From: an uncultured Alphaproteobacteria bacterium
Lineage (GTDB): Bacteria; Pseudomonadota; Alphaproteobacteria; HIMB59; GCA-002718135
Direction of reading: 5' to 3'
NCBI GenBank assembly: GCA_902621725.1
Contig: CACNND010000004.1
Coordinates: 34,224-98,223, forward strand
DNA: 64,000 bases
Below the pieces are notes generated by a model. It was given only the letters and a program-made list of their open reading frames with translations. It had not been told where the DNA came from and searched no databases. Every line of letters starts with the position of its first letter. The first letter of the stretch is position 1. A program made the translations under genes and the position numbers. Shown one piece after another: positions 1-64,000 of the stretch.

Positions 1-735
1 TTTTACCTTATTTGCATTATTTGATTTTACTTTATAAGATTGTGTTAGAGTATTCATCGTTCCATAATCTCCAGTAACAATTTCACCATCTCTAGATATT
101 TTAACATTATCTTTAAGTTCCATTATTGAAGTATCTTTATTATAATTTATTCTATTAGCAAACATTTCTGTATTATTTGTCTTTAAGTAAGATATGTTTT
201 CATCAAATACATCTAAACGAATTATATCTTTGATGTTTGTTGATGTATCAAAAATTCCATCAATTTTCTCTCCTTTTAAATAAATTGTTTCAGTTTTTAA
301 CGAAGAATTCGAACCCTTCAATGAAAATTTACCATTTGTATTATTTACTACAATTTCATTATTAGACTTCATAATAACATCTTTTGTGTCTAATATAGAT
401 TTCACACCATTGATAATTATTATCTCTTCATCAAGTTCAAAAAAAATTTTTTCCCCTCTTGCGCTTAAACCATAAGATGAGGATTCAAAAATTACATTAT
501 TAAAAGCCTCTATTTTTTTTATATCGTAAAGATCATTCTCAAAATAAATTTTAACTTCATCTCCTGATAATTTTAAATTGTCAGAGGTAATAATTACATT
601 TTTTTTTAGTAAATAAAATTTTTGCTCTTGGAAAACTTCTATTCCTTCTTCTGAGATAATTTCTGTTTCTCCTATTTGTCTTGCATAGCTTCCATTTATT
701 ACTATAAAAATTAATAAAATTGTTAATCTTATCAT
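1..735 (-). CDS. lptA: LptA/OstA-like LPS transport protein, cut by the left edge
   Basis: This frame is open from the ATG at 735 to base 1, 245 codons without a stop, so the gene runs off the left edge. Residues 1-18 look like a signal peptide (MIRLTILLIFIVINGSYA). The rest is beta-rich with the repeating pattern of OstA-fold proteins that bridge LPS across the periplasm from LptC to LptD. Its ATG overlaps the lptC stop as ATGA, so the two are translationally coupled. The visible part is already longer than E. coli LptA (about 185 residues), so this is either an enlarged LptA or one with a C-terminal extension. The call rests on fold-like composition plus the lptC and kdsD neighbours. Confidence 0.75.
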   Translation of the reverse strand, partial: MIRLTILLIFIVINGSYARQIGETEIISEEGIEVFQEQKFYLLKKNVIITSDNLKLSGDEVKIYFENDLYDIKKIEAFNNVIFESSSYGLSARGEKIFFELDEEIIIINGVKSILDTKDVIMKSNNEIVVNNTNGKFSLKGSNSSLKTETIYLKGEKIDGIFDTSTNIKDIIRLDVFDENISYLKTNNTEMFANRINYNKDTSIMELKDNVKISRDGEIVTGDYGTMNTLTQSYKVKSNNANKVK

Positions 736-1181
736 TTTAAAATTACTTTTGATTTTCCATAAAATTGAATTTTATTTCCATTATCATAAATATTAAAACC
801 CTCTGAAGAAATAATTGTTTTATTTGAAGTAAAAATAGATTTGTTATTACTTTCCGCTGTTTGTTCTCTTCTATTAAAAGTTACTTTATCTGTTTCAATT
901 TTAAATTTATCTGACTCAAACATTACATTTCTTTGCAAGAGTATTTTGTCATTGTCAATAAAGTTTCCTTCCCTAGCAGTAATGGTTATTTTTTGAGAAA
1001 GGCTGTTAATAGCAAATTTTGGTTCAGTAATATCAACATTAGAAACTTCAATTTTTTTTTCAGTAAAATCATTCTTAAGTTTATTGTAAAATTTGAAACT
1101 AAAAAAAAAACAAAATAAAATGAAAATTAAAAAAATTAAATATAAAACAAAGTTTTTATTTAATGATAATATAGAATTCAA
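732..1181 (-). CDS. lptC: LptC, inner-membrane LPS export protein
   Basis: 149 residues: one N-terminal membrane anchor (about residues 11-30) followed by a periplasmic OstA-like domain, the bitopic layout of LptC. LptC takes LPS from the LptB2FG transporter and passes it to LptA. The only usable start is TTG at 1181; an in-frame stop lies four codons upstream and there is no ATG before the membrane anchor. The gene begins one base after the kdsD stop, and its own TGA overlaps the lptA ATG. The family diverges fast in sequence, so the call depends on length, topology and the kdsD-lptC-lptA order. Confidence 0.8.
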   Translation of the reverse strand: MNSILSLNKNFVLYLIFLIFILFCFFFSFKFYNKLKNDFTEKKIEVSNVDITEPKFAINSLSQKITITAREGNFIDNDKILLQRNVMFESDKFKIETDKVTFNRREQTAESNNKSIFTSNKTIISSEGFNIYDNGNKIQFYGKSKVILK

Positions 1182-1182
1182 T

Positions 1183-2142
1183 TTAGCTAGTTAACCTTAA
1201 TAAGTCGTGAATATGAACAATACCAATTGGTTTTCCTTTTTTACATATAAATAAACTTGTTATCTTTTTTTTGTTCATAATATTTAAAGCTTCACCAACA
1301 AGCATTTTTTCATCAATGACTGTTGGATTTTTTGTCATTATCTCCGATGCTTTTTTATTCAAAAATTTTGAGTTTATTTTTCTTCTTAAATCACCATCAG
1401 TAATAATACCAATTATTTTATTTTTATTATCAATCACACCTGCACACCCAAAGCTTTTACTTGTCATTGTAAGAAGAGCTTTAGACATATATTCGGAATC
1501 CTTAACAATGGGTAATGATTTTTTAATATGCATAATTTCACTAACATATTTTAGATCTTTACCAAGATTGCCACCTGGATGTATGTTCTTAAAATTAGTA
1601 CTTTTAAATCCTTTTAGTTCAAGTAAGGCTATAGCAATACAATCACCTATTATTAAAGTCATTGTAGTTGAAGATGTAGGAGCTAAATTCATAGGGCATG
1701 CTTCAACAGGTTTTTTGTATAAAATTCCTACTGTTGAATTTTTATATAATGTACTTTTAGAATTACTCGATATACTAATAAGGTTAATATTAAATCTTTT
1801 TGTAAAATGAATTATATTTTTTAGCTCTGATGTTTCACCTGAATTTGATATAGCAATAACACAATCATTTTTTTGAATACTACCTAAATCTCCATGACTT
1901 GCCTCAGTAGCATGTATAAAATATGAAGGTGTCCCAGTAGATGTTAAAGTTGCTGAAATTTTATTACCTATATGTGCACTTTTTCCAATTCCAGTTACTA
2001 TAATCCTACCTTTAGATTTGTGAATTATATCTACTGCCTTGTAAAATTTTTCATTAAATATAGATGTTAATGATCTAATACTACCAAGTTCTTTTAAAAA
2101 AGCTTTTTTTGCACTTTGTAAAATTTTCTTTTTTTTATTCAT
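1183..2142 (-). CDS. kdsD: Arabinose-5-phosphate isomerase (KdsD/KpsF)
   Basis: This enzyme converts D-ribulose 5-phosphate to D-arabinose 5-phosphate, the first step of Kdo synthesis for LPS. It has an N-terminal SIS sugar-isomerase domain with TGIGKSAHIG at about residues 50-59, the HATEASHGDLG segment at 77-87 and ISNSGET at 98-104. Two CBS domains fill residues about 200-319, as in full-length KdsD. I chose the ATG at 2142, which gives 319 residues and overlaps the rnd stop by one base (TGATG); a TTG directly upstream at 2145 is possible but less likely. It sits in an envelope operon with lptC and lptA, and kdsB of the same pathway is at 30869. Confidence 0.95.
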   Translation of the reverse strand: MNKKKKILQSAKKAFLKELGSIRSLTSIFNEKFYKAVDIIHKSKGRIIVTGIGKSAHIGNKISATLTSTGTPSYFIHATEASHGDLGSIQKNDCVIAISNSGETSELKNIIHFTKRFNINLISISSNSKSTLYKNSTVGILYKKPVEACPMNLAPTSSTTMTLIIGDCIAIALLELKGFKSTNFKNIHPGGNLGKDLKYVSEIMHIKKSLPIVKDSEYMSKALLTMTSKSFGCAGVIDNKNKIIGIITDGDLRRKINSKFLNKKASEIMTKNPTVIDEKMLVGEALNIMNKKKITSLFICKKGKPIGIVHIHDLLRLTS

Positions 2143-2750
2143 CAATGTTTAAAGATATCCTGCTCAGACCAACCATTGATATCTAAATCTGTTCGGTATT
2201 GAATAAAATCAAAACAAGCTTTTGCCAGACCGCTTCTTTTTTCTCTAACTAACATTGCATCAAGTTTATTTTTTATTTTATGTAAATATAAAACATCAGT
2301 AGCTGCATACTTTTGCTGATCTTTAGTTAATTCTCCTCCCCAGTCAGAAGATTGTTCATTTTTTGAAATAGATTTTCCTAATAATTCACTACATAAATCT
2401 TTGTATCCATGTTTGTCAGTATACGTTCTAACTAGCTTGGATGCAATTTTAGTACAATATATATTTCTTATATTTATTTTGAAATTATACTTAAACACAG
2501 CTACATCAAATCTTGCATAATGAAATACTTTTTGAATTTTATTATTTTTAAGAATTTTGATTAAATTCGTGGGCTTTTTGGAAGATAAATCGATCTTTAC
2601 CAAATGACATATATCGTCACCATTAGATATTTGAACCAAACATAATTTATCTCTCTTTGGATTTAACCCCATAGTTTCACTATCCAATGCAACAATATCA
2701 GAAGCTTTATAACTTTTTGGTAGATCACCATCGTAGAGATTTATTTTCAT
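2142..2750 (-). CDS. rnd: Ribonuclease D, exonuclease domain only
   Basis: A 3'-5' exoribonuclease of the DEDDy group. The metal-binding acidic residues are visible: D23 and E25 in DSET, D82 in FHYARFD, and Y148 with D152 in YAATD. RNase D trims the 3' ends of tRNA precursors. At 202 residues it carries only the exonuclease domain; E. coli RNase D is about 375 residues with two HRDC domains. Short forms of this type are common in alphaproteobacteria. It heads the kdsD-lptC-lptA run and overlaps kdsD by one base. The region upstream is a 60-base divergent spacer shared with the gene at 2811. Confidence 0.88.
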   Translation of the reverse strand: MKINLYDGDLPKSYKASDIVALDSETMGLNPKRDKLCLVQISNGDDICHLVKIDLSSKKPTNLIKILKNNKIQKVFHYARFDVAVFKYNFKINIRNIYCTKIASKLVRTYTDKHGYKDLCSELLGKSISKNEQSSDWGGELTKDQQKYAATDVLYLHKIKNKLDAMLVREKRSGLAKACFDFIQYRTDLDINGWSEQDIFKH

Positions 2751-2767
2751 TTTGATTTTATTGCCTG

Positions 2768-2773
2768 TATAAT
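2768..2773 (+). promoter_or_regulatory. Candidate -10 box for the NDUFA9-like gene
   Basis: A perfect TATAAT lies 38 bases before the start codon at 2811, in the short divergent spacer. No convincing -35 hexamer is seen at the usual distance. In DNA this AT-rich, such boxes arise by chance. Confidence 0.3.
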
Positions 2774-2810
2774 TTATACTTTTTCTATATCACTAATTTA
2801 ATTAAAGGTC

Positions 2811-3716
2811 ATGAAATCAATAGTAATTTTTGGAGGGACAGGTTTTGTAGGTAAGCATTTAATAAGACGTCTAACTAAAAACGGCCATAAAATCATTGTT
2901 CCATATCAAAGATCTGTACAAGAAGCAAAAATCAGACTTTTAGGTGTAACAGGACAGGTAGTTCCTTTTCCTTATTCTTCATTAGAAGACAAAAGGCTTA
3001 AATCTGTTTTAAATAATGTTGATGTATGTATTAATTTGAAAACTACATATGATCAGAAGAAGGGTGACTTTAATAGTACAATATTTAAGTTTAATCACAA
3101 ACTTATTAGAATTTTAAAATCTAGTAAAGAATTAAAACAATTCATTTTTTTTTCTGGTCTTGGTGTTGATATTGATAAAAATTCAAAAAGAAGTACTGCA
3201 ATACATAAATCAGAAAAGGAGGCTTTTAAACAATTAGATAATGTAATTGTTATTAGGCCAGGTGTTATTATTGGTGGTGGTGACATTTTTATGAAAAGAC
3301 TTTTGCCAATATTTAAAGCTTCATTTTTTATTCCACTTTTTGGAGATGGTTCAACAAAATTCCAACCAGTATTTATCGACGATGTATCTCAAGCTGTTGA
3401 TCAAATAATTAATTCTAAGATTAATGGAAAAAATATTTACGAGCTTGCTGGTCCTAGAATTTATTCTTACAAAGAATTCTTTAATCATATTTCTAAATTT
3501 TTAAACAAAACTAGAGTTTTAGTACCAGTGCCAATGGCAGTAATGAAACCTATGATAAATATTGCTGAAAAAACTCCGATTTCACCTCTTACTTCAGAAC
3601 AGTTAACATTATTTGAAAAGGATAATCTTATCTTAAATGTCGATAAATCGTTCCAAAATCTTAATATTAATCCACAGGATACACTACAAATACTTAAAAA
3701 TATTGTTGTGAATTAA
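2811..3716 (+). CDS. NDUFA9-like NAD(P)-binding protein (atypical SDR)
   Basis: A 301-residue extended short-chain dehydrogenase-like protein with the Rossmann nucleotide motif GGTGFVGKH at residues 8-16. The N-terminal segment resembles the NDUFA9 (39 kDa) accessory subunit of respiratory complex I, whose homologues in alphaproteobacteria are annotated as complex I NDUFA9 subunit family proteins. The classical SDR Tyr-x3-Lys catalytic pair is not obvious, which suits a structural or NADPH-sensing role. AAAGG lies just upstream of the ATG. It is divergent from rnd and precedes gltD by 118 bases. The complex I link is inferred from family resemblance; no nuo gene is present in the window. Confidence 0.8.
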   Translation: MKSIVIFGGTGFVGKHLIRRLTKNGHKIIVPYQRSVQEAKIRLLGVTGQVVPFPYSSLEDKRLKSVLNNVDVCINLKTTYDQKKGDFNSTIFKFNHKLIRILKSSKELKQFIFFSGLGVDIDKNSKRSTAIHKSEKEAFKQLDNVIVIRPGVIIGGGDIFMKRLLPIFKASFFIPLFGDGSTKFQPVFIDDVSQAVDQIINSKINGKNIYELAGPRIYSYKEFFNHISKFLNKTRVLVPVPMAVMKPMINIAEKTPISPLTSEQLTLFEKDNLILNVDKSFQNLNINPQDTLQILKNIVVN

Positions 3717-3731
3717 GGGTTTTCTTAGTTT

Positions 3732-3750
3732 TAGTACATACGTGGTACTA
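3732..3750. promoter_or_regulatory. Inverted repeat upstream of gltD
   Basis: TAGTAC, a 7-base spacer and GTACTA form a perfect 6-bp dyad about 85 bases before the gltD start. It lies in the only sizeable spacer (118 bases) of this region. It could be an operator for the glutamate synthase genes or a weak end-of-transcript hairpin for the gene before it. No T-run follows it, so I lean towards an operator. Confidence 0.3.
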
Positions 3751-3834
3751 TTATTACAAAATTATTGTTTTCTTTTTTATCTTGAATGTGTATTTGGTTC
3801 GATCTAGATAAAATAGTAAACAAATGATAACTAA

Positions 3835-5280
3835 ATGCTAAAATTTACAAAAATAAACAAGGAAAACCCTACTAAAATATCTGCCAAAGATAGGGTTAAA
3901 TCATTTGATGAAATTTACGCTAAATATGCCTCACAAAAGGCAGAAGAACAAGCTTCCAGATGTTCTCAATGCGGTGTTCCTTTCTGCCAAGTTCATTGCC
4001 CTTTACACAATAATATTCCAGATTGGTTAAAACTAACTGCTGAAGACAGAATGCAGGAGGCATTTGAAATTTCTAGCTCTACAAATAACATGCCTGAAAT
4101 TTGTGGTCGTATATGTCCCCAAGATCGTTTGTGTGAAGGTAACTGTGTAATTGAACAATCTGGCCACGGTACCGTTACTATTGGATCGATAGAAAAATAT
4201 ATTACTGATAAGGCCTGGGAAGAAGGATGGGTTAAAAATATAGAACCACTTGAAGAAAAAAAACAAAGCGTAGGTATTATTGGCTCTGGTCCCGCTGGTT
4301 TAGCCGCTGCTGAAGAACTTCGAAAAAAAGGATTTCAAGTTACAATCTATGATCGCTACGATAGACCAGGCGGACTTTTAATCTACGGTATCCCAAATTT
4401 TAAACTAGAAAAAGATGTTGTTATAAGAAGAACAAATAGACTCAAAGAAAGCGGAATAAAGTTTGAATTAAATTGTGATATTGGCAAAGATATTACTTTT
4501 GATGATATTAAAATTAAGCATGACGCAGTTCTTATAGCGACTGGGGTTTACAAATTTAGAGAAATTAATCTGAATACTTCTAATTTTAATAATGTTGTAC
4601 CAGCTTTAGATTTTCTAATAGCGAGTAACAAAACTGGCTTAAAAGATAAAGTTGAAGATTTCACAAATGGCAGATTAAATGCAAATGGAAAAAAAGTGGT
4701 TGTCATTGGTGGTGGTGATACTGCAATGGATTGCGTTAGAACAGCTGTAAGACAAGGAGCAAAATCTGTTAAGTGCCTCTATAGACGTGATAAATCAAAT
4801 ATGCCTGGTTCGCAAAGAGAAGTTCAGAATGCAATAGAAGAGGGTGTTGATTTTCAATGGTTGACTTTACCAACTGAATATTTTGGAAATGGATCTTTAA
4901 AAAACGTTAGAACAGTTTTGATGCAACTTGGAGAACCAGATGACTCAGGCAGAAGGAAGCCAGAGCCAAAGGAAGGCACAGAAAAAGATCTAGATGTTGA
5001 TTTAGTTATAGAAGCTCTAGGTTTTGAACCTGAAGATTTACCTAAGCTTTTTGATCACAATGACCTGACAGTTACTAGATGGGGTACACTAAAAATTAAT
5101 TATAAAAATATGATGACATCAATTGATGGAGTATTTGCAGCTGGAGACATTGTTCGCGGTGCAAGTCTAGTTGTCTGGGGAATCAAAGATGGTCGTGATG
5201 CAGCAAAGAATATTAATGAATATTTAAAAAACAATTTTTCTGATCAAAACAATATCAATAAGAAAGTAGTTAATGCTTAA
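3835..5280 (+). CDS. gltD: Glutamate synthase small subunit
   Basis: The beta subunit of NADPH-dependent GOGAT. It passes electrons from NADPH through FAD and two 4Fe-4S clusters to the large subunit. N-terminal cysteines C43, C46, C51, C55 and C90, C94, C100, C104 form the ferredoxin-like cluster domain. The FAD site is GIIGSGPAGLAAA near 147-159, and the NADPH site is VVVIGGGDTAMD near 288-299. Its 481 residues are typical. The ATG at 3835 has little Shine-Dalgarno sequence. It overlaps gltB by 8 bases, with the small subunit gene first. Confidence 0.97.
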   Translation: MLKFTKINKENPTKISAKDRVKSFDEIYAKYASQKAEEQASRCSQCGVPFCQVHCPLHNNIPDWLKLTAEDRMQEAFEISSSTNNMPEICGRICPQDRLCEGNCVIEQSGHGTVTIGSIEKYITDKAWEEGWVKNIEPLEEKKQSVGIIGSGPAGLAAAEELRKKGFQVTIYDRYDRPGGLLIYGIPNFKLEKDVVIRRTNRLKESGIKFELNCDIGKDITFDDIKIKHDAVLIATGVYKFREINLNTSNFNNVVPALDFLIASNKTGLKDKVEDFTNGRLNANGKKVVVIGGGDTAMDCVRTAVRQGAKSVKCLYRRDKSNMPGSQREVQNAIEEGVDFQWLTLPTEYFGNGSLKNVRTVLMQLGEPDDSGRRKPEPKEGTEKDLDVDLVIEALGFEPEDLPKLFDHNDLTVTRWGTLKINYKNMMTSIDGVFAAGDIVRGASLVVWGIKDGRDAAKNINEYLKNNFSDQNNINKKVVNA

Positions 5281-8200
5281 TAACTTTATTGAAAAATATA
5301 AAAAGGATAAAAAATTTCTAGAAGAAAATCACATTTATAAGGAACAAGATGAACATTCATCATGCGGTGTAGGATTAATTGCATCATTAGACGGCTCTGA
5401 GACAAGAGAAATAGTAGAGTTAGGAGTTCAGGCTTTAAGAGTTTTGTATCACCGGGGAGCAGTAGATGCAGATGGCAAAACAGGTGATGGTGCAGGAATA
5501 CAGTTATCCATACCAAAGAAATTTTTTAATAAACAAATAGAACGAACTGGCCACACTCCTAATAATTTGCCTTTTGCTGTTGGAATGATTTTTTTGCCAC
5601 GTACTGATTTTGCAGCTCAAGAAAACGCTCGTACAATTGTTGAATCTGAAATAATTAAAGAGGGTTTAAAAATATATGGTTGGAGACACGTTCCAATAAA
5701 TTCTTCTATTATAGGTGATAAGGCAAAAGCAACAAGACCTGAAATAGAACAAATATTAATTTGTAACGAAGAATTAGAAGATGAAAAGCAATTTGATAAT
5801 AAACTTTATATAATTAGAAAAAGAATAGAAAAAGAAATAAGAAATCAAAATATTTCTGACTTTTATATTTGCTCACTATCTTGTCAGTCTATTGTTTATA
5901 AAGGTATGTTCCTGGCAGAACAGCTTTCCAATTTTTACCCAGACATCCAAAATGAGAATTTTATCTCTAGATATGCGGTATATCATCAGCGTTATTCAAC
6001 TAATACATTTCCTACATGGTCTTTAGCACAGCCTTTTAGAGTGATTGCTCATAATGGTGAAATAAATACACTTAAAGGTAATAAAAATTGGATGGCTGCG
6101 CATGAGCCTAGAATGAAACATAAAAATTTTGGCAATAATGTAGATGATTTAAAACCTATAATTGATGCTAAAGCCTCTGATTCTGCTGCATTAGATTCAA
6201 CAATAGAGTTATTAGTTAAAGCTAATCGCTCTTTACCTATGGCTAAAATAATAACCATTCCAGAGGCTTGGTCCCATAGAAGAGATTTTCCAAAAAAAAT
6301 AAAAGATTTATACGCTTATGGTGGAGCGGTAATGGAGCCATGGGATGGTCCAGCAGCAATATGTGGCGCTTACAGTGATTGGGCTATTGCTGGAATGGAT
6401 AGAAATGGCCTTAGACCTATAAGATATACACTGACAAAAAATCTTCTTATTGCTGGTTCTGAAACTGGAATGGTTGATATTAGAGAAAACGAAATAGTAG
6501 AAAGAGGTAGGGTAGGACCAGGTCAATTAATAGCAGTTAACTTTAAAGAGAAAAAATTCTTTAAAGATCATGAGATTAAAAAGTATTTGGCTGAAACAAA
6601 ACCTTTTGGTGATTGGACTAAAAAAATTACGTATATTGATAAACTCGTTCAATCTGTTGATGAGGAATTTAGAGATTTAGACTCTGGAGATCTTCGAAAA
6701 AGAATGGCATGCTTTGCCTGGTCTGTAGAAGACATCGAATTAATACTTCATCCAATGATTGCCGAAAAAAAAGAAGCAACTGGATCGATGGGGGATGACA
6801 CTCCATTAGCTGTACTCTCAAATAAATATAGAGGACTCCATCACTTTTTTAGACAAAATTTTAGTCAAGTTACAAACCCACCAATTGATTCATTAAGAGA
6901 AAGAGTTGTTATGAGTCTTCGAACTAGAATTGGAAACTTAAGTAATATTCTTGATGAAGATGAAGATCAATGCGACCATTTACAATTAAACTCTCCTGTT
7001 CTTTCAATTGAGCAATTTAAATCTATGCGTAAATATATGAAAGATACAGTGAGGATTATTGACACTACAATGGATAAAACAAATCCTGAAAATAATTTTG
7101 AGACAGAAATTTCAAGAATAAACCAGGAAGCAGAACAAGCTGTTAGAGAAGGTTATGTTCATATAATTTTAAGTGACAAAGAAATGTGTAAAACAAGAAT
7201 AGCTCTTCCTATGATATTAGTTACAAGTTCTGTTCATCATCATTTAATTAAACAAAATCTTAGAACTTTTATTTCCTTAAATGTTCAATCTGCAGAATGT
7301 TTAGATGTACAATATTTTGCAGTCCTTATCGGAGTAGGAGCAACAAGTGTTAATGCGTATATGGCACAACAAGCTATAGCGGAAAGACATAAAAAAGGAT
7401 TATTCAAAAATCTCTCATACGAAGAATGTGTGGAAAGATTCATTAATTCCATAAATAATGGTTTGCTTAAGACTATGAGTAAGATGGGAATATCAGTGAT
7501 TAATTCATACCGAGGTGGTTGTAATTTTGAAGCGATTGGACTCAGTAGAAATTTAATGAGTAAATATTTCCCCTCTATGAGTTCTAAAATATCTGGTATC
7601 GGAATCAGCGGTATTGAAAAAAGATCAAGATTAGCTCATGATAACGCTTATGAAGAAAGTGTTATTACACTGCCGATTGGAGGAAACTATCGCTATAGAT
7701 TTGGCGGTGAAAAACATGCTTTTGAAGCAAGATCAATTCACATGCTTCAAACTGCAGTAACTTCTAATAATTACTCTTTATTTAAAAAATATTCTTCGAT
7801 GATTGATGAAATGGATCCTATAAACATTCGTGACCTTTTAGACTTCAAAAATAGTAACGATAACATTAATTCAAGCATGGTAGAACCTTCTCAAGAAATT
7901 AGAAAAAGACTTGTAGCACCAGGGATATCACTTGGAGCCTTAAGTCCAGAAGCGCACGAAACTCTTTCTGTAGCAATGAATAGGATAGGAGCTAAATCAG
8001 ATTCAGGTGAGGGTGGCGAAGATCCAATTAGATTCAAACCTAAGCCAAATGGAGATAATGCATCATCAAAAATTAAACAAATTGCAAGTGGACGATTTGG
8101 TGTGACAGCGGAGTATTTAAATAATTGTGAAGAAATCGAAATTAAAGTTGCACAAGGTGCAAAACCCGGTGAGGGTGGACAATTGCCAGGAGGTAAAGTT

Positions 8201-9790
8201 ACAGAATTAATTGCTAAACTAAGACATTCAACTGAAGGTGTGACACTTATCAGCCCTCCTCCTCATCATGATATTTATTCTATCGAAGATTTAGCTCAGC
8301 TGATTTATGATTTGAAACAAATAAATCCAAAAGCTAAAGTATGCGTTAAGTTAGTAGCTCAGTCAGGTATTGGGACAGTTGCAGCTGGTGTAGCAAAAGC
8401 AAAAGCTGATACGATACTCATTTCTGGTCACAATGGTGGAACTGGAGCAAGTCCCCAAACAAGCATTAAGTATGCAGGACTTCCTTGGGAACTTGGATTA
8501 AGTGAAGTACATCAAGTTCTATCTTTAAATAACTTAAGGGATAAAGTTGTACTTAGAACTGACGGAGGTTTGAAAACAGGAAAAGATATTGTTATTGCGG
8601 CTATGCTTGGAGCAGAAGAATATGGAATTGGGACAGCAAGTTTAGTTGCTATGGGTTGTATCATGGTTAGACAATGTCATTCAAATACTTGCCCCGTTGG
8701 AGTTTGCTCACAAGATGAAAAACTTAGAGAAAAATTTACCGGAACACCAGAAAAAGTAATTAATCTTTTCAGTTTTATTGCTGATGAAGTAAGAGAAATT
8801 TTAGGATCACTAGGCTTTTCTTCTCTTGATGAAGTAGTTGGAAGGTCTGATCTTTTATATCAAGTTAGTAGAGGAAGTTCTGATCTTGATGATTTAGATT
8901 TAAATCCAATTATTCAAACCATTGATTCATCAGTTGGAGAATTTGATATAAAAAAAAATACAATTAATAAAGTCAGCGATAGTATTGATATTAAAATCAT
9001 AGAGGATGCTAAGTCTTTCTTTGAAACAGATCAAAAAATTGAGCTAAACTATAATATAAAAAATACTGATAGAGCTATTGGTACAAGACTTGCATCAGAA
9101 ATTACTACTACAAAAGGAATGAATTCTCTTCCAGAGGATTTCTTTACTGTTAATTTTCATGGTTCTGCCGGGCAATCTTTTGGAGCATGGAGTGTGCAAG
9201 GAACCACTCTTAGAGTTTTTGGTGACGCTAACGATTATGTAGCAAAAGGATTATCAGGAGGTAAAATTGTTATTCAACCAAGCTCATCTTCACAACTAAA
9301 AACAAACAAAAATGTTATTATTGGGAATACTGTTTTATATGGAGCAACAAGAGGCAAACTTTTCGCAGCTGGAACTGCAGGTGATAGATTTGCTGTTAGA
9401 AACTCCGGCGCACATGCTGTTATTGAGGGGTGTGGTGATAATGGATGTGAATATATGACTGGAGGAAGCGCAGTTATTCTTGGTGAGGTAGGAAATAATT
9501 TTGGAGCTGGAATGACAGGAGGTATGGCATTTGTGTACGATAAAGAAGGAACTCTACCACTTCGAATTAATCTTGAAGATATTTTCTATCAACAACAAAT
9601 GACAAATTATTGGGAAAAAATTTTATATCAAAAAATTGAAGAACATATCATGGTAACAAATTCAATTTATGCAAAAAATTTACTTGAAAATTGGGAAAAC
9701 GAGAAATTACTCTTCTGGCAGATTGTGCCAAAAGAAATGATTAATAAATTTGATCAGCCTGTCTTAATACAAGAAGAAAAATCTGCTTAG
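5273..9790 (+). CDS. gltB: Glutamate synthase large subunit
   Basis: The alpha subunit of GOGAT makes two glutamates from glutamine and 2-oxoglutarate and is the main route of ammonium assimilation together with glutamine synthetase. At 1505 residues it is full length. Cys31 (after HSS) is the expected nucleophile of the type-2 glutamine amidotransferase domain, exposed after removal of a 30-residue propeptide. Next come the central and FMN-binding synthase domains, then C1129, C1135 and C1140 in the C-x5-C-x4-C pattern of the 3Fe-4S cluster. A GXGXG beta-helix domain lies at the C terminus. Its stop codon overlaps that of the convergent hydrolase gene by four bases. Confidence 0.98.
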   Translation: MLNNFIEKYKKDKKFLEENHIYKEQDEHSSCGVGLIASLDGSETREIVELGVQALRVLYHRGAVDADGKTGDGAGIQLSIPKKFFNKQIERTGHTPNNLPFAVGMIFLPRTDFAAQENARTIVESEIIKEGLKIYGWRHVPINSSIIGDKAKATRPEIEQILICNEELEDEKQFDNKLYIIRKRIEKEIRNQNISDFYICSLSCQSIVYKGMFLAEQLSNFYPDIQNENFISRYAVYHQRYSTNTFPTWSLAQPFRVIAHNGEINTLKGNKNWMAAHEPRMKHKNFGNNVDDLKPIIDAKASDSAALDSTIELLVKANRSLPMAKIITIPEAWSHRRDFPKKIKDLYAYGGAVMEPWDGPAAICGAYSDWAIAGMDRNGLRPIRYTLTKNLLIAGSETGMVDIRENEIVERGRVGPGQLIAVNFKEKKFFKDHEIKKYLAETKPFGDWTKKITYIDKLVQSVDEEFRDLDSGDLRKRMACFAWSVEDIELILHPMIAEKKEATGSMGDDTPLAVLSNKYRGLHHFFRQNFSQVTNPPIDSLRERVVMSLRTRIGNLSNILDEDEDQCDHLQLNSPVLSIEQFKSMRKYMKDTVRIIDTTMDKTNPENNFETEISRINQEAEQAVREGYVHIILSDKEMCKTRIALPMILVTSSVHHHLIKQNLRTFISLNVQSAECLDVQYFAVLIGVGATSVNAYMAQQAIAERHKKGLFKNLSYEECVERFINSINNGLLKTMSKMGISVINSYRGGCNFEAIGLSRNLMSKYFPSMSSKISGIGISGIEKRSRLAHDNAYEESVITLPIGGNYRYRFGGEKHAFEARSIHMLQTAVTSNNYSLFKKYSSMIDEMDPINIRDLLDFKNSNDNINSSMVEPSQEIRKRLVAPGISLGALSPEAHETLSVAMNRIGAKSDSGEGGEDPIRFKPKPNGDNASSKIKQIASGRFGVTAEYLNNCEEIEIKVAQGAKPGEGGQLPGGKVTELIAKLRHSTEGVTLISPPPHHDIYSIEDLAQLIYDLKQINPKAKVCVKLVAQSGIGTVAAGVAKAKADTILISGHNGGTGASPQTSIKYAGLPWELGLSEVHQVLSLNNLRDKVVLRTDGGLKTGKDIVIAAMLGAEEYGIGTASLVAMGCIMVRQCHSNTCPVGVCSQDEKLREKFTGTPEKVINLFSFIADEVREILGSLGFSSLDEVVGRSDLLYQVSRGSSDLDDLDLNPIIQTIDSSVGEFDIKKNTINKVSDSIDIKIIEDAKSFFETDQKIELNYNIKNTDRAIGTRLASEITTTKGMNSLPEDFFTVNFHGSAGQSFGAWSVQGTTLRVFGDANDYVAKGLSGGKIVIQPSSSSQLKTNKNVIIGNTVLYGATRGKLFAAGTAGDRFAVRNSGAHAVIEGCGDNGCEYMTGGSAVILGEVGNNFGAGMTGGMAFVYDKEGTLPLRINLEDIFYQQQMTNYWEKILYQKIEEHIMVTNSIYAKNLLENWENEKLLFWQIVPKEMINKFDQPVLIQEEKSA

Positions 9791-10518
9791 TTTTTTATTA
9801 CTGATTTAATAGACTCATTTATTACTTTTAAATCAAATGGTTCAGATAATCGATGATCACTATTTTTTAATAATTTAATTTGTATTTGATTGCCTTTAAT
9901 TTTTTTTACTATTTTTTCTGGAACATCGGGAGTGACAACATTATCTTTTAGGCCTTGTATTAAAATTAAAGGCTTATTCCATATGAATTCTTTATTTAAA
10001 ACTTTATTTTTTCTACCTTCAACAATATATTTCTTTTTTATAAGATAACTAAACCTATAGGAGGAATATGTAATAATTCCTTTTTTCTTCATTTCTTGTT
10101 TTTTCTTTAAAGGGAGTTTTTTATAAAATTCATCGATATAATCAGGTGCTGCTGCTAGGCCAATTAATCCAGCTATTCTTTTTGGCCTCGCTTTGGCAGC
10201 TAAAAACATTAACCATCCACCCATGCTACTACCAACAAGTATTTGTGGTCCTTTGGCAATATTATCAATGATGTCAATTAAGTCTTTCTTCCAATCTGAA
10301 ATTGTAAAATCTTCAAATTTTCCATCAGATTTGCCATGACCACGGCATTCAAAACGGATAAACCCCAATTTATTTTTTCTAGCAAATCTCTCTAAAGACA
10401 AAGCTTTTTGACCACTCATATCTGAGTTAAGGCCATGGATAAAGATGATACCAGGCCCCTTACCCTTTATAGATTTATAGCGAATTCTTTCTTTTTTCTT
10501 ATTAATAAAGTAAGGCAT
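9787..10518 (-). CDS. Alpha/beta hydrolase
   Basis: A 243-residue serine hydrolase. The nucleophile elbow is G96-S97-S98-M99-G100, with D192 (QGLKDNVV) and H222 (NSDHR) completing the triad. An oxyanion-region HGLNSDMSG lies at 28-36. It resembles the ABHD10/BEM46-type esterases common in alphaproteobacteria, and the natural substrate cannot be told from sequence. There is no signal peptide, so it is cytoplasmic. It is convergent with gltB and divergent from the glycosyltransferase at 10549, with a 30-base spacer. Confidence 0.85.
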   Translation of the reverse strand: MPYFINKKKERIRYKSIKGKGPGIIFIHGLNSDMSGQKALSLERFARKNKLGFIRFECRGHGKSDGKFEDFTISDWKKDLIDIIDNIAKGPQILVGSSMGGWLMFLAAKARPKRIAGLIGLAAAPDYIDEFYKKLPLKKKQEMKKKGIITYSSYRFSYLIKKKYIVEGRKNKVLNKEFIWNKPLILIQGLKDNVVTPDVPEKIVKKIKGNQIQIKLLKNSDHRLSEPFDLKVINESIKSVIKN

Positions 10519-10548
10519 TTTTGATACAAATACTTATATTTTAATAAA

Positions 10549-11676
10549 ATGTCATCATTTAATGTCGCTCAAATTCTTCCCTCTTTAGATTCTGGTGGTG
10601 TCGAAAGAGGTACTATTGAAGTCGCAAATTATTTATCTGAATTAAATTTAAAAAATAATATTATCTCAAATGGAGGGCGTTTAATTAAGGAAATTGATAA
10701 AAATTATACTGATCATTTTCAATTACCAGTTAATTCAAAAAATTTTTTTATTTATCCATTAATTGCTAATCAATTAAAAAAATTAATTATTAATCAAAAT
10801 ATTAATCTTGTTCATGTACGATCAAGAGCACCAGCATGGATCTTAAGTTTTATAAAAAATAGCAACTTCAAAACAATATCTACATTTCATAATGTATATA
10901 GTGGTAATTCTTATTTTAAAAAAATCTATAATCGACAATTATCCAAAGTTGATCAGATTGTTGCAATTTCAAATTATGTAAAAAATGAAATTAGTAAAAA
11001 ATACAATTTAGATTCCAATAAAATTAAAGTGATCAATAGAGGAGTTGATGTTAAATTTTTTGAAAAACCAGTTTTAGATTCTCAAATAGAAAATATAATA
11101 AATAAGTATCAAATTGATACCTCAAAAAATATTATTCTATATCCTGCAAGGCTAACAAACTGGAAAGGTCAAATTGAGTTTTTAGATATATTTAATAAGA
11201 TACAAAATGATAATTTTTTACTTTATTTTGCAGGTGATACAAAAAATCAATCTTATACAGAGAAATTACAAAATAAAATTCAAAGTTTTAACCTTAGTCA
11301 TAAATGTAAGATTATAGGTAATTTACTTAGAGATGATTTGAAAACTTTATATTACCTATCATCTATTATTACTTCTTTTCCTCTACAAGCCGAAGGGTTT
11401 GGAAGAACTATAAGCGAAGCATTAATAATGAAAAAAAAGATACTAGCTTTTAACTATGGTGGTGTCAAAGATCAGCTTGATAAATTAGATGATATTTATA
11501 AAGTAGATCCTCATAAATATAATGAAATAGATATAAAACTTCAAAATATTATAAAAATAGATAAAGAAAAATTTTCTAATATTTCTTTAAATAGTAAAGA
11601 CCACATATCAAAAACATTTTCAAAATACCAAATGGTACAAAGTTACGTAGACTTATATGAACAGCAATCAATTTAA
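10549..11676 (+). CDS. Glycosyltransferase family 4
   Basis: A 375-residue GT-B enzyme. Residues near the start (LPSLDSGGVERGT) match the N-terminal acceptor-side loop of GT4 enzymes, and AEGFGRTISEAL in the C-terminal half is the conserved E-x7-E nucleotide-sugar region. Retaining transferases of this family build the LPS core or surface polysaccharide. The next gene overlaps by 20 bases and is a heptosyltransferase-like GT9, which supports a role in LPS core synthesis. The exact donor and acceptor are unknown. Confidence 0.85.
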   Translation: MSSFNVAQILPSLDSGGVERGTIEVANYLSELNLKNNIISNGGRLIKEIDKNYTDHFQLPVNSKNFFIYPLIANQLKKLIINQNINLVHVRSRAPAWILSFIKNSNFKTISTFHNVYSGNSYFKKIYNRQLSKVDQIVAISNYVKNEISKKYNLDSNKIKVINRGVDVKFFEKPVLDSQIENIINKYQIDTSKNIILYPARLTNWKGQIEFLDIFNKIQNDNFLLYFAGDTKNQSYTEKLQNKIQSFNLSHKCKIIGNLLRDDLKTLYYLSSIITSFPLQAEGFGRTISEALIMKKKILAFNYGGVKDQLDKLDDIYKVDPHKYNEIDIKLQNIIKIDKEKFSNISLNSKDHISKTFSKYQMVQSYVDLYEQQSI

Positions 11677-12592
11677 TAAGATACTAGTTGTAAAGCATGG
11701 ATCACTTGGTGATATTGCATTTTCTATACTTGCCATGGCATCAATTAAGCAATTTTTTAGTAATGCCACTATTGACTTACTCACTGAAGAAAAATACGTA
11801 AATTTTTTAAGCAATTCAAATTATTTTAATTCGATTTTTAAAGACAATAGAAAAGGAATAATAGATTCACTAAAGGTAATATTAAAAATTAATCAAAATA
11901 AATATGATCTTATCATTGATTTACAGAATTCTAAAAGAACAAATAATTATTGGTCATTCTTAAAATTTATTTCAAAAGTAAAAGTTAACGGATCTCGTTC
12001 TAATTGTGATATTAAATATGTAATTCCTCCTCAAGGAACTGAATCTCCACAACAAGGATTGTACAATCAATTAAAGTTACTTGGAGTAAATGAAATTAAT
12101 CAAAATGTAGATTGGCTTTCCAAAGATTTTATGGCAATAAATGAAGACAAAATTATCTTAATCATACCTGGTGTTTCTAAATCAGGTAAAGACAAGCAAT
12201 GGTCACCTGATAAATTTGCAATACTTGCAAGTACTTTAGAAAAAAAAGGATATAATATTTGTGTTATTGGGCAAAAATCAGATAAAGAAACAGTAGAATC
12301 GATCAATAATGCATGTCAGAAGGTTATTGATTTAAGCGATAAATCACCTCCTGAAATCATTTACTCTGTTGCTAAGAAAAGTAATTTTATAATTAGTAAT
12401 GATACTGGCCCAGGTCATATAGCAGCTCTAAGTAATTCACCTATTCTTTTTTTAGCCAAAAATAATGTTATCTCAAAATCAAACTTGTCTGAATATAAAA
12501 ATGCTTATACGATTCTTGCTGATACAATGGACTCAATTTCAGTAAAACAAGTTTTAGATTTTTTACACGATAGTAAATTAATTAATAAATGA
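11657..12592 (+). CDS. Glycosyltransferase family 9 (heptosyltransferase-like)
   Basis: A 311-residue GT9 enzyme. The N-terminal VVKHGSLGDI is the family's start signature, and SNDTGPGHIAALS near residues 247-259 is the nucleotide-sugar binding segment of ADP-heptose:LPS heptosyltransferases. It probably adds a heptose or related sugar to the LPS inner core at the inner membrane. It starts inside the end of the GT4 gene (20-base overlap) and ends 15 bases inside the convergent GT9 gene. Donor specificity is inferred from the family only. Confidence 0.85.
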   Translation: MNSNQFNKILVVKHGSLGDIAFSILAMASIKQFFSNATIDLLTEEKYVNFLSNSNYFNSIFKDNRKGIIDSLKVILKINQNKYDLIIDLQNSKRTNNYWSFLKFISKVKVNGSRSNCDIKYVIPPQGTESPQQGLYNQLKLLGVNEINQNVDWLSKDFMAINEDKIILIIPGVSKSGKDKQWSPDKFAILASTLEKKGYNICVIGQKSDKETVESINNACQKVIDLSDKSPPEIIYSVAKKSNFIISNDTGPGHIAALSNSPILFLAKNNVISKSNLSEYKNAYTILADTMDSISVKQVLDFLHDSKLINK

Positions 12593-13585
12593 GATTAATT
12601 CTTTTTCTAAATTTTGGTTGTTAGAGAATAGCTTATTATAATTTTTCTTCCACGGTGCATATTCTTCTGCAATCATACCTGGAACATTATCTGAATCATA
12701 AATAACACAAAGTTTCGCTTCAGAAAGTGAAGCAATATGTGTGCATCCACATTCAGGCGTAATTACATATGTTGAAGAATTTATTATTGATGTCCAATTA
12801 TCAAAATTTAATTGATCTAAAATTAAAAAATTATTTATACTGTTAAGATTTTCAAACTCTTCATTAGTAATAATCTCATATTTTTTAAATATTTCATAGA
12901 ATACATTTTTTGATGTTCCATCAGTTGTCATTACAATATTGATTTTCAATTTTTTAAGATTGCCTAATAGATTGATAAAGTTTTCTTCTGAAAAATATTT
13001 ATTGATCCATTTTGAAGATAAATGAATTAAGCATAATTTTTTAGAACTTAATTCTATTTTATTAAATCTAATTTCATTCTTAATCTCTGCAGTATTATTA
13101 AAATTTAATCCATTTTTAGCAACCAACTCCATCATAATTTCTGTTTGATGAATTGTGATTTTTTTTGAATATCTTAATTGGCGATCGATAATTAAGCAGT
13201 GAGTAAAAAAGATTTTACCCAAAATTCTCTCAAATAATTTACTCATGTAATTATTTTTGTATCGAGATTTAAAAATTAATAATGACTTTATTTTACTTTT
13301 AGAAAAAATTGATATTAATATACTGAATATACCAGGGCTAAATGTAAAAATATAATCATAATCTTCATTTCTTAATTTTGAAATTATTTTTAAGACTTGA
13401 TAAAACTTATTTTGAAGTAAAAAAATTTTGTTAATAGATTTATAGTTTTTACATATTTTTAGATTTTTTTTAGAACATACAATATCAATTTCATAATCCT
13501 GATTAACCTCTTTAAGTCCTTGAACAACTGGAAGAGTAAGGATCATATCTCCCATTTTATCGTTTCTAACTAAACAAATTTTCAT
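12578..13585 (-). CDS. Second GT9-family glycosyltransferase
   Basis: 335 residues. The start CLVRNDKMGDMILTLPV is the GT9 signature, and PECGCTHIASLSEA near the C terminus replaces the usual GPxHxA nucleotide-sugar loop. It is probably another LPS core heptosyltransferase or related enzyme. It is encoded opposite to the other two transferases, with 15 bases of convergent overlap. Similarity to the gene at 11657 is limited to family motifs, so a recent tandem duplication is unlikely. Confidence 0.82.
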   Translation of the reverse strand: MKICLVRNDKMGDMILTLPVVQGLKEVNQDYEIDIVCSKKNLKICKNYKSINKIFLLQNKFYQVLKIISKLRNEDYDYIFTFSPGIFSILISIFSKSKIKSLLIFKSRYKNNYMSKLFERILGKIFFTHCLIIDRQLRYSKKITIHQTEIMMELVAKNGLNFNNTAEIKNEIRFNKIELSSKKLCLIHLSSKWINKYFSEENFINLLGNLKKLKINIVMTTDGTSKNVFYEIFKKYEIITNEEFENLNSINNFLILDQLNFDNWTSIINSSTYVITPECGCTHIASLSEAKLCVIYDSDNVPGMIAEEYAPWKKNYNKLFSNNQNLEKELISFIN

Positions 13586-13636
13586 AAAGTGTATTTAATA
13601 ACTTAAAAAACAGTTTATATTTTTTAAAATCAGCCC

Positions 13637-13665
13637 TTGAATTTAAATTCATTTGAGATTATATC
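13637..13665 (+). promoter_or_regulatory. Candidate sigma-70 promoter for the infC operon
   Basis: TTGAAT at 13637-13642, a 17-base spacer and TATATC at 13660-13665 form a good sigma-70-like promoter about 75 bases before infC. It lies in the 155-base divergent spacer, the natural place for the operon's main promoter. Confidence 0.45.
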
Positions 13666-13738
13666 CTAACAAAATATGACAAAAGACTTAATTTCCTAAT
13701 ATGCTATTAAATAATAGCTTTAACTCAATCTCTATATA

Positions 13739-14281
13739 ATTTTGGCTGTAAATTTCAAAACAAAGAAAGATACTGGTCCAAGAATCAATGAGCAGATTAC
13801 TGCAAGTGAAGTCAGACTAATATCTAGCAGTGGTAAACAAATGGGAATTTTAAGCATTCGTGAAGCTTTAATTCAAGCAGAAGATGAAGGTTTTGATTTA
13901 GTTGAAGTGTCTCCTGAAGCTAATCCACCAGTTTGTAAAATTATAGATTATGGTAAATTAAAATATAGAGAGCAAAAAAGTAAGAAAGAAGCAAAAAAGA
14001 AACAAAAAACAATTGAAGTAAAAGAAATTAAAATGAGACCTGGAATTGATACTCATGATTATAATGTAAAAGTTAAGGCATTATCAAAGTTTATTGGTGG
14101 CGGAAATAAGGTAAAAGTCTCAATGCGTTTTAAAGGAAGGGAAATGGAGCATCAAAACTTAGGCTTTGATTTGCTTAAAAAACTTACAACTGAAGTAGAA
14201 GAATACGCTAAAGTTGAAGTAGCTCCTAAATTCGAGGGAAAACAAATAATGATGATACTTGTCCCTCAAGTTGCTAAGTAA
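13739..14281 (+). CDS. infC: Translation initiation factor IF-3 with a non-ATG start
   Basis: IF-3 binds the 30S subunit, keeps it free of 50S and proofreads start-codon choice. The N-terminal domain begins with GPRINEQI and the C-terminal domain fills the second half; the length of about 180 residues is normal. No ATG is available: the frame offers ATT at 13739-13741 followed directly by TTG at 13742-13744, with a stop six codons further upstream. AUU is the classic rare start of infC, used for autoregulation, so I give 13739 as the start; TTG one codon later is the alternative. It leads the rpmI-rplT-pheS-pheT-lepA run. Confidence 0.93.
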   Translation: MLAVNFKTKKDTGPRINEQITASEVRLISSSGKQMGILSIREALIQAEDEGFDLVEVSPEANPPVCKIIDYGKLKYREQKSKKEAKKKQKTIEVKEIKMRPGIDTHDYNVKVKALSKFIGGGNKVKVSMRFKGREMEHQNLGFDLLKKLTTEVEEYAKVEVAPKFEGKQIMMILVPQVAK

Positions 14282-14335
14282 TTCTACATATTGCAAAATA
14301 TTCAATTATAAGTATAAGGCTTTCACACTTGTTAT

Positions 14336-14351
14336 GGCCTGCGGGGCAGCC
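14336..14351 (+). promoter_or_regulatory. GC-rich hairpin in the rpmI leader
   Basis: In the 102-base spacer between infC and rpmI, GG, a bulged C, CTGC, loop GGG, GCAG and CC form a compact stem-loop. It sits in a block of about 20 bases that is strikingly GC-rich for this genome. The position matches the L20-controlled leader of the rpmI-rplT operon in other bacteria, so an autoregulatory site or attenuator is plausible. No poly-T follows. Confidence 0.4.
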
Positions 14352-14383
14352 TAACGGGTAAACTTAAAATATAGGAGATATTA

Positions 14384-14584
14384 ATGCCCAAGCTTAAAAC
14401 TAAGAGTAGTTTAAAAAAAAGATTTTCTAGAACAGGTACTGGTAAAATTAAATTTAAACCTGCTGGAAAGAGACACGGAATGAGTAAACGTTCCAACAAA
14501 TTTATTCGTAACACTAAAAGATCTGCAATTATGTCACCAGGCGACTCTGCTTTGATTGATCATATGTTACCATACAACAAGTAA
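14384..14584 (+). CDS. rpmI: 50S ribosomal protein L35
   Basis: 66 residues, highly basic, starting [20 protein letters not shown], which is the L35 signature. It is part of the large ribosomal subunit. A clear AGGAG lies 6 bases before the ATG, one of the strongest ribosome-binding sites in the window. It is followed after ten bases by rplT. Confidence 0.97.
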
Positions 14585-14594
14585 GGGGAAATCA

Positions 14595-14948
14595 ATGGCA
14601 AGAGTATCACGAGGTGTTACAGCAAGAGCTAGACACAAAAAAGTAATTAAAAGAGCAAAAGGTTATTACGGTAGAAGAAAAAATGTTTTTCGAGTTGCTG
14701 TGCAGGCTGTCGAAAGAGGCATGCAATATGCTTATAGAGATCGTAAGAAAAGAAAAAGTGATTTTAGGGGTTTATGGATTCAAAGAATCAATGCTGGTGT
14801 TCGACTTCATGGTTTAACATATTCAAAATTTATATCTGGTCTTAAAAAATCATCTATTGAAATAGATAGAAAGATTTTAGCGGATCTTGCGGTTAACCAG
14901 CCTGAGGCTTTTAAAGCCTTAGTTGATAAAGCTCAATCTGCTAGATAA
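14595..14948 (+). CDS. rplT: 50S ribosomal protein L20
   Basis: 117 residues starting [17 protein letters not shown], the conserved L20 N terminus. L20 binds 23S rRNA early in 50S assembly and in many bacteria represses its own operon. The frame is open further upstream to 14556, but the ATG at 14595 has AAGGGGAA just before it and gives the family length. Confidence 0.98.
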
Positions 14949-14977
14949 TTTTAATTAATAAAATATAATAGATATTG

Positions 14978-16036
14978 ATGGCATTTGCTGAAAATAAAAT
15001 TGATGTTCTAAAAAAAATTAAAGTTTCAAAATCCTTCGAAGATTTAGAAAAACTTCGATTACATTATTTAGGTAAAAAAGGATTAATACCGGAAGCTTTA
15101 AAAGGATTAGGTTCTTTATCGATTGAAGAAAAAAAATCGAAAGGACAGGAATTAAATATTATTAAAAAAGAAATTGAAGAAGGTATTAAAAACCAAAGAA
15201 TAGAAATTGAAAATATTGAAATTTCAAACAGGATTAATTTAGAAACAATTGATGTTACTCTACCACCTAATATTTCTGAAAAAGGAAAAATACACCCAAT
15301 TAGTCAAACAATATTTAATATTATAGAAATTTTTGGAAATTTAAATTATGCAGTGGAAACAGGTCCAGATATAGAAACAGATTTTAATAATTTTACAGCT
15401 TTAAATATTCCAGAACATCATCCAGCAAGAGAAATGCAGGATACTTTTTATATTCAGGATAATGGAGACAAAAATGTTCTCCGAACCCATACCAGTCCTG
15501 TTCAAGTGAGGACTATGCTAAACACAAATCCACCTATTAAAATTATCGTGCCTGGTAGAACTTATAGAAGTGACTCAGATGCTACACATGCTCCTATGTT
15601 TCATCAGGTAGAAGGTTTAGTCGTTGATACAAGCTCTACTATGGTAGATTTAAAATCAACACTCGTTTCATTCTTAGAAGAATTTTTTGAAGTAAAAAAT
15701 TTGCAATACCGTTTTCGCCCTAGTTACTTTCCTTTTACCGAGCCTAGTGCAGAAATGGATGTAGCTTATACTAAAGTAAATAATAAAATAAAAATTGGTG
15801 AAGGAGATAAATGGTTAGAAATATTGGGTTGTGGAATGGTCAATCCTATAGTTTTAGATAATTGTAATATTGATTCAAAAAAGTATCAGGGTTTTGCTTT
15901 TGGTATGGGAATTGAGCGTTTGTCGATGCTTAAATATGGTATTACAGATTTAAGAAGTTTTTTCGATCCTAATTATAGATGGCTGGATCATTATGGTTTT
16001 AGTATTTTGGATAACCAAACACGATCAGGGCTATAA
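14978..16036 (+). CDS. pheS: Phenylalanyl-tRNA synthetase alpha subunit
   Basis: 352 residues: an N-terminal coiled-coil arm followed by the class II catalytic core. Visible motifs are RTHTSPVQVR (motif 2 region) and GFAFGMGIERLSMLKYG (motif 3) near the C terminus. It forms the alpha2-beta2 enzyme that charges tRNA-Phe. I chose the ATG at 14978; a TTG codon directly upstream would add one residue. No Shine-Dalgarno sequence is visible. Its stop is immediately followed by the pheT start. Confidence 0.97.
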   Translation: MAFAENKIDVLKKIKVSKSFEDLEKLRLHYLGKKGLIPEALKGLGSLSIEEKKSKGQELNIIKKEIEEGIKNQRIEIENIEISNRINLETIDVTLPPNISEKGKIHPISQTIFNIIEIFGNLNYAVETGPDIETDFNNFTALNIPEHHPAREMQDTFYIQDNGDKNVLRTHTSPVQVRTMLNTNPPIKIIVPGRTYRSDSDATHAPMFHQVEGLVVDTSSTMVDLKSTLVSFLEEFFEVKNLQYRFRPSYFPFTEPSAEMDVAYTKVNNKIKIGEGDKWLEILGCGMVNPIVLDNCNIDSKKYQGFAFGMGIERLSMLKYGITDLRSFFDPNYRWLDHYGFSILDNQTRSGL

Positions 16037-18427
16037 ATGAAATTTACACTAGACTGGCTAAAAGATCATTTAGATACTTCTGAAAATTTAAATACCATAA
16101 CAGATACTTTAACCAATATTGGTTTAGAGATTGAAAGTGTAGAAGATAAATCAGAAATATTTAAGGATTTTACAGTAGCTAAAGTTTTAAAAGCAGAAAA
16201 ACATCCTGATGCAGATAAGCTTAAAGTATGTCAGGTTGAAACAATAAATGGAAATTATCAAGTTGTGTGTGGTGCTCCAAATGCAAGAGAAGGCATGCTT
16301 GGAATTTTTGCACCAGAAAATAGTTACATTCCTGGAACTGACTTACATTTAAAAAAAACTAAAATTAGAGGAGTTGATTCTTGTGGAATGCTTGTCTCAG
16401 AAAGAGAGATGGGTATTTCTGATGAACACGATGGTATTATTGAAATAAAAGATAATTATAAAATTGGTGATTTATTTAGCAAAATTTTCTCAATAGATGA
16501 ACCTGTTATAGAAATTAATTTAACACCAAATAGGTCTGACTGTTTATCAGTCAGAGGTATCGCAAGAGATTTAGCAGCAGCAGGAATTGGTAAATTAAAA
16601 GACTTAAATTATAAAAAATCAAAAGAAACATTCAAAAGCCCAATTACGTGGAAAAAAGAATTTCAAAATAATAATCTATGTCCTGGAGTAGCAGGTCGAT
16701 ATTTCAAAAATGTCAAAAATGTAGAAAGCCCTAAATGGCTTCAAGATAGATTAACTGCAATCGGATTAAGACCCATTTCAGCTCTTGTTGACATTACAAA
16801 TTATATTACATTTGACTTAGGAAGACCACTTCATGTTTACGATGCTGACAAAATTTCAGGCAATTTAACAATGCGATTAGCAAACAAAAATGAGGAATGT
16901 TTAGCATTAAATGAAGTTAATTATAAATGTGACAGTGACATGATTGTAATTTCTGACGACGAAAAAAAACTTCATGGAATTGGTGGAGTGATGGGTGGTT
17001 TCGATAGTGGTTGTAGTATGGAGACTAAAAATGTCTTTCTAGAAGTTGCGTTATTTGATCCGATTTCTGTAACTAAAACTGGAAGAAAACTAAATCTTCA
17101 AAGTGATGCACGTTACCGTTTTGAAAGAGGGATTGATACTGATTCGATATATTGGGGTGTAGATGCCGCAACTCAAATGATTTTGAAATTATGTGGAGGA
17201 GAAGTAAGCGATTTAGTTTCTTCAGAAATTAATATAGAAAAAAATAAACCATTTGTATTTGATACAAATAAAATAAAGACTTTTGGCGGAATAGAAATCA
17301 ATAATAAGGATCAGAAAAAAATATTAGCTTCACTCGGTTTTTCTGTAAATGAAAAAAATTCAAAATTTGAAATTCAAAGCCCTACTTTTAGACCAGATAT
17401 TGTTGGTGAGGCAGATATCGTCGAAGAAATAATTAGAATTTATGGTTATAACAAAATTCCTCTAAAAAAAGTAACTAATCAAGAAGAAAAAAAGCAGATT
17501 TTAAATACTAAAACAAAAACTTTTTATAAAAGCAAAAAAACTATAGCTCTTAATGGATATTCAGAAGTTGTAACATGGTCATTTATGGATGAAAAAAAGG
17601 CAAAAATTATTTCAGATGAAATAATTAGTTTAAAAAATCCAATAAGTACTGATTTGAGCACAATGAGACCATCAACGCTTCCAAATTTATTAGAAGCAAT
17701 CAATCAAAATAAAGCTAGAATGTATATGAGAGCTAAAATATTTGAAGTAGGTCCAAATTTTTCTAAATCATTACCAGATCAACAAGAAAATGTTGCTACT
17801 GCTATAGCTTATGGCTCATCTGATGAACAGAATTGGTTATCAAATAAACAAAATATTGATGTCTTTAGTATTAAGGCTGATTTATTTGCTATTTTAGCTA
17901 ATTTAAATGTACCAATAGATAATTTGTTATATGAAAAAATCGAAGGTCAAATCTATCATCCTGGTAAATCATCTTCTATAAGGCTTGGTAAAAATAAAAT
18001 AGCTAATTTTGGAGAATTACATCCAATTCTCCTAAAAACAATGGATGTTAATTTCAAGGTATTTGGTTTTGAAATATATTTAGAGAATATTTCACAATTT
18101 CAAGAAAATAAATCTTCTTCTAAAGGTCCGTTTGTTAACAATCCTTATCAGATGGTTGAAAGAGATTTTGCCTTTCTTCTCCCAAAGGAAGTCGAGGCCG
18201 GTGATATAATTAAAAAAGTAAAAAAAATAGACAAAAATATAATTCACAACGTTACAATATTTGATGTTTATGATGGAGATAAGCTTCCAGAAAACAAAAA
18301 AAGTATTGCTTTTAGGGTATTACTGCAACCTCAAGATAAAACATTCAACGATCAAGAAATTGAAGAATTATCAAAAAAAATAATAGACGAAATATCTAAA
18401 TCGTTTGATGCATATATAAGAAACTAA
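16037..18427 (+). CDS. pheT: Phenylalanyl-tRNA synthetase beta subunit
   Basis: 796 residues, the usual length. Domains in order: N-terminal OB-fold tRNA-binding domain ([13 protein letters not shown] near 55-67), B3/B4 editing domain that removes mischarged Tyr, B5 domain, catalytic-like core and C-terminal anticodon-binding FDX-ACB domain ([20 protein letters not shown]). It starts directly after the pheS stop and its TAA overlaps the lepA ATG by one base. Confidence 0.97.
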
Positions 18428-20229
18428 TGACAGAACTTAGTTCTATTCGTAATTTCTCAATTGTTGCTCACATAGATCATGGAAAATCAACATTAGCCGA
18501 TAGGCTAATACAATTTTGTGGAGGTTTAACTGATAGAGAGATGAAAGAGCAGGTTTTAGATTCAATGGAATTAGAAAGAGAAAGAGGCATTACAATTAAA
18601 GCTCAAACAGTTAGACTTTCATATACCTCAAAAGATGGAAAAACTTACATACTTAATATTATGGATACCCCAGGTCATGTTGATTTTTCATATGAGGTAT
18701 CAAGATCTTTAGCAGCGTGTGAAGGATCTTTACTGATAGTAGATTCTACCCAGGGTGTTGAGGCTCAAACCTTAGCCAATGCGTATCAAGCAATTAATAA
18801 TGATCATGAAATTTTGCCTGTCCTAAATAAAATTGATCTTCCTTCTTCTGAACCTGATAAAATAAAATCACAAATTGAAGACGTGCTAGGTATTGAAACT
18901 GAGAATGCTTCTCTTGTTTCAGCAAAAACAGGTCTAGGCATAGAAGATTTATTAAATAAAATCATAACACTACTTCCTTCTCCATCAGGAGAAATAAGTA
19001 AAAAATTGAAATGTATGTTAGTTGATAGTTGGTATGATAGCTATCTTGGTGTTGTGGTACTTGTAAGAGTTATAAATGGAGAACTAAAAAAAGGTCAGAA
19101 AATAAGATTTATGGCAACAGGTGCTACATATACAATTGATAGGGTAGGTATATTTTCTCCTAAAGCAACTGAAGTTGGTACACTTGGACCAGGGGAAATT
19201 GGTTTCATAAATTCTGGTATTAAAAGTGTTTCAGATTGTAAAGTAGGTGACACAATAACAGATGATAAATTTCCAACTGAAGAAGTTCTTCCAGGTTTTA
19301 AACCATCTCAACCAGTAGTTTTCTGTGGTATGTTTCCAGTTGACTCAGATGACTATGAACATATGCGAGATAGTATGTCTAAACTTGCTTTGAATGATTC
19401 TAGTTTTTCTTATGAACCAGAAGTAAGCCCTGCTTTGGGCTATGGTTTTCGTTGTGGCTTTTTAGGTTTGTTGCATTTAGAAATTATTAGAGATCGGTTT
19501 GAAAGAGAATTTAATTTAGAACTTGTAACTACTGCACCATCTGTCGTGTATAAAATTTTAATGAAGGATGGATCAACTATAAATCTTCATAATCCTACTG
19601 ACATGCCTGATCCTGTAAAAGTTGAAAATATTTCTGAACCTTGGATAAAAGCTACAATAATAGTGCCTGAGGAATTTTTAGGTTCAGTATTAGAATTATG
19701 TACATCAAAAAGAGGTATTCAACAAAATATGAGTTATGCAGGTAATAGACCTTTAGTTGAATATAAACTTCCTTTAAATGAAGTTGTTTTTGATTTCTAT
19801 GATAGACTAAAATCAATTACTAAAGGATATGCAAGTTTTGATTATGAAATTACAGGATATGAGGTAAATAATTTAGTTAAAGTAGGCATTCTTATCAATG
19901 GAGATCCAGTAGATGCTTTATCTTTAATTGTTCACAAAGATAGATCTGAGCAAAGAGGTAGGGCACTCTGTGAAAGATTAAAAGATTTAATTCCAAGACA
20001 ACAATTTAAAGTTGCAATTCAAGCTGCAATTGGAGGTAAGATAATTGCTCGTGAAACAGTAGCTTCATTTAGAAAAGATGTAACTCAAAAGCTTTATGGT
20101 GGAGATGTAACAAGGAAAAATAAACTGTTAGATAAGCAAAAAAAAGGTAAAAAAAGAATGAGACAATTTGGAAAAGTTGATATTCCACAAAATACTTTTT
20201 TAAACGCTTTGAAAATGAATGATAACTAA
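18427..20229 (+). CDS. lepA: Elongation factor 4 (LepA), translational GTPase
   Basis: 600 residues, standard for LepA/EF4. G-domain motifs: AHIDHGKST at 14-22, DTPGHVDFS, and NKID. The C-terminal LepA-specific domain with [10 protein letters not shown] and the basic tail is intact. LepA acts on the ribosome and aids 30S assembly and initiation. It ends five bases before the tRNA-Ser gene, so the two may be co-transcribed. Confidence 0.98.
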
Positions 20230-20234
20230 ATTTA

Positions 20235-20324
20235 GGAGAGATGTGAGAGCGGTTTAATCAGCACGCTTGGAAAGCGTGTGTAGTAGCAATACTACCGAGG
20301 GTTCGAATCCCTCTCTCTCCGCCA
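20235..20324 (+). tRNA. tRNA-Ser (GGA)
   Basis: 90 bases including an encoded CCA. The acceptor stem is GGAGAGA/TCTCTCC, the anticodon loop TTGGAAA has anticodon GGA within the CACGC/GCGTG stem, the long class II variable arm is GTAGTA-GCAA-TACTAC, and the T-arm is GAGGG-TTCGAAT-CCCTC. The last 65 bases are repeated exactly at 21775-21839, so this gene is an attachment site: its 3' part was probably restored by the inserted element. Confidence 0.97.
20260..20324 (+). repeat. Left direct repeat (attachment site) inside tRNA-Ser
   Basis: 65 bases identical to 21775-21839, beginning at AGCACGC of the anticodon arm and ending with CCA. Flanks differ on both sides (C before and T after here; T before and C after in the other copy), which sets the exact repeat ends. 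Confidence 0.95.
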
Positions 20325-20371
20325 TAAATAATAATATTTTTTTTTACTCTAGTTTACTAAAATTCACTTTT

Positions 20372-20389
20372 GGCACACATATGGCACAC
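20372..20389 (+). repeat. Left arm-type site GGCACACATATGGCACAC
   Basis: Two GGCACAC heptamers 11 bases apart, about one helical turn, 47 bases inside the left repeat. The identical 18-mer in the same orientation lies at 21691-21708 near the right repeat. Such paired direct heptamers near tRNA attachment sites fit the arm-binding sites of tyrosine recombinases. Confidence 0.65.
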
Positions 20390-20444
20390 ATGAAGTTATA
20401 TTTTTAATTACTTTTTGTTTATAATTCTGTAAGGAAAGTTATTC

Positions 20445-20747
20445 ATGTTTGATAATTTTAAACAAAAAGATATTTTTTGGGTGGTGCCTATAATTACTTT
20501 ATGTCTTGCTATCCTACCTATGCCAATTGGTTTTTATACACTAACGCGAATAATTATCTGTGGTAGCTCAGTTTATTTTGCTTATAATTTTTATAAATCT
20601 AAAGAGGTAACTAATACTTGGATTTTTGGTTTTTTTGCAATTTTATATAACCCAATTATTCCCGTATATTTATATGAAAAAATAATTTGGACTGTAATAA
20701 ATATAGTTACAATTTATTTTTTTTATATTAACCGAAAGAAGGTTTAA
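20445..20747 (+). CDS. Small membrane protein, DUF6804-like
   Basis: 100 residues with about three hydrophobic segments (near 11-28, 31-46 and 57-95) and a short basic tail. The pattern PMPIGFYTLTRIIICGSSVY followed by NPIIPVYLYEKIIWTVIN is like the DUF6804 membrane family, which has no known function. AAGGAAAG lies 10 bases before the ATG and TATAAT at 20420-20425. It is the first gene of a short co-directional run of three inside the element. The family match is from memory of its pattern and is not certain. Confidence 0.7.
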   Translation: MFDNFKQKDIFWVVPIITLCLAILPMPIGFYTLTRIIICGSSVYFAYNFYKSKEVTNTWIFGFFAILYNPIIPVYLYEKIIWTVINIVTIYFFYINRKKV

Positions 20748-20753
20748 CTTTAT

Positions 20754-21026
20754 ATGAGTTTGAATATTATAGCGTGGATAGTTGTTATGTTTTTTGCTCT
20801 CGGGTGGACCCTTGGTATGTTTCAAGAAAGATTTAGAACTAGATCAAATATGCTTGCTGTCATTTGGTGGTGGTTATCTATAGCTGCAGTATTTACACTT
20901 TCAATTTCTCCTTTTCATTTGTTTTATATTATGCCTCTTGCAGCAATCATGAGTATTCTTATACCAGGTCTTTTTGGTTCAATAATATTGATTGCTATCT
21001 TTTATATTATTTTTAACTACTTTTAA
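20754..21026 (+). CDS. Small multi-pass membrane protein, unknown function
   Basis: 90 residues with about three membrane segments (near 4-20, 35-52 and 55-88) joined by a short basic stretch QERFRTRSN. I do not recognise a family. The gene begins seven bases after the DUF6804-like gene, with a weak AAGG 13 bases before the ATG, and its stop overlaps the next start (TAATG), so the three genes look like an operon. It is cargo of the tRNA-Ser element. Confidence 0.7.
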   Translation: MSLNIIAWIVVMFFALGWTLGMFQERFRTRSNMLAVIWWWLSIAAVFTLSISPFHLFYIMPLAAIMSILIPGLFGSIILIAIFYIIFNYF

Positions 21027-21442
21027 TGAAAACAAAATTCATAAGCTTATTGGTCTCAATTTTATATCTTCCCTTAATTTTTATTGGTCAATTTATTGGC
21101 AATATAATTGGTTCTTTACTAACACCTATTATTAAAACTTTTGATTTGTTATGGATTTCGTGGATTATTAATTTCATTTCAGATATTTTATTTATGTTAA
21201 TTGGCGGTGTAATTGGTGGATTAATCTGTGGTTTTATAATTTCAAAAATTTATAAAAGTTTTAATTTTTTTTATGTTTCATTATTCCCTTGGTCAATAAC
21301 CTTACTTTATGTAATTGCTATTTTTTTAATAGCCCCTTCGTATGGACAAGAGATAAGTATGATATCATTTGGCGATGCGGGTGCTTGTCTTTTATCAGTA
21401 ATTTTCTTTCATATTTATCTTAGAGATAAAGAAATTAATTAA
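21026..21442 (+). CDS. Membrane protein of the mini element, unknown function
   Basis: 138 residues with about four hydrophobic segments (near 5-35, 42-75, 85-107 and 118-131) and a glycine-rich helix (LIGGVIGGLICGFIIS). It is coupled to the preceding gene by TAATG. No family is recognised. It ends five bases before the convergent small gene at 21448-21639. A membrane location for these co-directional products suggests an envelope function, for example exclusion or transport, but nothing in the sequence proves that. Confidence 0.7.
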   Translation: MKTKFISLLVSILYLPLIFIGQFIGNIIGSLLTPIIKTFDLLWISWIINFISDILFMLIGGVIGGLICGFIISKIYKSFNFFYVSLFPWSITLLYVIAIFLIAPSYGQEISMISFGDAGACLLSVIFFHIYLRDKEIN

Positions 21443-21447
21443 ATTAA

Positions 21448-21639
21448 TTATTTTATATAATTTTTCTTAAGATTATTTATTTTTCTGTATTGCCAATAAA
21501 TTATCCCAAAAAGAATAAATACAAATACCGGATATCCAATAATAAATATTAAAATATTAATTAGTTCATAAGTCGTACCAGTAAGTTTTGCTAAGTTTGC
21601 TAAAAAATCTACACAACAATAAAATATATAATCAATCAT
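21448..21639 (-). CDS. Small single-pass membrane protein, unknown function
   Basis: 63 residues: a hydrophobic segment at about 28-48 followed by a basic tail (WQYRKINNLKKNYIK), with two adjacent cysteines near residues 8-9. AAAGGAA stands 8 bases before the ATG, which supports real translation. It is convergent to the three-gene run and lies between it and the right arm-type site. No family is recognised. Confidence 0.55.
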   Translation of the reverse strand: MIDYIFYCCVDFLANLAKLTGTTYELINILIFIIGYPVFVFILFGIIYWQYRKINNLKKNYIK

Positions 21640-21690
21640 AATAAATTCCTTTGTTGCAAACTTTTACCTTTAAAAAGTGTTCAAATTTTG

Positions 21691-21708
21691 GGCACACATA
21701 TGGCACAC
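21691..21708 (+). repeat. Right arm-type site GGCACACATATGGCACAC
   Basis: An exact copy, in the same orientation, of the 18-mer at 20372-20389, located 66 bases before the right 65-bp repeat. Together the two sites flank the element's interior like P and P' arms. Confidence 0.65.
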
Positions 21709-21774
21709 TTACTAACCTAATAATATAAAATTAAATCCAAATAATCCTTGTAATCCCTTAACTAATTTCTCATT

Positions 21775-21839
21775 AGCACGCTTGGAAAGCGTGTGTAGTA
21801 GCAATACTACCGAGGGTTCGAATCCCTCTCTCTCCGCCA
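21775..21839 (+). pseudogene. Displaced tRNA-Ser 3' fragment (right direct repeat)
   Basis: 65 bases identical to the tRNA-Ser 3' part, from the anticodon stem to CCA. The preceding bases cannot form the 5' acceptor or D arm, so this is not a working tRNA. It is the piece of the original gene pushed aside by insertion. It ends 14 bases before the stop codon of the convergent methyltransferase gene. Confidence 0.93.
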
Positions 21840-21853
21840 CATTACATTTTAAA

Positions 21854-23833
21854 TCAAATTTTTTTACACCAAAATTGATACATTCCTGCAAAGATTCTCG
21901 GATTATTTTTTTCGTATTCTTCCCATTTATCAAGATTATATAAATCAATTTTATTACTATTAATTTCTTTAAAATTTTCTTTGACTAATTTATCTTCGAA
22001 TCCAAGAAAGATTAATCCTAATTTATCTAAATATTCTTTTATTTTACCTATTGTAAATCTATGTTCTTGAACGTGAAACAACAAATCCCTTACACCACTC
22101 ACTGTATAAAAATCTGGACTTGATAAAATAAAATTCCATTGTTCATCGTTATTTTCAATTAAATTTTTTCTAAAGTTAATGATATTTTTCAAATTAGATT
22201 GAAGTTTGAGTTTATTAATTTTATTTTTAATTTGTTTTATATGTTGTCTAGCTCTTTCACTATACAATCCAATTAGCATTAAAGAATCATTATTTAAGCA
22301 TGATGTTAATATTTCCCATCCTCTAAATGGATTATCCATATGATGAAGAACACCGACTGATTCAATTATATCAAACTTTCTATTTATTGATTTTAAATCA
22401 AGGATATCCCCTTGAATAAAATCAATATTATTAATTTTTAGTTCATTTGCTTTTCTTTTTGCATATGATAAGCTTTTAAAACTTAAGTCTAGAGCAAGTA
22501 TTTTAGATTTTTTATATTTTGAAGCAGTTGTGATGGCATGTTGACCAGTTCCACAACCCGCAATTAAAATTTCTGGTCTATCAGAAATTCTTATTTTTTT
22601 TAAATCTAATTTCAAATCACTATCTTTTATTACGTCTTTAATATTTCTAGGCTCAATACTTAATCCAAGATTTTGCCATCTAGGATAGGGATTTTCCTCA
22701 TATTGTTTTTTTACCTTAATAGAAACGTGATCCTCTACTTTTGATATAGACTTTATTGATTTAGATATTTGGTTTTCAATTTTATTTTGAATTATATGTA
22801 ATTCAAATATCTCTTTTAATTTAACTGAAAATTTTATTTTATTTGACCAACTAAACTTAGTTAAAGGTTCATAACACGATAGGCATAATATGTCTAAATC
22901 ACTAATTTTTTTATTTTCATTTAAATTATTTTTAATTCTTTCATCAATTTTTTTAATTTTTTCTATTTCATCCTTTGTTTGATCATATATGTATTCATTA
23001 AGAAAACATTGCAAAGATAAAGAAATTAAAAAATCAATTTTAGTGTTGTCAATTTTTAATTTGTATGTCTGATTTAAAATTTCCTTTCTTATCTTTACAA
23101 AATTTCTCTCAATAAAATAATCAGGAATAGGACACACTTTCATAAATTGCATAAGAAGAGAATTTTTTTGCAAATTATTTAAAACATAATTAAAATCTTT
23201 ATTAGCTATTTTATTTTCAATCAAAGATAAATTATTTTTCAAATCTGTATTTAAATATAAACCATTTAAAACATTGGAAGCAATAGCATTTGGCCTAACA
23301 ATAATTTTTTCTTTTAAAAGAAACAAAAGATATTTGTTAATATTTTTATTTTCACTATTTATTATATAAAACTGAAGTACAGCAGCTAAGTTATAATATG
23401 CTACTTTATAATTTGAATTAATTTCTAAAGTTGATAAATAACATTCAATAGCTTTTTTATTTAGGCCCTTTTTTCTATATATATTTCCAAGATTATTATG
23501 AGCTTTAAAATAATTCTTATCTAGTTTTATGACCTTAATATAATTTTCAATTGCTTTATCTTCTTCATTTAATTTGCTTAAAGTATAAGCTAAATTATAA
23601 TAACCATCAGTGTATTTAGGGCTAAGATTTACTACTTTGATAAATAAATTTTTTGCTAGTTGATAATTTTTAAGTTCTGTAAACACTGCCCCTTGAATAT
23701 TATGGAGTAGAATAGATTTAGGAAATTCATTTAATAGTTCATTTGATAATCTTAAGAGTTCATCAAATTTTTTTATTTCAAATAATGATATTAATTTTTT
23801 TATTTTTATTTCTGAAGGTTCGATGGTTTTCAT
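21854..23833 (-). CDS. TPR-repeat protein fused to a class I SAM methyltransferase
   Basis: 659 residues. Tetratricopeptide repeats fill about residues 30-150 (NIQGAVFTELKNYQLAKNLF, AHNNLGNIYRKKGLNKKAIE). A long helical middle region of unknown fold follows. The C-terminal methyltransferase domain has motif I ILIAGCGTGQHA near 418-430, the acidic motif II LALDLS and IESVGVLHHMDNP. The target is unknown; proteins with this layout probably methylate a protein or small molecule bound through the TPR part. It starts directly after the yejF stop, so it may be transcribed with yejABEF. Its 3' end abuts the mini element. Confidence 0.85.
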   Translation of the reverse strand: MKTIEPSEIKIKKLISLFEIKKFDELLRLSNELLNEFPKSILLHNIQGAVFTELKNYQLAKNLFIKVVNLSPKYTDGYYNLAYTLSKLNEEDKAIENYIKVIKLDKNYFKAHNNLGNIYRKKGLNKKAIECYLSTLEINSNYKVAYYNLAAVLQFYIINSENKNINKYLLFLLKEKIIVRPNAIASNVLNGLYLNTDLKNNLSLIENKIANKDFNYVLNNLQKNSLLMQFMKVCPIPDYFIERNFVKIRKEILNQTYKLKIDNTKIDFLISLSLQCFLNEYIYDQTKDEIEKIKKIDERIKNNLNENKKISDLDILCLSCYEPLTKFSWSNKIKFSVKLKEIFELHIIQNKIENQISKSIKSISKVEDHVSIKVKKQYEENPYPRWQNLGLSIEPRNIKDVIKDSDLKLDLKKIRISDRPEILIAGCGTGQHAITTASKYKKSKILALDLSFKSLSYAKRKANELKINNIDFIQGDILDLKSINRKFDIIESVGVLHHMDNPFRGWEILTSCLNNDSLMLIGLYSERARQHIKQIKNKINKLKLQSNLKNIINFRKNLIENNDEQWNFILSSPDFYTVSGVRDLLFHVQEHRFTIGKIKEYLDKLGLIFLGFEDKLVKENFKEINSNKIDLYNLDKWEEYEKNNPRIFAGMYQFWCKKI

Positions 23834-25411
23834 CTATGAAACTGAAGAAATAAGTTTTTTAGTATATTCAGACTTAGGAAAATTAAATAAATTACTACTA
23901 GTATTTTCTTCTATAATTAATCCATCTTTTAAAACAATAATTCTATCTGATATTGCTTTGATAACTGTCATATCATGACTAATAAATATATAACTAAGAT
24001 TTAGTTGTTTTTGGAGCTTATTTAGAAGACTGATTATTTGACTTTGAATTGTTATGTCTAAAGCTGATGTAGGTTCATCTAAAATTAAAATTTTCGGCTC
24101 CAAAATAAGAGCTCTTGCAATAGCAATTCTCTGACGTTGACCACCTGAAAACTCGTGAGGATATTTTTCAATAGTTTTTTTGTACTCTAATCCAACTTTA
24201 TTTAATATATTTTTTATTTTTTCTTCTTTTTCTTTTTTATTTATGTGTGGATAATGAATTAATAAGCCTTCAGAAATAATATCTTCTATATTCATTCTTG
24301 GACTTAATGACGAAAATGGATCTTGAAAAACAATCTGTATTTGCTTTCTCAAATTTAATATTTCCTTTTTATTTAATTGACTAATATCTCTTTTATTTAT
24401 TTTTATTTTTCCTTTTGATTCAATTAAATTTAAAATTGCTAAAATAAGAGATGTTTTTCCTGAACCTGACTCTCCAACGATACCTATGCTTTCACCAATT
24501 TTTAAATCAAAACTGACATTTTTAATGGCTTTTACATAATCAACTGTTCTTTTCAAAAGACCTTTCCTGATTGGATACCACACATCTAAACCCTCAACTT
24601 TCAATATAGAATCTGAAGATAAATTTTTACTCTCTTTAATATTACTTTGAAAAAAAACTAATTCTTTTGTATATTCATCTTTTGGATTATTAAAAATTTC
24701 GTTATTTGATCCGAATTCAATAATCCTACCATTTTTCATTACGTAAATATAATCTGATAATTTTTTTACAACTGATAAATCATGACTTATAAAAACTAAA
24801 GACATTCCCAATCTAGATTGTATATTTTTTAAAAGTTCTAAAATTTGTAGTTGTATTGTGACGTCTAAAGCAGTTGTAGGTTCATCCGCAATAAGAACTT
24901 CTGGGTTATTAGCAATGCTCATTGCGATCATAGCTCTTTGTCTCTGTCCACCTGATAATTCATAAGGATATATTTTTGGCCTTGTTGCAATGTTATCTAA
25001 ACCCACTTCTTTTAATAAATTTATAGTTTTTATCTTAGCTTCATTCTTGCTAATTACATTGTGAGTTGTAATAATCTCCTCAATTTGTTTGTTAATTGTG
25101 TGCAAAGGATTTAAACTTGTCATGGGTTCTTGAAAAATTGTAGAAATTTTATTTCCTCTTATTTTTTGTATTTCACTTTCATTTAATTTCAATAAATTGA
25201 CATTATTAAAAAATATATTACCATTTTTAATTTCAGCACCATTAGGTAGAAGCTTTAAAATACTTAGTGCAGATAAAGTTTTGCCTGAACCTGATTCTCC
25301 AACAATAGCAGTAGTTTTTCCTTTTATAACATCTAGATTTATATTTTTTACTACTTCAATATTTCTATTAAACTCAATTGTAAGATTTTCTATTGAAACT
25401 ATTTTATCCAT
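23834..25411 (-). CDS. yejF: Peptide/microcin C ABC transporter, double ATPase subunit
   Basis: 525 residues holding two ABC ATPase domains in one chain. Walker A motifs are GESGSGKT at 38-45 and near 310-318; signatures LSGGQRQR near 152 and FSGGQRQR near 424; each has a DEPT(S/T)ALD Walker B. This fused form is YejF (in the Dpp/Opp family most transporters have two separate ATPases). It powers uptake of oligopeptides through YejB/YejE at the inner membrane. It lies one base after yejE and directly precedes the TPR-methyltransferase gene. Confidence 0.95.
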   Translation of the reverse strand: MDKIVSIENLTIEFNRNIEVVKNINLDVIKGKTTAIVGESGSGKTLSALSILKLLPNGAEIKNGNIFFNNVNLLKLNESEIQKIRGNKISTIFQEPMTSLNPLHTINKQIEEIITTHNVISKNEAKIKTINLLKEVGLDNIATRPKIYPYELSGGQRQRAMIAMSIANNPEVLIADEPTTALDVTIQLQILELLKNIQSRLGMSLVFISHDLSVVKKLSDYIYVMKNGRIIEFGSNNEIFNNPKDEYTKELVFFQSNIKESKNLSSDSILKVEGLDVWYPIRKGLLKRTVDYVKAIKNVSFDLKIGESIGIVGESGSGKTSLILAILNLIESKGKIKINKRDISQLNKKEILNLRKQIQIVFQDPFSSLSPRMNIEDIISEGLLIHYPHINKKEKEEKIKNILNKVGLEYKKTIEKYPHEFSGGQRQRIAIARALILEPKILILDEPTSALDITIQSQIISLLNKLQKQLNLSYIFISHDMTVIKAISDRIIVLKDGLIIEENTSSNLFNFPKSEYTKKLISSVS

Positions 25412-25412
25412 T

Positions 25413-26441
25413 TTAATTAAAAGTCTTTCTGGGATCTAAAGAGTCTCTAATTGCTTCACCTACAAAGACTAACAGACCTAACATCAATCCTAAAGTTAAA
25501 AAACTTGTAATTCCAAGCCATGGAGCTTGTAAATTATTCCTTCCTTGATTTACCATTTCTCCTAATGATGCTGAACCGGGTGGTAAGCCAAAACCTAAGA
25601 AATCAAGACCTGATAATGCAGTTACAGATGCGCTTAAACTGAATGGAAGAAAAGTAACAGTAGCAATAGTAGCATTAGGTAACATGTGTCTAATTATTAT
25701 TTTTATGTTCGAAACCCCTAGTGCTTTAGCAGCTCTTATATAGTCAAAATTCCTAGCTCTTAAAAATTCTGCTCGAACTACGCCAACATAACCCATCCAA
25801 CTAAAAAGTAACAAGATAATCAAAAGCCACCAAAAATTTGGTTGAATTACACTAGCTAAAATTATTAAGACATACAAAGTTGGAATGGCTGACCAGACTT
25901 CCATGAATCTTTGGAAGAATAAATCAGTCTTTCCACCAAAATACCCCTGTATTGCTCCTGCAGATACTCCTATAATCATTGAAAAAAATGTTAAAGTAAA
26001 TCCAAATAATACGGATATTCGGAAACCATAAATTAATCTTGATAGTACATCTCTTGCTTGATCATCAGTACCAAGCCAATTTTTATTTGAAGGCGGTGAA
26101 GGAGCTGGGGCAGATAAATCTCTTATTATAGTATTATATGAATATGGAATTATAGGCATAATCATCCATCCATTTTCATCAATTAAGTTTCTAACATATG
26201 GATCTTTATAATCTGCCTCTGTTTCAAAATCCCCTCCAAATGTTGTTTCTGAATAGAAAGAAAATATTGGATAATAAAAATTCGAGTTATATTTTACTAA
26301 TAAGGGTTTTTCATTTGCAATAAAATTAGCAAACAAAGAAATAATAAATAAAAAACTGAATATCCAAAAAGAATAATAACCTCTTTTGTTGTTCTTAAAG
26401 TTATTTAGTCTTCTTTGATTTAATTTTGATAATTTCTTCAT
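25413..26441 (-). CDS. yejE: Peptide/microcin C ABC transporter permease
   Basis: 342 residues. After one N-terminal membrane helix (about 22-42) there is the YejE-specific periplasmic insert ([39 protein letters not shown]), then five helices with the permease EAA-type loop ([20 protein letters not shown]). It pairs with YejB to form the channel. ATGA overlap with yejB indicates coupled translation. Confidence 0.95.
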
Positions 26442-27541
26442 TGTCTTGATTCAAAATCTATACGTGGATCAATAATTGAGTACATAAAATCTCCAATTAT
26501 TCCCATAACCAAACCGAGTAGTGAGAAAAAATAAAGTGTTGCAAATATAACTGGATAATCTCTAGTCAGAGCAGCTTCGTATCCTAATAAACCTAAACCA
26601 TCTAAAGAAAAAATAACCTCAATGAACAGAGAACTTGAAAAAAGAATTCCAATAAATGCTGATGGAAAACCAGCAATTACTATTAACATTGCGTTTCTAA
26701 ATACATGACCATAAAGAACCTGTCTTTCAGTTAAACCTTTAGACCGTGCTGTGATTACATATTGTTGATTTACTTGATCAAGAAATGAGTTTTTTGTTAA
26801 AAAAGTCAGTCCAGCAAAGCCGCTTACAAGCATAGCAGTTAAAGGTAGTGCTAAATGCCAGAAGTAATCTACTATTTTTTGAAATAATGTTAACTCATCA
26901 AAATTTTCAGAAAATAAACCTCTTAGAGGAAAAATATCATAAAACCTTCCTCCTGCAAAAAATACAATTAGTATTACAGCAAATAAAAAATTTGGTATTG
27001 CATAACCAATTGTTACAATTGAGCTTGATACTATATCAAACTTTGATCCATCCTTTATCGCTTTTCTTATACCAAGAGGAATAGATATTAAATATACTAA
27101 TAAAGTTGTCCATAAACCAAGTGATATTGAAACTGGCATTTTATCTAAAACAATTGAAGTTACCTTTTGATCTCTAAAAAAACTTTCACCAAAATCAAAC
27201 GTTAGATATCCTTTAAGCATTTTAATAAATCGTTCATGAGCCGGTTTGTCCATTCCATACATTTTTTCTATTTCTTTTATAATGTCTGGGTCAAGACCTT
27301 GTGCCCCCCTATATTTACTATCGTTAACTGATGTAGAATTATCTCGGTTAAATTCTAGTGTTTCACCTTCGCCACCACCAGAAAATCGAGCTGTTGACTC
27401 AACAGCTGTACCAGTCATTTGTGCAATCATTTGTTCTACTGGGCCTCCTGGAACAATTTGAATGATTGCAAAATTTATAATCATTATCCCAAAAAGAGTT
27501 GGGATAATCAATAGAAGTCTTTTTATTAAGTAAGCACCCAT
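26438..27541 (-). CDS. yejB: Peptide/microcin C ABC transporter permease
   Basis: 367 residues, a DppB-type permease with the long YejB-specific periplasmic stretch after helix 1 ([20 protein letters not shown] region, near 32-110). Six membrane helices and the conserved [20 protein letters not shown] loop facing YejF are visible. It follows yejA after 39 bases and overlaps yejE by four. Confidence 0.95.
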
Positions 27542-27580
27542 TTTGTGCTATTTTATATTATTTCTAATAAACTTTAATAA

Positions 27581-29407
27581 TTAGTTTGATGTTCTATTTG
27601 ATTGGATTGTTTCAAATTTATTCTGGTTAATCCACCATGTATCGAAGCCTAAAGAGTATTTTGGTTTTATTTTTGGTTGATCAAAAAAATCCCAATATAG
27701 AACTCTGTATGAGGAGATGTGCCATTGTGGAATAACATAATAATTCCATAGAAGAACTCGATCTAGAGCTTTGGTTATTGTAATTAATTCTTCTCTATCA
27801 CTAGCATTAATTAGACTTTCAATTAATCCATCTACAGCATAATTTTTTATACCAACAACATTTCTAGAGCCATCAGTATCTGCTGCATCAGAACCCCAAA
27901 AATTTCTTTGCTCGTTACCTGGAGATAAAGATTGACCAAAAGTTTGCACAACCATATCAAAATCAAATGTTTCCATTCTTTTTTGATATTGTGCACTATC
28001 AATTGTTCTTACTTCAGCAATTATTCCTAATTTTTCGAGATTATCTTTAAATGGGAAAACTATTCTTTCAAAAGCTGGTGATCGTAATAAGATTTCAAAT
28101 TCAAAAGGTTCTTTTGTACTAGAATGTATAAGCTTACCATCAACTAATACCCATCCAGATTCTTCTAAAAGTTTTGAAGCTTCTTGCAATTGTATCCTCA
28201 TATAACCGGAACCATCTGTAACTGGATTTGTATATTCTTCTGTAAATATCTCTTTTGGCAGTACATCAAAATATGGATTTAAAAAATTTAATTCTTCTTT
28301 TGAAGGAAGACCAGAGGAAGCTAGTTCTGAATTTTCAAAAAAGCTATCTGTTCTTTTATATGCATCAAAGAATAAATTTTTATTAGACCACTCAAAGTCA
28401 AAAGCATAAGAAAGAGCCTTTCTTACTCTTCTATCTTTAAATTTATCTTTTCTTATATTAAATGCAAAACCTTGCATGCCTTGTGGATTTTCATGACTTA
28501 TTAATTCTTTTTTAATTAAGCCTTCATTCACTGCGTTTATATCATACGCAGTTGCCCATTCTTTTGATGAATTTTCAGAAAAGAAGTCAATCTCACCAGA
28601 TTTAAAAGCTTCTCTTTCTATACCTCTGTCTTTGTAATAATCATATCTAATTGTGCCGAAGTTATCTTTACCAATTTTAATTGGTATTGATGCACCAAAA
28701 CCCCAATAATTTTTATCTAGTTCGTAAGTAATTGATCTCCCACTATCAAATGATTTAATTTTATATGGACCACTTCCAATTGGTATTTCCAGAGATGTTT
28801 CTTCAAAGTTTTTACTTTCCCAATAATGTTTTGGTAGAACAGGTAATTGACCAACAATTAATACTAATTCTTTATTCGTGTTTGTTGTAAAATTAAATCT
28901 CACTTTATTTTCTTGTTCTTTAATTACTTCTTTTACATCTCCATAGTAGTATTTATAAAATGGGTGCCCTTTTTCCATTAGGGTATTAAATGTCCAAACA
29001 ACATCGTCAGCTGTAATTTTTTTCCCATCGTGCCAATACGCTTCGTTTCTTAATGTAAATGAAACCCAAGATCTATCATCTGGCCATTCAATCGTTTCTG
29101 CCAATAATCCGTATTCCGTAAATGCTTCATCGCTAGATCCCGTTGTTAATGTTTCATATAATCCTCCAATTCCGGCTGCCGAGGTACCTTTTAAAATAAA
29201 TGGATTGAAACTGTCATAGGTTCCAATGGCACTTCTTACTATTGATCCACCTTTTATTGAATTTGGATAAATGTATTCAACATTTTCAAAATCTTTTGAG
29301 TATTTTGGCTCACCATGCATTGCAATTGCATGTGATATATTAGTATTTGCTTGTGCTTTTAATTGAAAAATTAGACTAAGCGTAAATATTAAAGTGAGTA
29401 TTTTCAT
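27581..29407 (-). CDS. yejA: Peptide/microcin C ABC transporter, periplasmic binding protein
   Basis: 608 residues, a cluster C (SBP_bac_5) binding protein. Signal peptide at 1-20 ends LKAQA; mature start NTNISHAIAMHGEPKYS is typical of YejA. It captures peptides in the periplasm for YejBEF. Being first in the operon and secreted in excess is normal for such proteins. In streamlined marine bacteria it would serve scavenging of dissolved peptides, and the same transporter is the entry route of microcin C in enterobacteria. Confidence 0.95.
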   Translation of the reverse strand: MKILTLIFTLSLIFQLKAQANTNISHAIAMHGEPKYSKDFENVEYIYPNSIKGGSIVRSAIGTYDSFNPFILKGTSAAGIGGLYETLTTGSSDEAFTEYGLLAETIEWPDDRSWVSFTLRNEAYWHDGKKITADDVVWTFNTLMEKGHPFYKYYYGDVKEVIKEQENKVRFNFTTNTNKELVLIVGQLPVLPKHYWESKNFEETSLEIPIGSGPYKIKSFDSGRSITYELDKNYWGFGASIPIKIGKDNFGTIRYDYYKDRGIEREAFKSGEIDFFSENSSKEWATAYDINAVNEGLIKKELISHENPQGMQGFAFNIRKDKFKDRRVRKALSYAFDFEWSNKNLFFDAYKRTDSFFENSELASSGLPSKEELNFLNPYFDVLPKEIFTEEYTNPVTDGSGYMRIQLQEASKLLEESGWVLVDGKLIHSSTKEPFEFEILLRSPAFERIVFPFKDNLEKLGIIAEVRTIDSAQYQKRMETFDFDMVVQTFGQSLSPGNEQRNFWGSDAADTDGSRNVVGIKNYAVDGLIESLINASDREELITITKALDRVLLWNYYVIPQWHISSYRVLYWDFFDQPKIKPKYSLGFDTWWINQNKFETIQSNRTSN

Positions 29408-29448
29408 ACTTGTAATATATGTCTATTTATTAAAAATTAAAATAAATT

Positions 29449-30222
29449 TTAGTTTATTAATTTAATTATTTCATCATGAAGAGAGCTTGTACTGGAAGCA
29501 ATTAAACTACCATCAGAGTCTAGCGATATATCTTCTCCAAACTTATCTGTAATTACTCCACCAGCTCCTTCAATTACATTTATAAGAGCCATATAATCAT
29601 GTACTTTTAAAGTATCTTCTAAAACAATATCAATTAAACCTGAGGCTAACATTCCATACATGTAACAGTCACCACCAAGTCTATAATATCTTGATTTTTC
29701 TTTTAGTAATTCTAATCCTTTTCTGATTTGAGGTTCATCAAAATATAATCCAGATGTAAAAAGATAGGCATCTTTAATTTGTTTAATTGTACTAGTTTGA
29801 ACATCTTTTCCATTACATTTTGTCTTTTGTTTTTTTATTCCAAGCCAACGTTCATTATGTGCTGGACAATTAATAATTCCCAAAACTGGTTTTTTATTAT
29901 GAAGTAATGCAATTAAATTTCCAAAATCTTTATGTCCCGCTATGTAGCTTCTTGTTCCATCTATAGGATCTAATACCCATATAAATTCAGCGTCTATTTT
30001 TTCATTTTCAAATTCTTCACCTAAAATTCCATGATTAGGATATTCTTTTCTTATTCTCTCTCTTAATACTTGTTCCGTTTCTTTATCTGCTAGAGTTACA
30101 GGACTTTCATCATCTTTTATTTCTATTTCAATTTTGTTTCTAAAATAATGCATTGAAGTTTTAGATGCATCATCGGCTAAAGAGTTTGCAAATTTTGAAA
30201 ACTCTTCTGTATCTAAGATCAT
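29449..30222 (-). CDS. hisN: Histidinol-phosphatase, inositol monophosphatase family
   Basis: 257 residues. Metal and phosphate residues of the IMPase fold are seen: D46 (TLADKE), E69/E70 (GEE), D85 and D88 in LDPIDGT, and the C-terminal HDYMALINVIEGAGG. The motif spacing matches HisN, the alphaproteobacterial type that dephosphorylates histidinol phosphate in histidine synthesis. Inositol-1-phosphatase or another sugar phosphatase activity cannot be excluded. It follows the cytochrome c gene by nine bases on the same strand. Confidence 0.85.
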   Translation of the reverse strand: MILDTEEFSKFANSLADDASKTSMHYFRNKIEIEIKDDESPVTLADKETEQVLRERIRKEYPNHGILGEEFENEKIDAEFIWVLDPIDGTRSYIAGHKDFGNLIALLHNKKPVLGIINCPAHNERWLGIKKQKTKCNGKDVQTSTIKQIKDAYLFTSGLYFDEPQIRKGLELLKEKSRYYRLGGDCYMYGMLASGLIDIVLEDTLKVHDYMALINVIEGAGGVITDKFGEDISLDSDGSLIASSTSSLHDEIIKLIN

Positions 30223-30231
30223 TATTTTAGT

Positions 30232-30777
30232 TTATGGAAGTGGTGCTGGATTATCTGAGTGTTCTCTAAGGAAATAAACTAAGTCTGCTCTATCTTTTAC
30301 TTTTTTCAAACCTGCAAAGTTCATTTTTGTACCCTTTATATATTTTTTCGGTTTATATAAAAATTCTGCTAATTCTTCATATCCCCATTCTCCACCGTAT
30401 TCAGCTAAAGCCTTAGAATATGCAAAACCTTCAACATTTGCTTTTGGTCTATTTATAATGTTCCATAAGTGTGGACCTACTTTATTTGCGCTACCTTTTT
30501 CGTAATTATGGCATGTAGCACATTTTTTGAATAATTTTTCTCCATTATCTAGAGAAGCACTTGCTAATAACATAGAAATTGGTTCTATTACTTCTTCTTT
30601 TTTTTCTACTACTCCAACGTCCGTAGAATCCTCAGGAACGTCTATTTTATAAGCTGTTTCTTTTTTTTCATCATGATCGATATCAATGACTAAATCTCCA
30701 AAATGCCCGATAAGGGTAACAATTAAGACTGCTAATATAATAGATGCTAAAATTTTATTAACTTCAAGCCCAGACAT
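30232..30777 (-). CDS. Membrane-anchored cytochrome c (CycM/c552-like)
   Basis: 181 residues from the ATG at 30777: an N-terminal membrane anchor (about 9-25), an acidic linker, then one class I cytochrome c domain with heme motif C86-A-T-C89-H90 and probable axial M152 (GTKMNFAG). Such proteins carry electrons from the bc1 complex to cytochrome oxidase. The frame stays open to 30909, but that would overlap the divergent kdsB start, and the anchor begins just after residue 1 of the chosen start; an ATG at 30789 is also possible. Confidence 0.9.
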   Translation of the reverse strand: MSGLEVNKILASIILAVLIVTLIGHFGDLVIDIDHDEKKETAYKIDVPEDSTDVGVVEKKEEVIEPISMLLASASLDNGEKLFKKCATCHNYEKGSANKVGPHLWNIINRPKANVEGFAYSKALAEYGGEWGYEELAEFLYKPKKYIKGTKMNFAGLKKVKDRADLVYFLREHSDNPAPLP

Positions 30778-30868
30778 GTATAAGTACATATACAGATTTT
30801 TTAGAAGAAAGAATATATTTGTCGTAAGTATGAAATTTAAATTCTCTTGCTTAATTGTCGCATAAATT

Positions 30869-31603
30869 ATGAAAAACGTTGTAATTATTCCTTCACGAAT
30901 GGCTTCCACTAGACTGCCAGGTAAACCTTTAATGGCTATAGATGGTATTCCAATGATACAACGAGTATGGCAACAAGCAATTGAGTCAAATATTGGAGAA
31001 GTGTTTGTTGCTTGTTCCGAAATTGAAGTTCATGATTTAATCGTAAGTAATGGTGGTAAAGCTATTATGACAGATCCAAATCTTCCCTCTGGAACTGATA
31101 GAGTTCACTCCGCTTTTTTAAAGATTAAAAATAACAAAGACATTGATGTAATAATCAATCTACAAGGCGATATGCCTCTTATAAATCCTAAACATATTCT
31201 TAAAGTCATTGATCCAATAAAAAGAAATTTTACCATTGGTACACTTGCAACAAACTTAAATGATAATGAATTAGATAATCCAAATGTAACAAAAGTTGAA
31301 GTTGATTTTAAAAAAAATGAAATAGCACAGGCATTAAGTTTTTATAGAGAAGTTAAGATAAAAAATAAAAACTTATACCATCATGTTGGTATCTATAGTT
31401 ATACCCCAGATTCAATAAATACATTTATCAATCTACCTAAATCAAAAAATGAAATAGATCTAAGTTTAGAACAAATGCGAGCTATGGATTCTAACATTCC
31501 AATTGGAGTTACGTATGTTGCTGAAGTTCCAATGAGTGTAGATACAAAAGAGGATTTAATAAATATTGAAACTAATATAAGAGAGCACAATGATAAAAGT
31601 TAA
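30869..31603 (+). CDS. kdsB: 3-deoxy-manno-octulosonate cytidylyltransferase
   Basis: 244 residues. It activates Kdo with CTP to CMP-Kdo before transfer to lipid A. The nucleotidyltransferase signature SRMASTRLPGKPL lies at 9-21, and LQGDMPL holds a metal-binding Asp. With kdsD at 1183 this shows a Kdo-containing LPS. Its end overlaps pheA by 14 bases. The spacer to the divergent cytochrome gene is 91 bases. Confidence 0.95.
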   Translation: MKNVVIIPSRMASTRLPGKPLMAIDGIPMIQRVWQQAIESNIGEVFVACSEIEVHDLIVSNGGKAIMTDPNLPSGTDRVHSAFLKIKNNKDIDVIINLQGDMPLINPKHILKVIDPIKRNFTIGTLATNLNDNELDNPNVTKVEVDFKKNEIAQALSFYREVKIKNKNLYHHVGIYSYTPDSINTFINLPKSKNEIDLSLEQMRAMDSNIPIGVTYVAEVPMSVDTKEDLINIETNIREHNDKS

Positions 31604-32432
31604 CAGTTTTTCATTTCAAGGTGTAAATGGTGCGTATAGTGAACAAGCTGGAAAAAATATTTTTCCAAACGCAACAAGCATACCGTGCGCAACTTTTGAA
31701 GATATGTTTGAACATGTTAGATCAGGAAAATCTGAAGCAGCAATGGTTCCAATAGAAAACTCTCTTGCAGGTAGAGTAGCGGATACTCAAAGATTGATAC
31801 CTGACTCTGATTTAAAAATAACTTATGAATATTTTCATGAAGTAAATCATAACTTACTTGGAATTAGAGGTGCGAAAATCTCAGATATCAAAAGAATAAG
31901 AAGTCATGAACAGGGAATTGCCCAATGTCGAAACAAAATTTTAAAACTAGATAAGCAAATGATTGTTGAAGCTGATACAGCCGGATCTGCTAAATTAATT
32001 TCAGAGTTAAACAATATTGAAGATGGAGCTATCGCATCTGAACTTGCTGCTAATATATATGATCTTGATATATTGGAAAAAAATTTCCAAGATACTCAAA
32101 ATAACGTAACTCGATTTCTTGTTATGCAAAAAAATTTATTAGAAATAAATCCAGAAGCAAAGAATATCCTTACAACATTAGTATTTATAGTTAGAAGTAT
32201 TCCAGCAGTTTTGTATAAATGTCTTGGTGGTTTTGCTAGTAATGGTGTTAATATAACTAAGCTTGAGAGTTACATTCACCCACAGGGTTTTGATGTTGCA
32301 CAATTTTATATAGATTTTGAGGGACATCCTGAAAATACATCCGTAAAATTAGCTTTAGAAGAGATGAAATTTTTTTGTAAGAAGATAGAAATCCTTGGAG
32401 TATATGAAAAATCTTCTTTTAGGAAAAAATAG
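31590..32432 (+). CDS. pheA: Prephenate dehydratase
   Basis: 280 residues, monofunctional (no chorismate mutase domain), as usual in alphaproteobacteria. The catalytic domain has FQGVNGAYSEQAG, PIENSLAGRV and the TRF motif (NNVTRFLVM); the C-terminal ACT domain (about 195-275, with LESYIHPQGFDVAQFYID) should give feedback control by phenylalanine. It makes phenylpyruvate. Its ATG lies inside the end of kdsB. Confidence 0.95.
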   Translation: MIKVNSFSFQGVNGAYSEQAGKNIFPNATSIPCATFEDMFEHVRSGKSEAAMVPIENSLAGRVADTQRLIPDSDLKITYEYFHEVNHNLLGIRGAKISDIKRIRSHEQGIAQCRNKILKLDKQMIVEADTAGSAKLISELNNIEDGAIASELAANIYDLDILEKNFQDTQNNVTRFLVMQKNLLEINPEAKNILTTLVFIVRSIPAVLYKCLGGFASNGVNITKLESYIHPQGFDVAQFYIDFEGHPENTSVKLALEEMKFFCKKIEILGVYEKSSFRKK

Positions 32433-32474
32433 GATTTTTTAAAAAGTCTATTTATATTTTTTTTACATTAATGT

Positions 32475-32480
32475 TATATT
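32475..32480 (+). promoter_or_regulatory. Candidate -10 box for the SRP RNA
   Basis: TATATT ends six bases before the predicted first base of the SRP RNA (32486), the spacing expected for a sigma-70 -10 element. No strong -35 is seen. Confidence 0.4.
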
Positions 32481-32485
32481 AGTAT

Positions 32486-32576
32486 GGGGAGGATATTGAG
32501 GGCAACCAAATTGCTAATCCAGTCAGATCTGAAAAGAAGCAGCTGTAACAATATTGATTGGGTCTCAACTCCTCCC
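32486..32576 (+). ncRNA. ffs: Small signal recognition particle RNA (4.5S)
   Basis: The Ffh-binding core AGTCAGATCTGAAAAGAAGC at 32521-32540, continuing AGC, is the conserved TCAG-tetraloop-AGCAGC domain IV with a GAAA loop. The ends pair as GGGAGG with CCTCCC, closing a single long hairpin of about 91 bases. SRP RNA directs Ffh and FtsY in membrane protein insertion. Its place just upstream of dnaX (10-base gap) is seen in other alphaproteobacteria. Confidence 0.93.
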
Positions 32577-32586
32577 ATATATTAAA

Positions 32587-34278
32587 ATGACAGAACAAAT
32601 TAATTATAAAGTCTTAGCTAGAAAATATAGACCTAAAAAATTTGCAGAATTAGTTGGTCAAGAATCTTTAATAAAAATAATTACAAATGCAATTAATAAC
32701 GATCGACTAGCTCATGCCTATATTTTGACTGGAGTTCGAGGTGTAGGTAAAACCACAACCGCAAGATTAATTTCAATGAGTATAAATTGCAAAGAAAGAG
32801 ATAATAATAGTTTTGAACCTTGTGGCAAATGCAACTCTTGTAAGTCTACAGGTTATGATAATAATTTAGATGTAATTGAAATGGATGCAGCTTCAAACAC
32901 GGGTGTGGATGATATTAGACAGATTATTGATAATGTAAAATATAAACCAACATTTAGTAAGTATAAAATTTTTATTATAGATGAAGTTCACATGTTATCA
33001 AAAAATGCATTTAATGCATTGTTAAAAACTCTTGAAGAACCTCCAGAGCATGTAAAATTTATTTTTGCTACAACTGAGGTAAAAAAAATACCAATAACAG
33101 TTTTGTCAAGATGTCAAAGATTTGACTTGCACAGAATTGAAAATAAAGTTTTATCAGATCATTTAATGAAAATTTCTAATTTAGAAAAAGTAGAAATCGA
33201 TCCAGACGCTATATCATTAATTGTTAGATCAGCTGATGGGTCTGTTAGGGATGGTTTAAGTTTATTAGATCAGGCCATTACTAATCAAAAAAATAAAATT
33301 GATGCTAAATCTATAACTAATATGTTGGGGCTAGCAGACAGAGAAAAAATATTTAATCTGATTGAAAAAATTTTAGAGGGCAACTTAGAGATTTCACTCA
33401 AATACTACAAAGAACTGTATGAAATTGGAGCAGACATTAATCATATTTTTGAAGAATTATTAAATGTTGTACATTTTTTAGTTCAGATGAAAATTTCCTC
33501 AAATCTTAAAGATGATATTTATATTCCTGAATTTGAAAGGATTAAAGGATTTGAATTATCTTCAAAGATAAAATTAAACAATCTTAATATTATTTGGCAA
33601 GTTTTATATAAAGGATTTAAAGAACTACAAAATGGATCTCATCTATTTCAACATGGAGAAATGATTATAATCCGTATAATCTATTTATTTGATGGTCCAA
33701 ATCCTGAAGATTTATTAAAAAAGTTAGAAAATGATCAAAACAATAAAGATATTTCAAAATCAAATACACAAATTAAAAAAAATGAAATTGAAAATGATAA
33801 AATAATTAATTTTAGTAATAATAATTTTAAAAATATAGATGATAAAACTACAGAACAAAATATACAAATAAAAGATTTTAGACAATTTGTAGAGATGTTC
33901 TTTAAAAATAGAGAGGGTTTAATTCATACTAAATTATATAATGATGTAGCATTAATTTCATTTAAAGAAGGGGAAATCACGCTCAACACTTCCAAAATCA
34001 AGGATAGTTATTTTAATAAGACCGTTTCAAAGTTAATTTCTAAATGGACTGGAAGGATTTGGCAAATTCATTCTTCAACAAGTAACTTAGGAAAAAGTTT
34101 ATATGAGGAGGATATTCTAAATCAACAAAAGGAGATAGAATTAATGAAAAACCACCATGGAATAAAGAAAATACTTAATGAATTTTCTAATAGTAAAATT
34201 CACGCTATAACAGAGTTAACGGAAGTTAATAAAAATAATGAAGAAATAACAGGAATAAGGAGTAAAAAGGAGAAATAA
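32587..34278 (+). CDS. dnaX: DNA polymerase III tau/gamma subunit
   Basis: 563 residues from the ATG at 32587; the frame is open further upstream but only through the SRP RNA. The AAA+ clamp-loader ATPase has Walker A GVRGVGKTT at 49-57, zinc ligands C68, C79, C82, C85, and Walker B DEVH at 132-135. Domain III ends near residue 375; a low-complexity Asn/Lys linker and a tau-specific C-terminal region follow. A slippery A-AAA-AAG at 33717-33723 sits exactly at the domain III boundary in the right frame and meets a -1 stop after three codons, so a gamma form may be made. Its TAA overlaps the ybaB ATG. Confidence 0.96.
   Translation: MTEQINYKVLARKYRPKKFAELVGQESLIKIITNAINNDRLAHAYILTGVRGVGKTTTARLISMSINCKERDNNSFEPCGKCNSCKSTGYDNNLDVIEMDAASNTGVDDIRQIIDNVKYKPTFSKYKIFIIDEVHMLSKNAFNALLKTLEEPPEHVKFIFATTEVKKIPITVLSRCQRFDLHRIENKVLSDHLMKISNLEKVEIDPDAISLIVRSADGSVRDGLSLLDQAITNQKNKIDAKSITNMLGLADREKIFNLIEKILEGNLEISLKYYKELYEIGADINHIFEELLNVVHFLVQMKISSNLKDDIYIPEFERIKGFELSSKIKLNNLNIIWQVLYKGFKELQNGSHLFQHGEMIIIRIIYLFDGPNPEDLLKKLENDQNNKDISKSNTQIKKNEIENDKIINFSNNNFKNIDDKTTEQNIQIKDFRQFVEMFFKNREGLIHTKLYNDVALISFKEGEITLNTSKIKDSYFNKTVSKLISKWTGRIWQIHSSTSNLGKSLYEEDILNQQKEIELMKNHHGIKKILNEFSNSKIHAITELTEVNKNNEEITGIRSKKEK
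33717..33723 (+). other. Candidate -1 programmed frameshift site in dnaX
   Basis: The heptamer A-AAA-AAG spans codons TTA-AAA-AAG of the zero frame. After a -1 slip the ribosome reads GTT AGA AAA TGA, ending the product at about 382 residues just after domain III. This is the same arrangement as in E. coli dnaX, which makes gamma. I see no clear downstream hairpin or upstream Shine-Dalgarno-like stimulator. Confidence 0.5.
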
Positions 34279-34601
34279 TGGTTAATTTAGGTAACATGAT
34301 GAAGCAAGCTCAGCAGTTGCAAAAAAAAATGGCAGATGCACAAAATAAACTTAACGAAATTGAAGTAGAAGGTAGTTCAGGAGGTGGATTAGTAAAAGTA
34401 ACAGCAACTGCAAAAGGACTTTTTAAAAAAATTAATATAGATAAAAGTTTATTTAAAGATGAAGATAAAGAAATCTTAGAGGATCTTTTAATTGCTGCCA
34501 TTAATGATGCTAAAGAAAAAGGTGAGATTGCTGCTCAAGAGGAAATGAAATCTTTAACGGGTGGCTTACCCCTGCCTCCTGGAATGAAACTCCCTTTTTA
34601 G
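34278..34601 (+). CDS. YbaB/EbfC nucleoid-associated protein
   Basis: 107 residues with the family pattern: N-terminal NMMKQAQQLQKKMADAQ helix, GGGLVKVTATAKG strand and a C-terminal LTGGLPLPPGMKLPF tail. It binds DNA as a dimer and is nearly always between dnaX and recR, as here. Its start overlaps the dnaX stop by one base after an AAGGAG. Confidence 0.96.
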   Translation: MVNLGNMMKQAQQLQKKMADAQNKLNEIEVEGSSGGGLVKVTATAKGLFKKINIDKSLFKDEDKEILEDLLIAAINDAKEKGEIAAQEEMKSLTGGLPLPPGMKLPF

Positions 34602-34608
34602 ATTATTT

Positions 34609-35208
34609 ATGGAGCAATCTCCAATAGACAAATTGATTAATGATATTTCTAAACTTCCTGGTTTAGGAAGACGTTCAGCTCAAAGAATTGCTTTATTTTT
34701 ACTAAAGGATAAAAATAAAAATTTATTACCTTTAATTAAGAGCTTAGATCTAGCACATAATAAAATAATTGAATGTAGTAATTGTGGAAATATAGATATG
34801 CAAAATCCTTGTAATATTTGTAATAATACAAAAAGAGATGTTAATACAATTTGTGTTGTTGAAGATGTATCTGATCTTTGGACATTTGAAAAGATGGGTT
34901 TTTATAAAGGTTTATATAATGTGCTTGGTGGATCACTCTCTGCTTTACAGGGAATAGGTACTGACGAGCTAAAGATCCAAAAATTAATCGATAGAGTAGA
35001 AAAAACTAATGTTAAAGAAATTATTCTTGCCTTGAGCACAACAATGGAGGGTCAAACAACTTCGTTTTTAATTGCTGATAAATTAGAAAAATTTAAAGAT
35101 TTAAAGGTAACCCGCTTAGCTCAAGGTATTCCTATAGGTGGAGAAGTTCATTATCTTGATGAAAATACACTTAATACCGCATTTCAATCTCGAAAATCAG
35201 TTTCTTAA
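34609..35208 (+). CDS. recR: Recombination protein RecR
   Basis: 199 residues: helix-hairpin-helix near 14-25 (KLPGLGRRSAQR), zinc finger C56, C59, C68, C71, Toprim domain (ICVVEDVSDLW) and C-terminal Walker-B-like segment. RecR with RecO loads RecA at gaps. It lies eight bases after ybaB and six before def. Confidence 0.97.
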   Translation: MEQSPIDKLINDISKLPGLGRRSAQRIALFLLKDKNKNLLPLIKSLDLAHNKIIECSNCGNIDMQNPCNICNNTKRDVNTICVVEDVSDLWTFEKMGFYKGLYNVLGGSLSALQGIGTDELKIQKLIDRVEKTNVKEIILALSTTMEGQTTSFLIADKLEKFKDLKVTRLAQGIPIGGEVHYLDENTLNTAFQSRKSVS

Positions 35209-35213
35209 TACAA

Positions 35214-35732
35214 ATGGAAAAGTTATTATATATTCCAGATCCATTATTGCGCCAAAAAGCAGATAAAATTAAAAAAGTTGGCAGTGAGGAAATAGCAATT
35301 TCAAATAAAATGATGCAAATAATGTTAAATGCTCCAGGTGTTGGTTTAGCTGCGAATCAAATAGGTATATTAAAACAAATAGTAACTATTTTATTTATTG
35401 ATCAAGAAACAAAAAAAGAAAACAAATATTCATTGTTTAATCCTAAAATTGTCTCTTATTCTAAGGATAAAATAGTTATGGAAGAAGGTTGTTTATCATT
35501 GCCTAAACAGTATGCTGAAATTGAAAGACCTAAAAACATTGTAGTTGAATATTTAGATCAAAACAACAAACTAATTAATAAAGAGGTAAGCGGTGTAGAA
35601 TCAAGAATTTTACAACATGAAATTGATCATCTCTCTGGTAAATTATTTATTGATTATCTCTCTCCATTAAAAAGAAATATAATGATTAAAAAGGTACAAA
35701 AAATTTTAAAAAACAAAAAAAATGAAAAATAA
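35214..35732 (+). CDS. def: Peptide deformylase
   Basis: 172 residues. It removes the formyl group from new proteins. The three family motifs are intact: GVGLAANQIG at 42-51, EGCLSLP at 91-97 with metal ligand C93, and QHEIDHLSG at 134-142 with H135, E136 and H139. The lysine-rich tail overlaps the fmt start by 11 bases. Confidence 0.97.
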   Translation: MEKLLYIPDPLLRQKADKIKKVGSEEIAISNKMMQIMLNAPGVGLAANQIGILKQIVTILFIDQETKKENKYSLFNPKIVSYSKDKIVMEEGCLSLPKQYAEIERPKNIVVEYLDQNNKLINKEVSGVESRILQHEIDHLSGKLFIDYLSPLKRNIMIKKVQKILKNKKNEK

Positions 35733-36645
35733 AAAAATAATTTTTATGGGCTCACCTAAGATAGCCTCTGACTATCTTGAGGCTTTAATTAAAAGTAATT
35801 TCATAATTTCTGCAGTATTTTCACAACCTCCAAAAAAGAAATCTAGAGGAATGAAAATAATTGAATCTGAAGTTCATCAACTTGCAAATAAAAACAAAAT
35901 TGAAGTTTTTTGTCCAAATATATTTGATAAAAAAACTATTGATATAGTAAAAAAATTAAGTCCTGATTTAATTATTGTCATGGCATACGGTAAAATATTG
36001 CCAAAAGATATTTTAGATTTACCACCCTTTGGTTGTATTAATATCCATGTTTCTTTATTGCCAAGATGGAGGGGTCCAGCCCCAATAGAGTATTCTTTAA
36101 TGAATGGCGATAAAGAGACTGGTATTTCAATAATACAACTAATTGAAAAATTAGATGCTGGCCCAATTATAAATCATAAAAAAATAGATATCGAAGATAA
36201 TTGTAATAAATATGAATTGAGTCAAAAATTAAAAGAGACTGGAATAAAATTATTAGTTGAAACTATTCCTCTAATATTTGATAAAAAAATTTCTTATTCT
36301 AATCAGGATGATAATGATGCCACATATACATATAAAATTTCTTCACAACATAGAAAAATTAATTTCAATAAATCAGTAAATGATGTTTTAAATCTTATAA
36401 GAGCTCATGCACCTTATCCCGGTGCTTGGTTTACTATACAAAATGAAAGGATAAAGATTCTCAAAGCAAAAAAATCACATTCTAACGGAAATGCATCCAC
36501 AATTTTAAACGAAAGCTTTGATATTGCTTGTAAAGATGGAAGTATTGAGCCACTAATTTTACAAAGAGAAGGTAAAAATGCTATTTCCAAAGATGATTTT
36601 CTTCGAGGCTATACTTTTAAGATTAATGAAATAATAAATGCCTAA
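35722..36645 (+). CDS. fmt: Methionyl-tRNA formyltransferase
   Basis: 307 residues. It formylates initiator Met-tRNA. The N-terminal formyltransferase domain has SLLPRWRGPAPI with the conserved folate-site region and the C-terminal OB domain binds the tRNA (INFNKSVNDVLNLIRAHAPY). It works opposite to def, its partner upstream. It overlaps truA by eight bases. Confidence 0.97.
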   Translation: MKNKKIIFMGSPKIASDYLEALIKSNFIISAVFSQPPKKKSRGMKIIESEVHQLANKNKIEVFCPNIFDKKTIDIVKKLSPDLIIVMAYGKILPKDILDLPPFGCINIHVSLLPRWRGPAPIEYSLMNGDKETGISIIQLIEKLDAGPIINHKKIDIEDNCNKYELSQKLKETGIKLLVETIPLIFDKKISYSNQDDNDATYTYKISSQHRKINFNKSVNDVLNLIRAHAPYPGAWFTIQNERIKILKAKKSHSNGNASTILNESFDIACKDGSIEPLILQREGKNAISKDDFLRGYTFKINEIINA

Positions 36646-37372
36646 CTATAAGATAACATTAGAATATGATGGGACTAATTATGTTGGATGGCAACGTCAA
36701 GAAAACGGTCCTTCTATTCAGCAATTGGTTGAGGAAGCAATAAAAAAACTATCAAAACAAAAAATAACACTATTTGGAGCTGGTCGAACAGATGCGGGCG
36801 TGCATGCGAGAGGGCAGGTAGCAAATTTTGAATTAGAACAGCATTTTGATAGTGACACTATCAGAGATGGCATTAATCATTATCTAAGACCCCAACCTAT
36901 ATCTATTTTAAATGCTGAAGAAGTAGATAAAGATTTTAATTCTAGATTTTCAGCTAAATTGAGATGGTATGAATACAAGATCTTAAATAGAAGATCACCA
37001 ATTACGTTAGAGCAAAACAAAGTTTGGTGTATACATAAAAAAATAGATGCTGAAAAAATAATAAAACAATCACAACAATTTATAGGAAAATTTGATTTGT
37101 CTGCTTTTAGGTCAATTAATTGCCAATCGAAATCACCAATTAAATCTATTAATTCACTGGATATAAATTTTAATCATGATGAAATAAATTTTTTAATATC
37201 AGCTAGATCTTTTTTACATTCTCAAGTTAGAATCATGGTCGGCACACTGGTTGATATAGGACTAAATAAAATAGAAAAATCTATTTCAGAAATAATTCAA
37301 TCTAAAAAAAGAGAATTTGCTGGAGTTACTGCACCACCTGAAGGATTATATTTATTGAAAATAGATTACTAA
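36638..37372 (+). CDS. truA: tRNA pseudouridine synthase A
   Basis: 244 residues. It makes pseudouridine at positions 38-40 of tRNA anticodon stems. The catalytic Asp is D52 in GAGRTDAGVHA. The C-terminal FLHSQVRIMVGTLVDIG completes the active site. It ends the recR-def-fmt-truA run and its stop overlaps the convergent CIA30 gene by four bases. Confidence 0.96.
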   Translation: MPNYKITLEYDGTNYVGWQRQENGPSIQQLVEEAIKKLSKQKITLFGAGRTDAGVHARGQVANFELEQHFDSDTIRDGINHYLRPQPISILNAEEVDKDFNSRFSAKLRWYEYKILNRRSPITLEQNKVWCIHKKIDAEKIIKQSQQFIGKFDLSAFRSINCQSKSPIKSINSLDINFNHDEINFLISARSFLHSQVRIMVGTLVDIGLNKIEKSISEIIQSKKREFAGVTAPPEGLYLLKIDY

Positions 37373-37932
37373 TAAAAGCCAATTTCTGATAAGCAAATAT
37401 CTGCTTGAAAGTCTTTAAATCCAGCAACCAACCCTAATGTTTTAATATTCTGACCAACTAATTTTTTTGGTTGATATGCATTTGATTTTTTAAATTCACT
37501 AAAGGGTGCTTTTATTACAGTCCACTCAGAATTAGTTTTAAAACTATATTTATAATATTGCCATGGAGCTATCGTTAGAGCAGTTCTTAAATGAATTGAA
37601 TACTCTTCATTATTACCAAATACTTTAAAATAAACACCCTCAAACTCTTCTGTTGATATTGAAGGTTGTAATTGATTTCTTATTTGAATAAAGCCACCGT
37701 TATTTTCAGTCGTGACATCTCCTGTCATATGATAACAGTTAACATTATTAACTTTTGATATGATTGCTTTACCCTGAGATAATCCACCCATTACTCCATC
37801 AGTAAAGAAAGCCCAATTTTGACCTTGAGAAGAAATCCCAGGTGTTTCTAAATTATCAAGTATCATTTTATTCTGAGATTGAAGATTTAATGAAAAAAAT
37901 AAAATAAAAACAAAGAATATTAAACTTTTCAA
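37369..37932 (-). CDS. CIA30 (NDUFAF1-like) domain protein with signal peptide
   Basis: 187 residues. Residues 1-19 form a signal peptide (TTG start at 37932, since no ATG lies before it), then a beta-jelly-roll CIA30 domain with FFTDGVMGGLSQGKA and NNGGFIQIRNQL. In mitochondria CIA30/NDUFAF1 helps assemble complex I. Here export to the periplasm makes that role doubtful, and a carbohydrate-binding-like fold with another job is possible. The start overlaps the DUF1289 stop by one codon (TTGA). Confidence 0.82.
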   Translation of the reverse strand: MKSLIFFVFILFFSLNLQSQNKMILDNLETPGISSQGQNWAFFTDGVMGGLSQGKAIISKVNNVNCYHMTGDVTTENNGGFIQIRNQLQPSISTEEFEGVYFKVFGNNEEYSIHLRTALTIAPWQYYKYSFKTNSEWTVIKAPFSEFKKSNAYQPKKLVGQNIKTLGLVAGFKDFQADICLSEIGFY

Positions 37933-38201
37933 TTTTTACGATTTTCTGCTAATTTTTTCTTAATAAGGGATAAACCCGTTTCAACTTTAGATTTATAAGA
38001 TTCTTCAAATGCCTTTAACTGCCAATCTGACAATCTAGATTTTACTTCAGATAAATTATCTTGTTTCCATTCGTTTGATGTATTTTCATCTTTCCAAATA
38101 TCTTTCTCTTCATTGGTTCTTCCACAACCATAGCAATAACCTGAGATTGGGTCAGTTTTACATACGCTAATGCAAGGTGAAGTTACTTTGTTCTGTTCCA
38201 T
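37929..38201 (-). CDS. DUF1289 domain protein, probable Fe-S or zinc protein
   Basis: 90 residues from the ATG at 38201; another ATG at 38213 adds four residues. The N-terminal SPCISVCKTDPISGYCYGC gives four cysteines in the DUF1289 pattern, followed by W-rich helix (SDWQLKAF). The family is usually described as a predicted Fe-S protein of unknown role. Coupled to the CIA30 gene by a stop/start overlap. Confidence 0.85.
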   Translation of the reverse strand: MEQNKVTSPCISVCKTDPISGYCYGCGRTNEEKDIWKDENTSNEWKQDNLSEVKSRLSDWQLKAFEESYKSKVETGLSLIKKKLAENRKN

Positions 38202-38262
38202 TATAATATACATATATTTTTTTTTAGTTTATTCCATTAAAACGATGTAAAACTTTAAAATT

Positions 38263-39228
38263 ATGACTGATTTTAGCTATTTAAATGTCGATAATGCTTA
38301 TAAATTAATCAACCAAAAGGTAACAAAAACTCCTTTGGTAACTAATGATTATATAAATAATCTTTTAGAAGCTGAAATTTATTTTAAACTTGAGAATTTA
38401 CAAAATACTGGATCATTTAAACTGCGAGGAGCTACACATAAAATTACAAAATTAATAGAAACTGTAAAAGACTCAGGTGTAGTAGCATATTCATCAGGTA
38501 ATCATGCACAAGCTGTTGCCTATGCATCTATGATTAATACTATTAGTGCAAAAATAATAATGCCTAAAACTGCACCTCATATAAAAATTGAAAATACAAA
38601 AAAATATGGAGCAGAGGTAATATTATATGACACTTACTTTCAAAGTAGAGAAGAGATAGGAAATGAAATTCAAAAGAAGGATAATAGAGCTCTAATTAAA
38701 CCCTATGATGATGAAGATATAATTGCTGGTCAGGGAACTGCAGCTATCGAAATTGTAAATGATTTGAAAGAGCAATCAATTGAACCTGATCTGTATTTAT
38801 GTTGTTGTGGAGGTGGAGGGCTTATTGCAGGAACATCAACGTACTTAAAACATATTTACCCAAATATAAAATCATATTCTGTAGAGCCTGAAGAATTTGA
38901 TGATACAAAAAGATCTTTAGAAGCTGGTAAACTTATAGAAAATAAAAAAAATGCTAAATCTTTTTGTGATGCACTATTGGCACCACAACCTGGTAATATA
39001 ACTTTTCAAATTAATTCAAATAATCTTGAAGGAGGACTAAGTGTTTCTGATGAAGAAGTAACAAAAACTATAATTTTGCTAGCTGAACAACTTAAAATAG
39101 TTGTGGAGCCAGGAGGAGCAGTTGCAGCTGCAGCAGCATTAAATAATAAAATTGATGTTAAAAATAAAAAAATTATAGTTATGATTTCTGGTGGTAATAT
39201 TGATTTAAGTTTATTTAATAAGTTATGA
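38263..39228 (+). CDS. Threonine/serine dehydratase, PLP-dependent
   Basis: 321 residues, fold type II. The PLP lysine is K53 in GSFKLRGA, with SSGNHAQAVA near 79-88 and the phosphate-binding glycine loop CCGGGGLIAG near 184-193. It deaminates threonine to 2-oxobutyrate (isoleucine route) or serine to pyruvate. There is no regulatory ACT domain, as in catabolic threonine dehydratases and serine racemases, so racemase activity cannot be ruled out. ATGA overlap with the next gene. Confidence 0.87.
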   Translation: MTDFSYLNVDNAYKLINQKVTKTPLVTNDYINNLLEAEIYFKLENLQNTGSFKLRGATHKITKLIETVKDSGVVAYSSGNHAQAVAYASMINTISAKIIMPKTAPHIKIENTKKYGAEVILYDTYFQSREEIGNEIQKKDNRALIKPYDDEDIIAGQGTAAIEIVNDLKEQSIEPDLYLCCCGGGGLIAGTSTYLKHIYPNIKSYSVEPEEFDDTKRSLEAGKLIENKKNAKSFCDALLAPQPGNITFQINSNNLEGGLSVSDEEVTKTIILLAEQLKIVVEPGGAVAAAAALNNKIDVKNKKIIVMISGGNIDLSLFNKL

Positions 39229-40991
39229 TCAATGAATCAAATTTAAAAAAATTACAAAACCTATTAAAAGAAAAAGATATCGATATTTTTGTCATTTATA
39301 GAAGTGATCAATATTTAAATGAGTATATTTCTCCAAATGCAGAAAGACTAAAATTTATAACAAATTTTTCTGGCTCAGCAGGAAGAGCTATTATAACACC
39401 AACAGATGCATTCTTGTATGTTGATGGACGATATACTTTTCAAGCGAATACTCAAATTAATGCCAAAGAGATTCACGCAAAACATTTAAACAGCTTTTGG
39501 ACGGATTTAGAAAAAATTTTATTAGAAGAAGAATACAAAATTGCATTAGATCCAACTCTTCATTCAATTATAGAAATTGAAAAAGTGGAAAAAATGTTAG
39601 AGAATTCAACATCTCAACTCCAACTAATAGATAAAAATTTTGTTGATTTAATATGGGAAAATCAACCAAAAACTCAGTATACAGATATATTTGATCACCC
39701 AACAAGTTTTGCTGGTCAGGGCAGAAGTAAAAAACTAGATATTTTAAAAAAATTTTTAGATCAAAATGAGATTGATCATTACTTTGTTTCTGGGCTTGAT
39801 AATATTGCTTGGCTATTAAATTTAAGAGCAGATGATATTAAATATACACCTCTGCTTTATTCTTATCTTCTAATTTCAAAAAATAACAAACACTCTTTGT
39901 ATATTAAAGAATCTTCAATGCCAGAAATTCTAAAAAAAGAAATCCAAACACTAATAAATATTAATAATATTGAAAATATTGGATCAATTTTTAATAACAT
40001 TAATTCATCAGAATCAATTGGTTTAGATTTTAATTCTACCACTTTTTATTTTTTAGATCTTTTAAGAAAACAAAAAATAAATACTAAAAATTTAGCAAAT
40101 CCATGTATTTTGTTAAAAGCAATCAAAAATGAAACTGAACTAGATGGGGCAAAAAAAGCACAAATAAGAGATGGTGTTAGTATTACCAAATATATTTATT
40201 GGTTAAAAAATATCATGGATCCTAAATCAAATGATGAAATAAGTGTTGCACATCATTTAGAAAATCTGCGAAGAAAAAATGAATTATTTCATTCTCTATC
40301 TTTTGATACAATATCAGCAATTGATCAAAATGCAGCCCTTCCTCATTACCGTGTTACTGAAGAAGGAAAATCATCTTTCTCAGAAAATAATATTTATCTT
40401 GTTGACTCAGGAGGGCAATATTTTGATGGAACAACCGATATAACAAGAACTATAATTTTAGGTGAAGCAACAACAGAACAAAAAGATAGATTTACTAGAG
40501 TTCTTAAAGGTCATATTGCATTATCAAATCATATTTTTGAAAAGGGAACAAAAGGTACTGATATTGATTATTTAGCAAGAAAAAGTCTACAAGAAATTAA
40601 TTTAGATTATGATCATGGTACTGGTCACGGTATAGGGAGTTTTTTGAGTGTTCATGAAGCTCCACAACGTATTGCAAAAAAATCAATGTTTGATAGCGTT
40701 GAGTTGCTTCCAGGAATGATTTTATCCAATGAACCTGGATACTATAAAGAAAATGAATATGGTATAAGAACAGAAAATTTAGTCGTGATAAAAGAGAATA
40801 ATGATAAAAAATTATATTTTGAAAACATCTCGTGGTGTCCAATAGATTTGGATCTCATTGAAAGTAGTATGCTTGATCAAATTGAAAGAAATTGGTTAAA
40901 TAAATATCATAGAAAGGTATATGAAAAATTGCACACCCACCTTGATAATCAAGAGAGAGATTGGCTTAAAGAGGTAACTTCTGAATTTTAG
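39225..40991 (+). CDS. Xaa-Pro aminopeptidase, M24B family
   Basis: 588 residues with two N-terminal creatinase-like domains, the catalytic pita-bread domain, and a C-terminal extension, as in eukaryotic-like aminopeptidase P. The five dinuclear metal ligands are all present: D394 and D405 (VDSGG, TTDITRT), H468 (HGTGHGIG), E503 (NEPGYY) and E517 (RTENL). It cuts the N-terminal residue before proline. There is no signal peptide, so it acts in the cytoplasm. Confidence 0.93.
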   Translation: MINESNLKKLQNLLKEKDIDIFVIYRSDQYLNEYISPNAERLKFITNFSGSAGRAIITPTDAFLYVDGRYTFQANTQINAKEIHAKHLNSFWTDLEKILLEEEYKIALDPTLHSIIEIEKVEKMLENSTSQLQLIDKNFVDLIWENQPKTQYTDIFDHPTSFAGQGRSKKLDILKKFLDQNEIDHYFVSGLDNIAWLLNLRADDIKYTPLLYSYLLISKNNKHSLYIKESSMPEILKKEIQTLININNIENIGSIFNNINSSESIGLDFNSTTFYFLDLLRKQKINTKNLANPCILLKAIKNETELDGAKKAQIRDGVSITKYIYWLKNIMDPKSNDEISVAHHLENLRRKNELFHSLSFDTISAIDQNAALPHYRVTEEGKSSFSENNIYLVDSGGQYFDGTTDITRTIILGEATTEQKDRFTRVLKGHIALSNHIFEKGTKGTDIDYLARKSLQEINLDYDHGTGHGIGSFLSVHEAPQRIAKKSMFDSVELLPGMILSNEPGYYKENEYGIRTENLVVIKENNDKKLYFENISWCPIDLDLIESSMLDQIERNWLNKYHRKVYEKLHTHLDNQERDWLKEVTSEF

Positions 40992-41004
40992 TTAAAGCCG
41001 CCAA

Positions 41005-41181
41005 TTATGCGACTTTCTTATTGATATCAAATTCAGTTCTTAAGAGATGTTTATCTAATTCAATTTTCCATTCTTTTCCATATTCAGATTTGAAATATTT
41101 AACTAAATCCTCATCGTTATTGTAGTTTTTGTCACTTAAATCCTCGTAAACTTTGTTAAAAAAGTTAAAAACATTAATCAT
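41005..41181 (-). CDS. 58-residue small protein, unknown function
   Basis: An open frame from ATG at 41181 to TAA at 41005, in a 392-base gap otherwise without genes. It encodes an acidic/basic mixed helical protein starting MINVFNFFNKVYEDLSDKNY and ending DINKKVA. AAAGGAA stands eight bases before the ATG, a strong ribosome-binding site for this genome. No signal peptide, cysteine motif or family is recognised. Confidence 0.6.
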   Translation of the reverse strand: MINVFNFFNKVYEDLSDKNYNNDEDLVKYFKSEYGKEWKIELDKHLLRTEFDINKKVA

Positions 41182-41383
41182 TATTCATTCCTTTCAATTG
41201 CAAAATAGTAATTATTCTATGCAATCAAAGTATAAAAATATGAATTTTAATATGCAAAAAATGCATGTATAAATATATTAAAAATCTAATTTACTTAAAT
41301 TATTTAATAATAATTAAAATTAATTGTTCCTGATTGACTTTGTACATTAATACTTCATAAATTTTATAATATTATAGTTTTCA
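41182..41383. other. Non-coding spacer upstream of the GT4 gene
   Basis: About 200 bases, very AT-rich, between the 58-residue gene and the glycosyltransferase. I see a candidate promoter at its right end (41334-41363) and one weak 5-bp dyad ATGCA/TGCAT at 41252-41266, nothing more. Confidence 0.5.
41334..41363 (+). promoter_or_regulatory. Candidate sigma-70 promoter for the GT4/dehydrogenase pair
   Basis: TTGACT at 41334-41339, 18-base spacer and TAAATT at 41358-41363, 20 bases before the ATG at 41384, which gives a very short leader. Confidence 0.4.
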
Positions 41384-42487
41384 ATGATAATAATTTTAAC
41401 ACAATGTTTTCCATCTAGAGTAGGGGGGATTGAAACATTGATGTATGACATAGCATTAAATTTAAGTCATAAACACGATGTAAAGGTTTTAGCTGACCAA
41501 CAAAACAGTGCTAAAGATTTAGAATTTGATAAAAACAATAAAAATTTTTCAATATTAAGATTTAAAGGTTTAAAATTTTTAAGAAAAAGAAATAAATTTA
41601 ATCAACTTAAAAATATTTGTTATTCAAATAATATTGAAGCAGTCATCACTGATAGCTGGAAAAGTCTTGAGTTACCAATTAATTTTTTAAAAGAAAAAAA
41701 AATCCCAATCATTAGTCTTGTTCATGGAAACGAAATAATAATCAAAAACGATAATCATCATAAACGAATAAAGAAAGTTTTAGAATTAGCAAACGCATTA
41801 GTGGTCAATTCATCATATACTAAAAACTTACTTTCAAAAATAAGTGAAAACTTTAAAAAAATTGAGGTTATCTATCCAGGTGTAAAATCTACTAAGAATA
41901 TTATAGAACAAGTAATAGATTTAGATGATAGTTATCCAACGTTGCTTACTCTTGCCAGACTAGAAAAAAGAAAAGGACATTCGTATATTCTTAAATCTAT
42001 TTTTAATTTAAAAAAAATTTATCCAGATATTCAATATATAATTGCTGGTGAAGGTGATCAGTTAGAGAATATAAAGAAAGAAATAAAAAATTATAATCTA
42101 GAATCAAATGTGAAGTTAGTTGGAACAATAAATGAAAATCAAAAAAAATTCATTTTTTCTAAGACTGATATTATGATCATGCCGACAATAGATGAAACTC
42201 ATGCAAATTCTATTGAAGGTTTTGGAATTGCATACATTGAAGCAGCACAATATGGAATTCCTTCAATTGCCTCAAATGTTGGAGGTACTCCTGAAGCTGT
42301 ATTGCATAATAAAACAGGTTTAATTATTAATAATTTTAATGAATTAGATGAATCAATTAAGAATTTAGTTGAGAACAAACAAAATAGAATTGAATTAGGA
42401 CAAAATGCAAAAAATAGAGCAGAAAATGAATTAATCTGGGAAAAACAAGTAGTAAAATACAATAAGTTAATAGATGATATTCAATGA
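41384..42487 (+). CDS. Glycosyltransferase family 4
   Basis: 367 residues. QCFPSRVGGIETLMYD near 7-22 is the GT4 N-terminal acceptor loop; IAGEGDQ and SIEGFGIAYIEAAQYGIP in the C-terminal half are the donor-binding E-x7-E region. It probably adds a sugar to LPS, a glycolipid or another surface glycan. It is coupled by ATGA to a 2-hydroxyacid dehydrogenase gene, an unusual partner that does not clarify its role. Confidence 0.85.
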   Translation: MIIILTQCFPSRVGGIETLMYDIALNLSHKHDVKVLADQQNSAKDLEFDKNNKNFSILRFKGLKFLRKRNKFNQLKNICYSNNIEAVITDSWKSLELPINFLKEKKIPIISLVHGNEIIIKNDNHHKRIKKVLELANALVVNSSYTKNLLSKISENFKKIEVIYPGVKSTKNIIEQVIDLDDSYPTLLTLARLEKRKGHSYILKSIFNLKKIYPDIQYIIAGEGDQLENIKKEIKNYNLESNVKLVGTINENQKKFIFSKTDIMIMPTIDETHANSIEGFGIAYIEAAQYGIPSIASNVGGTPEAVLHNKTGLIINNFNELDESIKNLVENKQNRIELGQNAKNRAENELIWEKQVVKYNKLIDDIQ

Positions 42488-43416
42488 CTATTTTATTTCA
42501 TAACACAACTTTTGATAAAATTGATGTTTGGAAAAAAACAATAAAAAAATATTTTAAAAATGAAAAAATAATTTCTATCAAAGATTATAAAAATTTTCAT
42601 GATGTAAATTGTGCAATTATTTGGAATCTACCAGATAATATTCTTTCAAGACTAAAAAATCTTCAAGTTATTTTCTCTATGGGAGCTGGAGTAGATCATA
42701 TTCTAAAACTTAAAAATTATAATAAAAAAATTCCCATAATCAGAATCAAAGATGAAGAAATGGGTGAGAGAATTGCCAATTATTCTTTAGCTCAAATACT
42801 ACATTATCAATTAAATTTTAAAATTTTTCAAAATTCTCAAATCAAAAAATATTGGTCTGGAGAAAGGACACCAATTGATAATAAAAATTTAACAGTAGGT
42901 ATTCTAGGTCTGGGCTTTCTTGGTAATCATATTGCAAAATTACTAAATAAATTAAACTATAATGTTATTGCATATAAAAAAAATCGAGCAAAAGTAAAAA
43001 ATGTAAAAATATATACGGGTAAAAGTATTATAAATTTTATCAAAAGCTCTGATGTTATCATTTCTATTCTACCATCAACAGCCAAAACAAATAATATAAT
43101 AGATAAAATGTTTTTAAAGAATATGAAAAAAAATTCTTGTTTAATAAATATAGGCAGAGGAAATGCAATTGAAGAGAAAGATCTTCTAAATCATTTAAAG
43201 AAAAACAAAAATTTTTATGCTTATTTAGATGTCTTTAAAGATGAACCTTTAAAATCAAGTAGTCAATTTTGGAAACTGCCAAATGTAACTATTACTCCAC
43301 ACGTTGCGGGTGTAACAGCTATAGAGCCATCTGTTAAATATATGTACTCCAAATATAAAAAACTAAGAAAAAATAAAAATGTAAAATCAGATGTTAATCC
43401 ATCTGATGGATATTAA
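42484..43416 (+). CDS. D-2-hydroxyacid dehydrogenase (glyoxylate/hydroxypyruvate reductase A-like)
   Basis: 310 residues. The NAD(P)-binding loop GILGLGFLGNHIA is near 139-151, INIGRGNAIEEKDL holds the catalytic Arg region, and the catalytic His lies in TPHVAGVT near 278-285. The FSMGAGVDHIL segment matches the GhrA-type that reduces glyoxylate and hydroxypyruvate with NADPH. Substrate is inferred. Its end overlaps the convergent dapE stop by four bases. Confidence 0.85.
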   Translation: MTILFHNTTFDKIDVWKKTIKKYFKNEKIISIKDYKNFHDVNCAIIWNLPDNILSRLKNLQVIFSMGAGVDHILKLKNYNKKIPIIRIKDEEMGERIANYSLAQILHYQLNFKIFQNSQIKKYWSGERTPIDNKNLTVGILGLGFLGNHIAKLLNKLNYNVIAYKKNRAKVKNVKIYTGKSIINFIKSSDVIISILPSTAKTNNIIDKMFLKNMKKNSCLINIGRGNAIEEKDLLNHLKKNKNFYAYLDVFKDEPLKSSSQFWKLPNVTITPHVAGVTAIEPSVKYMYSKYKKLRKNKNVKSDVNPSDGY

Positions 43417-44591
43417 TTAACATCAAAATAATTTTCTAAAATTCTAAAATAAATATTTTCTAATTTAATAATATCTTCAACAAAAACAAATTCATCTACT
43501 TTATGAAGAGTTTGATTTCTAAGACCTAACTCTACTACTTCACAATAGTTCTTTATATATCTTGCATCAGAAGTACCGCCATCGGTTGCTTGCTCAGGTG
43601 GGCTATTTCTGCCTGTGACATCAGAAATTGATTTTGAAATAATATTATATAAATCACCGGCTTTATTCAAAAATGACTCAGCTGTTGCATCATATGTATA
43701 AGTGCAGCTAGCATTTTCCAGTTTAGAGAAAATCTTTTCTATTTTATTATCAATCCATTTTATAAGTGAATCAGATGAGTGCATATCATTAAATCTAATA
43801 TTGACTGTTGCTTTAGCTAATTCTGGAATTACGTTTTGAACAGGATTGCCAATATCAATAGTAGCGATTTGCACTGATGTTGGTAAAAAATTTTCATTAC
43901 CTTCATCTAGCGGCTCTTCTAATATACTATTTAATAAATTCACTAAGTGATGTGAAGAATTTTCAGCTAAATGAGAATTCGCCGTATGTCCTTGAATACC
44001 TTTTACCTGAAAAAAGAAACTAACTGATCCTCTTCTTCCAATTTTTACTTTATCGCCGACCTCATTTTTAGAAGTTGGTTCACCAACTAGACAATGATCA
44101 AATTTATAATTTTGTTTACTTGCCCATTCTAGAATTCTTGGTGTGCCGTTTACAGAATCTCTTTCCTCATCTCCTGTAATAATAAATGAAATCTTACCTG
44201 GAATATTTTTATATTTATCTACAAATCTTTTAGCGGCACTAATGAAACAAGCAACACTGCTTTTCATATCTTCACTACCTCTTCCATAAAGTTTACCATC
44301 ATCTATTCTTGCTGAAAATGGAGGGTATTTCCAAGAATTCTCATTTCCTACTGGAACTACATCTGTGTGACCAGCATAAGCAAAATGCCTTCCTTCATTT
44401 CCTATCGTTGCAAATAAATTTTTTACTTCATAAGAATTGTTTCCAGAGAAAGTTAATGGATGACAGTCACATCCTATAGCACTTAAATGATTTTCAACTA
44501 CTGTTAAAGCTCCCTCGTCTTTTGGAGTCACACTTGCACATTTAACTAAGGATTGTGTAAGAGTAACTGGATCAAAATTAATTTCTGACAT
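43413..44591 (-). CDS. dapE: Succinyl-diaminopimelate desuccinylase
   Basis: 392 residues, M20 metallopeptidase fold. Metal-binding segments: AGHTDVVPVG, GRGSEDMKSSV, GDEERDSVNGT and the C-terminal EQATDGGTSDARY. It releases LL-diaminopimelate from its N-succinyl form for lysine and peptidoglycan. It starts on the last base of dapD, the preceding step of the same pathway. Confidence 0.96.
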   Translation of the reverse strand: MSEINFDPVTLTQSLVKCASVTPKDEGALTVVENHLSAIGCDCHPLTFSGNNSYEVKNLFATIGNEGRHFAYAGHTDVVPVGNENSWKYPPFSARIDDGKLYGRGSEDMKSSVACFISAAKRFVDKYKNIPGKISFIITGDEERDSVNGTPRILEWASKQNYKFDHCLVGEPTSKNEVGDKVKIGRRGSVSFFFQVKGIQGHTANSHLAENSSHHLVNLLNSILEEPLDEGNENFLPTSVQIATIDIGNPVQNVIPELAKATVNIRFNDMHSSDSLIKWIDNKIEKIFSKLENASCTYTYDATAESFLNKAGDLYNIISKSISDVTGRNSPPEQATDGGTSDARYIKNYCEVVELGLRNQTLHKVDEFVFVEDIIKLENIYFRILENYFDVN

Positions 44592-45415
44592 TAATCTCTT
44601 AAAAGATCATTGATTGATGTTTTGCTTCTAGTTTTTTCATCAACTCTTTTAACAATAACAGCACAGTATAAAGAAGGATTAATATCCCCTTCTTTTTTTC
44701 CTGGTAATGTACCTGGAACCACAACTGAATACGCTGGAACTTTTCCCATATGAATTTCGCCAGTTGATCGATCGACTATTTTTGTAGATGCTCCAATAAA
44801 TACACCCATTGATAAAACTGCACCTTCACCAACAATTACACCTTCAGCCACTTCACTTCTAGCTCCAATAAAACAATTGTCTTCAATAATCACAGGATTT
44901 GCTTGAAGAGGTTCAAGTACACCGCCAATACCAGCGCCTCCAGAAATATGGCAGTTTTTACCTATTTGCGCACACGATCCAACTGTTGCCCAAGTATCAA
45001 TCATTGTTCCTTCATCAACATATGCACCAAGATTTACAAAAGAAGGCATTAAAACAACACCTTTAGCAATAAATGCAGATTTTCTTACAACAGCGTCTGG
45101 CACATATCGAAATCCTGCTTTTAGATGATCATCTTTAGTCCAATTTACAGTTTTACTTTCTACTTTATCAAACCAAGTGGCATGCGATGCTTTAATTATT
45201 TCATTATCATTTAATCTGAAACTTAAAAGAATTGCCTTTTTAATCCATTGATTAACTTGCCATTCATTATTAATTTTTTCACAAACCCTTAAGCTTCCAC
45301 TATCAAGTTTGTTTAAAGTTTCATCTACTGCATTTCTAATATCACCTTCAGTATTGACATTAATATTATCTCTCTCCTCAAAGGCATCATTTATAATTTT
45401 TTCGAGATCACTCAT
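44591..45415 (-). CDS. dapD: Tetrahydrodipicolinate N-succinyltransferase
   Basis: 274 residues, the usual length. N-terminal helical domain, then a left-handed beta-helix of hexapeptide repeats ([20 protein letters not shown] region), then [12 protein letters not shown]. It transfers succinyl from succinyl-CoA in the lysine/diaminopimelate pathway, just before DapE. Overlaps the HAD gene stop by four bases. Confidence 0.97.
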
Positions 45416-46086
45416 ATTTTACCCTCATTTACATCTTTTAAAAATAAACTCAAATCTCTTGTTTGAAAATCTAAATATTCTTTAGATGCTTCAATATCAT
45501 CGGAAAAATTCTCATAACCCGCATCAACCCAGACAGGTGTGAAACCAACTTTTTTAGCTGGAACTAAATTTTTTGCGATATCATCAAACATTGCTGATTT
45601 ATTTGTTTCGATATTAAATAATTCAATAATTTTTTCATAGGGAGAAATTTCTGGCTTAGGAATATAATTGGCCATTTTAATATCGTAAATTTCATCAAAA
45701 AAATTTGTTAGATTTATTTTCTCTAACACATCTAAGACATGTTGCTTATTTGCATTTGTATAAATAATTTTTCTTCCCTCAAGTTTATATAATTCATCAT
45801 TAAGATTTTGATTTGGACCAACAATTGAGTAATCTAACTTATGAACTTCTTCTAAAAAATAATCAGGATCTACGCCATGATTATCCATCATACCTCTTAG
45901 AGTTGTACCATGTTGCTTGTAATATTTTGTTTGTAGTTTTTTTGCTTCAGCTAATTCCATATTTAAATTTTTAGCTACAAATTCACCCATTAACTTATGT
46001 ACTTGCTGAAAAATTCCACTGTCTGCTGAGTAAAGTGTGTTGTCTAGATCAAATATCCAGGTATTGATGTTATCTTTAAAGCTCAT
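45412..46086 (-). CDS. HAD-family pyrimidine 5'-nucleotidase-like phosphatase
   Basis: 224 residues. Motif I DLDNTLYS near 14-21 carries the nucleophile Asp, motif II is IYTNANK, motif III includes KPEISPY and motif [10 protein letters not shown]. It resembles the SDT1/YjjG-type pyrimidine 5'-nucleotidases found between argB and dapD in many alphaproteobacteria. The substrate is not proven. It begins directly after argB. Confidence 0.88.
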
Positions 46087-46998
46087 TTAATTACTTGTTA
46101 TTTGTGTACCAATTCCATGTTCAGTGAATAACTCTAATATTACTGAATGAGGAATTCTTCCATCTAAAATAGTAGATTTTTTAACACCTTTTTTCATTGC
46201 ATCAATACATGTATTAATTTTCGGCTTCATACCACCAGAAATATATTCTTTATTAGCAATACTTTTAGCTTCTTCTAAAGTTATTGATGAGATTAATTTT
46301 TCATCTTTGTCTAAAATTCCAGGTACATCGGTTAGTAATAATAATTTACTTGCCTGTAACTCACCTGCTATAAAACCTGCAACAGTGTCAGCATTAATAT
46401 TATATGTAAAATTATTTTCATCCTTGCCTAAAGGAGATATGACAGGTATTTGACCATTTTTTATAAAGCTAGTTAGCATATCTTTGTTTAATTTTTTTGG
46501 TTGTCCAACAAAACCAATATCAACTATTTTTTCAATATTTGAATCACTATCTTTAATTTCCACATTTAATTTAGTTGCAGTGACTAAGTTATCATTACCA
46601 GATACTCCAATCGCTTTTCCTCCAGAGGCACTTATAGATTCTACTATTTCTGAATTGATATCTTTAGATAAAACTTCCTCAACTACCTTAATTGTTTCTT
46701 TATCAGTAACTCGCAGTCCTTCAACAAATTGTGTTGATATATTTTTTGATTTAAGTCTCTCGCCAATTTGAGGCCCTCCACCATGAATAATAATTGGTGA
46801 CACACCTACTTCTTTTAATAATCCAATATCTCTTGAAAAACTCTCAGACAGTTTTTTATCTCCCATTGCATGTCCACCGTATTTTATTACAATGGTATCA
46901 CCACTATGCTCTCGAATGTATGGAAGAGCTTCAACTAAGGTTGAGGCTTTATGTATAAAATAAGCCTGATCACTCTCTGATAAAAAATCAAATTTCAT
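46087..46998 (-). CDS. argB: Acetylglutamate kinase
   Basis: 303 residues, amino-acid kinase fold. Motifs: VIKYGGHAMGD near 32-42, IIHGGGPQIGERL near 67-79 and LLLTDVPGIL. It phosphorylates N-acetylglutamate, the controlled step of arginine synthesis. The gene lies in the conserved engB-argB-HAD-dapD order. Confidence 0.96.
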   Translation of the reverse strand: MKFDFLSESDQAYFIHKASTLVEALPYIREHSGDTIVIKYGGHAMGDKKLSESFSRDIGLLKEVGVSPIIIHGGGPQIGERLKSKNISTQFVEGLRVTDKETIKVVEEVLSKDINSEIVESISASGGKAIGVSGNDNLVTATKLNVEIKDSDSNIEKIVDIGFVGQPKKLNKDMLTSFIKNGQIPVISPLGKDENNFTYNINADTVAGFIAGELQASKLLLLTDVPGILDKDEKLISSITLEEAKSIANKEYISGGMKPKINTCIDAMKKGVKKSTILDGRIPHSVILELFTEHGIGTQITSN

Positions 46999-47000
46999 AT

Positions 47001-47621
47001 TTATTGTGATAACCTGTATATAGATCTTTGAATCTCTGTAATACCATTATTTTTTTTGGTCTCAGATTGATATATTTTCGTAAATGATTTTTCATAATTT
47101 TGCATTAAACTTAAAATTGATTTTTTTTGATATTCTAAATGGTTATTAGATATTTTATCTATTTTAGTTAAAATTATGGAAAATTTTCTTGAGCAATCAG
47201 TCAATAAATCCAACATATTAATATCAGAATTTTTGATACCAACTTTTGAGTCAATGAGTAAAAAAACATGATCAAGTGTATCTCTATTTTCTATATATTC
47301 TTCAATCAAGGTCATTAAGTTTTCTCGTGCAACTTTTGATACTTTGGCAAAACCATAACCAGGTAAATCAATCATATTTATTTTTTCACTAATTAAAAAA
47401 ACATTTATAGCCTGAGTTCTTCCTGGAGTTTTACTAGTTTTCGCAAGTTTTTTTGTTTTAGTTAATGAATTTATTAAACTAGATTTTCCAACATTAGATC
47501 TGCCTATGAAACAACATTCTTTTTTTATATCTGAATAAGGAATGTCTTTAAATGACTGAAAGGAACCTAAAAACTTATTATTATTAAAAAAGTTATTTAA
47601 ATTTTTATTTAAGCTAGCCAT
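47001..47621 (-). CDS. engB: Ribosome biogenesis GTPase EngB (YihA)
   Basis: 206 residues. G1 GRSNVGKSSLIN near 38-49, G2 TSKTPGRTQ, G3 DLPGYGFAK, G4 LTKIDK. It is a small essential GTPase of 50S assembly. It overlaps yidC by eight bases. Confidence 0.95.
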   Translation of the reverse strand: MASLNKNLNNFFNNNKFLGSFQSFKDIPYSDIKKECCFIGRSNVGKSSLINSLTKTKKLAKTSKTPGRTQAINVFLISEKINMIDLPGYGFAKVSKVARENLMTLIEEYIENRDTLDHVFLLIDSKVGIKNSDINMLDLLTDCSRKFSIILTKIDKISNNHLEYQKKSILSLMQNYEKSFTKIYQSETKKNNGITEIQRSIYRLSQ

Positions 47622-49341
47622 TTTTGGCTAAAATTCTTCTTTGAATATACCATTGCTGCGCAATTGATAAAATATTGTTCACTGACCAATATAAAACTAA
47701 ACCAGCTGCAAAACCAGCTAGTACAAAAGTAAATACAAATGGAAGTAATGCAAAAATTCTAGCCTGTGTTGGATCAGCGGGAGCAGGATTTAGTTTTTGT
47801 TGTAACCACATAGTGAAGCCCATAATAATAGGAAGAATGCCAATATCAATTATGGACAGTATTGGTGGCACATCCCAAGGAACTAATCCAAATATTGTCA
47901 TTAAGCCTAATGGGTCTGGTGCAGATAGATCATGAATCCATCCATAAAAAGGAGCGTGATACATCTCTATCGTAACAAACAACACTTTATACAAAGAGAA
48001 GAAAATTGGTATTTGTACTAAAATTGGCAGACAACCCGCAACAGGATTAGCTCCCTCTCTTTTATACAAGGCCATTAGTTCTTGCTGCATTTTTTGTCTG
48101 TCATTTGGATAGGTTTCTTTTAATCTTTGCATATCAGGCTGAAGTTTTTTCATCTTCGCCATAGATTTAAAAGATGCCTGCGCTAGTGGGAATAAAATTA
48201 AACGCATTAAGATGGTAAAGGCAATTATTGCCAGACCGAAATTACCTGCATAACCAAAAAACCAATTAATGGCATATGAAACAGGTTTAGTTAAAAAGCT
48301 AAACCAACCCCAGTCAATTGCATCAGTAAATCTTGGTATAGAGAGATTTTCGTCATATGCACTTAAGACATTTAATTTTTTTGCACCCACAAATAATTTT
48401 CCGCCGTAAGATATATTTTCACCCGAGTTAATTTTATATATCTGACCAACATAACCTGCCCTATAGCTATCACGTCCATTATTTCCGTATCTATAATTGA
48501 CGTTAATAGATTGATCAGCATCAGGAATTAAAGCAGACATCCAATATTTGTCAGTAAAACCTAACCAGCCTCCTTGTGTTTTATTATCGCAAAACTCTTT
48601 TTTTGTTTGCATTGATGAATTACAATCATCGGCAATATCATCATAATTTTTTTCTAATAATTCGTCGTTTATTAGACTAATTAAACCTTCGTGAAGTATA
48701 AAAAAATTAATTGTATCAGGTGTGTTTATTCTTTTGATTAATCTGTATGGAAAAACTTCAATATCTTCACCACTGTTGTTTTCTATTTCTTGTGTAATTG
48801 TAAACATATATTCATCATCAACTTGATAGTTTATTTTGAAGGTTATGTTTTTATTATTCGTCCAACTAAGTGTAACAGGGTTTGAAGGGCTTAGAGTGGT
48901 AGAGTTAGTTTTCCAATCTGTTTCTAAATTAGGTAATTCAATGTTAGAATTTTTTAGCTCTTTCCAACCTGTTTCAATATAATATGGATTAGCTGTCCCA
49001 TCTGGTAACAAAAGCTGGATATTATTCGAATCAGGCTCTAAGCTAGTTTTATATTTTGATAATATGAGGTCATCTAAAATTGCTCCTTTTAAATTTATAG
49101 AACCTTTAATAGATGCATTTTCAAAAATAACTCTGTCGGTTTGAATTAAAGCTTCATCTCTACTTTGTATTTCTGAAACAGCTTGGCTGCTTTGTCCATC
49201 AATGGATGTTGCAGGCTCTAATACTTCATCTTCTTCAAAGGATGCTGTTTGAATTGGCTGAGTTGGAAATAATAATTGAAAAAAAATAATTATCGCAATT
49301 GAAATACCAATAGCTAAATATAAATTTCTTTGTTCGTTCAT
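47614..49341 (-). CDS. yidC: Membrane protein insertase YidC
   Basis: 575 residues. First membrane helix at about 7-25, a large periplasmic beta-domain (about 60-350), then the five-helix insertase core with the cytoplasmic coiled hairpin ([16 protein letters not shown]) and [11 protein letters not shown]. YidC inserts inner-membrane proteins alone or with Sec, receiving substrates of the SRP route. Linked to yidD by a four-base overlap. Confidence 0.97.
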
Positions 49342-49583
49342 TTATTTAACTCAGATTTTTTTGGTACTGGATCAAATCCGTGTGAACCCCAGGGATGACA
49401 TTTTGAAATTCTTTTCGCCGATAAAATTGATCCTTTAAATAACCCATGTTCCTTTAATGCTTTAATAGAATACTCAGAACAGGTTGGTAAATACCGGCAA
49501 TTCTGCCCAAGTAATGGGGAAATCAATAACTGGTATAATCTAATTATTATGATTAAAGGTAATGAAATATATTTACTAACCAT
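49338..49583 (-). CDS. yidD: Membrane protein insertion efficiency factor YidD
   Basis: 81 residues with an N-terminal amphipathic helix and the family core [19 protein letters not shown] and [13 protein letters not shown]. It assists YidC-dependent insertion. It overlaps rnpA by eight and yidC by four bases, as in the conserved rpmH-rnpA-yidD-yidC cluster. Confidence 0.95.
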
Positions 49584-49905
49584 TTATTTTTCCCTTAAGT
49601 TCTAATAAAAGTTTATCAAATTTCTCTTCGAGCAATGACGTTTTAGCTATTAACACATAATATGAATTAATTTTACCATTAATAATAATTTTTCTAGCTA
49701 ATTCCCTCATTATTCTCTTTGCTCTATTTCTTTTTACTGCGTTGCCAATTTTTTTTGAAGCTGTGTACCCTACACCTATAGAATTTTCTAGATCTTGATT
49801 GTGTAAAATTTGGATATTCATATTTTTACCTTTTATAAATTCTCCCTGGTTTCGTATCATAACGAATGTCGATCTCTTCTTAATTGTAAATAATGTTTGG
49901 GCCAT
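49576..49905 (-). CDS. rnpA: Ribonuclease P protein component
   Basis: 109 residues, basic. The RNR signature is [11 protein letters not shown] near 59-69, with [16 protein letters not shown] before it. It helps the RNA subunit cut tRNA 5' leaders. The start lies nine bases after rpmH. Confidence 0.95.
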
Positions 49906-49914
49906 ATGGCCTTT

Positions 49915-50049
49915 TTAAGCGCTTAATTGAGCTCTTCCTTTTGCACGTCTTCTATTAATGATTTGACGACCTGCTTTAGTTGCCATTCTAGCCCTAAAAC
50001 CGTGTCTTCTTTTTCTAATTACTCTACTAGGTTGGTAAGTGCGTTTCAT
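49915..50049 (-). CDS. rpmH: 50S ribosomal protein L34
   Basis: 44 residues read from ATG at 50049 to TAA at 49915: [20 protein letters not shown] is followed by a basic tail ending KGRAQLSA, a full L34. It precedes rnpA on the same strand, the near-universal order. Confidence 0.98.
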
Positions 50050-50112
50050 AATAAATCTCTGGGCCTAATACGAATTCATTATATATAAGTCAAATATTTA
50101 CTTATGTAATCG

Positions 50113-50943
50113 ATGAAAATTTTCAGAAAAGCTAGTGAATTAGAGCCAAATTTAGTTTCAATCAAAGACAAAGGCCAGTCTATTGGTTTAGTTTTAACAA
50201 TGGGAAACTTACACGATGGACATTTATCTCTCATTAGAGAAGCACAATTACATAACGAATTTGTAATCTGTTCAATATTTATTAATCCTACTCAATTTAA
50301 TAATGAAAATGATTTCAATTCTTATCCAAAGACAATTGATGATGATATTTCTAAATTAGAAAATATTGGTTGTAATTTACTCTTCTTACCTGACGTTCAA
50401 GAGATATACCCTGAAGGATTGGCAAAGAAAAAAATTGTAAATAATTTTAGAGATATTTTATGTGATAAATTTCGACCTGGTCATTTTGATGGAGTTACTA
50501 CTGTTGTGGATCTTTTTTTTAATATAATTAAACCTACGAACAGTTATTTTGGTGAGAAGGATTTTCAGCAAGTAAAAATAATACAAGATTTAGTAAAAAT
50601 TAAAAATCACAATATTAAAATAATTCAATGTCCATCTGTACGAGATAAAACAGGTATGAGTTTGTCTTCAAGGAACTCTAAATTTTCAAATGATCAATTA
50701 AAAATTTTCAATACGCTAGGAAATAAAATAAAAGAACATATTAATCTATTAACACAAAAAGAAATTAATAATTTAGATCAATTAAAAATAGAGCTTCTTC
50801 AAAATAATATAAATAAAATTGACTATTTAGAGATAAGAAATGAAAATAATTTAGAAATAACAAAAAATTATTCTGAAGCTAGATTATTTATTGCTTTATA
50901 TATTGGCGATGTAAGAATTATTGATAATTTTAAATTATATTAA
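50113..50943 (+). CDS. panC: Pantothenate synthetase
   Basis: 276 residues. It joins pantoate and beta-alanine with ATP. Class I nucleotidyltransferase motifs: TMGNLHDGHLSLI near 29-41 (HIGH-like), FGEKDFQQV near 146-154, and the KMSKS-like MSLSSRN near 184-190. panB is not in the window. It is convergent to the PNPOx-like gene, with overlapping stops. Confidence 0.95.
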   Translation: MKIFRKASELEPNLVSIKDKGQSIGLVLTMGNLHDGHLSLIREAQLHNEFVICSIFINPTQFNNENDFNSYPKTIDDDISKLENIGCNLLFLPDVQEIYPEGLAKKKIVNNFRDILCDKFRPGHFDGVTTVVDLFFNIIKPTNSYFGEKDFQQVKIIQDLVKIKNHNIKIIQCPSVRDKTGMSLSSRNSKFSNDQLKIFNTLGNKIKEHINLLTQKEINNLDQLKIELLQNNINKIDYLEIRNENNLEITKNYSEARLFIALYIGDVRIIDNFKLY

Positions 50944-51548
50944 GGTATTAACCAATTATATTCTGGTTCATTATTTTTAAATGTTAATTTTAATCTACGA
51001 TGACCTGAAATTTCTAAATAAAGCCAATCAATTTCATTAATTTTATTTTCAACTACTGTAAAATTTTTATATCCTTTTTCACTTTCTTCATGACTTGGCT
51101 CCTTGCCGGTTAAGTGTTCAGGGATACCATCTTCTGGAAATTCAGTGATTGAACTTGGATCTTTCAATGTTAAGTAACATTTTCTACTAAACAATCTTGT
51201 TTTGTCCCACATTTCTTTAGCTTTATCATTTTGATTATTAACTAAAGACGTTGTTTTGATTCGCATTTGAATTTTTAATTTATGATCATAAAAAACAAAT
51301 TGAGAACTATTATTTTTTTTTAAATTAGGAATTTTCGGAGATCTAAAGTCTGTGTGAAAATTTAGCGTCATGCTACTGGGATCAAACTTTCTTAAGACTA
51401 CAACTCTAGAATCAATTCCATCTTCACTATCAATATTACTAAAGACTGGCGTGTGAAAGGCGTGTTTTCTATCTTTAACTCCTCTAGTTAAATTTTTCTT
51501 TATATCCTCAAATATTTCTGCAGCATTTTCTTTTGAAGAAGTCGACAT
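50940..51548 (-). CDS. Pyridoxamine 5'-phosphate oxidase-like flavoprotein
   Basis: 202 residues with the FMN-binding split-barrel pattern: SRVVVLRKFD, FHTDFRSPKI and the C-terminal WLYLEISGHRRLKLTF. It resembles the Alr4036/PNPOx-like group more than true PdxH. The C-terminal pyridoxal-specific segment is not clear, so B6 metabolism is only one possibility. Confidence 0.75.
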   Translation of the reverse strand: MSTSSKENAAEIFEDIKKNLTRGVKDRKHAFHTPVFSNIDSEDGIDSRVVVLRKFDPSSMTLNFHTDFRSPKIPNLKKNNSSQFVFYDHKLKIQMRIKTTSLVNNQNDKAKEMWDKTRLFSRKCYLTLKDPSSITEFPEDGIPEHLTGKEPSHEESEKGYKNFTVVENKINEIDWLYLEISGHRRLKLTFKNNEPEYNWLIP

Positions 51549-51589
51549 TGTTATTGTAATATAAATTGTTTTGAAGAAATAGCTAGATA

Positions 51590-52384
51590 ATGGAAATAAA
51601 TAAAATTACGAATTTATTGAATCTGGAGCATGTTAAGTTTTTAATATCTATCTTTGAAGAAAATAATATTGAAATTCGATTAGTAGGAGGATGTATACGA
51701 GATGCTCTTCTTGAAAGAGAAATCAAAGATATTGATACAGCAACAACTTTGGAGCCTCAGGATGTTTTGTCATTACTAAAAGATAACAATATTGAATACG
51801 ATGATTTTGCTATTCAATATGGATCTATAATTGCTTATCCTCATAATCGAAAAATACAAATTACAACTTTACGTGAAGATATTAATCAAATGGGAAGACA
51901 TACAAATGTAATTTACACCAACAGCTGGAAAAAAGATTCAGCCAGAAGAGATTTTACTTTCAATGCTTTATATGTCGGAAACAATAATAAACTACATGAT
52001 TATTACAATGGCCAATCAGATTTAAATGAAAGTAAAATTTGTTTTATTGGTGAAATAGAGGATAGAATAAAAGAAGATTACTTAAGAATCTATCGATACT
52101 TTAGATTTAGAGGTTTATTTAATTTACCTAAAACATCTTTAAGTGATCAAAAAATTGTAGAAAAATATATTCACGAATCTTTAGCAGTGTTGACCAACGA
52201 TGTAATAAGGCAAGAAATATTAAAAATGTTTAATATGTCTTTTCCACTAAATTGTTTTTACATATCTCATCAAACGTTACAAAAATTTAAATGGGTTGAA
52301 ATAGTCCAAGAGCATTTCATACGAACGAAATACGATCTTGGATTAAATAAATGTCTGAATAAGATTGATAATTTAATAAATTAG
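51590..52384 (+). CDS. Short CCA-adding enzyme / poly(A) polymerase family protein
   Basis: 264 residues of class II nucleotidyltransferase. Head motifs: LVGGCIRDALL near 31-41, metal Asp pair D47 and D49 (DIDTAT), RRDFTFNAL, and the neck EDYLRIYRYFRF. It probably repairs or adds CCA at tRNA 3' ends. Related enzymes are usually about 400 residues, so most of the body and tail domain is missing; the stop overlaps the convergent zur by four bases. Activity with this minimal form is an inference. Confidence 0.85.
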   Translation: MEINKITNLLNLEHVKFLISIFEENNIEIRLVGGCIRDALLEREIKDIDTATTLEPQDVLSLLKDNNIEYDDFAIQYGSIIAYPHNRKIQITTLREDINQMGRHTNVIYTNSWKKDSARRDFTFNALYVGNNNKLHDYYNGQSDLNESKICFIGEIEDRIKEDYLRIYRYFRFRGLFNLPKTSLSDQKIVEKYIHESLAVLTNDVIRQEILKMFNMSFPLNCFYISHQTLQKFKWVEIVQEHFIRTKYDLGLNKCLNKIDNLIN

Positions 52385-52785
52385 TTTTTTAGTTTACAAC
52401 TTTCGCACAAACCAAATATTTCTAAATTATGTTTTTTATAATTGAAGTTATTCTTTTCTGCTTGTTTTGAAAAATAAGAAATCAAATTATTTCCAGTTAG
52501 CTCAGTAACACTATCACAGTTTTCACATATCAAAAAAGATGTAGAGGTTTTTGCATTACAGCCTTCATGCTTACAAGCAAAATATGAATTTCTACTTTCT
52601 ATTTTATGTACTTTACCAATTTCTATAAGCTTATCTAAAGCTCTATAAACTTGAAGAGGAGATTTAATTCCTTTTTTTTGAATATCAAAAAGGATTGTAT
52701 ATGCCTTAAGAGGTTCTGATGCGCTTTCTAAAATATCAAGAACTGTTTGTTGATTTTTAGTTAAGTTTAAAGTTTCTAAAGACAT
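52381..52785 (-). CDS. zur: Zinc uptake regulator Zur (Fur family)
   Basis: 134 residues. Winged-helix DNA-binding half (AYTILFDIQKKGIKSPLQVY, YRALDKL) and a metal-binding half with cysteine pairs CENC and CESC plus CKHEGC. It should repress znuA and znuCB when zinc is sufficient. It lies just after znuB in the same direction, and a Zur-box palindrome stands between znuC and znuA. Confidence 0.9.
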   Translation of the reverse strand: MSLETLNLTKNQQTVLDILESASEPLKAYTILFDIQKKGIKSPLQVYRALDKLIEIGKVHKIESRNSYFACKHEGCNAKTSTSFLICENCDSVTELTGNNLISYFSKQAEKNNFNYKKHNLEIFGLCESCKLKN

Positions 52786-52804
52786 ATTCTAGATTACCAA
52801 ATTG

Positions 52805-53611
52805 CTATCGTTTTTGCAACTGACCCTTAATTTCAAGAGGAACCAATGAAATAATGAAAAGTATTAAAGCCACCACTATTATTGAAGGCCCTGAAGAAGT
52901 ATTTATTTCTAAAGAAGTAAATAATCCAACTACTACTGATAAAATACCTGATAAGATTGCGATAACAATCATTTGTCTAGGACTGTTGCTAATGTTCCTG
53001 GCAATAGCCGCAGGAATTAAAAGCAAACCTGTAATTAATAGTGCTCCAATCATTTTAATAGACAAAGCAATTACTCCTGCCAATAAAAGGGTAAATATAA
53101 AATTAGAAACTTCCGGTCGCATACCTTCAGCAGCTGACAAATCATAATTTACAGTTGCTGAAAATAAAGATTTCCAAATAAAATATAAGATAATTAATAT
53201 TATGCTTCCACCTATCCAAACTAAACCAATGTCTGCAGTTGTTACTGCAAGAATATCGCCAAATAATAATCCCATGAGATCAAATCGGATATAAGATAAA
53301 AAACCAATCAATACTAAACCGATGGCAAGTGTTGAGTGAGCAAGAAGTCCAAGTAAAGAATCGCCAGCTAGTTTTGTTCTTTTTTGTAAGCTCACAAGAA
53401 GTAAAGCAACAACAGCTGATATTACAAACACAGAAAAAGCAATATTTAAACTAAATGAGTACGCTAATGTTACTCCTAAAAGAGCTGAGTGAGATAAGGT
53501 GTCACCAAAATATGATAACCTCCTCCAGATAACTAAGCATCCAAGTGGTCCAGCAACAATAGCTATACCAACCCCTGCAACAAGTGCACGAATAAAAAAA
53601 TCATCAAACAT
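52805..53611 (-). CDS. znuB: Zinc ABC transporter permease
   Basis: 268 residues, about eight membrane helices, ABC-3 family. LGCLVIWRRLSYFGDTLSHSALLG region near 23-46 is the family start. It forms the zinc channel with ZnuC on the cytoplasmic side. One-base overlap with znuC, 19 bases before zur. Confidence 0.93.
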   Translation of the reverse strand: MFDDFFIRALVAGVGIAIVAGPLGCLVIWRRLSYFGDTLSHSALLGVTLAYSFSLNIAFSVFVISAVVALLLVSLQKRTKLAGDSLLGLLAHSTLAIGLVLIGFLSYIRFDLMGLLFGDILAVTTADIGLVWIGGSIILIILYFIWKSLFSATVNYDLSAAEGMRPEVSNFIFTLLLAGVIALSIKMIGALLITGLLLIPAAIARNISNSPRQMIVIAILSGILSVVVGLFTSLEINTSSGPSIIVVALILFIISLVPLEIKGQLQKR

Positions 53612-54354
53612 TAATTTTTAACACTCCCATCTGTCTGATGTGAATGATCATGTTCATGTTGATAGAGTGATAAGGTAGCAGCATTATGTTCTCCAAATAA
53701 TTCTATGTAGGAAGAATTTTTTACTATTGATTTAGGTGATCCAGAGCAACAAATGTGACCATTTAAACAAATTACATGATCTGTTGCAGACATAACAAAA
53801 TGGAGATCATGAGATATAAGAAGGATGCCACAATTTAATTTGGTACAAATTTCTTTTATAAGATTGTATAGAGCTATTTCTCCATTAAAATCTACTCCCT
53901 GCACAGGTTCATCTAAAACAAGTAGATCTGGTTTTTTAGCAATTGCTCTTGCGATTAAAACTCTCTGAAATTCTCCACCAGATAAGTTATGAATCTCATT
54001 GTATATTAAATGCTGAACCCCTGTTAATTCTAGAGCTTCAATAATTTCATCTTTATTAATATGACTTGTTAGATTCATAAAATCTATAACTCGAAGGGGC
54101 ATAGTCCAATCAATACTAATTTTTTGCGGAACATACGCCATTTTTGTTGAATAATTTTCAATTGAACCTTCATCTGATTTTAGAATATTAAGTGCCATTT
54201 TAGCGGTAGTTGTTTTTCCTGAGCCATTTGGGCCAATCAAGGTTACAATTTTGCCCTTATGAATTTCAAGAGAGATACCTTTTACAATCCATTTTGAAGA
54301 TTTTTGGACACCGCAATCTTTTAATCTTACCAATAAATTATTATTTTCGTTCAT
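53611..54354 (-). CDS. znuC: Zinc ABC transporter ATPase with a His-rich tail
   Basis: 247 residues. Walker A GPNGSGKT at 41-48, signature LSGGEFQRV near 124-132 and Walker B LLVLDEPVQGVD. The C terminus carries HEHDHSHQ, a likely zinc-binding tail. It powers zinc import via ZnuB. It is first of the minus-strand znuC-znuB-zur run and divergent from znuA. Confidence 0.94.
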   Translation of the reverse strand: MNENNNLLVRLKDCGVQKSSKWIVKGISLEIHKGKIVTLIGPNGSGKTTTAKMALNILKSDEGSIENYSTKMAYVPQKISIDWTMPLRVIDFMNLTSHINKDEIIEALELTGVQHLIYNEIHNLSGGEFQRVLIARAIAKKPDLLVLDEPVQGVDFNGEIALYNLIKEICTKLNCGILLISHDLHFVMSATDHVICLNGHICCSGSPKSIVKNSSYIELFGEHNAATLSLYQHEHDHSHQTDGSVKN

Positions 54355-54376
54355 TTTTATATTTACAATCTAAAAT

Positions 54377-54394
54377 GTAATATTATAACATTAC
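54377..54394. promoter_or_regulatory. Zur box between znuC and znuA
   Basis: GTAATATTATAACATTAC is a near-perfect palindrome (8 of 9 base pairs; 9 of 11 when extended by two bases) in the 79-base divergent spacer. It matches the known bacterial Zur pattern built on TGTTATAnTATAACA. One operator could control both directions. Confidence 0.8.
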
Positions 54395-54433
54395 GTTCAT
54401 TAACAGACATAATTTTTAATAGGAACATTTTTT

Positions 54434-55543
54434 ATGAGACAAAACAACATTTTTTTGATGCTTTTGAAAGTATTTTTCTTTTCATCAATTTTAGTTGCAA
54501 CTTCAGCTGTAAGAGCAGAATTAAAAGTTGTAACTACAATTAAACCACTTCATTCACTAATTGCGAATGTAATGGATGGTGTAGGTGAACCAACACTTAT
54601 AATTGAAGGAAGTACTTCCCCCCATAGCTTTACATTAAAACCTTCTCATGCCAAACTTTTAGAAGAAGCAGATATCATATTCTGGGTTGGTGAAAGTATA
54701 GAAACGTTCATGGAAAGACCTCTTGAGTCAATTGTCAAAAATGCAGAAGTTGTAGAGTTCATGGAAGTTGAAAGTATTAATAAATTGAAGTTTAGAGAAG
54801 AATCGATTTTTGAAGATCACGATGACCACGATGACCACGATGACCATGATGACCACGATGACCACGATGACCATGATGACCACGATGACCATGATGATCA
54901 CGATGACCACGATGATCATGACGACCATGATGATCATGATGATCACGATGACCACGATGATCATGACGACCATGATGACCACGATGATCACGATGACCAT
55001 GATGATCACAGTGGTCACGATCACCACGGTCATGCACATGGTGAATTCGACGCTCACATTTGGTTAGATCCAATAAATGCAAAGGAAATGGTTCATGAAA
55101 TTTCTCATGAGTTAAGTGATTTAGATCCAGCAAATAAGGATAAATATGAAGCTAATGCACAAGCTACAATCCAAGCACTAGATCAATTAGTTAAGGATAT
55201 TGAAAAAGAAATAAATAAAGATGCAAAGTTTGTTGTCTTCCATGATGCTTATCAATATTTTGAAGAGAGATTTGGAGTTAGAGCTGCTGGAGCGCTTACT
55301 TTGAACACGGATGTTTTACCTGGTGCTAAACAGATTGCTGATATTCAAGATGTAATTAAGGATAGAGGAATTAAATGTATCTTTTCTGAACCACAGTTCA
55401 ATCCAAAGATAATTACAACGATTGCTGAAGACATGAATATCAAAACAGGAGTTTTTGATCCTCTAGGTGCTAATATTGACTCAAATAAAGATCTTTATTT
55501 TAAGTTAATACAAAACTTAGGGGATGAACTTAAAGGTTGTTAG
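54434..55543 (+). CDS. znuA: Zinc ABC transporter binding protein with a long Asp/His repeat
   Basis: 369 residues. Signal peptide 1-28 (ends SAVRA). Zinc ligands include H40 (TIKPLHSL), H208 (DAHIWLDP) and a C-terminal-half His in VVFHDAYQYF. Between the first and second ligands lies a loop of 21 exact Asp-His-Asp units plus Asp-His, residues 128-192, followed by SGHDHHGHAHGE. ZnuA proteins normally have a shorter His-rich loop. It captures periplasmic zinc and passes it to ZnuBC. AGGA lies 9 bases before the ATG. Confidence 0.96.
   Translation: MRQNNIFLMLLKVFFFSSILVATSAVRAELKVVTTIKPLHSLIANVMDGVGEPTLIIEGSTSPHSFTLKPSHAKLLEEADIIFWVGESIETFMERPLESIVKNAEVVEFMEVESINKLKFREESIFEDHDDHDDHDDHDDHDDHDDHDDHDDHDDHDDHDDHDDHDDHDDHDDHDDHDDHDDHDDHDDHDDHSGHDHHGHAHGEFDAHIWLDPINAKEMVHEISHELSDLDPANKDKYEANAQATIQALDQLVKDIEKEINKDAKFVVFHDAYQYFEERFGVRAAGALTLNTDVLPGAKQIADIQDVIKDRGIKCIFSEPQFNPKIITTIAEDMNIKTGVFDPLGANIDSNKDLYFKLIQNLGDELKGC
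54815..55009 (+). repeat. 9-bp tandem repeat coding for (Asp-His-Asp) in znuA
   Basis: 21.7 copies of a GAYCAYGAY unit over 195 bases. Unit variants differ only at silent third positions. A 36-base block of four units at 54896-54931 recurs exactly at 54941-54976, so blocks have been duplicated recently. Changes in copy number keep the reading frame. Confidence 0.97.
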
Positions 55544-55572
55544 AAATATATTTTAAATATTAAATTTAAATT

Positions 55573-55597
55573 GAGGGTGTTAACTAACAACACCCTC
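55573..55597. terminator. Stem-loop terminator between znuA and the Cys-rich gene
   Basis: GAGGGTGTT, a 7-base loop and AACACCCTC form a perfect 9-bp stem 30 bases after znuA. On the minus strand it is followed by an A/T-rich run with short T tracts. The stop codon of the Cys-rich gene lies in the loop. It may end both convergent transcripts. Confidence 0.6.
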
Positions 55598-55667
55598 CAC
55601 CTTCACAAGTACAGCAACAGCTACAACTGCAACCACACTTTGGTGGGTTTGGATTTTGATTTTTCAT
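55584..55667 (-). CDS. 27-residue Cys-rich peptide, metallothionein-like candidate
   Basis: A small frame from ATG at 55667 to TAG at 55584. It encodes a short Pro/Asn N terminus, then KCGCSCSCCCTCEGGGCC, with nine cysteines in 27 residues. The cysteine spacing (CxC, CC) is like that of metal-thiolate peptides. An AGG ends eight bases before the ATG. It is convergent with znuA, so a link to zinc or copper storage is suggested by place and composition only. No family is recognised. Confidence 0.6.
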   Translation of the reverse strand: MKNQNPNPPKCGCSCSCCCTCEGGGCC

Positions 55668-55710
55668 AATGATACCTATATCTATATCTGAATAATTTTT
55701 AAACAAATTT

Positions 55711-56568
55711 ATGAGAAAAATAATAGAAATTAAAGAGTGTATGAAGACTTTCGAGGGTGATGGGATACCTGTAACGAGAGCTTTCCCTGTCCCTGGAATG
55801 AGAGAAAATGATCCATTTCTTCTTTTTGATCATTTCGGCCCAATTAATTATGAACCGGGAGGTGCAACTGGTGTACCAGCGCATCCTCATTGTGGATTTG
55901 AGGCAATTACTTACATGCTTGGTGGTGAAGTAGAGCATAGAGACTCATTTGGAGGACAAGCAGAAATTGAAACTGGTGATGTACAATGGATGACAACTGG
56001 ATCAGGTTTAATTCACTCTGAATTAGTAACAGAAAAATTTAAGAAGAGTGGAGGTGTCATGCAAGGATTACAAATTTGGGTAAACCTTCCACAAAAAAAT
56101 AAAAAAGTTAAACCTTGGTATCAACATATTAAAAGAAAAACTATTCCAACAGTATCTGAAAATGCAAATATAGAAATTAAAGTTCTTGTGGGTGAAATAA
56201 ATGGAACCAAATCCAAAGTTCAAACATATTCGCCTGTATCAATATTTGATATTCAATTTTCACAACCAGATATGACAAAGTTTAATGTTGATAAAGAACA
56301 AAATCTTATGATCTATATTATCGATGGGCAATTACAATTTAATGAGCAAGATAAAATAGCTAATAAAGGTGATATGATTTACTTTGATCAGTCAAGTGAT
56401 GAAATTCAACTCACGTCAATATCAGAAAAAGGATCCTACCTAGTTTTAGCAGGTAAGCCGCTTAAAGAACCTGTAGCACGTTATGGTCCTTTTGTTGCAA
56501 ATTCTGAAGGAGAAATCAAGCAAGCAATGATGGACTATCAAGAAGGAAAGATGGGAAGCTTAACTTAA
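55711..56568 (+). CDS. Pirin family protein
   Basis: 285 residues, bicupin. The metal-binding motif is HPHCGFEAITYMLGGEVEHR near 57-76, with a Glu further on. The C-terminal half ends GPFVANSEGEI, also typical. Pirins bind iron; some act as quercetin dioxygenase or modulate other enzymes. The role here is unknown. Confidence 0.92.
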   Translation: MRKIIEIKECMKTFEGDGIPVTRAFPVPGMRENDPFLLFDHFGPINYEPGGATGVPAHPHCGFEAITYMLGGEVEHRDSFGGQAEIETGDVQWMTTGSGLIHSELVTEKFKKSGGVMQGLQIWVNLPQKNKKVKPWYQHIKRKTIPTVSENANIEIKVLVGEINGTKSKVQTYSPVSIFDIQFSQPDMTKFNVDKEQNLMIYIIDGQLQFNEQDKIANKGDMIYFDQSSDEIQLTSISEKGSYLVLAGKPLKEPVARYGPFVANSEGEIKQAMMDYQEGKMGSLT

Positions 56569-57011
56569 GTTAATTGACGCAACATTTCACCAGCTACAAT
56601 AGCAACTGAACTACTAAGATTAATCGACCTAGGCCCCTTTATCATTGGTATTGTTAATCTTTCATCGACAGAGCTATGGACAAAATCAGGTGCTCCTGCA
56701 CTTTCTCTGCCAAATAAAATAATATCATTTGATTGAAATTTATAATCGAAATAACTTTTTTTACTTTTTGTTGTTAGAAGAACGAGTCGATATGAATTAT
56801 CTTTTGACCACTCATAAAATTTTTCCCAACTTAAATGTTTTTTTAATTCTAGATAATCATAGTAATCCATTGATGCTCTTTTTAATCTCTTATCATCAAT
56901 CACAAAGCCTGCTGGCTCTATTATATCTACTGGTATTCCAAGACAGGCACCTAGTCTAAATATGTTTCCTGCATTCTGTGGTATGTCGGGTTCAAATAGA
57001 GCAATTCTCAT
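56565..57011 (-). CDS. trmL: tRNA (cytidine/uridine-34 2'-O)-methyltransferase
   Basis: 148 residues, minimal SPOUT knot. Motifs: EPDIPQNAGNIFRL near 7-20, LFGRESAGAPDF near 99-110 and SINLSSSVAIVAGEMLRQ at the C terminus. It methylates the wobble base of leucine tRNAs. The stop overlaps the convergent pirin stop by four bases, and it is divergent from petA. Confidence 0.94.
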   Translation of the reverse strand: MRIALFEPDIPQNAGNIFRLGACLGIPVDIIEPAGFVIDDKRLKRASMDYYDYLELKKHLSWEKFYEWSKDNSYRLVLLTTKSKKSYFDYKFQSNDIILFGRESAGAPDFVHSSVDERLTIPMIKGPRSINLSSSVAIVAGEMLRQLT

Positions 57012-57033
57012 GTTTTTTTAGTATATTATTTTC

Positions 57034-57061
57034 TTGCTTGCGTCACGCTGGCACATATTTA
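57034..57061 (+). promoter_or_regulatory. Candidate promoter of the petABC operon
   Basis: TTGCTT at 57034-57039, 16-base spacer and TATTTA at 57056-57061, 46 bases before petA. The spacer is unusually GC-rich (GCGTCACGCTGGCACA) for this genome and could hold a regulator site. Confidence 0.4.
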
Positions 57062-57106
57062 AAAAGTATTTTTTTGAGTAATTAAGATATAAGAAATTCA
57101 CAATAA

Positions 57107-57634
57107 ATGGCTAAAAAACCCAAAAATAAGAGAAGAGATTTCCTACAACTTAGCACTGTAACGCTTGGTGCTGTTGGAACAGCTGCTTTTATATGGCCTT
57201 TTCTAAAAAGTATGAGTCCAGCAGAAGACACATTAGCTGCAGGATCAACCGAAGTAGATATTAGTGCTATTGAAGAAGGTCAAAGTATAACAATAAAGTG
57301 GCGTGGAAAACCTGTTTTCATTAAAAAAAGAACAAAAGATGAGATTGATGCAGCTAAAATGGTTCAAGCTTCTGACTTAAGAGATCCACAAGATGATGCA
57401 GATAGAGTACAAAAAGAAGAATGGTTAGTTTTAGTGGGAGTATGTACACACCTAGGTTGTGTTCCACTTGGTCAGAAGGTTTCTGATATGAAAGGTGAGT
57501 ACGATGGATGGTACTGTCCATGTCATGGTTCACATTACGATACATCAGGTAGGATAAGAAAGGGACCAGCACCAAAAAACTTGGACGTTCCGCCCTATAC
57601 CTTTTTAAATGATAATACTATAAAGATAGGATAA
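57107..57634 (+). CDS. petA: Ubiquinol-cytochrome c reductase Rieske iron-sulfur subunit
   Basis: 175 residues. Twin-arginine motif RRDFLQ at 9-14 before a membrane anchor (about 17-33), so it is Tat-inserted. Rieske cluster boxes C113-T-H115-L-G-C118 and C137-P-C139-H140 give the 2Fe-2S ligands and the disulfide. It moves electrons from ubiquinol to cytochrome c1 on the periplasmic side. One base separates its stop from petB. Confidence 0.97.
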
Positions 57635-57635
57635 C

Positions 57636-58928
57636 ATGGATAAGAATAGAAAAGTACATCAGTTTAAAAACCCTGTCCTTAATTGGATAGAGTTTCGTTT
57701 ACCAATTATTTCTTATTTCAAAAAAGAATACGGCGATTATCCGATGCCTAAAAATTGTAATTATTTTTGGAGTTTTGGTGCGTTGGCAACAATTACACTT
57801 GTTACAATGATAGTAAGCGGAATTTTTCTTGCGATGAATTACACACCACATACTGATATGGCATTTGATAGTGTTGAAAGAATAATGCGAGATGTCAATT
57901 ACGGTTGGTTAATGCGATACATCCATTCCAATGGTGCAGCCTTTTTCTTCATCATAGTCTACATTCATATAGTAAGAGCAATGTATTTTGGTTCTTACAA
58001 ATATCCAAGAGAGCTTAATTGGATTTTAGGTGTATTCATATTTTTATTAATGATGGCAACTTCTTTTCTTGGTTACACATTACCGTGGGGACAAATGTCT
58101 TATTGGGGAGCTACAGTTATAACAAATTTATTTAGTGCAATTCCATTTATTGGCGAGGGATTAAAGACATGGCTTCTTGGTGATTACAATGTTGGAAATG
58201 CTACTTTAAACCGTTTCTTTGCTCTTCATTATGTTTTACCATTTGTTATTTTTGGTGTTGTAGGTTTACATGTTGCTGCAGTTCATGTTCATGGTTCAAA
58301 TAATCCTGATGGGATTGATATTAAAACTAACAATGACTCAGTAAACTTTTTTCCATATATGTTAATTAAAGATACAGTAGCTATGTGTGCTTTTGGTGTT
58401 GCTATTTCTGCAGTAATATTCTTTGGACCTAATCTTATGGCTGAAGTTGATAATTATATTCCAGCAGATCCACTTGTTACTCCAGCTCACATTGTTCCAA
58501 ACTGGTATCTTGCACCTTTTTATGCAATTTTAAGAGCAGTACCTGATAAATTAGGAGGAGTTCTACTAATGTTTGGTGCGATTGTAATTCTCTTTGTTCT
58601 GCCTTGGCTTGATAGATCAAAAGTGAGAAGCTGTAATTATAGACCAATATATAAGTGGTTTATGATGGGCTTTTTTGTTAACTTCTTTGCATTAGGCTAC
58701 GTTGGTATGCTTCCTGCTGAAGGTTTATATCTTTTAATTGCTAGAGTAGGTTTACTTTACTACTTTGGTTTTTTCTTTATCATTACACCTTTTGTTGGTT
58801 GGATAGAGAAGCCAAGTAAGTTACCGCTCAGTATTAGTGATGTTTATGCTAAAAATATAGCTCCTAATATTGGTGGAGGAGAAAAAGGAATTCCTTCACC
58901 AGCAATGCAAAAAGATACAAATCTATAA
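57636..58928 (+). CDS. petB: Cytochrome b of the bc1 complex
   Basis: 430 residues with eight transmembrane helices and a C-terminal extension. Paired heme histidines lie in helix B (RYIHSNGAAFFF) and helix D (FALHYVLPF and GLHVAAVHVHG); the Qo-site PEWY-like motif reads PNWYLAPFYAILRA. It oxidises ubiquinol and builds the proton gradient. Its TAA overlaps the petC ATG by one base. Confidence 0.97.
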   Translation: MDKNRKVHQFKNPVLNWIEFRLPIISYFKKEYGDYPMPKNCNYFWSFGALATITLVTMIVSGIFLAMNYTPHTDMAFDSVERIMRDVNYGWLMRYIHSNGAAFFFIIVYIHIVRAMYFGSYKYPRELNWILGVFIFLLMMATSFLGYTLPWGQMSYWGATVITNLFSAIPFIGEGLKTWLLGDYNVGNATLNRFFALHYVLPFVIFGVVGLHVAAVHVHGSNNPDGIDIKTNNDSVNFFPYMLIKDTVAMCAFGVAISAVIFFGPNLMAEVDNYIPADPLVTPAHIVPNWYLAPFYAILRAVPDKLGGVLLMFGAIVILFVLPWLDRSKVRSCNYRPIYKWFMMGFFVNFFALGYVGMLPAEGLYLLIARVGLLYYFGFFFIITPFVGWIEKPSKLPLSISDVYAKNIAPNIGGGEKGIPSPAMQKDTNL

Positions 58929-59677
58929 TGCGCCTATTACTTATTATTTTTATATTATTCTCTTCAAATCTATTTGCTGCAGAAATGAGTACTGAAAAAA
59001 TGCCAAAACATGATTGGTCTTTTAAAGGTGTAACAGGAACTTTTGATAGAGCTGCAATTCAAAGGGGCTATAAAGTTTATAGAGAAGTATGTGCAGGATG
59101 TCATTCAATGAAACTTCTGTATTACAGAGATCTTATTGATATTGGTTTCTCCGAGGCTCAAGTAAAAGTAATTGCTTCTGAATATACTGTATTAGACGGT
59201 CCAAATGATGATGGTGAAATGTTTGAAAGACCGGCTAGACCAGCAGACAGGTTTGTTAATCCATACGCCAATGATAATGAAGCAAGAGCAAATAACAATG
59301 GAGCTTATCCTCCAGATTTGAGTGTAATTACAAAAGCTAGAAAATATGGAGTTGATTATATTTATAACCTTCTTCTTGGTTATGTTGAACCTCCAAAGGG
59401 AATGGAGGTTGGTAATGGAATGTGGTACAATAAATGGATGGCTGGAAATCAAATAGCTATGCCAGCACCTATAGCCGATGGAAGTGTAGATTATGATGAT
59501 GGCACTGATAATAATGCAGAACAGTTATCAGCTGATGTAACACATTTTCTTCACTGGGCTGCTGAACCAGAAATGGAAGAAAGAAAAAATTTAGGAATCA
59601 AAGTAATATTATTCTTTATTATTCTTGGAACAATTGTGTACTTAGCAAAAAATAGACTTTGGCGAGACGTTACTTAG
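58928..59677 (+). CDS. petC: Cytochrome c1 of the bc1 complex
   Basis: 249 residues. Signal peptide 1-18, heme site C55-A-G-C58-H59, a probable axial Met in AGNQIAMPAP, and a C-terminal membrane anchor (about 223-240) with basic tail. It hands electrons to a soluble or membrane cytochrome c, such as that at 30232. It ends the petABC operon and its stop overlaps ychF by four bases. Confidence 0.97.
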   Translation: MRLLLIIFILFSSNLFAAEMSTEKMPKHDWSFKGVTGTFDRAAIQRGYKVYREVCAGCHSMKLLYYRDLIDIGFSEAQVKVIASEYTVLDGPNDDGEMFERPARPADRFVNPYANDNEARANNNGAYPPDLSVITKARKYGVDYIYNLLLGYVEPPKGMEVGNGMWYNKWMAGNQIAMPAPIADGSVDYDDGTDNNAEQLSADVTHFLHWAAEPEMEERKNLGIKVILFFIILGTIVYLAKNRLWRDVT

Positions 59678-60774
59678 ACATTAAATAAAAAGTTCATTAC
59701 ATCACCGTCTTTAACGATATAATCTTTGCCTTCTTGTCTTAACTTTCCTGAATCTCTACTTCCAGCATCACCATTATTTTCTATATAGTCATCATAAGAG
59801 ACAGTTTCTGCTCTAATAAATCCTTTTTCAAAATCAGTGTGAATTTTTCCAGCAGCTTGTGGTGCAAGTGTTTCTTTTTTTATTGTCCAAGATCTTGTTT
59901 CCTTTGGTCCACATGTAAAATAGTTAATTAAACCTAAAAGTTCATATCCTGATTTTATTACCTTATTTAAAGTTGTTTGATCTAAATTAAGTTCTTTTAG
60001 AAATTCAAGTTTTTCTTCCTCATTATCTAATTCCGCTATTTGTGCCTCTATTGATGCAGAGATTAAAACTACAGAATGATTATTTTTTTTGGCAAACTCG
60101 ATGACTTTTTTTGATAACTCGTTTCCAGTATGAATCGATTCTTCATCTACATTACATATGTACATAGTAGGCTTTAGACTAATTAAGTTAAGACTATTTA
60201 CAAAGTCAATTTCATTACTAGCAAATTCATCAATTTTTAAGATACTACTAGCATCTAGCATTTGTAAGATTTTATTTATTATATCAAATTGATGTTTAGC
60301 TTCTTTATCATTTGCTTTTAATTTTTTTTCTAAACTAGTTTTTTTATTATTTAAGCTTTCAAGATCAGCCAATTGTAATTCTAAGTTTATTGTTTCAATA
60401 TCATCTAGTGGATCAATTTTTGATGATACATGAGTAATATTAGTATCTTCAAAGCATCTAACAACATGTGCTATTGCGTCAACTTCCCTAACATGTCCTA
60501 AAAATTTATTTCCTAAACCTTCTCCTTGTGAGGCTCCTTTTACTAATCCTGCAATATCAACAAAATCCATGAAAGATGGGATTATTTTTTCACTTTTTCC
60601 AATGATTGCAAGTTTGTCTAATCTGTCATCGGGCACTTCAACTCTTCCTATGTTTGGTTCTATAGTTGCGAATGGATAATTTGCAGCCTCTGCTTTATTT
60701 GATTGGGTAAGAGCATTAAATAAAGTTGATTTACCGACATTTGGTAATCCAACTATTCCACACTTAAATCCCAT
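59674..60774 (-). CDS. ychF: Redox-regulated ATPase YchF (OLA1-like)
   Basis: 366 residues. G-domain motif GLPNVGKSTLFNAL near 8-21, switch II DIAGLVKGASQGEG, and the NKxD replaced by the YchF-type NVDEE, giving ATP preference. Central coiled coil (about 130-200) and C-terminal TGS domain (TCGPKETRSW, AAGKIHTDFEKGFIRAE). It binds ribosomes and is linked to stress and translation control. Confidence 0.96.
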   Translation of the reverse strand: MGFKCGIVGLPNVGKSTLFNALTQSNKAEAANYPFATIEPNIGRVEVPDDRLDKLAIIGKSEKIIPSFMDFVDIAGLVKGASQGEGLGNKFLGHVREVDAIAHVVRCFEDTNITHVSSKIDPLDDIETINLELQLADLESLNNKKTSLEKKLKANDKEAKHQFDIINKILQMLDASSILKIDEFASNEIDFVNSLNLISLKPTMYICNVDEESIHTGNELSKKVIEFAKKNNHSVVLISASIEAQIAELDNEEEKLEFLKELNLDQTTLNKVIKSGYELLGLINYFTCGPKETRSWTIKKETLAPQAAGKIHTDFEKGFIRAETVSYDDYIENNGDAGSRDSGKLRQEGKDYIVKDGDVMNFLFNV

Positions 60775-60776
60775 AA

Positions 60777-61337
60777 TTAATTTTGCTCACTTATTTTTGT
60801 TAAAAATAGAGGAATATCTGAAAAAATTAATTCTATATTTTTTACCATTTTATCAATTTTTTTATTTATTATTACTTCTTCTGATTTTAAAAATTTATTT
60901 AAAACATAACTTGAAACTAAATCTTTATGTCCAGGATGATCAATTCCAATACGTATTCTAAAATAATTTTCCCCAATGAATTGATCAATACTTTCCAATC
61001 CATTATGACCTCCGTTTCCACCACCTTGTTTTATTTTTATTTTCGATAATTCTAAATCAAGGTCATCATGGATAACAAAAGTACGGTCTAATTTTATTTT
61101 ATAAAAATTTACAATTTCTGAAACAGCTTTTCCAGATAAATTCATGAATGTAAGAGGTTTTAACACAAAGATTTTTTGATTATTTATTAAACCTGAATAT
61201 AATTCTTTTATTTTATCTTCTTTAATTTTGTCTAAATTGAAATGCGAAATTATATTTTCTGCTAAATGGAAACCTACATTATGTCTAGTATTCTTATAAT
61301 TTACGCCTGGGTTCCCAAGTCCACAAATTAAAAACAT
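60777..61337 (-). CDS. pth: Peptidyl-tRNA hydrolase
   Basis: 186 residues. GLGNPGVNYKNTRHNVGF at 6-23 includes catalytic H19; FMNLSGKAV and VIHDDLDL follow with the catalytic Asp. It recycles peptidyl-tRNA dropped by ribosomes. It lies two bases before ychF and 21 after rplY, the common rplY-pth-ychF order. Confidence 0.96.
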   Translation of the reverse strand: MFLICGLGNPGVNYKNTRHNVGFHLAENIISHFNLDKIKEDKIKELYSGLINNQKIFVLKPLTFMNLSGKAVSEIVNFYKIKLDRTFVIHDDLDLELSKIKIKQGGGNGGHNGLESIDQFIGENYFRIRIGIDHPGHKDLVSSYVLNKFLKSEEVIINKKIDKMVKNIELIFSDIPLFLTKISEQN

Positions 61338-61358
61338 ATAACAAAATATAAAGTATAG

Positions 61359-62039
61359 TTACTTAGATTCTTTATTTTCTTCTTTATTCTCAGAAGATTC
61401 TTCTTTCTTTTCCTCAGATTTCTCTTCACCACCTTCTGCTGCTGCACCTTCTTCAGTTGTTTCTTCAGTTTTAGTTTCAACTTCTACAGTTGGTGGAACT
61501 AAAGTAGCTATTACAAAATCTCTATCAGAAATAGTAGGCGCAACTCCCTCAGGAAGTTGAATATTACTAATTTTAACTGCATCACCTATTTCACTTTCAA
61601 TTAGATCAAATTCTAGTTTGCTAGGTATATTATTTGCATTACATGTTAGTTCAACAAGTCTTCTAACAGTATTTAAAACTCCACCTTTTTTCAAACCAGG
61701 ACATTTATCTTGATTTAAGAAATCAACAGGAATTTCAACGTTTACCTTTGTATTTTCTTGAACTCTTAGAAAATCAAAATGTATAAGTTGATCACTTATA
61801 GGATGATATTGTAGTTGTTTAGGAAGTATTTTTTCTTTTTTTCCATCAACATCAAGGTCTATAATAGTAGAATAAAAAGAACCGGTACCCATTAATTTTT
61901 TGAGTATTTTATCTTCTAGAGCAATCTTCTTAGGCTCTGTTCCCTTGCCATAAATAATACCAGGGACTAATCCCTTCATTAAAAGACTATGATTTGAACC
62001 AATATCTTTATTTCTTTCAATCGCTTTAAAATCACTCAT
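61359..62039 (-). CDS. rplY: 50S ribosomal protein L25/CTC form
   Basis: 226 residues from the ATG at 62039: N-terminal 5S rRNA-binding L25 domain, the C-terminal CTC domain, then a strongly acidic/basic low-complexity tail of about 30 residues rich in Glu and Lys. The frame extends to 62108 but that would run into prs. It binds 5S rRNA in the 50S subunit. Confidence 0.94.
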   Translation of the reverse strand: MSDFKAIERNKDIGSNHSLLMKGLVPGIIYGKGTEPKKIALEDKILKKLMGTGSFYSTIIDLDVDGKKEKILPKQLQYHPISDQLIHFDFLRVQENTKVNVEIPVDFLNQDKCPGLKKGGVLNTVRRLVELTCNANNIPSKLEFDLIESEIGDAVKISNIQLPEGVAPTISDRDFVIATLVPPTVEVETKTEETTEEGAAAEGGEEKSEEKKEESSENKEENKESK

Positions 62040-62052
62040 AAAAATAAAATAT

Positions 62053-62988
62053 TTAATCGAAAAGGGCAGACACTGAAGTATCAGTGTTAATCCTTTTAAT
62101 CGCATCACCCATTAAAGGAGCAATACTAATATGTCTAATGTTTTTTGTGCTTTTTACCTCCTTAGAAGGCTCAATTGTATCTGTTAACACCAATTCTTTT
62201 ATGTTTGAATTTTCAATCTTTTTTAGTGCATTTCCGGATAGTACACCGTGAACAATATAAGAATAAATTTCTTTTGCCCCATTTTTACTTAGAGCTTCAG
62301 CAGCATTACATAGTGTGCCAGCAGAGTCAGCTATATCATCTAGTAAGATACAAGTTTTATCTTTTACATCTCCGATAATATTCATTACTTCAGACTCACC
62401 AGCTTTTTCTCTTCTTTTATCAGCTATTGCTAGTCCAGCATCTAACCTCTTAGCAAAAGCTCTACCCCTAACAACACCACCAACATCTGGTGAAGCTACA
62501 ACTAAATCTTTGTTACCATTAAATTTTTCTTTAATATCATCTATTATAGGTCTTACTGAAAAAATATTATCTAAAGGGATGTCAAAGAAACCTTGTATCT
62601 GGCCAGCATGCAAATCCATAGTTAAAACCCTATCAGCACCTGCGGATGTAATTAAATTTGCAACTAGTTTAGCAGTGATTGGTGTTCTTGGTCCAGTCTT
62701 TCTATCTTGTCTTGCATATCCATAATATGGGATAACAGCAGTAATTCTCTTTGCCGAACCTCTTCTTGCGGCATCTATTGTAATCAAAAGCTCCATTAAA
62801 TGATCATTTGCCGGATGCGATGTAGATTGAATAATAAAAACATCTTCACCTCTAATATTTTCATTTATTTCAACAAATATTTCTCTATCATTAAAAGTTC
62901 TAACAGAAGCATCTGCTAATGGAACATCAATATGTATAGAAATTTTTTCAGCTAAGGATTTGCTACTATTACAGGCGATTATTTTCAT
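62053..62988 (-). CDS. prs: Ribose-phosphate pyrophosphokinase
   Basis: 311 residues. It makes PRPP from ribose 5-phosphate and ATP. Motifs: the [14 protein letters not shown] segment near 129-142 and the PRPP loop [10 protein letters not shown] near 216-225. It feeds purine, pyrimidine, histidine and NAD synthesis. It lies 13 bases before rplY. Confidence 0.97.
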
Positions 62989-63036
62989 ATAATCAAATTA
63001 ATTACTATATTAGAATTATAATAGATCAACTAAAAA

Positions 63037-63801
63037 TTAATCATTAAATGCGATGATATTGAGCATTCTTCCAGTATCTCTAAATTTCTGTGCTTCCCTC
63101 CGATGGCTAAAAAAAATTCTCTTATTTGAGAAGGTATCTCTGTTAATGTTATATATGTTTTTAATACCTAATTCCTCAAGTTGATAATTAATCAATCTTC
63201 TTAAATTAAATAAATCTTTCTCTTTATTTTTGTATTTGAAGAAAATAGAGTATTTTTTATTTTTGCTAATAAACTTGTTTTTAAAATCTTTTGATACTTC
63301 AAAGTTTTTAAAACTCAAACAAGGACCAATAAGAACAACAATATTTTTTTTTATTATTTTTTGTTTTACAAAGTATTCTACACCTTTAGCTGTTATATTT
63401 TTTAATGCACCTTTCCAGCCTGAATGAAGAGCACAAATATATTTTTTATCTTTATCAAAAATAAAAATTGGACAGCAATCTGCGGTTAAAACTCCTAAAG
63501 CAATTTGTTTATTATTCGTAATTAACCCATCTCCAGAATATTTTTTACCTATATTTTTTCTATTAATTTTGATAACTTTGTTTGAATGTATTTGCCTAAT
63601 AAATTTAATCTTTTTTTTGATATTTAAATTTTTTAGACAAATATTAATATTTTTTTCTACATTTTTTTTACTATCTTTCTGGTTCAAGCTACAATTTAAT
63701 GAGTAGTTTTCTTTTTTCGATACTCCACCATTTCTAGTAAAAAAACCAGCTTTAACAAAAGATTTAATTTTTGTATGTGTAAAATAATTTTTAGTAATCA
63801 T
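63037..63801 (-). CDS. pgeF: PgeF/YfiH laccase-domain protein
   Basis: 254 residues of the YfiH/LACC1 family. The Zn/Cu-site residues lie in LTADCCPIFI near 104-113 and ALHSGWKGAL near 124-133, with a further H near the start (RQIHSNKV). Family members cleave purine nucleosides or correct peptidoglycan synthesis errors. ATGA overlap with the upstream methyltransferase gene. Confidence 0.92.
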   Translation of the reverse strand: MITKNYFTHTKIKSFVKAGFFTRNGGVSKKENYSLNCSLNQKDSKKNVEKNINICLKNLNIKKKIKFIRQIHSNKVIKINRKNIGKKYSGDGLITNNKQIALGVLTADCCPIFIFDKDKKYICALHSGWKGALKNITAKGVEYFVKQKIIKKNIVVLIGPCLSFKNFEVSKDFKNKFISKNKKYSIFFKYKNKEKDLFNLRRLINYQLEELGIKNIYNINRDTFSNKRIFFSHRREAQKFRDTGRMLNIIAFND

Positions 63802-64000
63802 AAGTTAGAAACAACAAGACACTTAAATAATCCCCCCATTCTATCAATATTAATTAATCTATCTACTTCATCATTTATTAAATCTTTCTTTAAATTTGAA
63901 TTTTTAGTTAGCAATTTTTTCTTTCTTTCTAATATTCCATATTTTATTAAAAAATCTCTTTGTGAAACAAATTCGTTTATTTTTAATTTGTTTTGTTTTG
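63798..64000 (-). CDS. C-terminal end of a MidA/NDUFAF7-like methyltransferase, cut by the right edge
   Basis: Only the last 66 codons are in the window; the frame is open to base 64000 and ends with TGA at 63798-63800. The tail contains a QRDFLIKYGILERKKKLL segment followed by DRMGGLFKCLVVS, like the C terminus of class I methyltransferases of the MidA/NDUFAF7 type (Q-x-FL-x3-GI ... MG-x-LFKV). In mitochondria this protein methylates a complex I subunit. The link to pgeF is the usual alphaproteobacterial order. Confidence 0.75.
   Translation of the reverse strand, partial: KQNKLKINEFVSQRDFLIKYGILERKKKLLTKNSNLKKDLINDEVDRLINIDRMGGLFKCLVVSNL

Follow-up and report, generated by a model that had tools for sequence, protein, structure and literature searches.

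Streamlined ocean bacteria are presumed to share genes widely, yet few recognisable mobile elements are found in them. Phage satellites (PICI, P4-like, PICMI) offer one point of comparison for the locus described here, and several integrase-free or tRNA-anchored systems offer others. The term cis-mobilizable element (CIME) has been used for 15 Dehalococcoides islands at ssrA that lack an integration module, and the available part of that account calls them possible CIMEs (PMC3146451). Additive flexible genomic islands with tRNA repeats are described, in the portions of the sources at hand, for Ca. Methylopumilus (fGI-2; PMC10872708) and Ca. Actinomarinales (PMC7771536). Tycheposons of Prochlorococcus are tRNA-bordered cargo elements, and CALINs are arrays of integron cassettes without an integrase (PMC10872708; PMC11389934). 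The accessible text of a HIMB59 island study reports no tRNA at its phosphate islands (PMC10734472).

The window analysed here (the whole stretch of 64,000 nucleotides) contains one complete tRNA-Ser(GGA) gene, which follows the end of lepA after five bases (Table 1). A 68-bp repeat with one mismatch (65 bp perfect from position 20260) starts within this gene at tRNA position 23 (perfect from 26), just 5′ of the anticodon stem, and returns at a spacing of 1,515 bp; in most relatives the repeat starts at tRNA position 19-22. The unit framed in this way holds paired 22-bp sites, TTTTGGCACACATATGGCACAC at 20368 and TTTGGGCACACATATGGCACAC at 21687, both of which are tandem 11-bp repeats. Its four ORFs (100, 90, 138 and 63 aa) are all small and hydrophobic, and neither Pfam nor a local integrase HMM recognised a recombinase among them. 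The first belongs to DUF6804 (E 4e-22), with 25 relatives in the protein database, one of them named from a Candidatus Pelagibacter. The initial annotation, made from the letters alone, had described the perfect 65-bp direct repeat of the tRNA-Ser 3′ part around a 1,515-bp unit, an intact left tRNA, paired arm-like sites, and only small membrane-protein genes without a recombinase; all of this is borne out. We put a probability of about 65% on the reading that the unit is an integrase-less cassette, likely inserted and movable by a tyrosine integrase supplied in trans by a satellite-like element that carries integrase and primase genes.

Table 1. Features of the tRNA-Ser(GGA) unit and its flanks, in window coordinates.
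Feature	Coordinates	Strand	Evidence
lepA, left flank	18427..20229	+	Pfam
tRNA-Ser(GGA), complete, left end of unit (attL)	20235..20324	+	ARAGORN
Left copy of 68-bp repeat (tRNA positions 23-90)	20257..20324	+	repeat comparison
Left-end spacer, conserved in cassette family	20325..20370	+	alignment of 46 units
Predicted integrase arm sites on the left, tandem 11-bp repeat TGGCACACATA/TGGCACAC	20371..20389	+	
100-aa predicted membrane protein, DUF6804	20445..20747	+	Pfam PF20619
90-aa predicted membrane protein	20754..21026	+	hydropathy of G063 copy
138-aa predicted membrane protein	21026..21442	+	hydropathy of G063 copy
63-aa ORF, hydrophobic by eye	21448..21639	-	
Right tandem repeat GGGCACACATATGGCACAC, predicted arm sites, code matches left one	21690..21708	+	
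Right-end spacer, conserved in cassette family	21709..21771	+	alignment of 46 units
Right repeat copy, tRNA 3′ fragment (attR)	21772..21839	+	repeat comparison
TPR-methyltransferase, right flank	21854..23833	-	Pfam

For the host family 110 genomes were available, of which 100 were searched and 97 matched, weak matches to other tRNA-Ser genes included. The tRNA-Ser locus was sampled from 76 genomes and the window's own (77 in all), the others giving no usable match among those listed, and two genomes with two contigs each brought the number of loci to 79, two continuation pieces being left out of the scoring. The set holds one genome per species, so the variation seen is between species. Fourteen of the 79 loci are empty on the 3′ side, the tRNA being followed within 11-21 bp by the aligned end of a flanking gene, which is the methyltransferase in 11 (aligned end 13-21 bp from the tRNA) and an ABC transporter in three. 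At six of these empty sites lepA also lies directly beside the tRNA (8-14 bp); at the other eight it is 923 bp off or outside the stretch fetched, and emptiness is shown there for the 3′ side only. At least one unit ended by a 5′-truncated tRNA copy was found at 29 loci (46 units in total), and 36 loci hold inserts without a recognisable right repeat, other fragments, or contig-end cut-offs. The units measure from 178 to 13,271 bp, 41 of the 46 being under 4.1 kb, and they also stand in tandem arrays: one genome (G053) has four units of 2,500, 889, 876 and 469 bp, and another (G007) at least four, one of them of 13.3 kb.

The initial annotation had proposed comparing the interval between lepA and the methyltransferase across relatives, and had named the same unit in all of them, with no empty site, as the outcome that would speak against mobility. 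That outcome did not occur, and its mobile-element reading gains support from the empty sites, from content that varies by genome, and from near-identical units in diverged hosts. Repeat and spacing alone would permit an old fixed tandem tRNA duplication with neutral DNA between the copies; the 14 empty sites, the cargo that differs between genomes, and a unit more similar than the host backbone contradict this explanation, which we rejected as scarcely credible.

Other arrangements occur around the same gene. Two loci (L068 and L077) have units of 163 and 178 bp that contain a single arm pair and no cargo; these look like bare attP remnants, as if two arms had recombined. A second, 5′-side element type (L059, L084, L112, L114, L115) has the complete tRNA on its right and, on its left, a tRNA fragment that corresponds to the 5′ half and diverges after the anticodon loop. 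Many genomes contain extra DNA between lepA and tRNA-Ser (L059:909-1748 and other loci), and a gene at this place in G023 is presumably sulfotransferase-like, a label given by eye.

The ends of the units are conserved. In every one of the 46 units, the tandem repeat with period 11 that best followed the form NNNNNCACATA-NNNNNCAC was scored as an arm. The left arm lies 43-48 bp after the tRNA end in 33 units, 31 have the right arm 74-84 bp ahead of position 19 of the right tRNA copy, and both are at their fixed places in 28; mononucleotide shuffles give an expectation of 0.005 for the left arm and 0.07 for the right. Within unit interiors, 13 of 1,395 overlapping 110-base pieces reach an equal arm score anywhere. 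Furthermore, the spacers that flank the arms are conserved despite unlike cargo, as the alignment of the 46 units reveals. The layout of the window unit is beyond chance, because 46 units, its own among them, share it with the distances fixed.

Five variable bases within the arms, here called the code, differ between units (TGGCA, CGGCG, GGTCT, GGTTG, GGCTA, GATCA and GGTAG). Left and right codes of the same unit agree at a mean of 4.04 of 5 bases versus 2.50 for shuffled pairings, and none of 50,000 shuffles was as high (n = 19 units). This comparison used one unit per DNA cluster and required both arms at fixed places, which left 19 of 31 clusters; G027 was dropped because one arm pair had been counted twice. 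An earlier version with 32 intervals gave 3.78 versus 2.33. Unlike left and right codes were seen among the 19 in G005 (1,920 bp), in G073 (1,320 bp) and, less clearly, in G034, and these units may be fusions.

The arms also bear on whether the units are still mobile as such. The left arm is absent from its fixed place in 13 of the 46 units and the right arm in 15, which counts against the integrase-less cassette reading. It would suit a different explanation, in which old islands have died and left these units as remnants, no integrase acts on them, and homologous recombination between tRNA repeats or flanks is now their sole means of spread. The fit would extend to the degenerate units of 163 and 178 bp with a single arm, to the length of the repeats (about 70 bp, enough to support homologous recombination) and to the lack of an integrase in the units. 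However, arm position and matched code are kept in units of different DNA clusters, which dead remnants would not lead one to expect.

Comparisons between hosts bear on the same alternative. Aligned with the whole unit of G096, the window unit shows 95.7% identity (81% in the lowest 100-base piece). Against part of a 2.5-kb unit of G063 it shows 96.6% over 1,395 of its 1,447 bp. For lepA the identities to the window's are 90.7% in G096 and 79.9% in G063. At the left boundary, identity with G063 is 74-87% in lepA, increases to 91-93% near the tRNA and reaches 97-100% inside the unit. The G063 match begins with the base that follows the tRNA and stops 11 bp beyond the right arm, short of the repeat, and its right end differs as if a neighbouring unit might have been fused on; in G096, too, identity drops beyond the right arm. 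Judged by these identities, near-identical units in diverged hosts show transfer, because the window unit is more alike than the host backbone (96.6% versus 79.9% in lepA). Members of two genera, G005 and G070, share a 12-kb unit at 98.8% identity over 12,290 bp; the match starts at tRNA position 19 and continues for 18-20 bp beyond the right copy. The unit encodes a catabolic operon with an ABC transporter, a LacI-type regulator, a histidinol dehydrogenase, a SnoaL-like protein and an SDR. That the G063 and G096 matches fall short of the right repeat at full identity is what dead remnants might produce, but the inter-genus block with its start at the tRNA repeat and the near-identical units in diverged hosts speak against them, and we hold that explanation to be unlikely.

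Two further observations concern the distribution of the units. The catabolic operon of 12-13 kb stands framed as a single integrase-less cassette in two genera (L104:3940-16208, L103:3443-16785, L111). A Gammaproteobacteria MAG contig (L150:6190-6353) ends in tRNA-Ser(GGA), followed by a cassette left end with the arm GGTTGCACATAGGTTGCAC. A search of that contig's own family matched one of 36 genomes, the contig's own, and the complete tRNA-Ser genes of G062 and G091 have a 5′ half that resembles that of L150. The contig could reflect exchange between classes or be a MAG artefact, and is too weak to claim inter-class transfer.

The cargo of the 46 units falls into 58 families, which together comprise 104 ORFs of 70 aa or more. 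Among the best 25 of 61 Pfam families, matches include an ammonium transporter, a glutaminase, esterases, parts of ABC transporters and a histidinol dehydrogenase. Forty-five of the 58 families were rescanned in two sets, and no recombinase, resolvase or transposase was among the matches listed (25 of 27 and 18 of 18). PHROGs named no structural, packaging or integrase family among its matches to the cargo families, most of which have undescribed function, and seven PADLOC models each matched one cargo family (best E 2e-31, mad3). No replication or packaging-hijack gene was recognised with PHROGs and Pfam in the window ORFs or the 58 cargo families, many of the PHROGs matches having no described function, and no transfer gene was recognised in the units (ORFs of at least 70 aa for those other than the window's).

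Tyrosine recombinases (Pfam PF00589) are present in 81 of the 100 genomes, none of these matches being listed within the tRNA-Ser loci that were fetched; in the window's own genome, which is 81.6% complete, PF00589 has no match. A local HMM made from ten phage-type integrases, applied to all six reading frames of the window and 80 fetched loci, detected three truncated N-terminal pieces only (G002, G062, G023), all of them in the 5′-side element type, after its arms and outside the 46 units. An Xer-like HMM had no match on the 80 tRNA-Ser loci and the window. None of the 46 tRNA-Ser units contains an integrase, and the genomes and viral contigs searched yielded no full integrase targeting tRNA-Ser(GGA). 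Scans of viral contigs gave no relative, whether the query was the tRNA core, the left end with its arm, both conserved ends or DUF6804; one of the patterns, used also in the phylum-wide scan below, has a gap one base too short and misses the window's own unit, so its counts are lower bounds. A class-wide search matched the window's genome and four others of 385. A phylum-wide pattern scan matched none of 398 genomes, and says little, since the window's genome was also missed. Nine viral contigs matched a pattern of arms plus ribosome-binding site; their fetched pieces contain no tRNA, and no integrase ORF begins in the 60 bases that follow the arm.

In the same host family, the pattern of arms plus ribosome-binding site led to elements at tRNA-Gln(TTG), a second hotspot with tandem units. 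Twenty tRNA-Gln loci (L189-L208) were taken, chosen for extra tRNA pieces or an integrase, and 13 of their 25 tRNA-to-tRNA intervals have a left arm scoring 11 or more at +33 or +34. In three of the 20 chosen loci (G075, G086, G047) the arms are followed directly by the ribosome site TTAGAAAGG and the start of a 335-aa integrase; G047 has only the 5′ tRNA half on the left, and in G025 the arms and ribosome site are kept while the integrase is gone. A primase-like protein (phrog_1156) is encoded in the elements of G075 (5.7 kb; E 1e-21) and G047 (13.7 kb; E 6e-19), the G086 contig ending too early to show such a gene. The phenomenon is larger than the window, as a cassette family at two tRNA genes. 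The initial annotation had suggested looking for islands with the same repeats plus an integrase: the same kind of arms does precede an intact integrase at tRNA-Gln, and at tRNA-Ser there are only truncated remnants. Like phage satellites, the tRNA-Gln elements of G075 and G047 combine an integrase with a primase-like protein; unlike them, the tRNA-Ser cassettes have no recognised integrase, primase or packaging gene. Of the earlier suggestion of a tiny satellite or cargo island, the cargo part holds and 'satellite' is not supported for the unit itself, no replication or packaging gene being recognised in the unit. The window unit is better called a cargo cassette, and the satellite-like parties are the integrase-primase elements at tRNA-Gln.

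For most genomes of the family a conserved tyrosine recombinase of about 352 aa is listed once. In ten such genes read (L130-L137, L141, L149; e.g., L130:5941-6999), a palindrome (TTACGATAACTGTAATTATCGTAA or a variant) lies just upstream. We take this palindrome to resemble a dif site, and gene and palindrome are possibly a single-recombinase Xer/dif system. A resident single-copy enzyme of this kind could itself move the cassettes, which would make the system integron-like. A match of fitting length and profile range occurs in most of the 81 recombinase-bearing genomes out of 100 (judged from the listed matches and the ten genes read), and it is the sole recombinase match in array-bearing genomes such as G005 and G053. 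However, a dif-like palindrome beside the gene is expected of a chromosome-dimer recombinase, the N-terminus is by eye unlike that of phage-type integrases, the arm-like repeats directly precede phage-type integrase genes instead, and G070 has arrays and no recombinase match (72% complete). With the palindrome by its own gene and the arm repeats before other integrases, the host Xer-like protein was rejected as the enzyme, and we regard its involvement as improbable.

Under the preferred reading of an integrase-less cassette served in trans, the 11-bp repeats would be the arm-binding sites of an integrase, the 5-nt code would set which integrase binds, and the anticodon region of the tRNA would act as the crossover core. 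A cassette would circularise and enter a free tRNA gene or repeat, by which arrays may grow. Comparison of their ends suggests that the tRNA-Ser units are cassettes keeping the attachment ends of the tRNA-Gln element family, and they could have originated when the integrase gene of an integrase-primase element was lost or replaced by cargo. Several results weigh against this reading: the lack of a full integrase for tRNA-Ser(GGA) and of any viral copy in the sequences searched, the absence of a PF00589 match from the window's own genome, the units with a missing arm or unlike codes, and the G063 and G096 matches that stop or weaken before the right repeat. Both the movement in trans and the identity of the helper we infer.

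The tRNA-Ser units are like possible CIMEs, as far as the available part of that account goes, in their attL and attR flanks at one site (by sequence), in having no integrase or transfer genes, in lying in tandem beside an RNA gene, and in the help presumed to come from relatives (PMC3146451). They differ in that 16 islands with serine-recombinase modules share the Dehalococcoides locus, whereas none of the 46 tRNA-Ser units has an integrase, and in bearing coded tandem repeats at both ends (PMC3146451). With additive islands, as partially accessible, they have in common cassettes at a tRNA gene in streamlined aquatic bacteria, ends marked by tRNA-fragment repeats, and variation between genomes (here between species), and the Actinomarinales cassettes likewise occur in more than one genus (PMC10872708; PMC7771536). 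Compared by description only, the available passages on those islands contain no arm sites, codes or integrase link (PMC10872708; PMC7771536). Tycheposons, in the part of the source at hand, are also elements of marine bacteria with nutrient genes; however, they carry a tyrosine recombinase and span 4-200 kb, whereas the tRNA-Ser units have none, the window's measures 1,515 bp, and only five of the 46 exceed 4 kb (PMC10872708). Like CALINs, as outlined in the accessible text, the units form integrase-free arrays with the enzyme in trans, but they are joined at a tRNA fragment close to double-stranded tandem repeats, and probably not at attC (PMC11389934). Among seven recombinases searched against NCBIfam, three matched integrase_gron, with scores near 23-25 bits where the cut-off is 265. 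In the parts of the literature searched, which took in few subscription journals, we found neither coded arm sites described for such arrays nor an account of this tRNA-Ser locus.

A broader picture may be drawn more tentatively, and we favour it less than the cassette reading itself. The locus might exemplify a tRNA-anchored cassette exchange unlike integrons, in which naked cargo carries a 5-nt address code at both ends, every code being specific to the integrase of one integrase-primase satellite. Such satellites would carry nutrient genes of third parties, even an entire 12-kb operon, from one species or genus to another, and the arrays at the two tRNA genes would serve as shared docking bays. 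The left-right code match, together with the integrase-bearing tRNA-Gln versions, makes the helper question testable with purified proteins. The cassette ends (tRNA fragment, conserved spacers and coded arms) provide a search signature. If the cassettes move in trans, part of the gene exchange in the ocean would pass through elements too small and plain for detectors based on recombinases.
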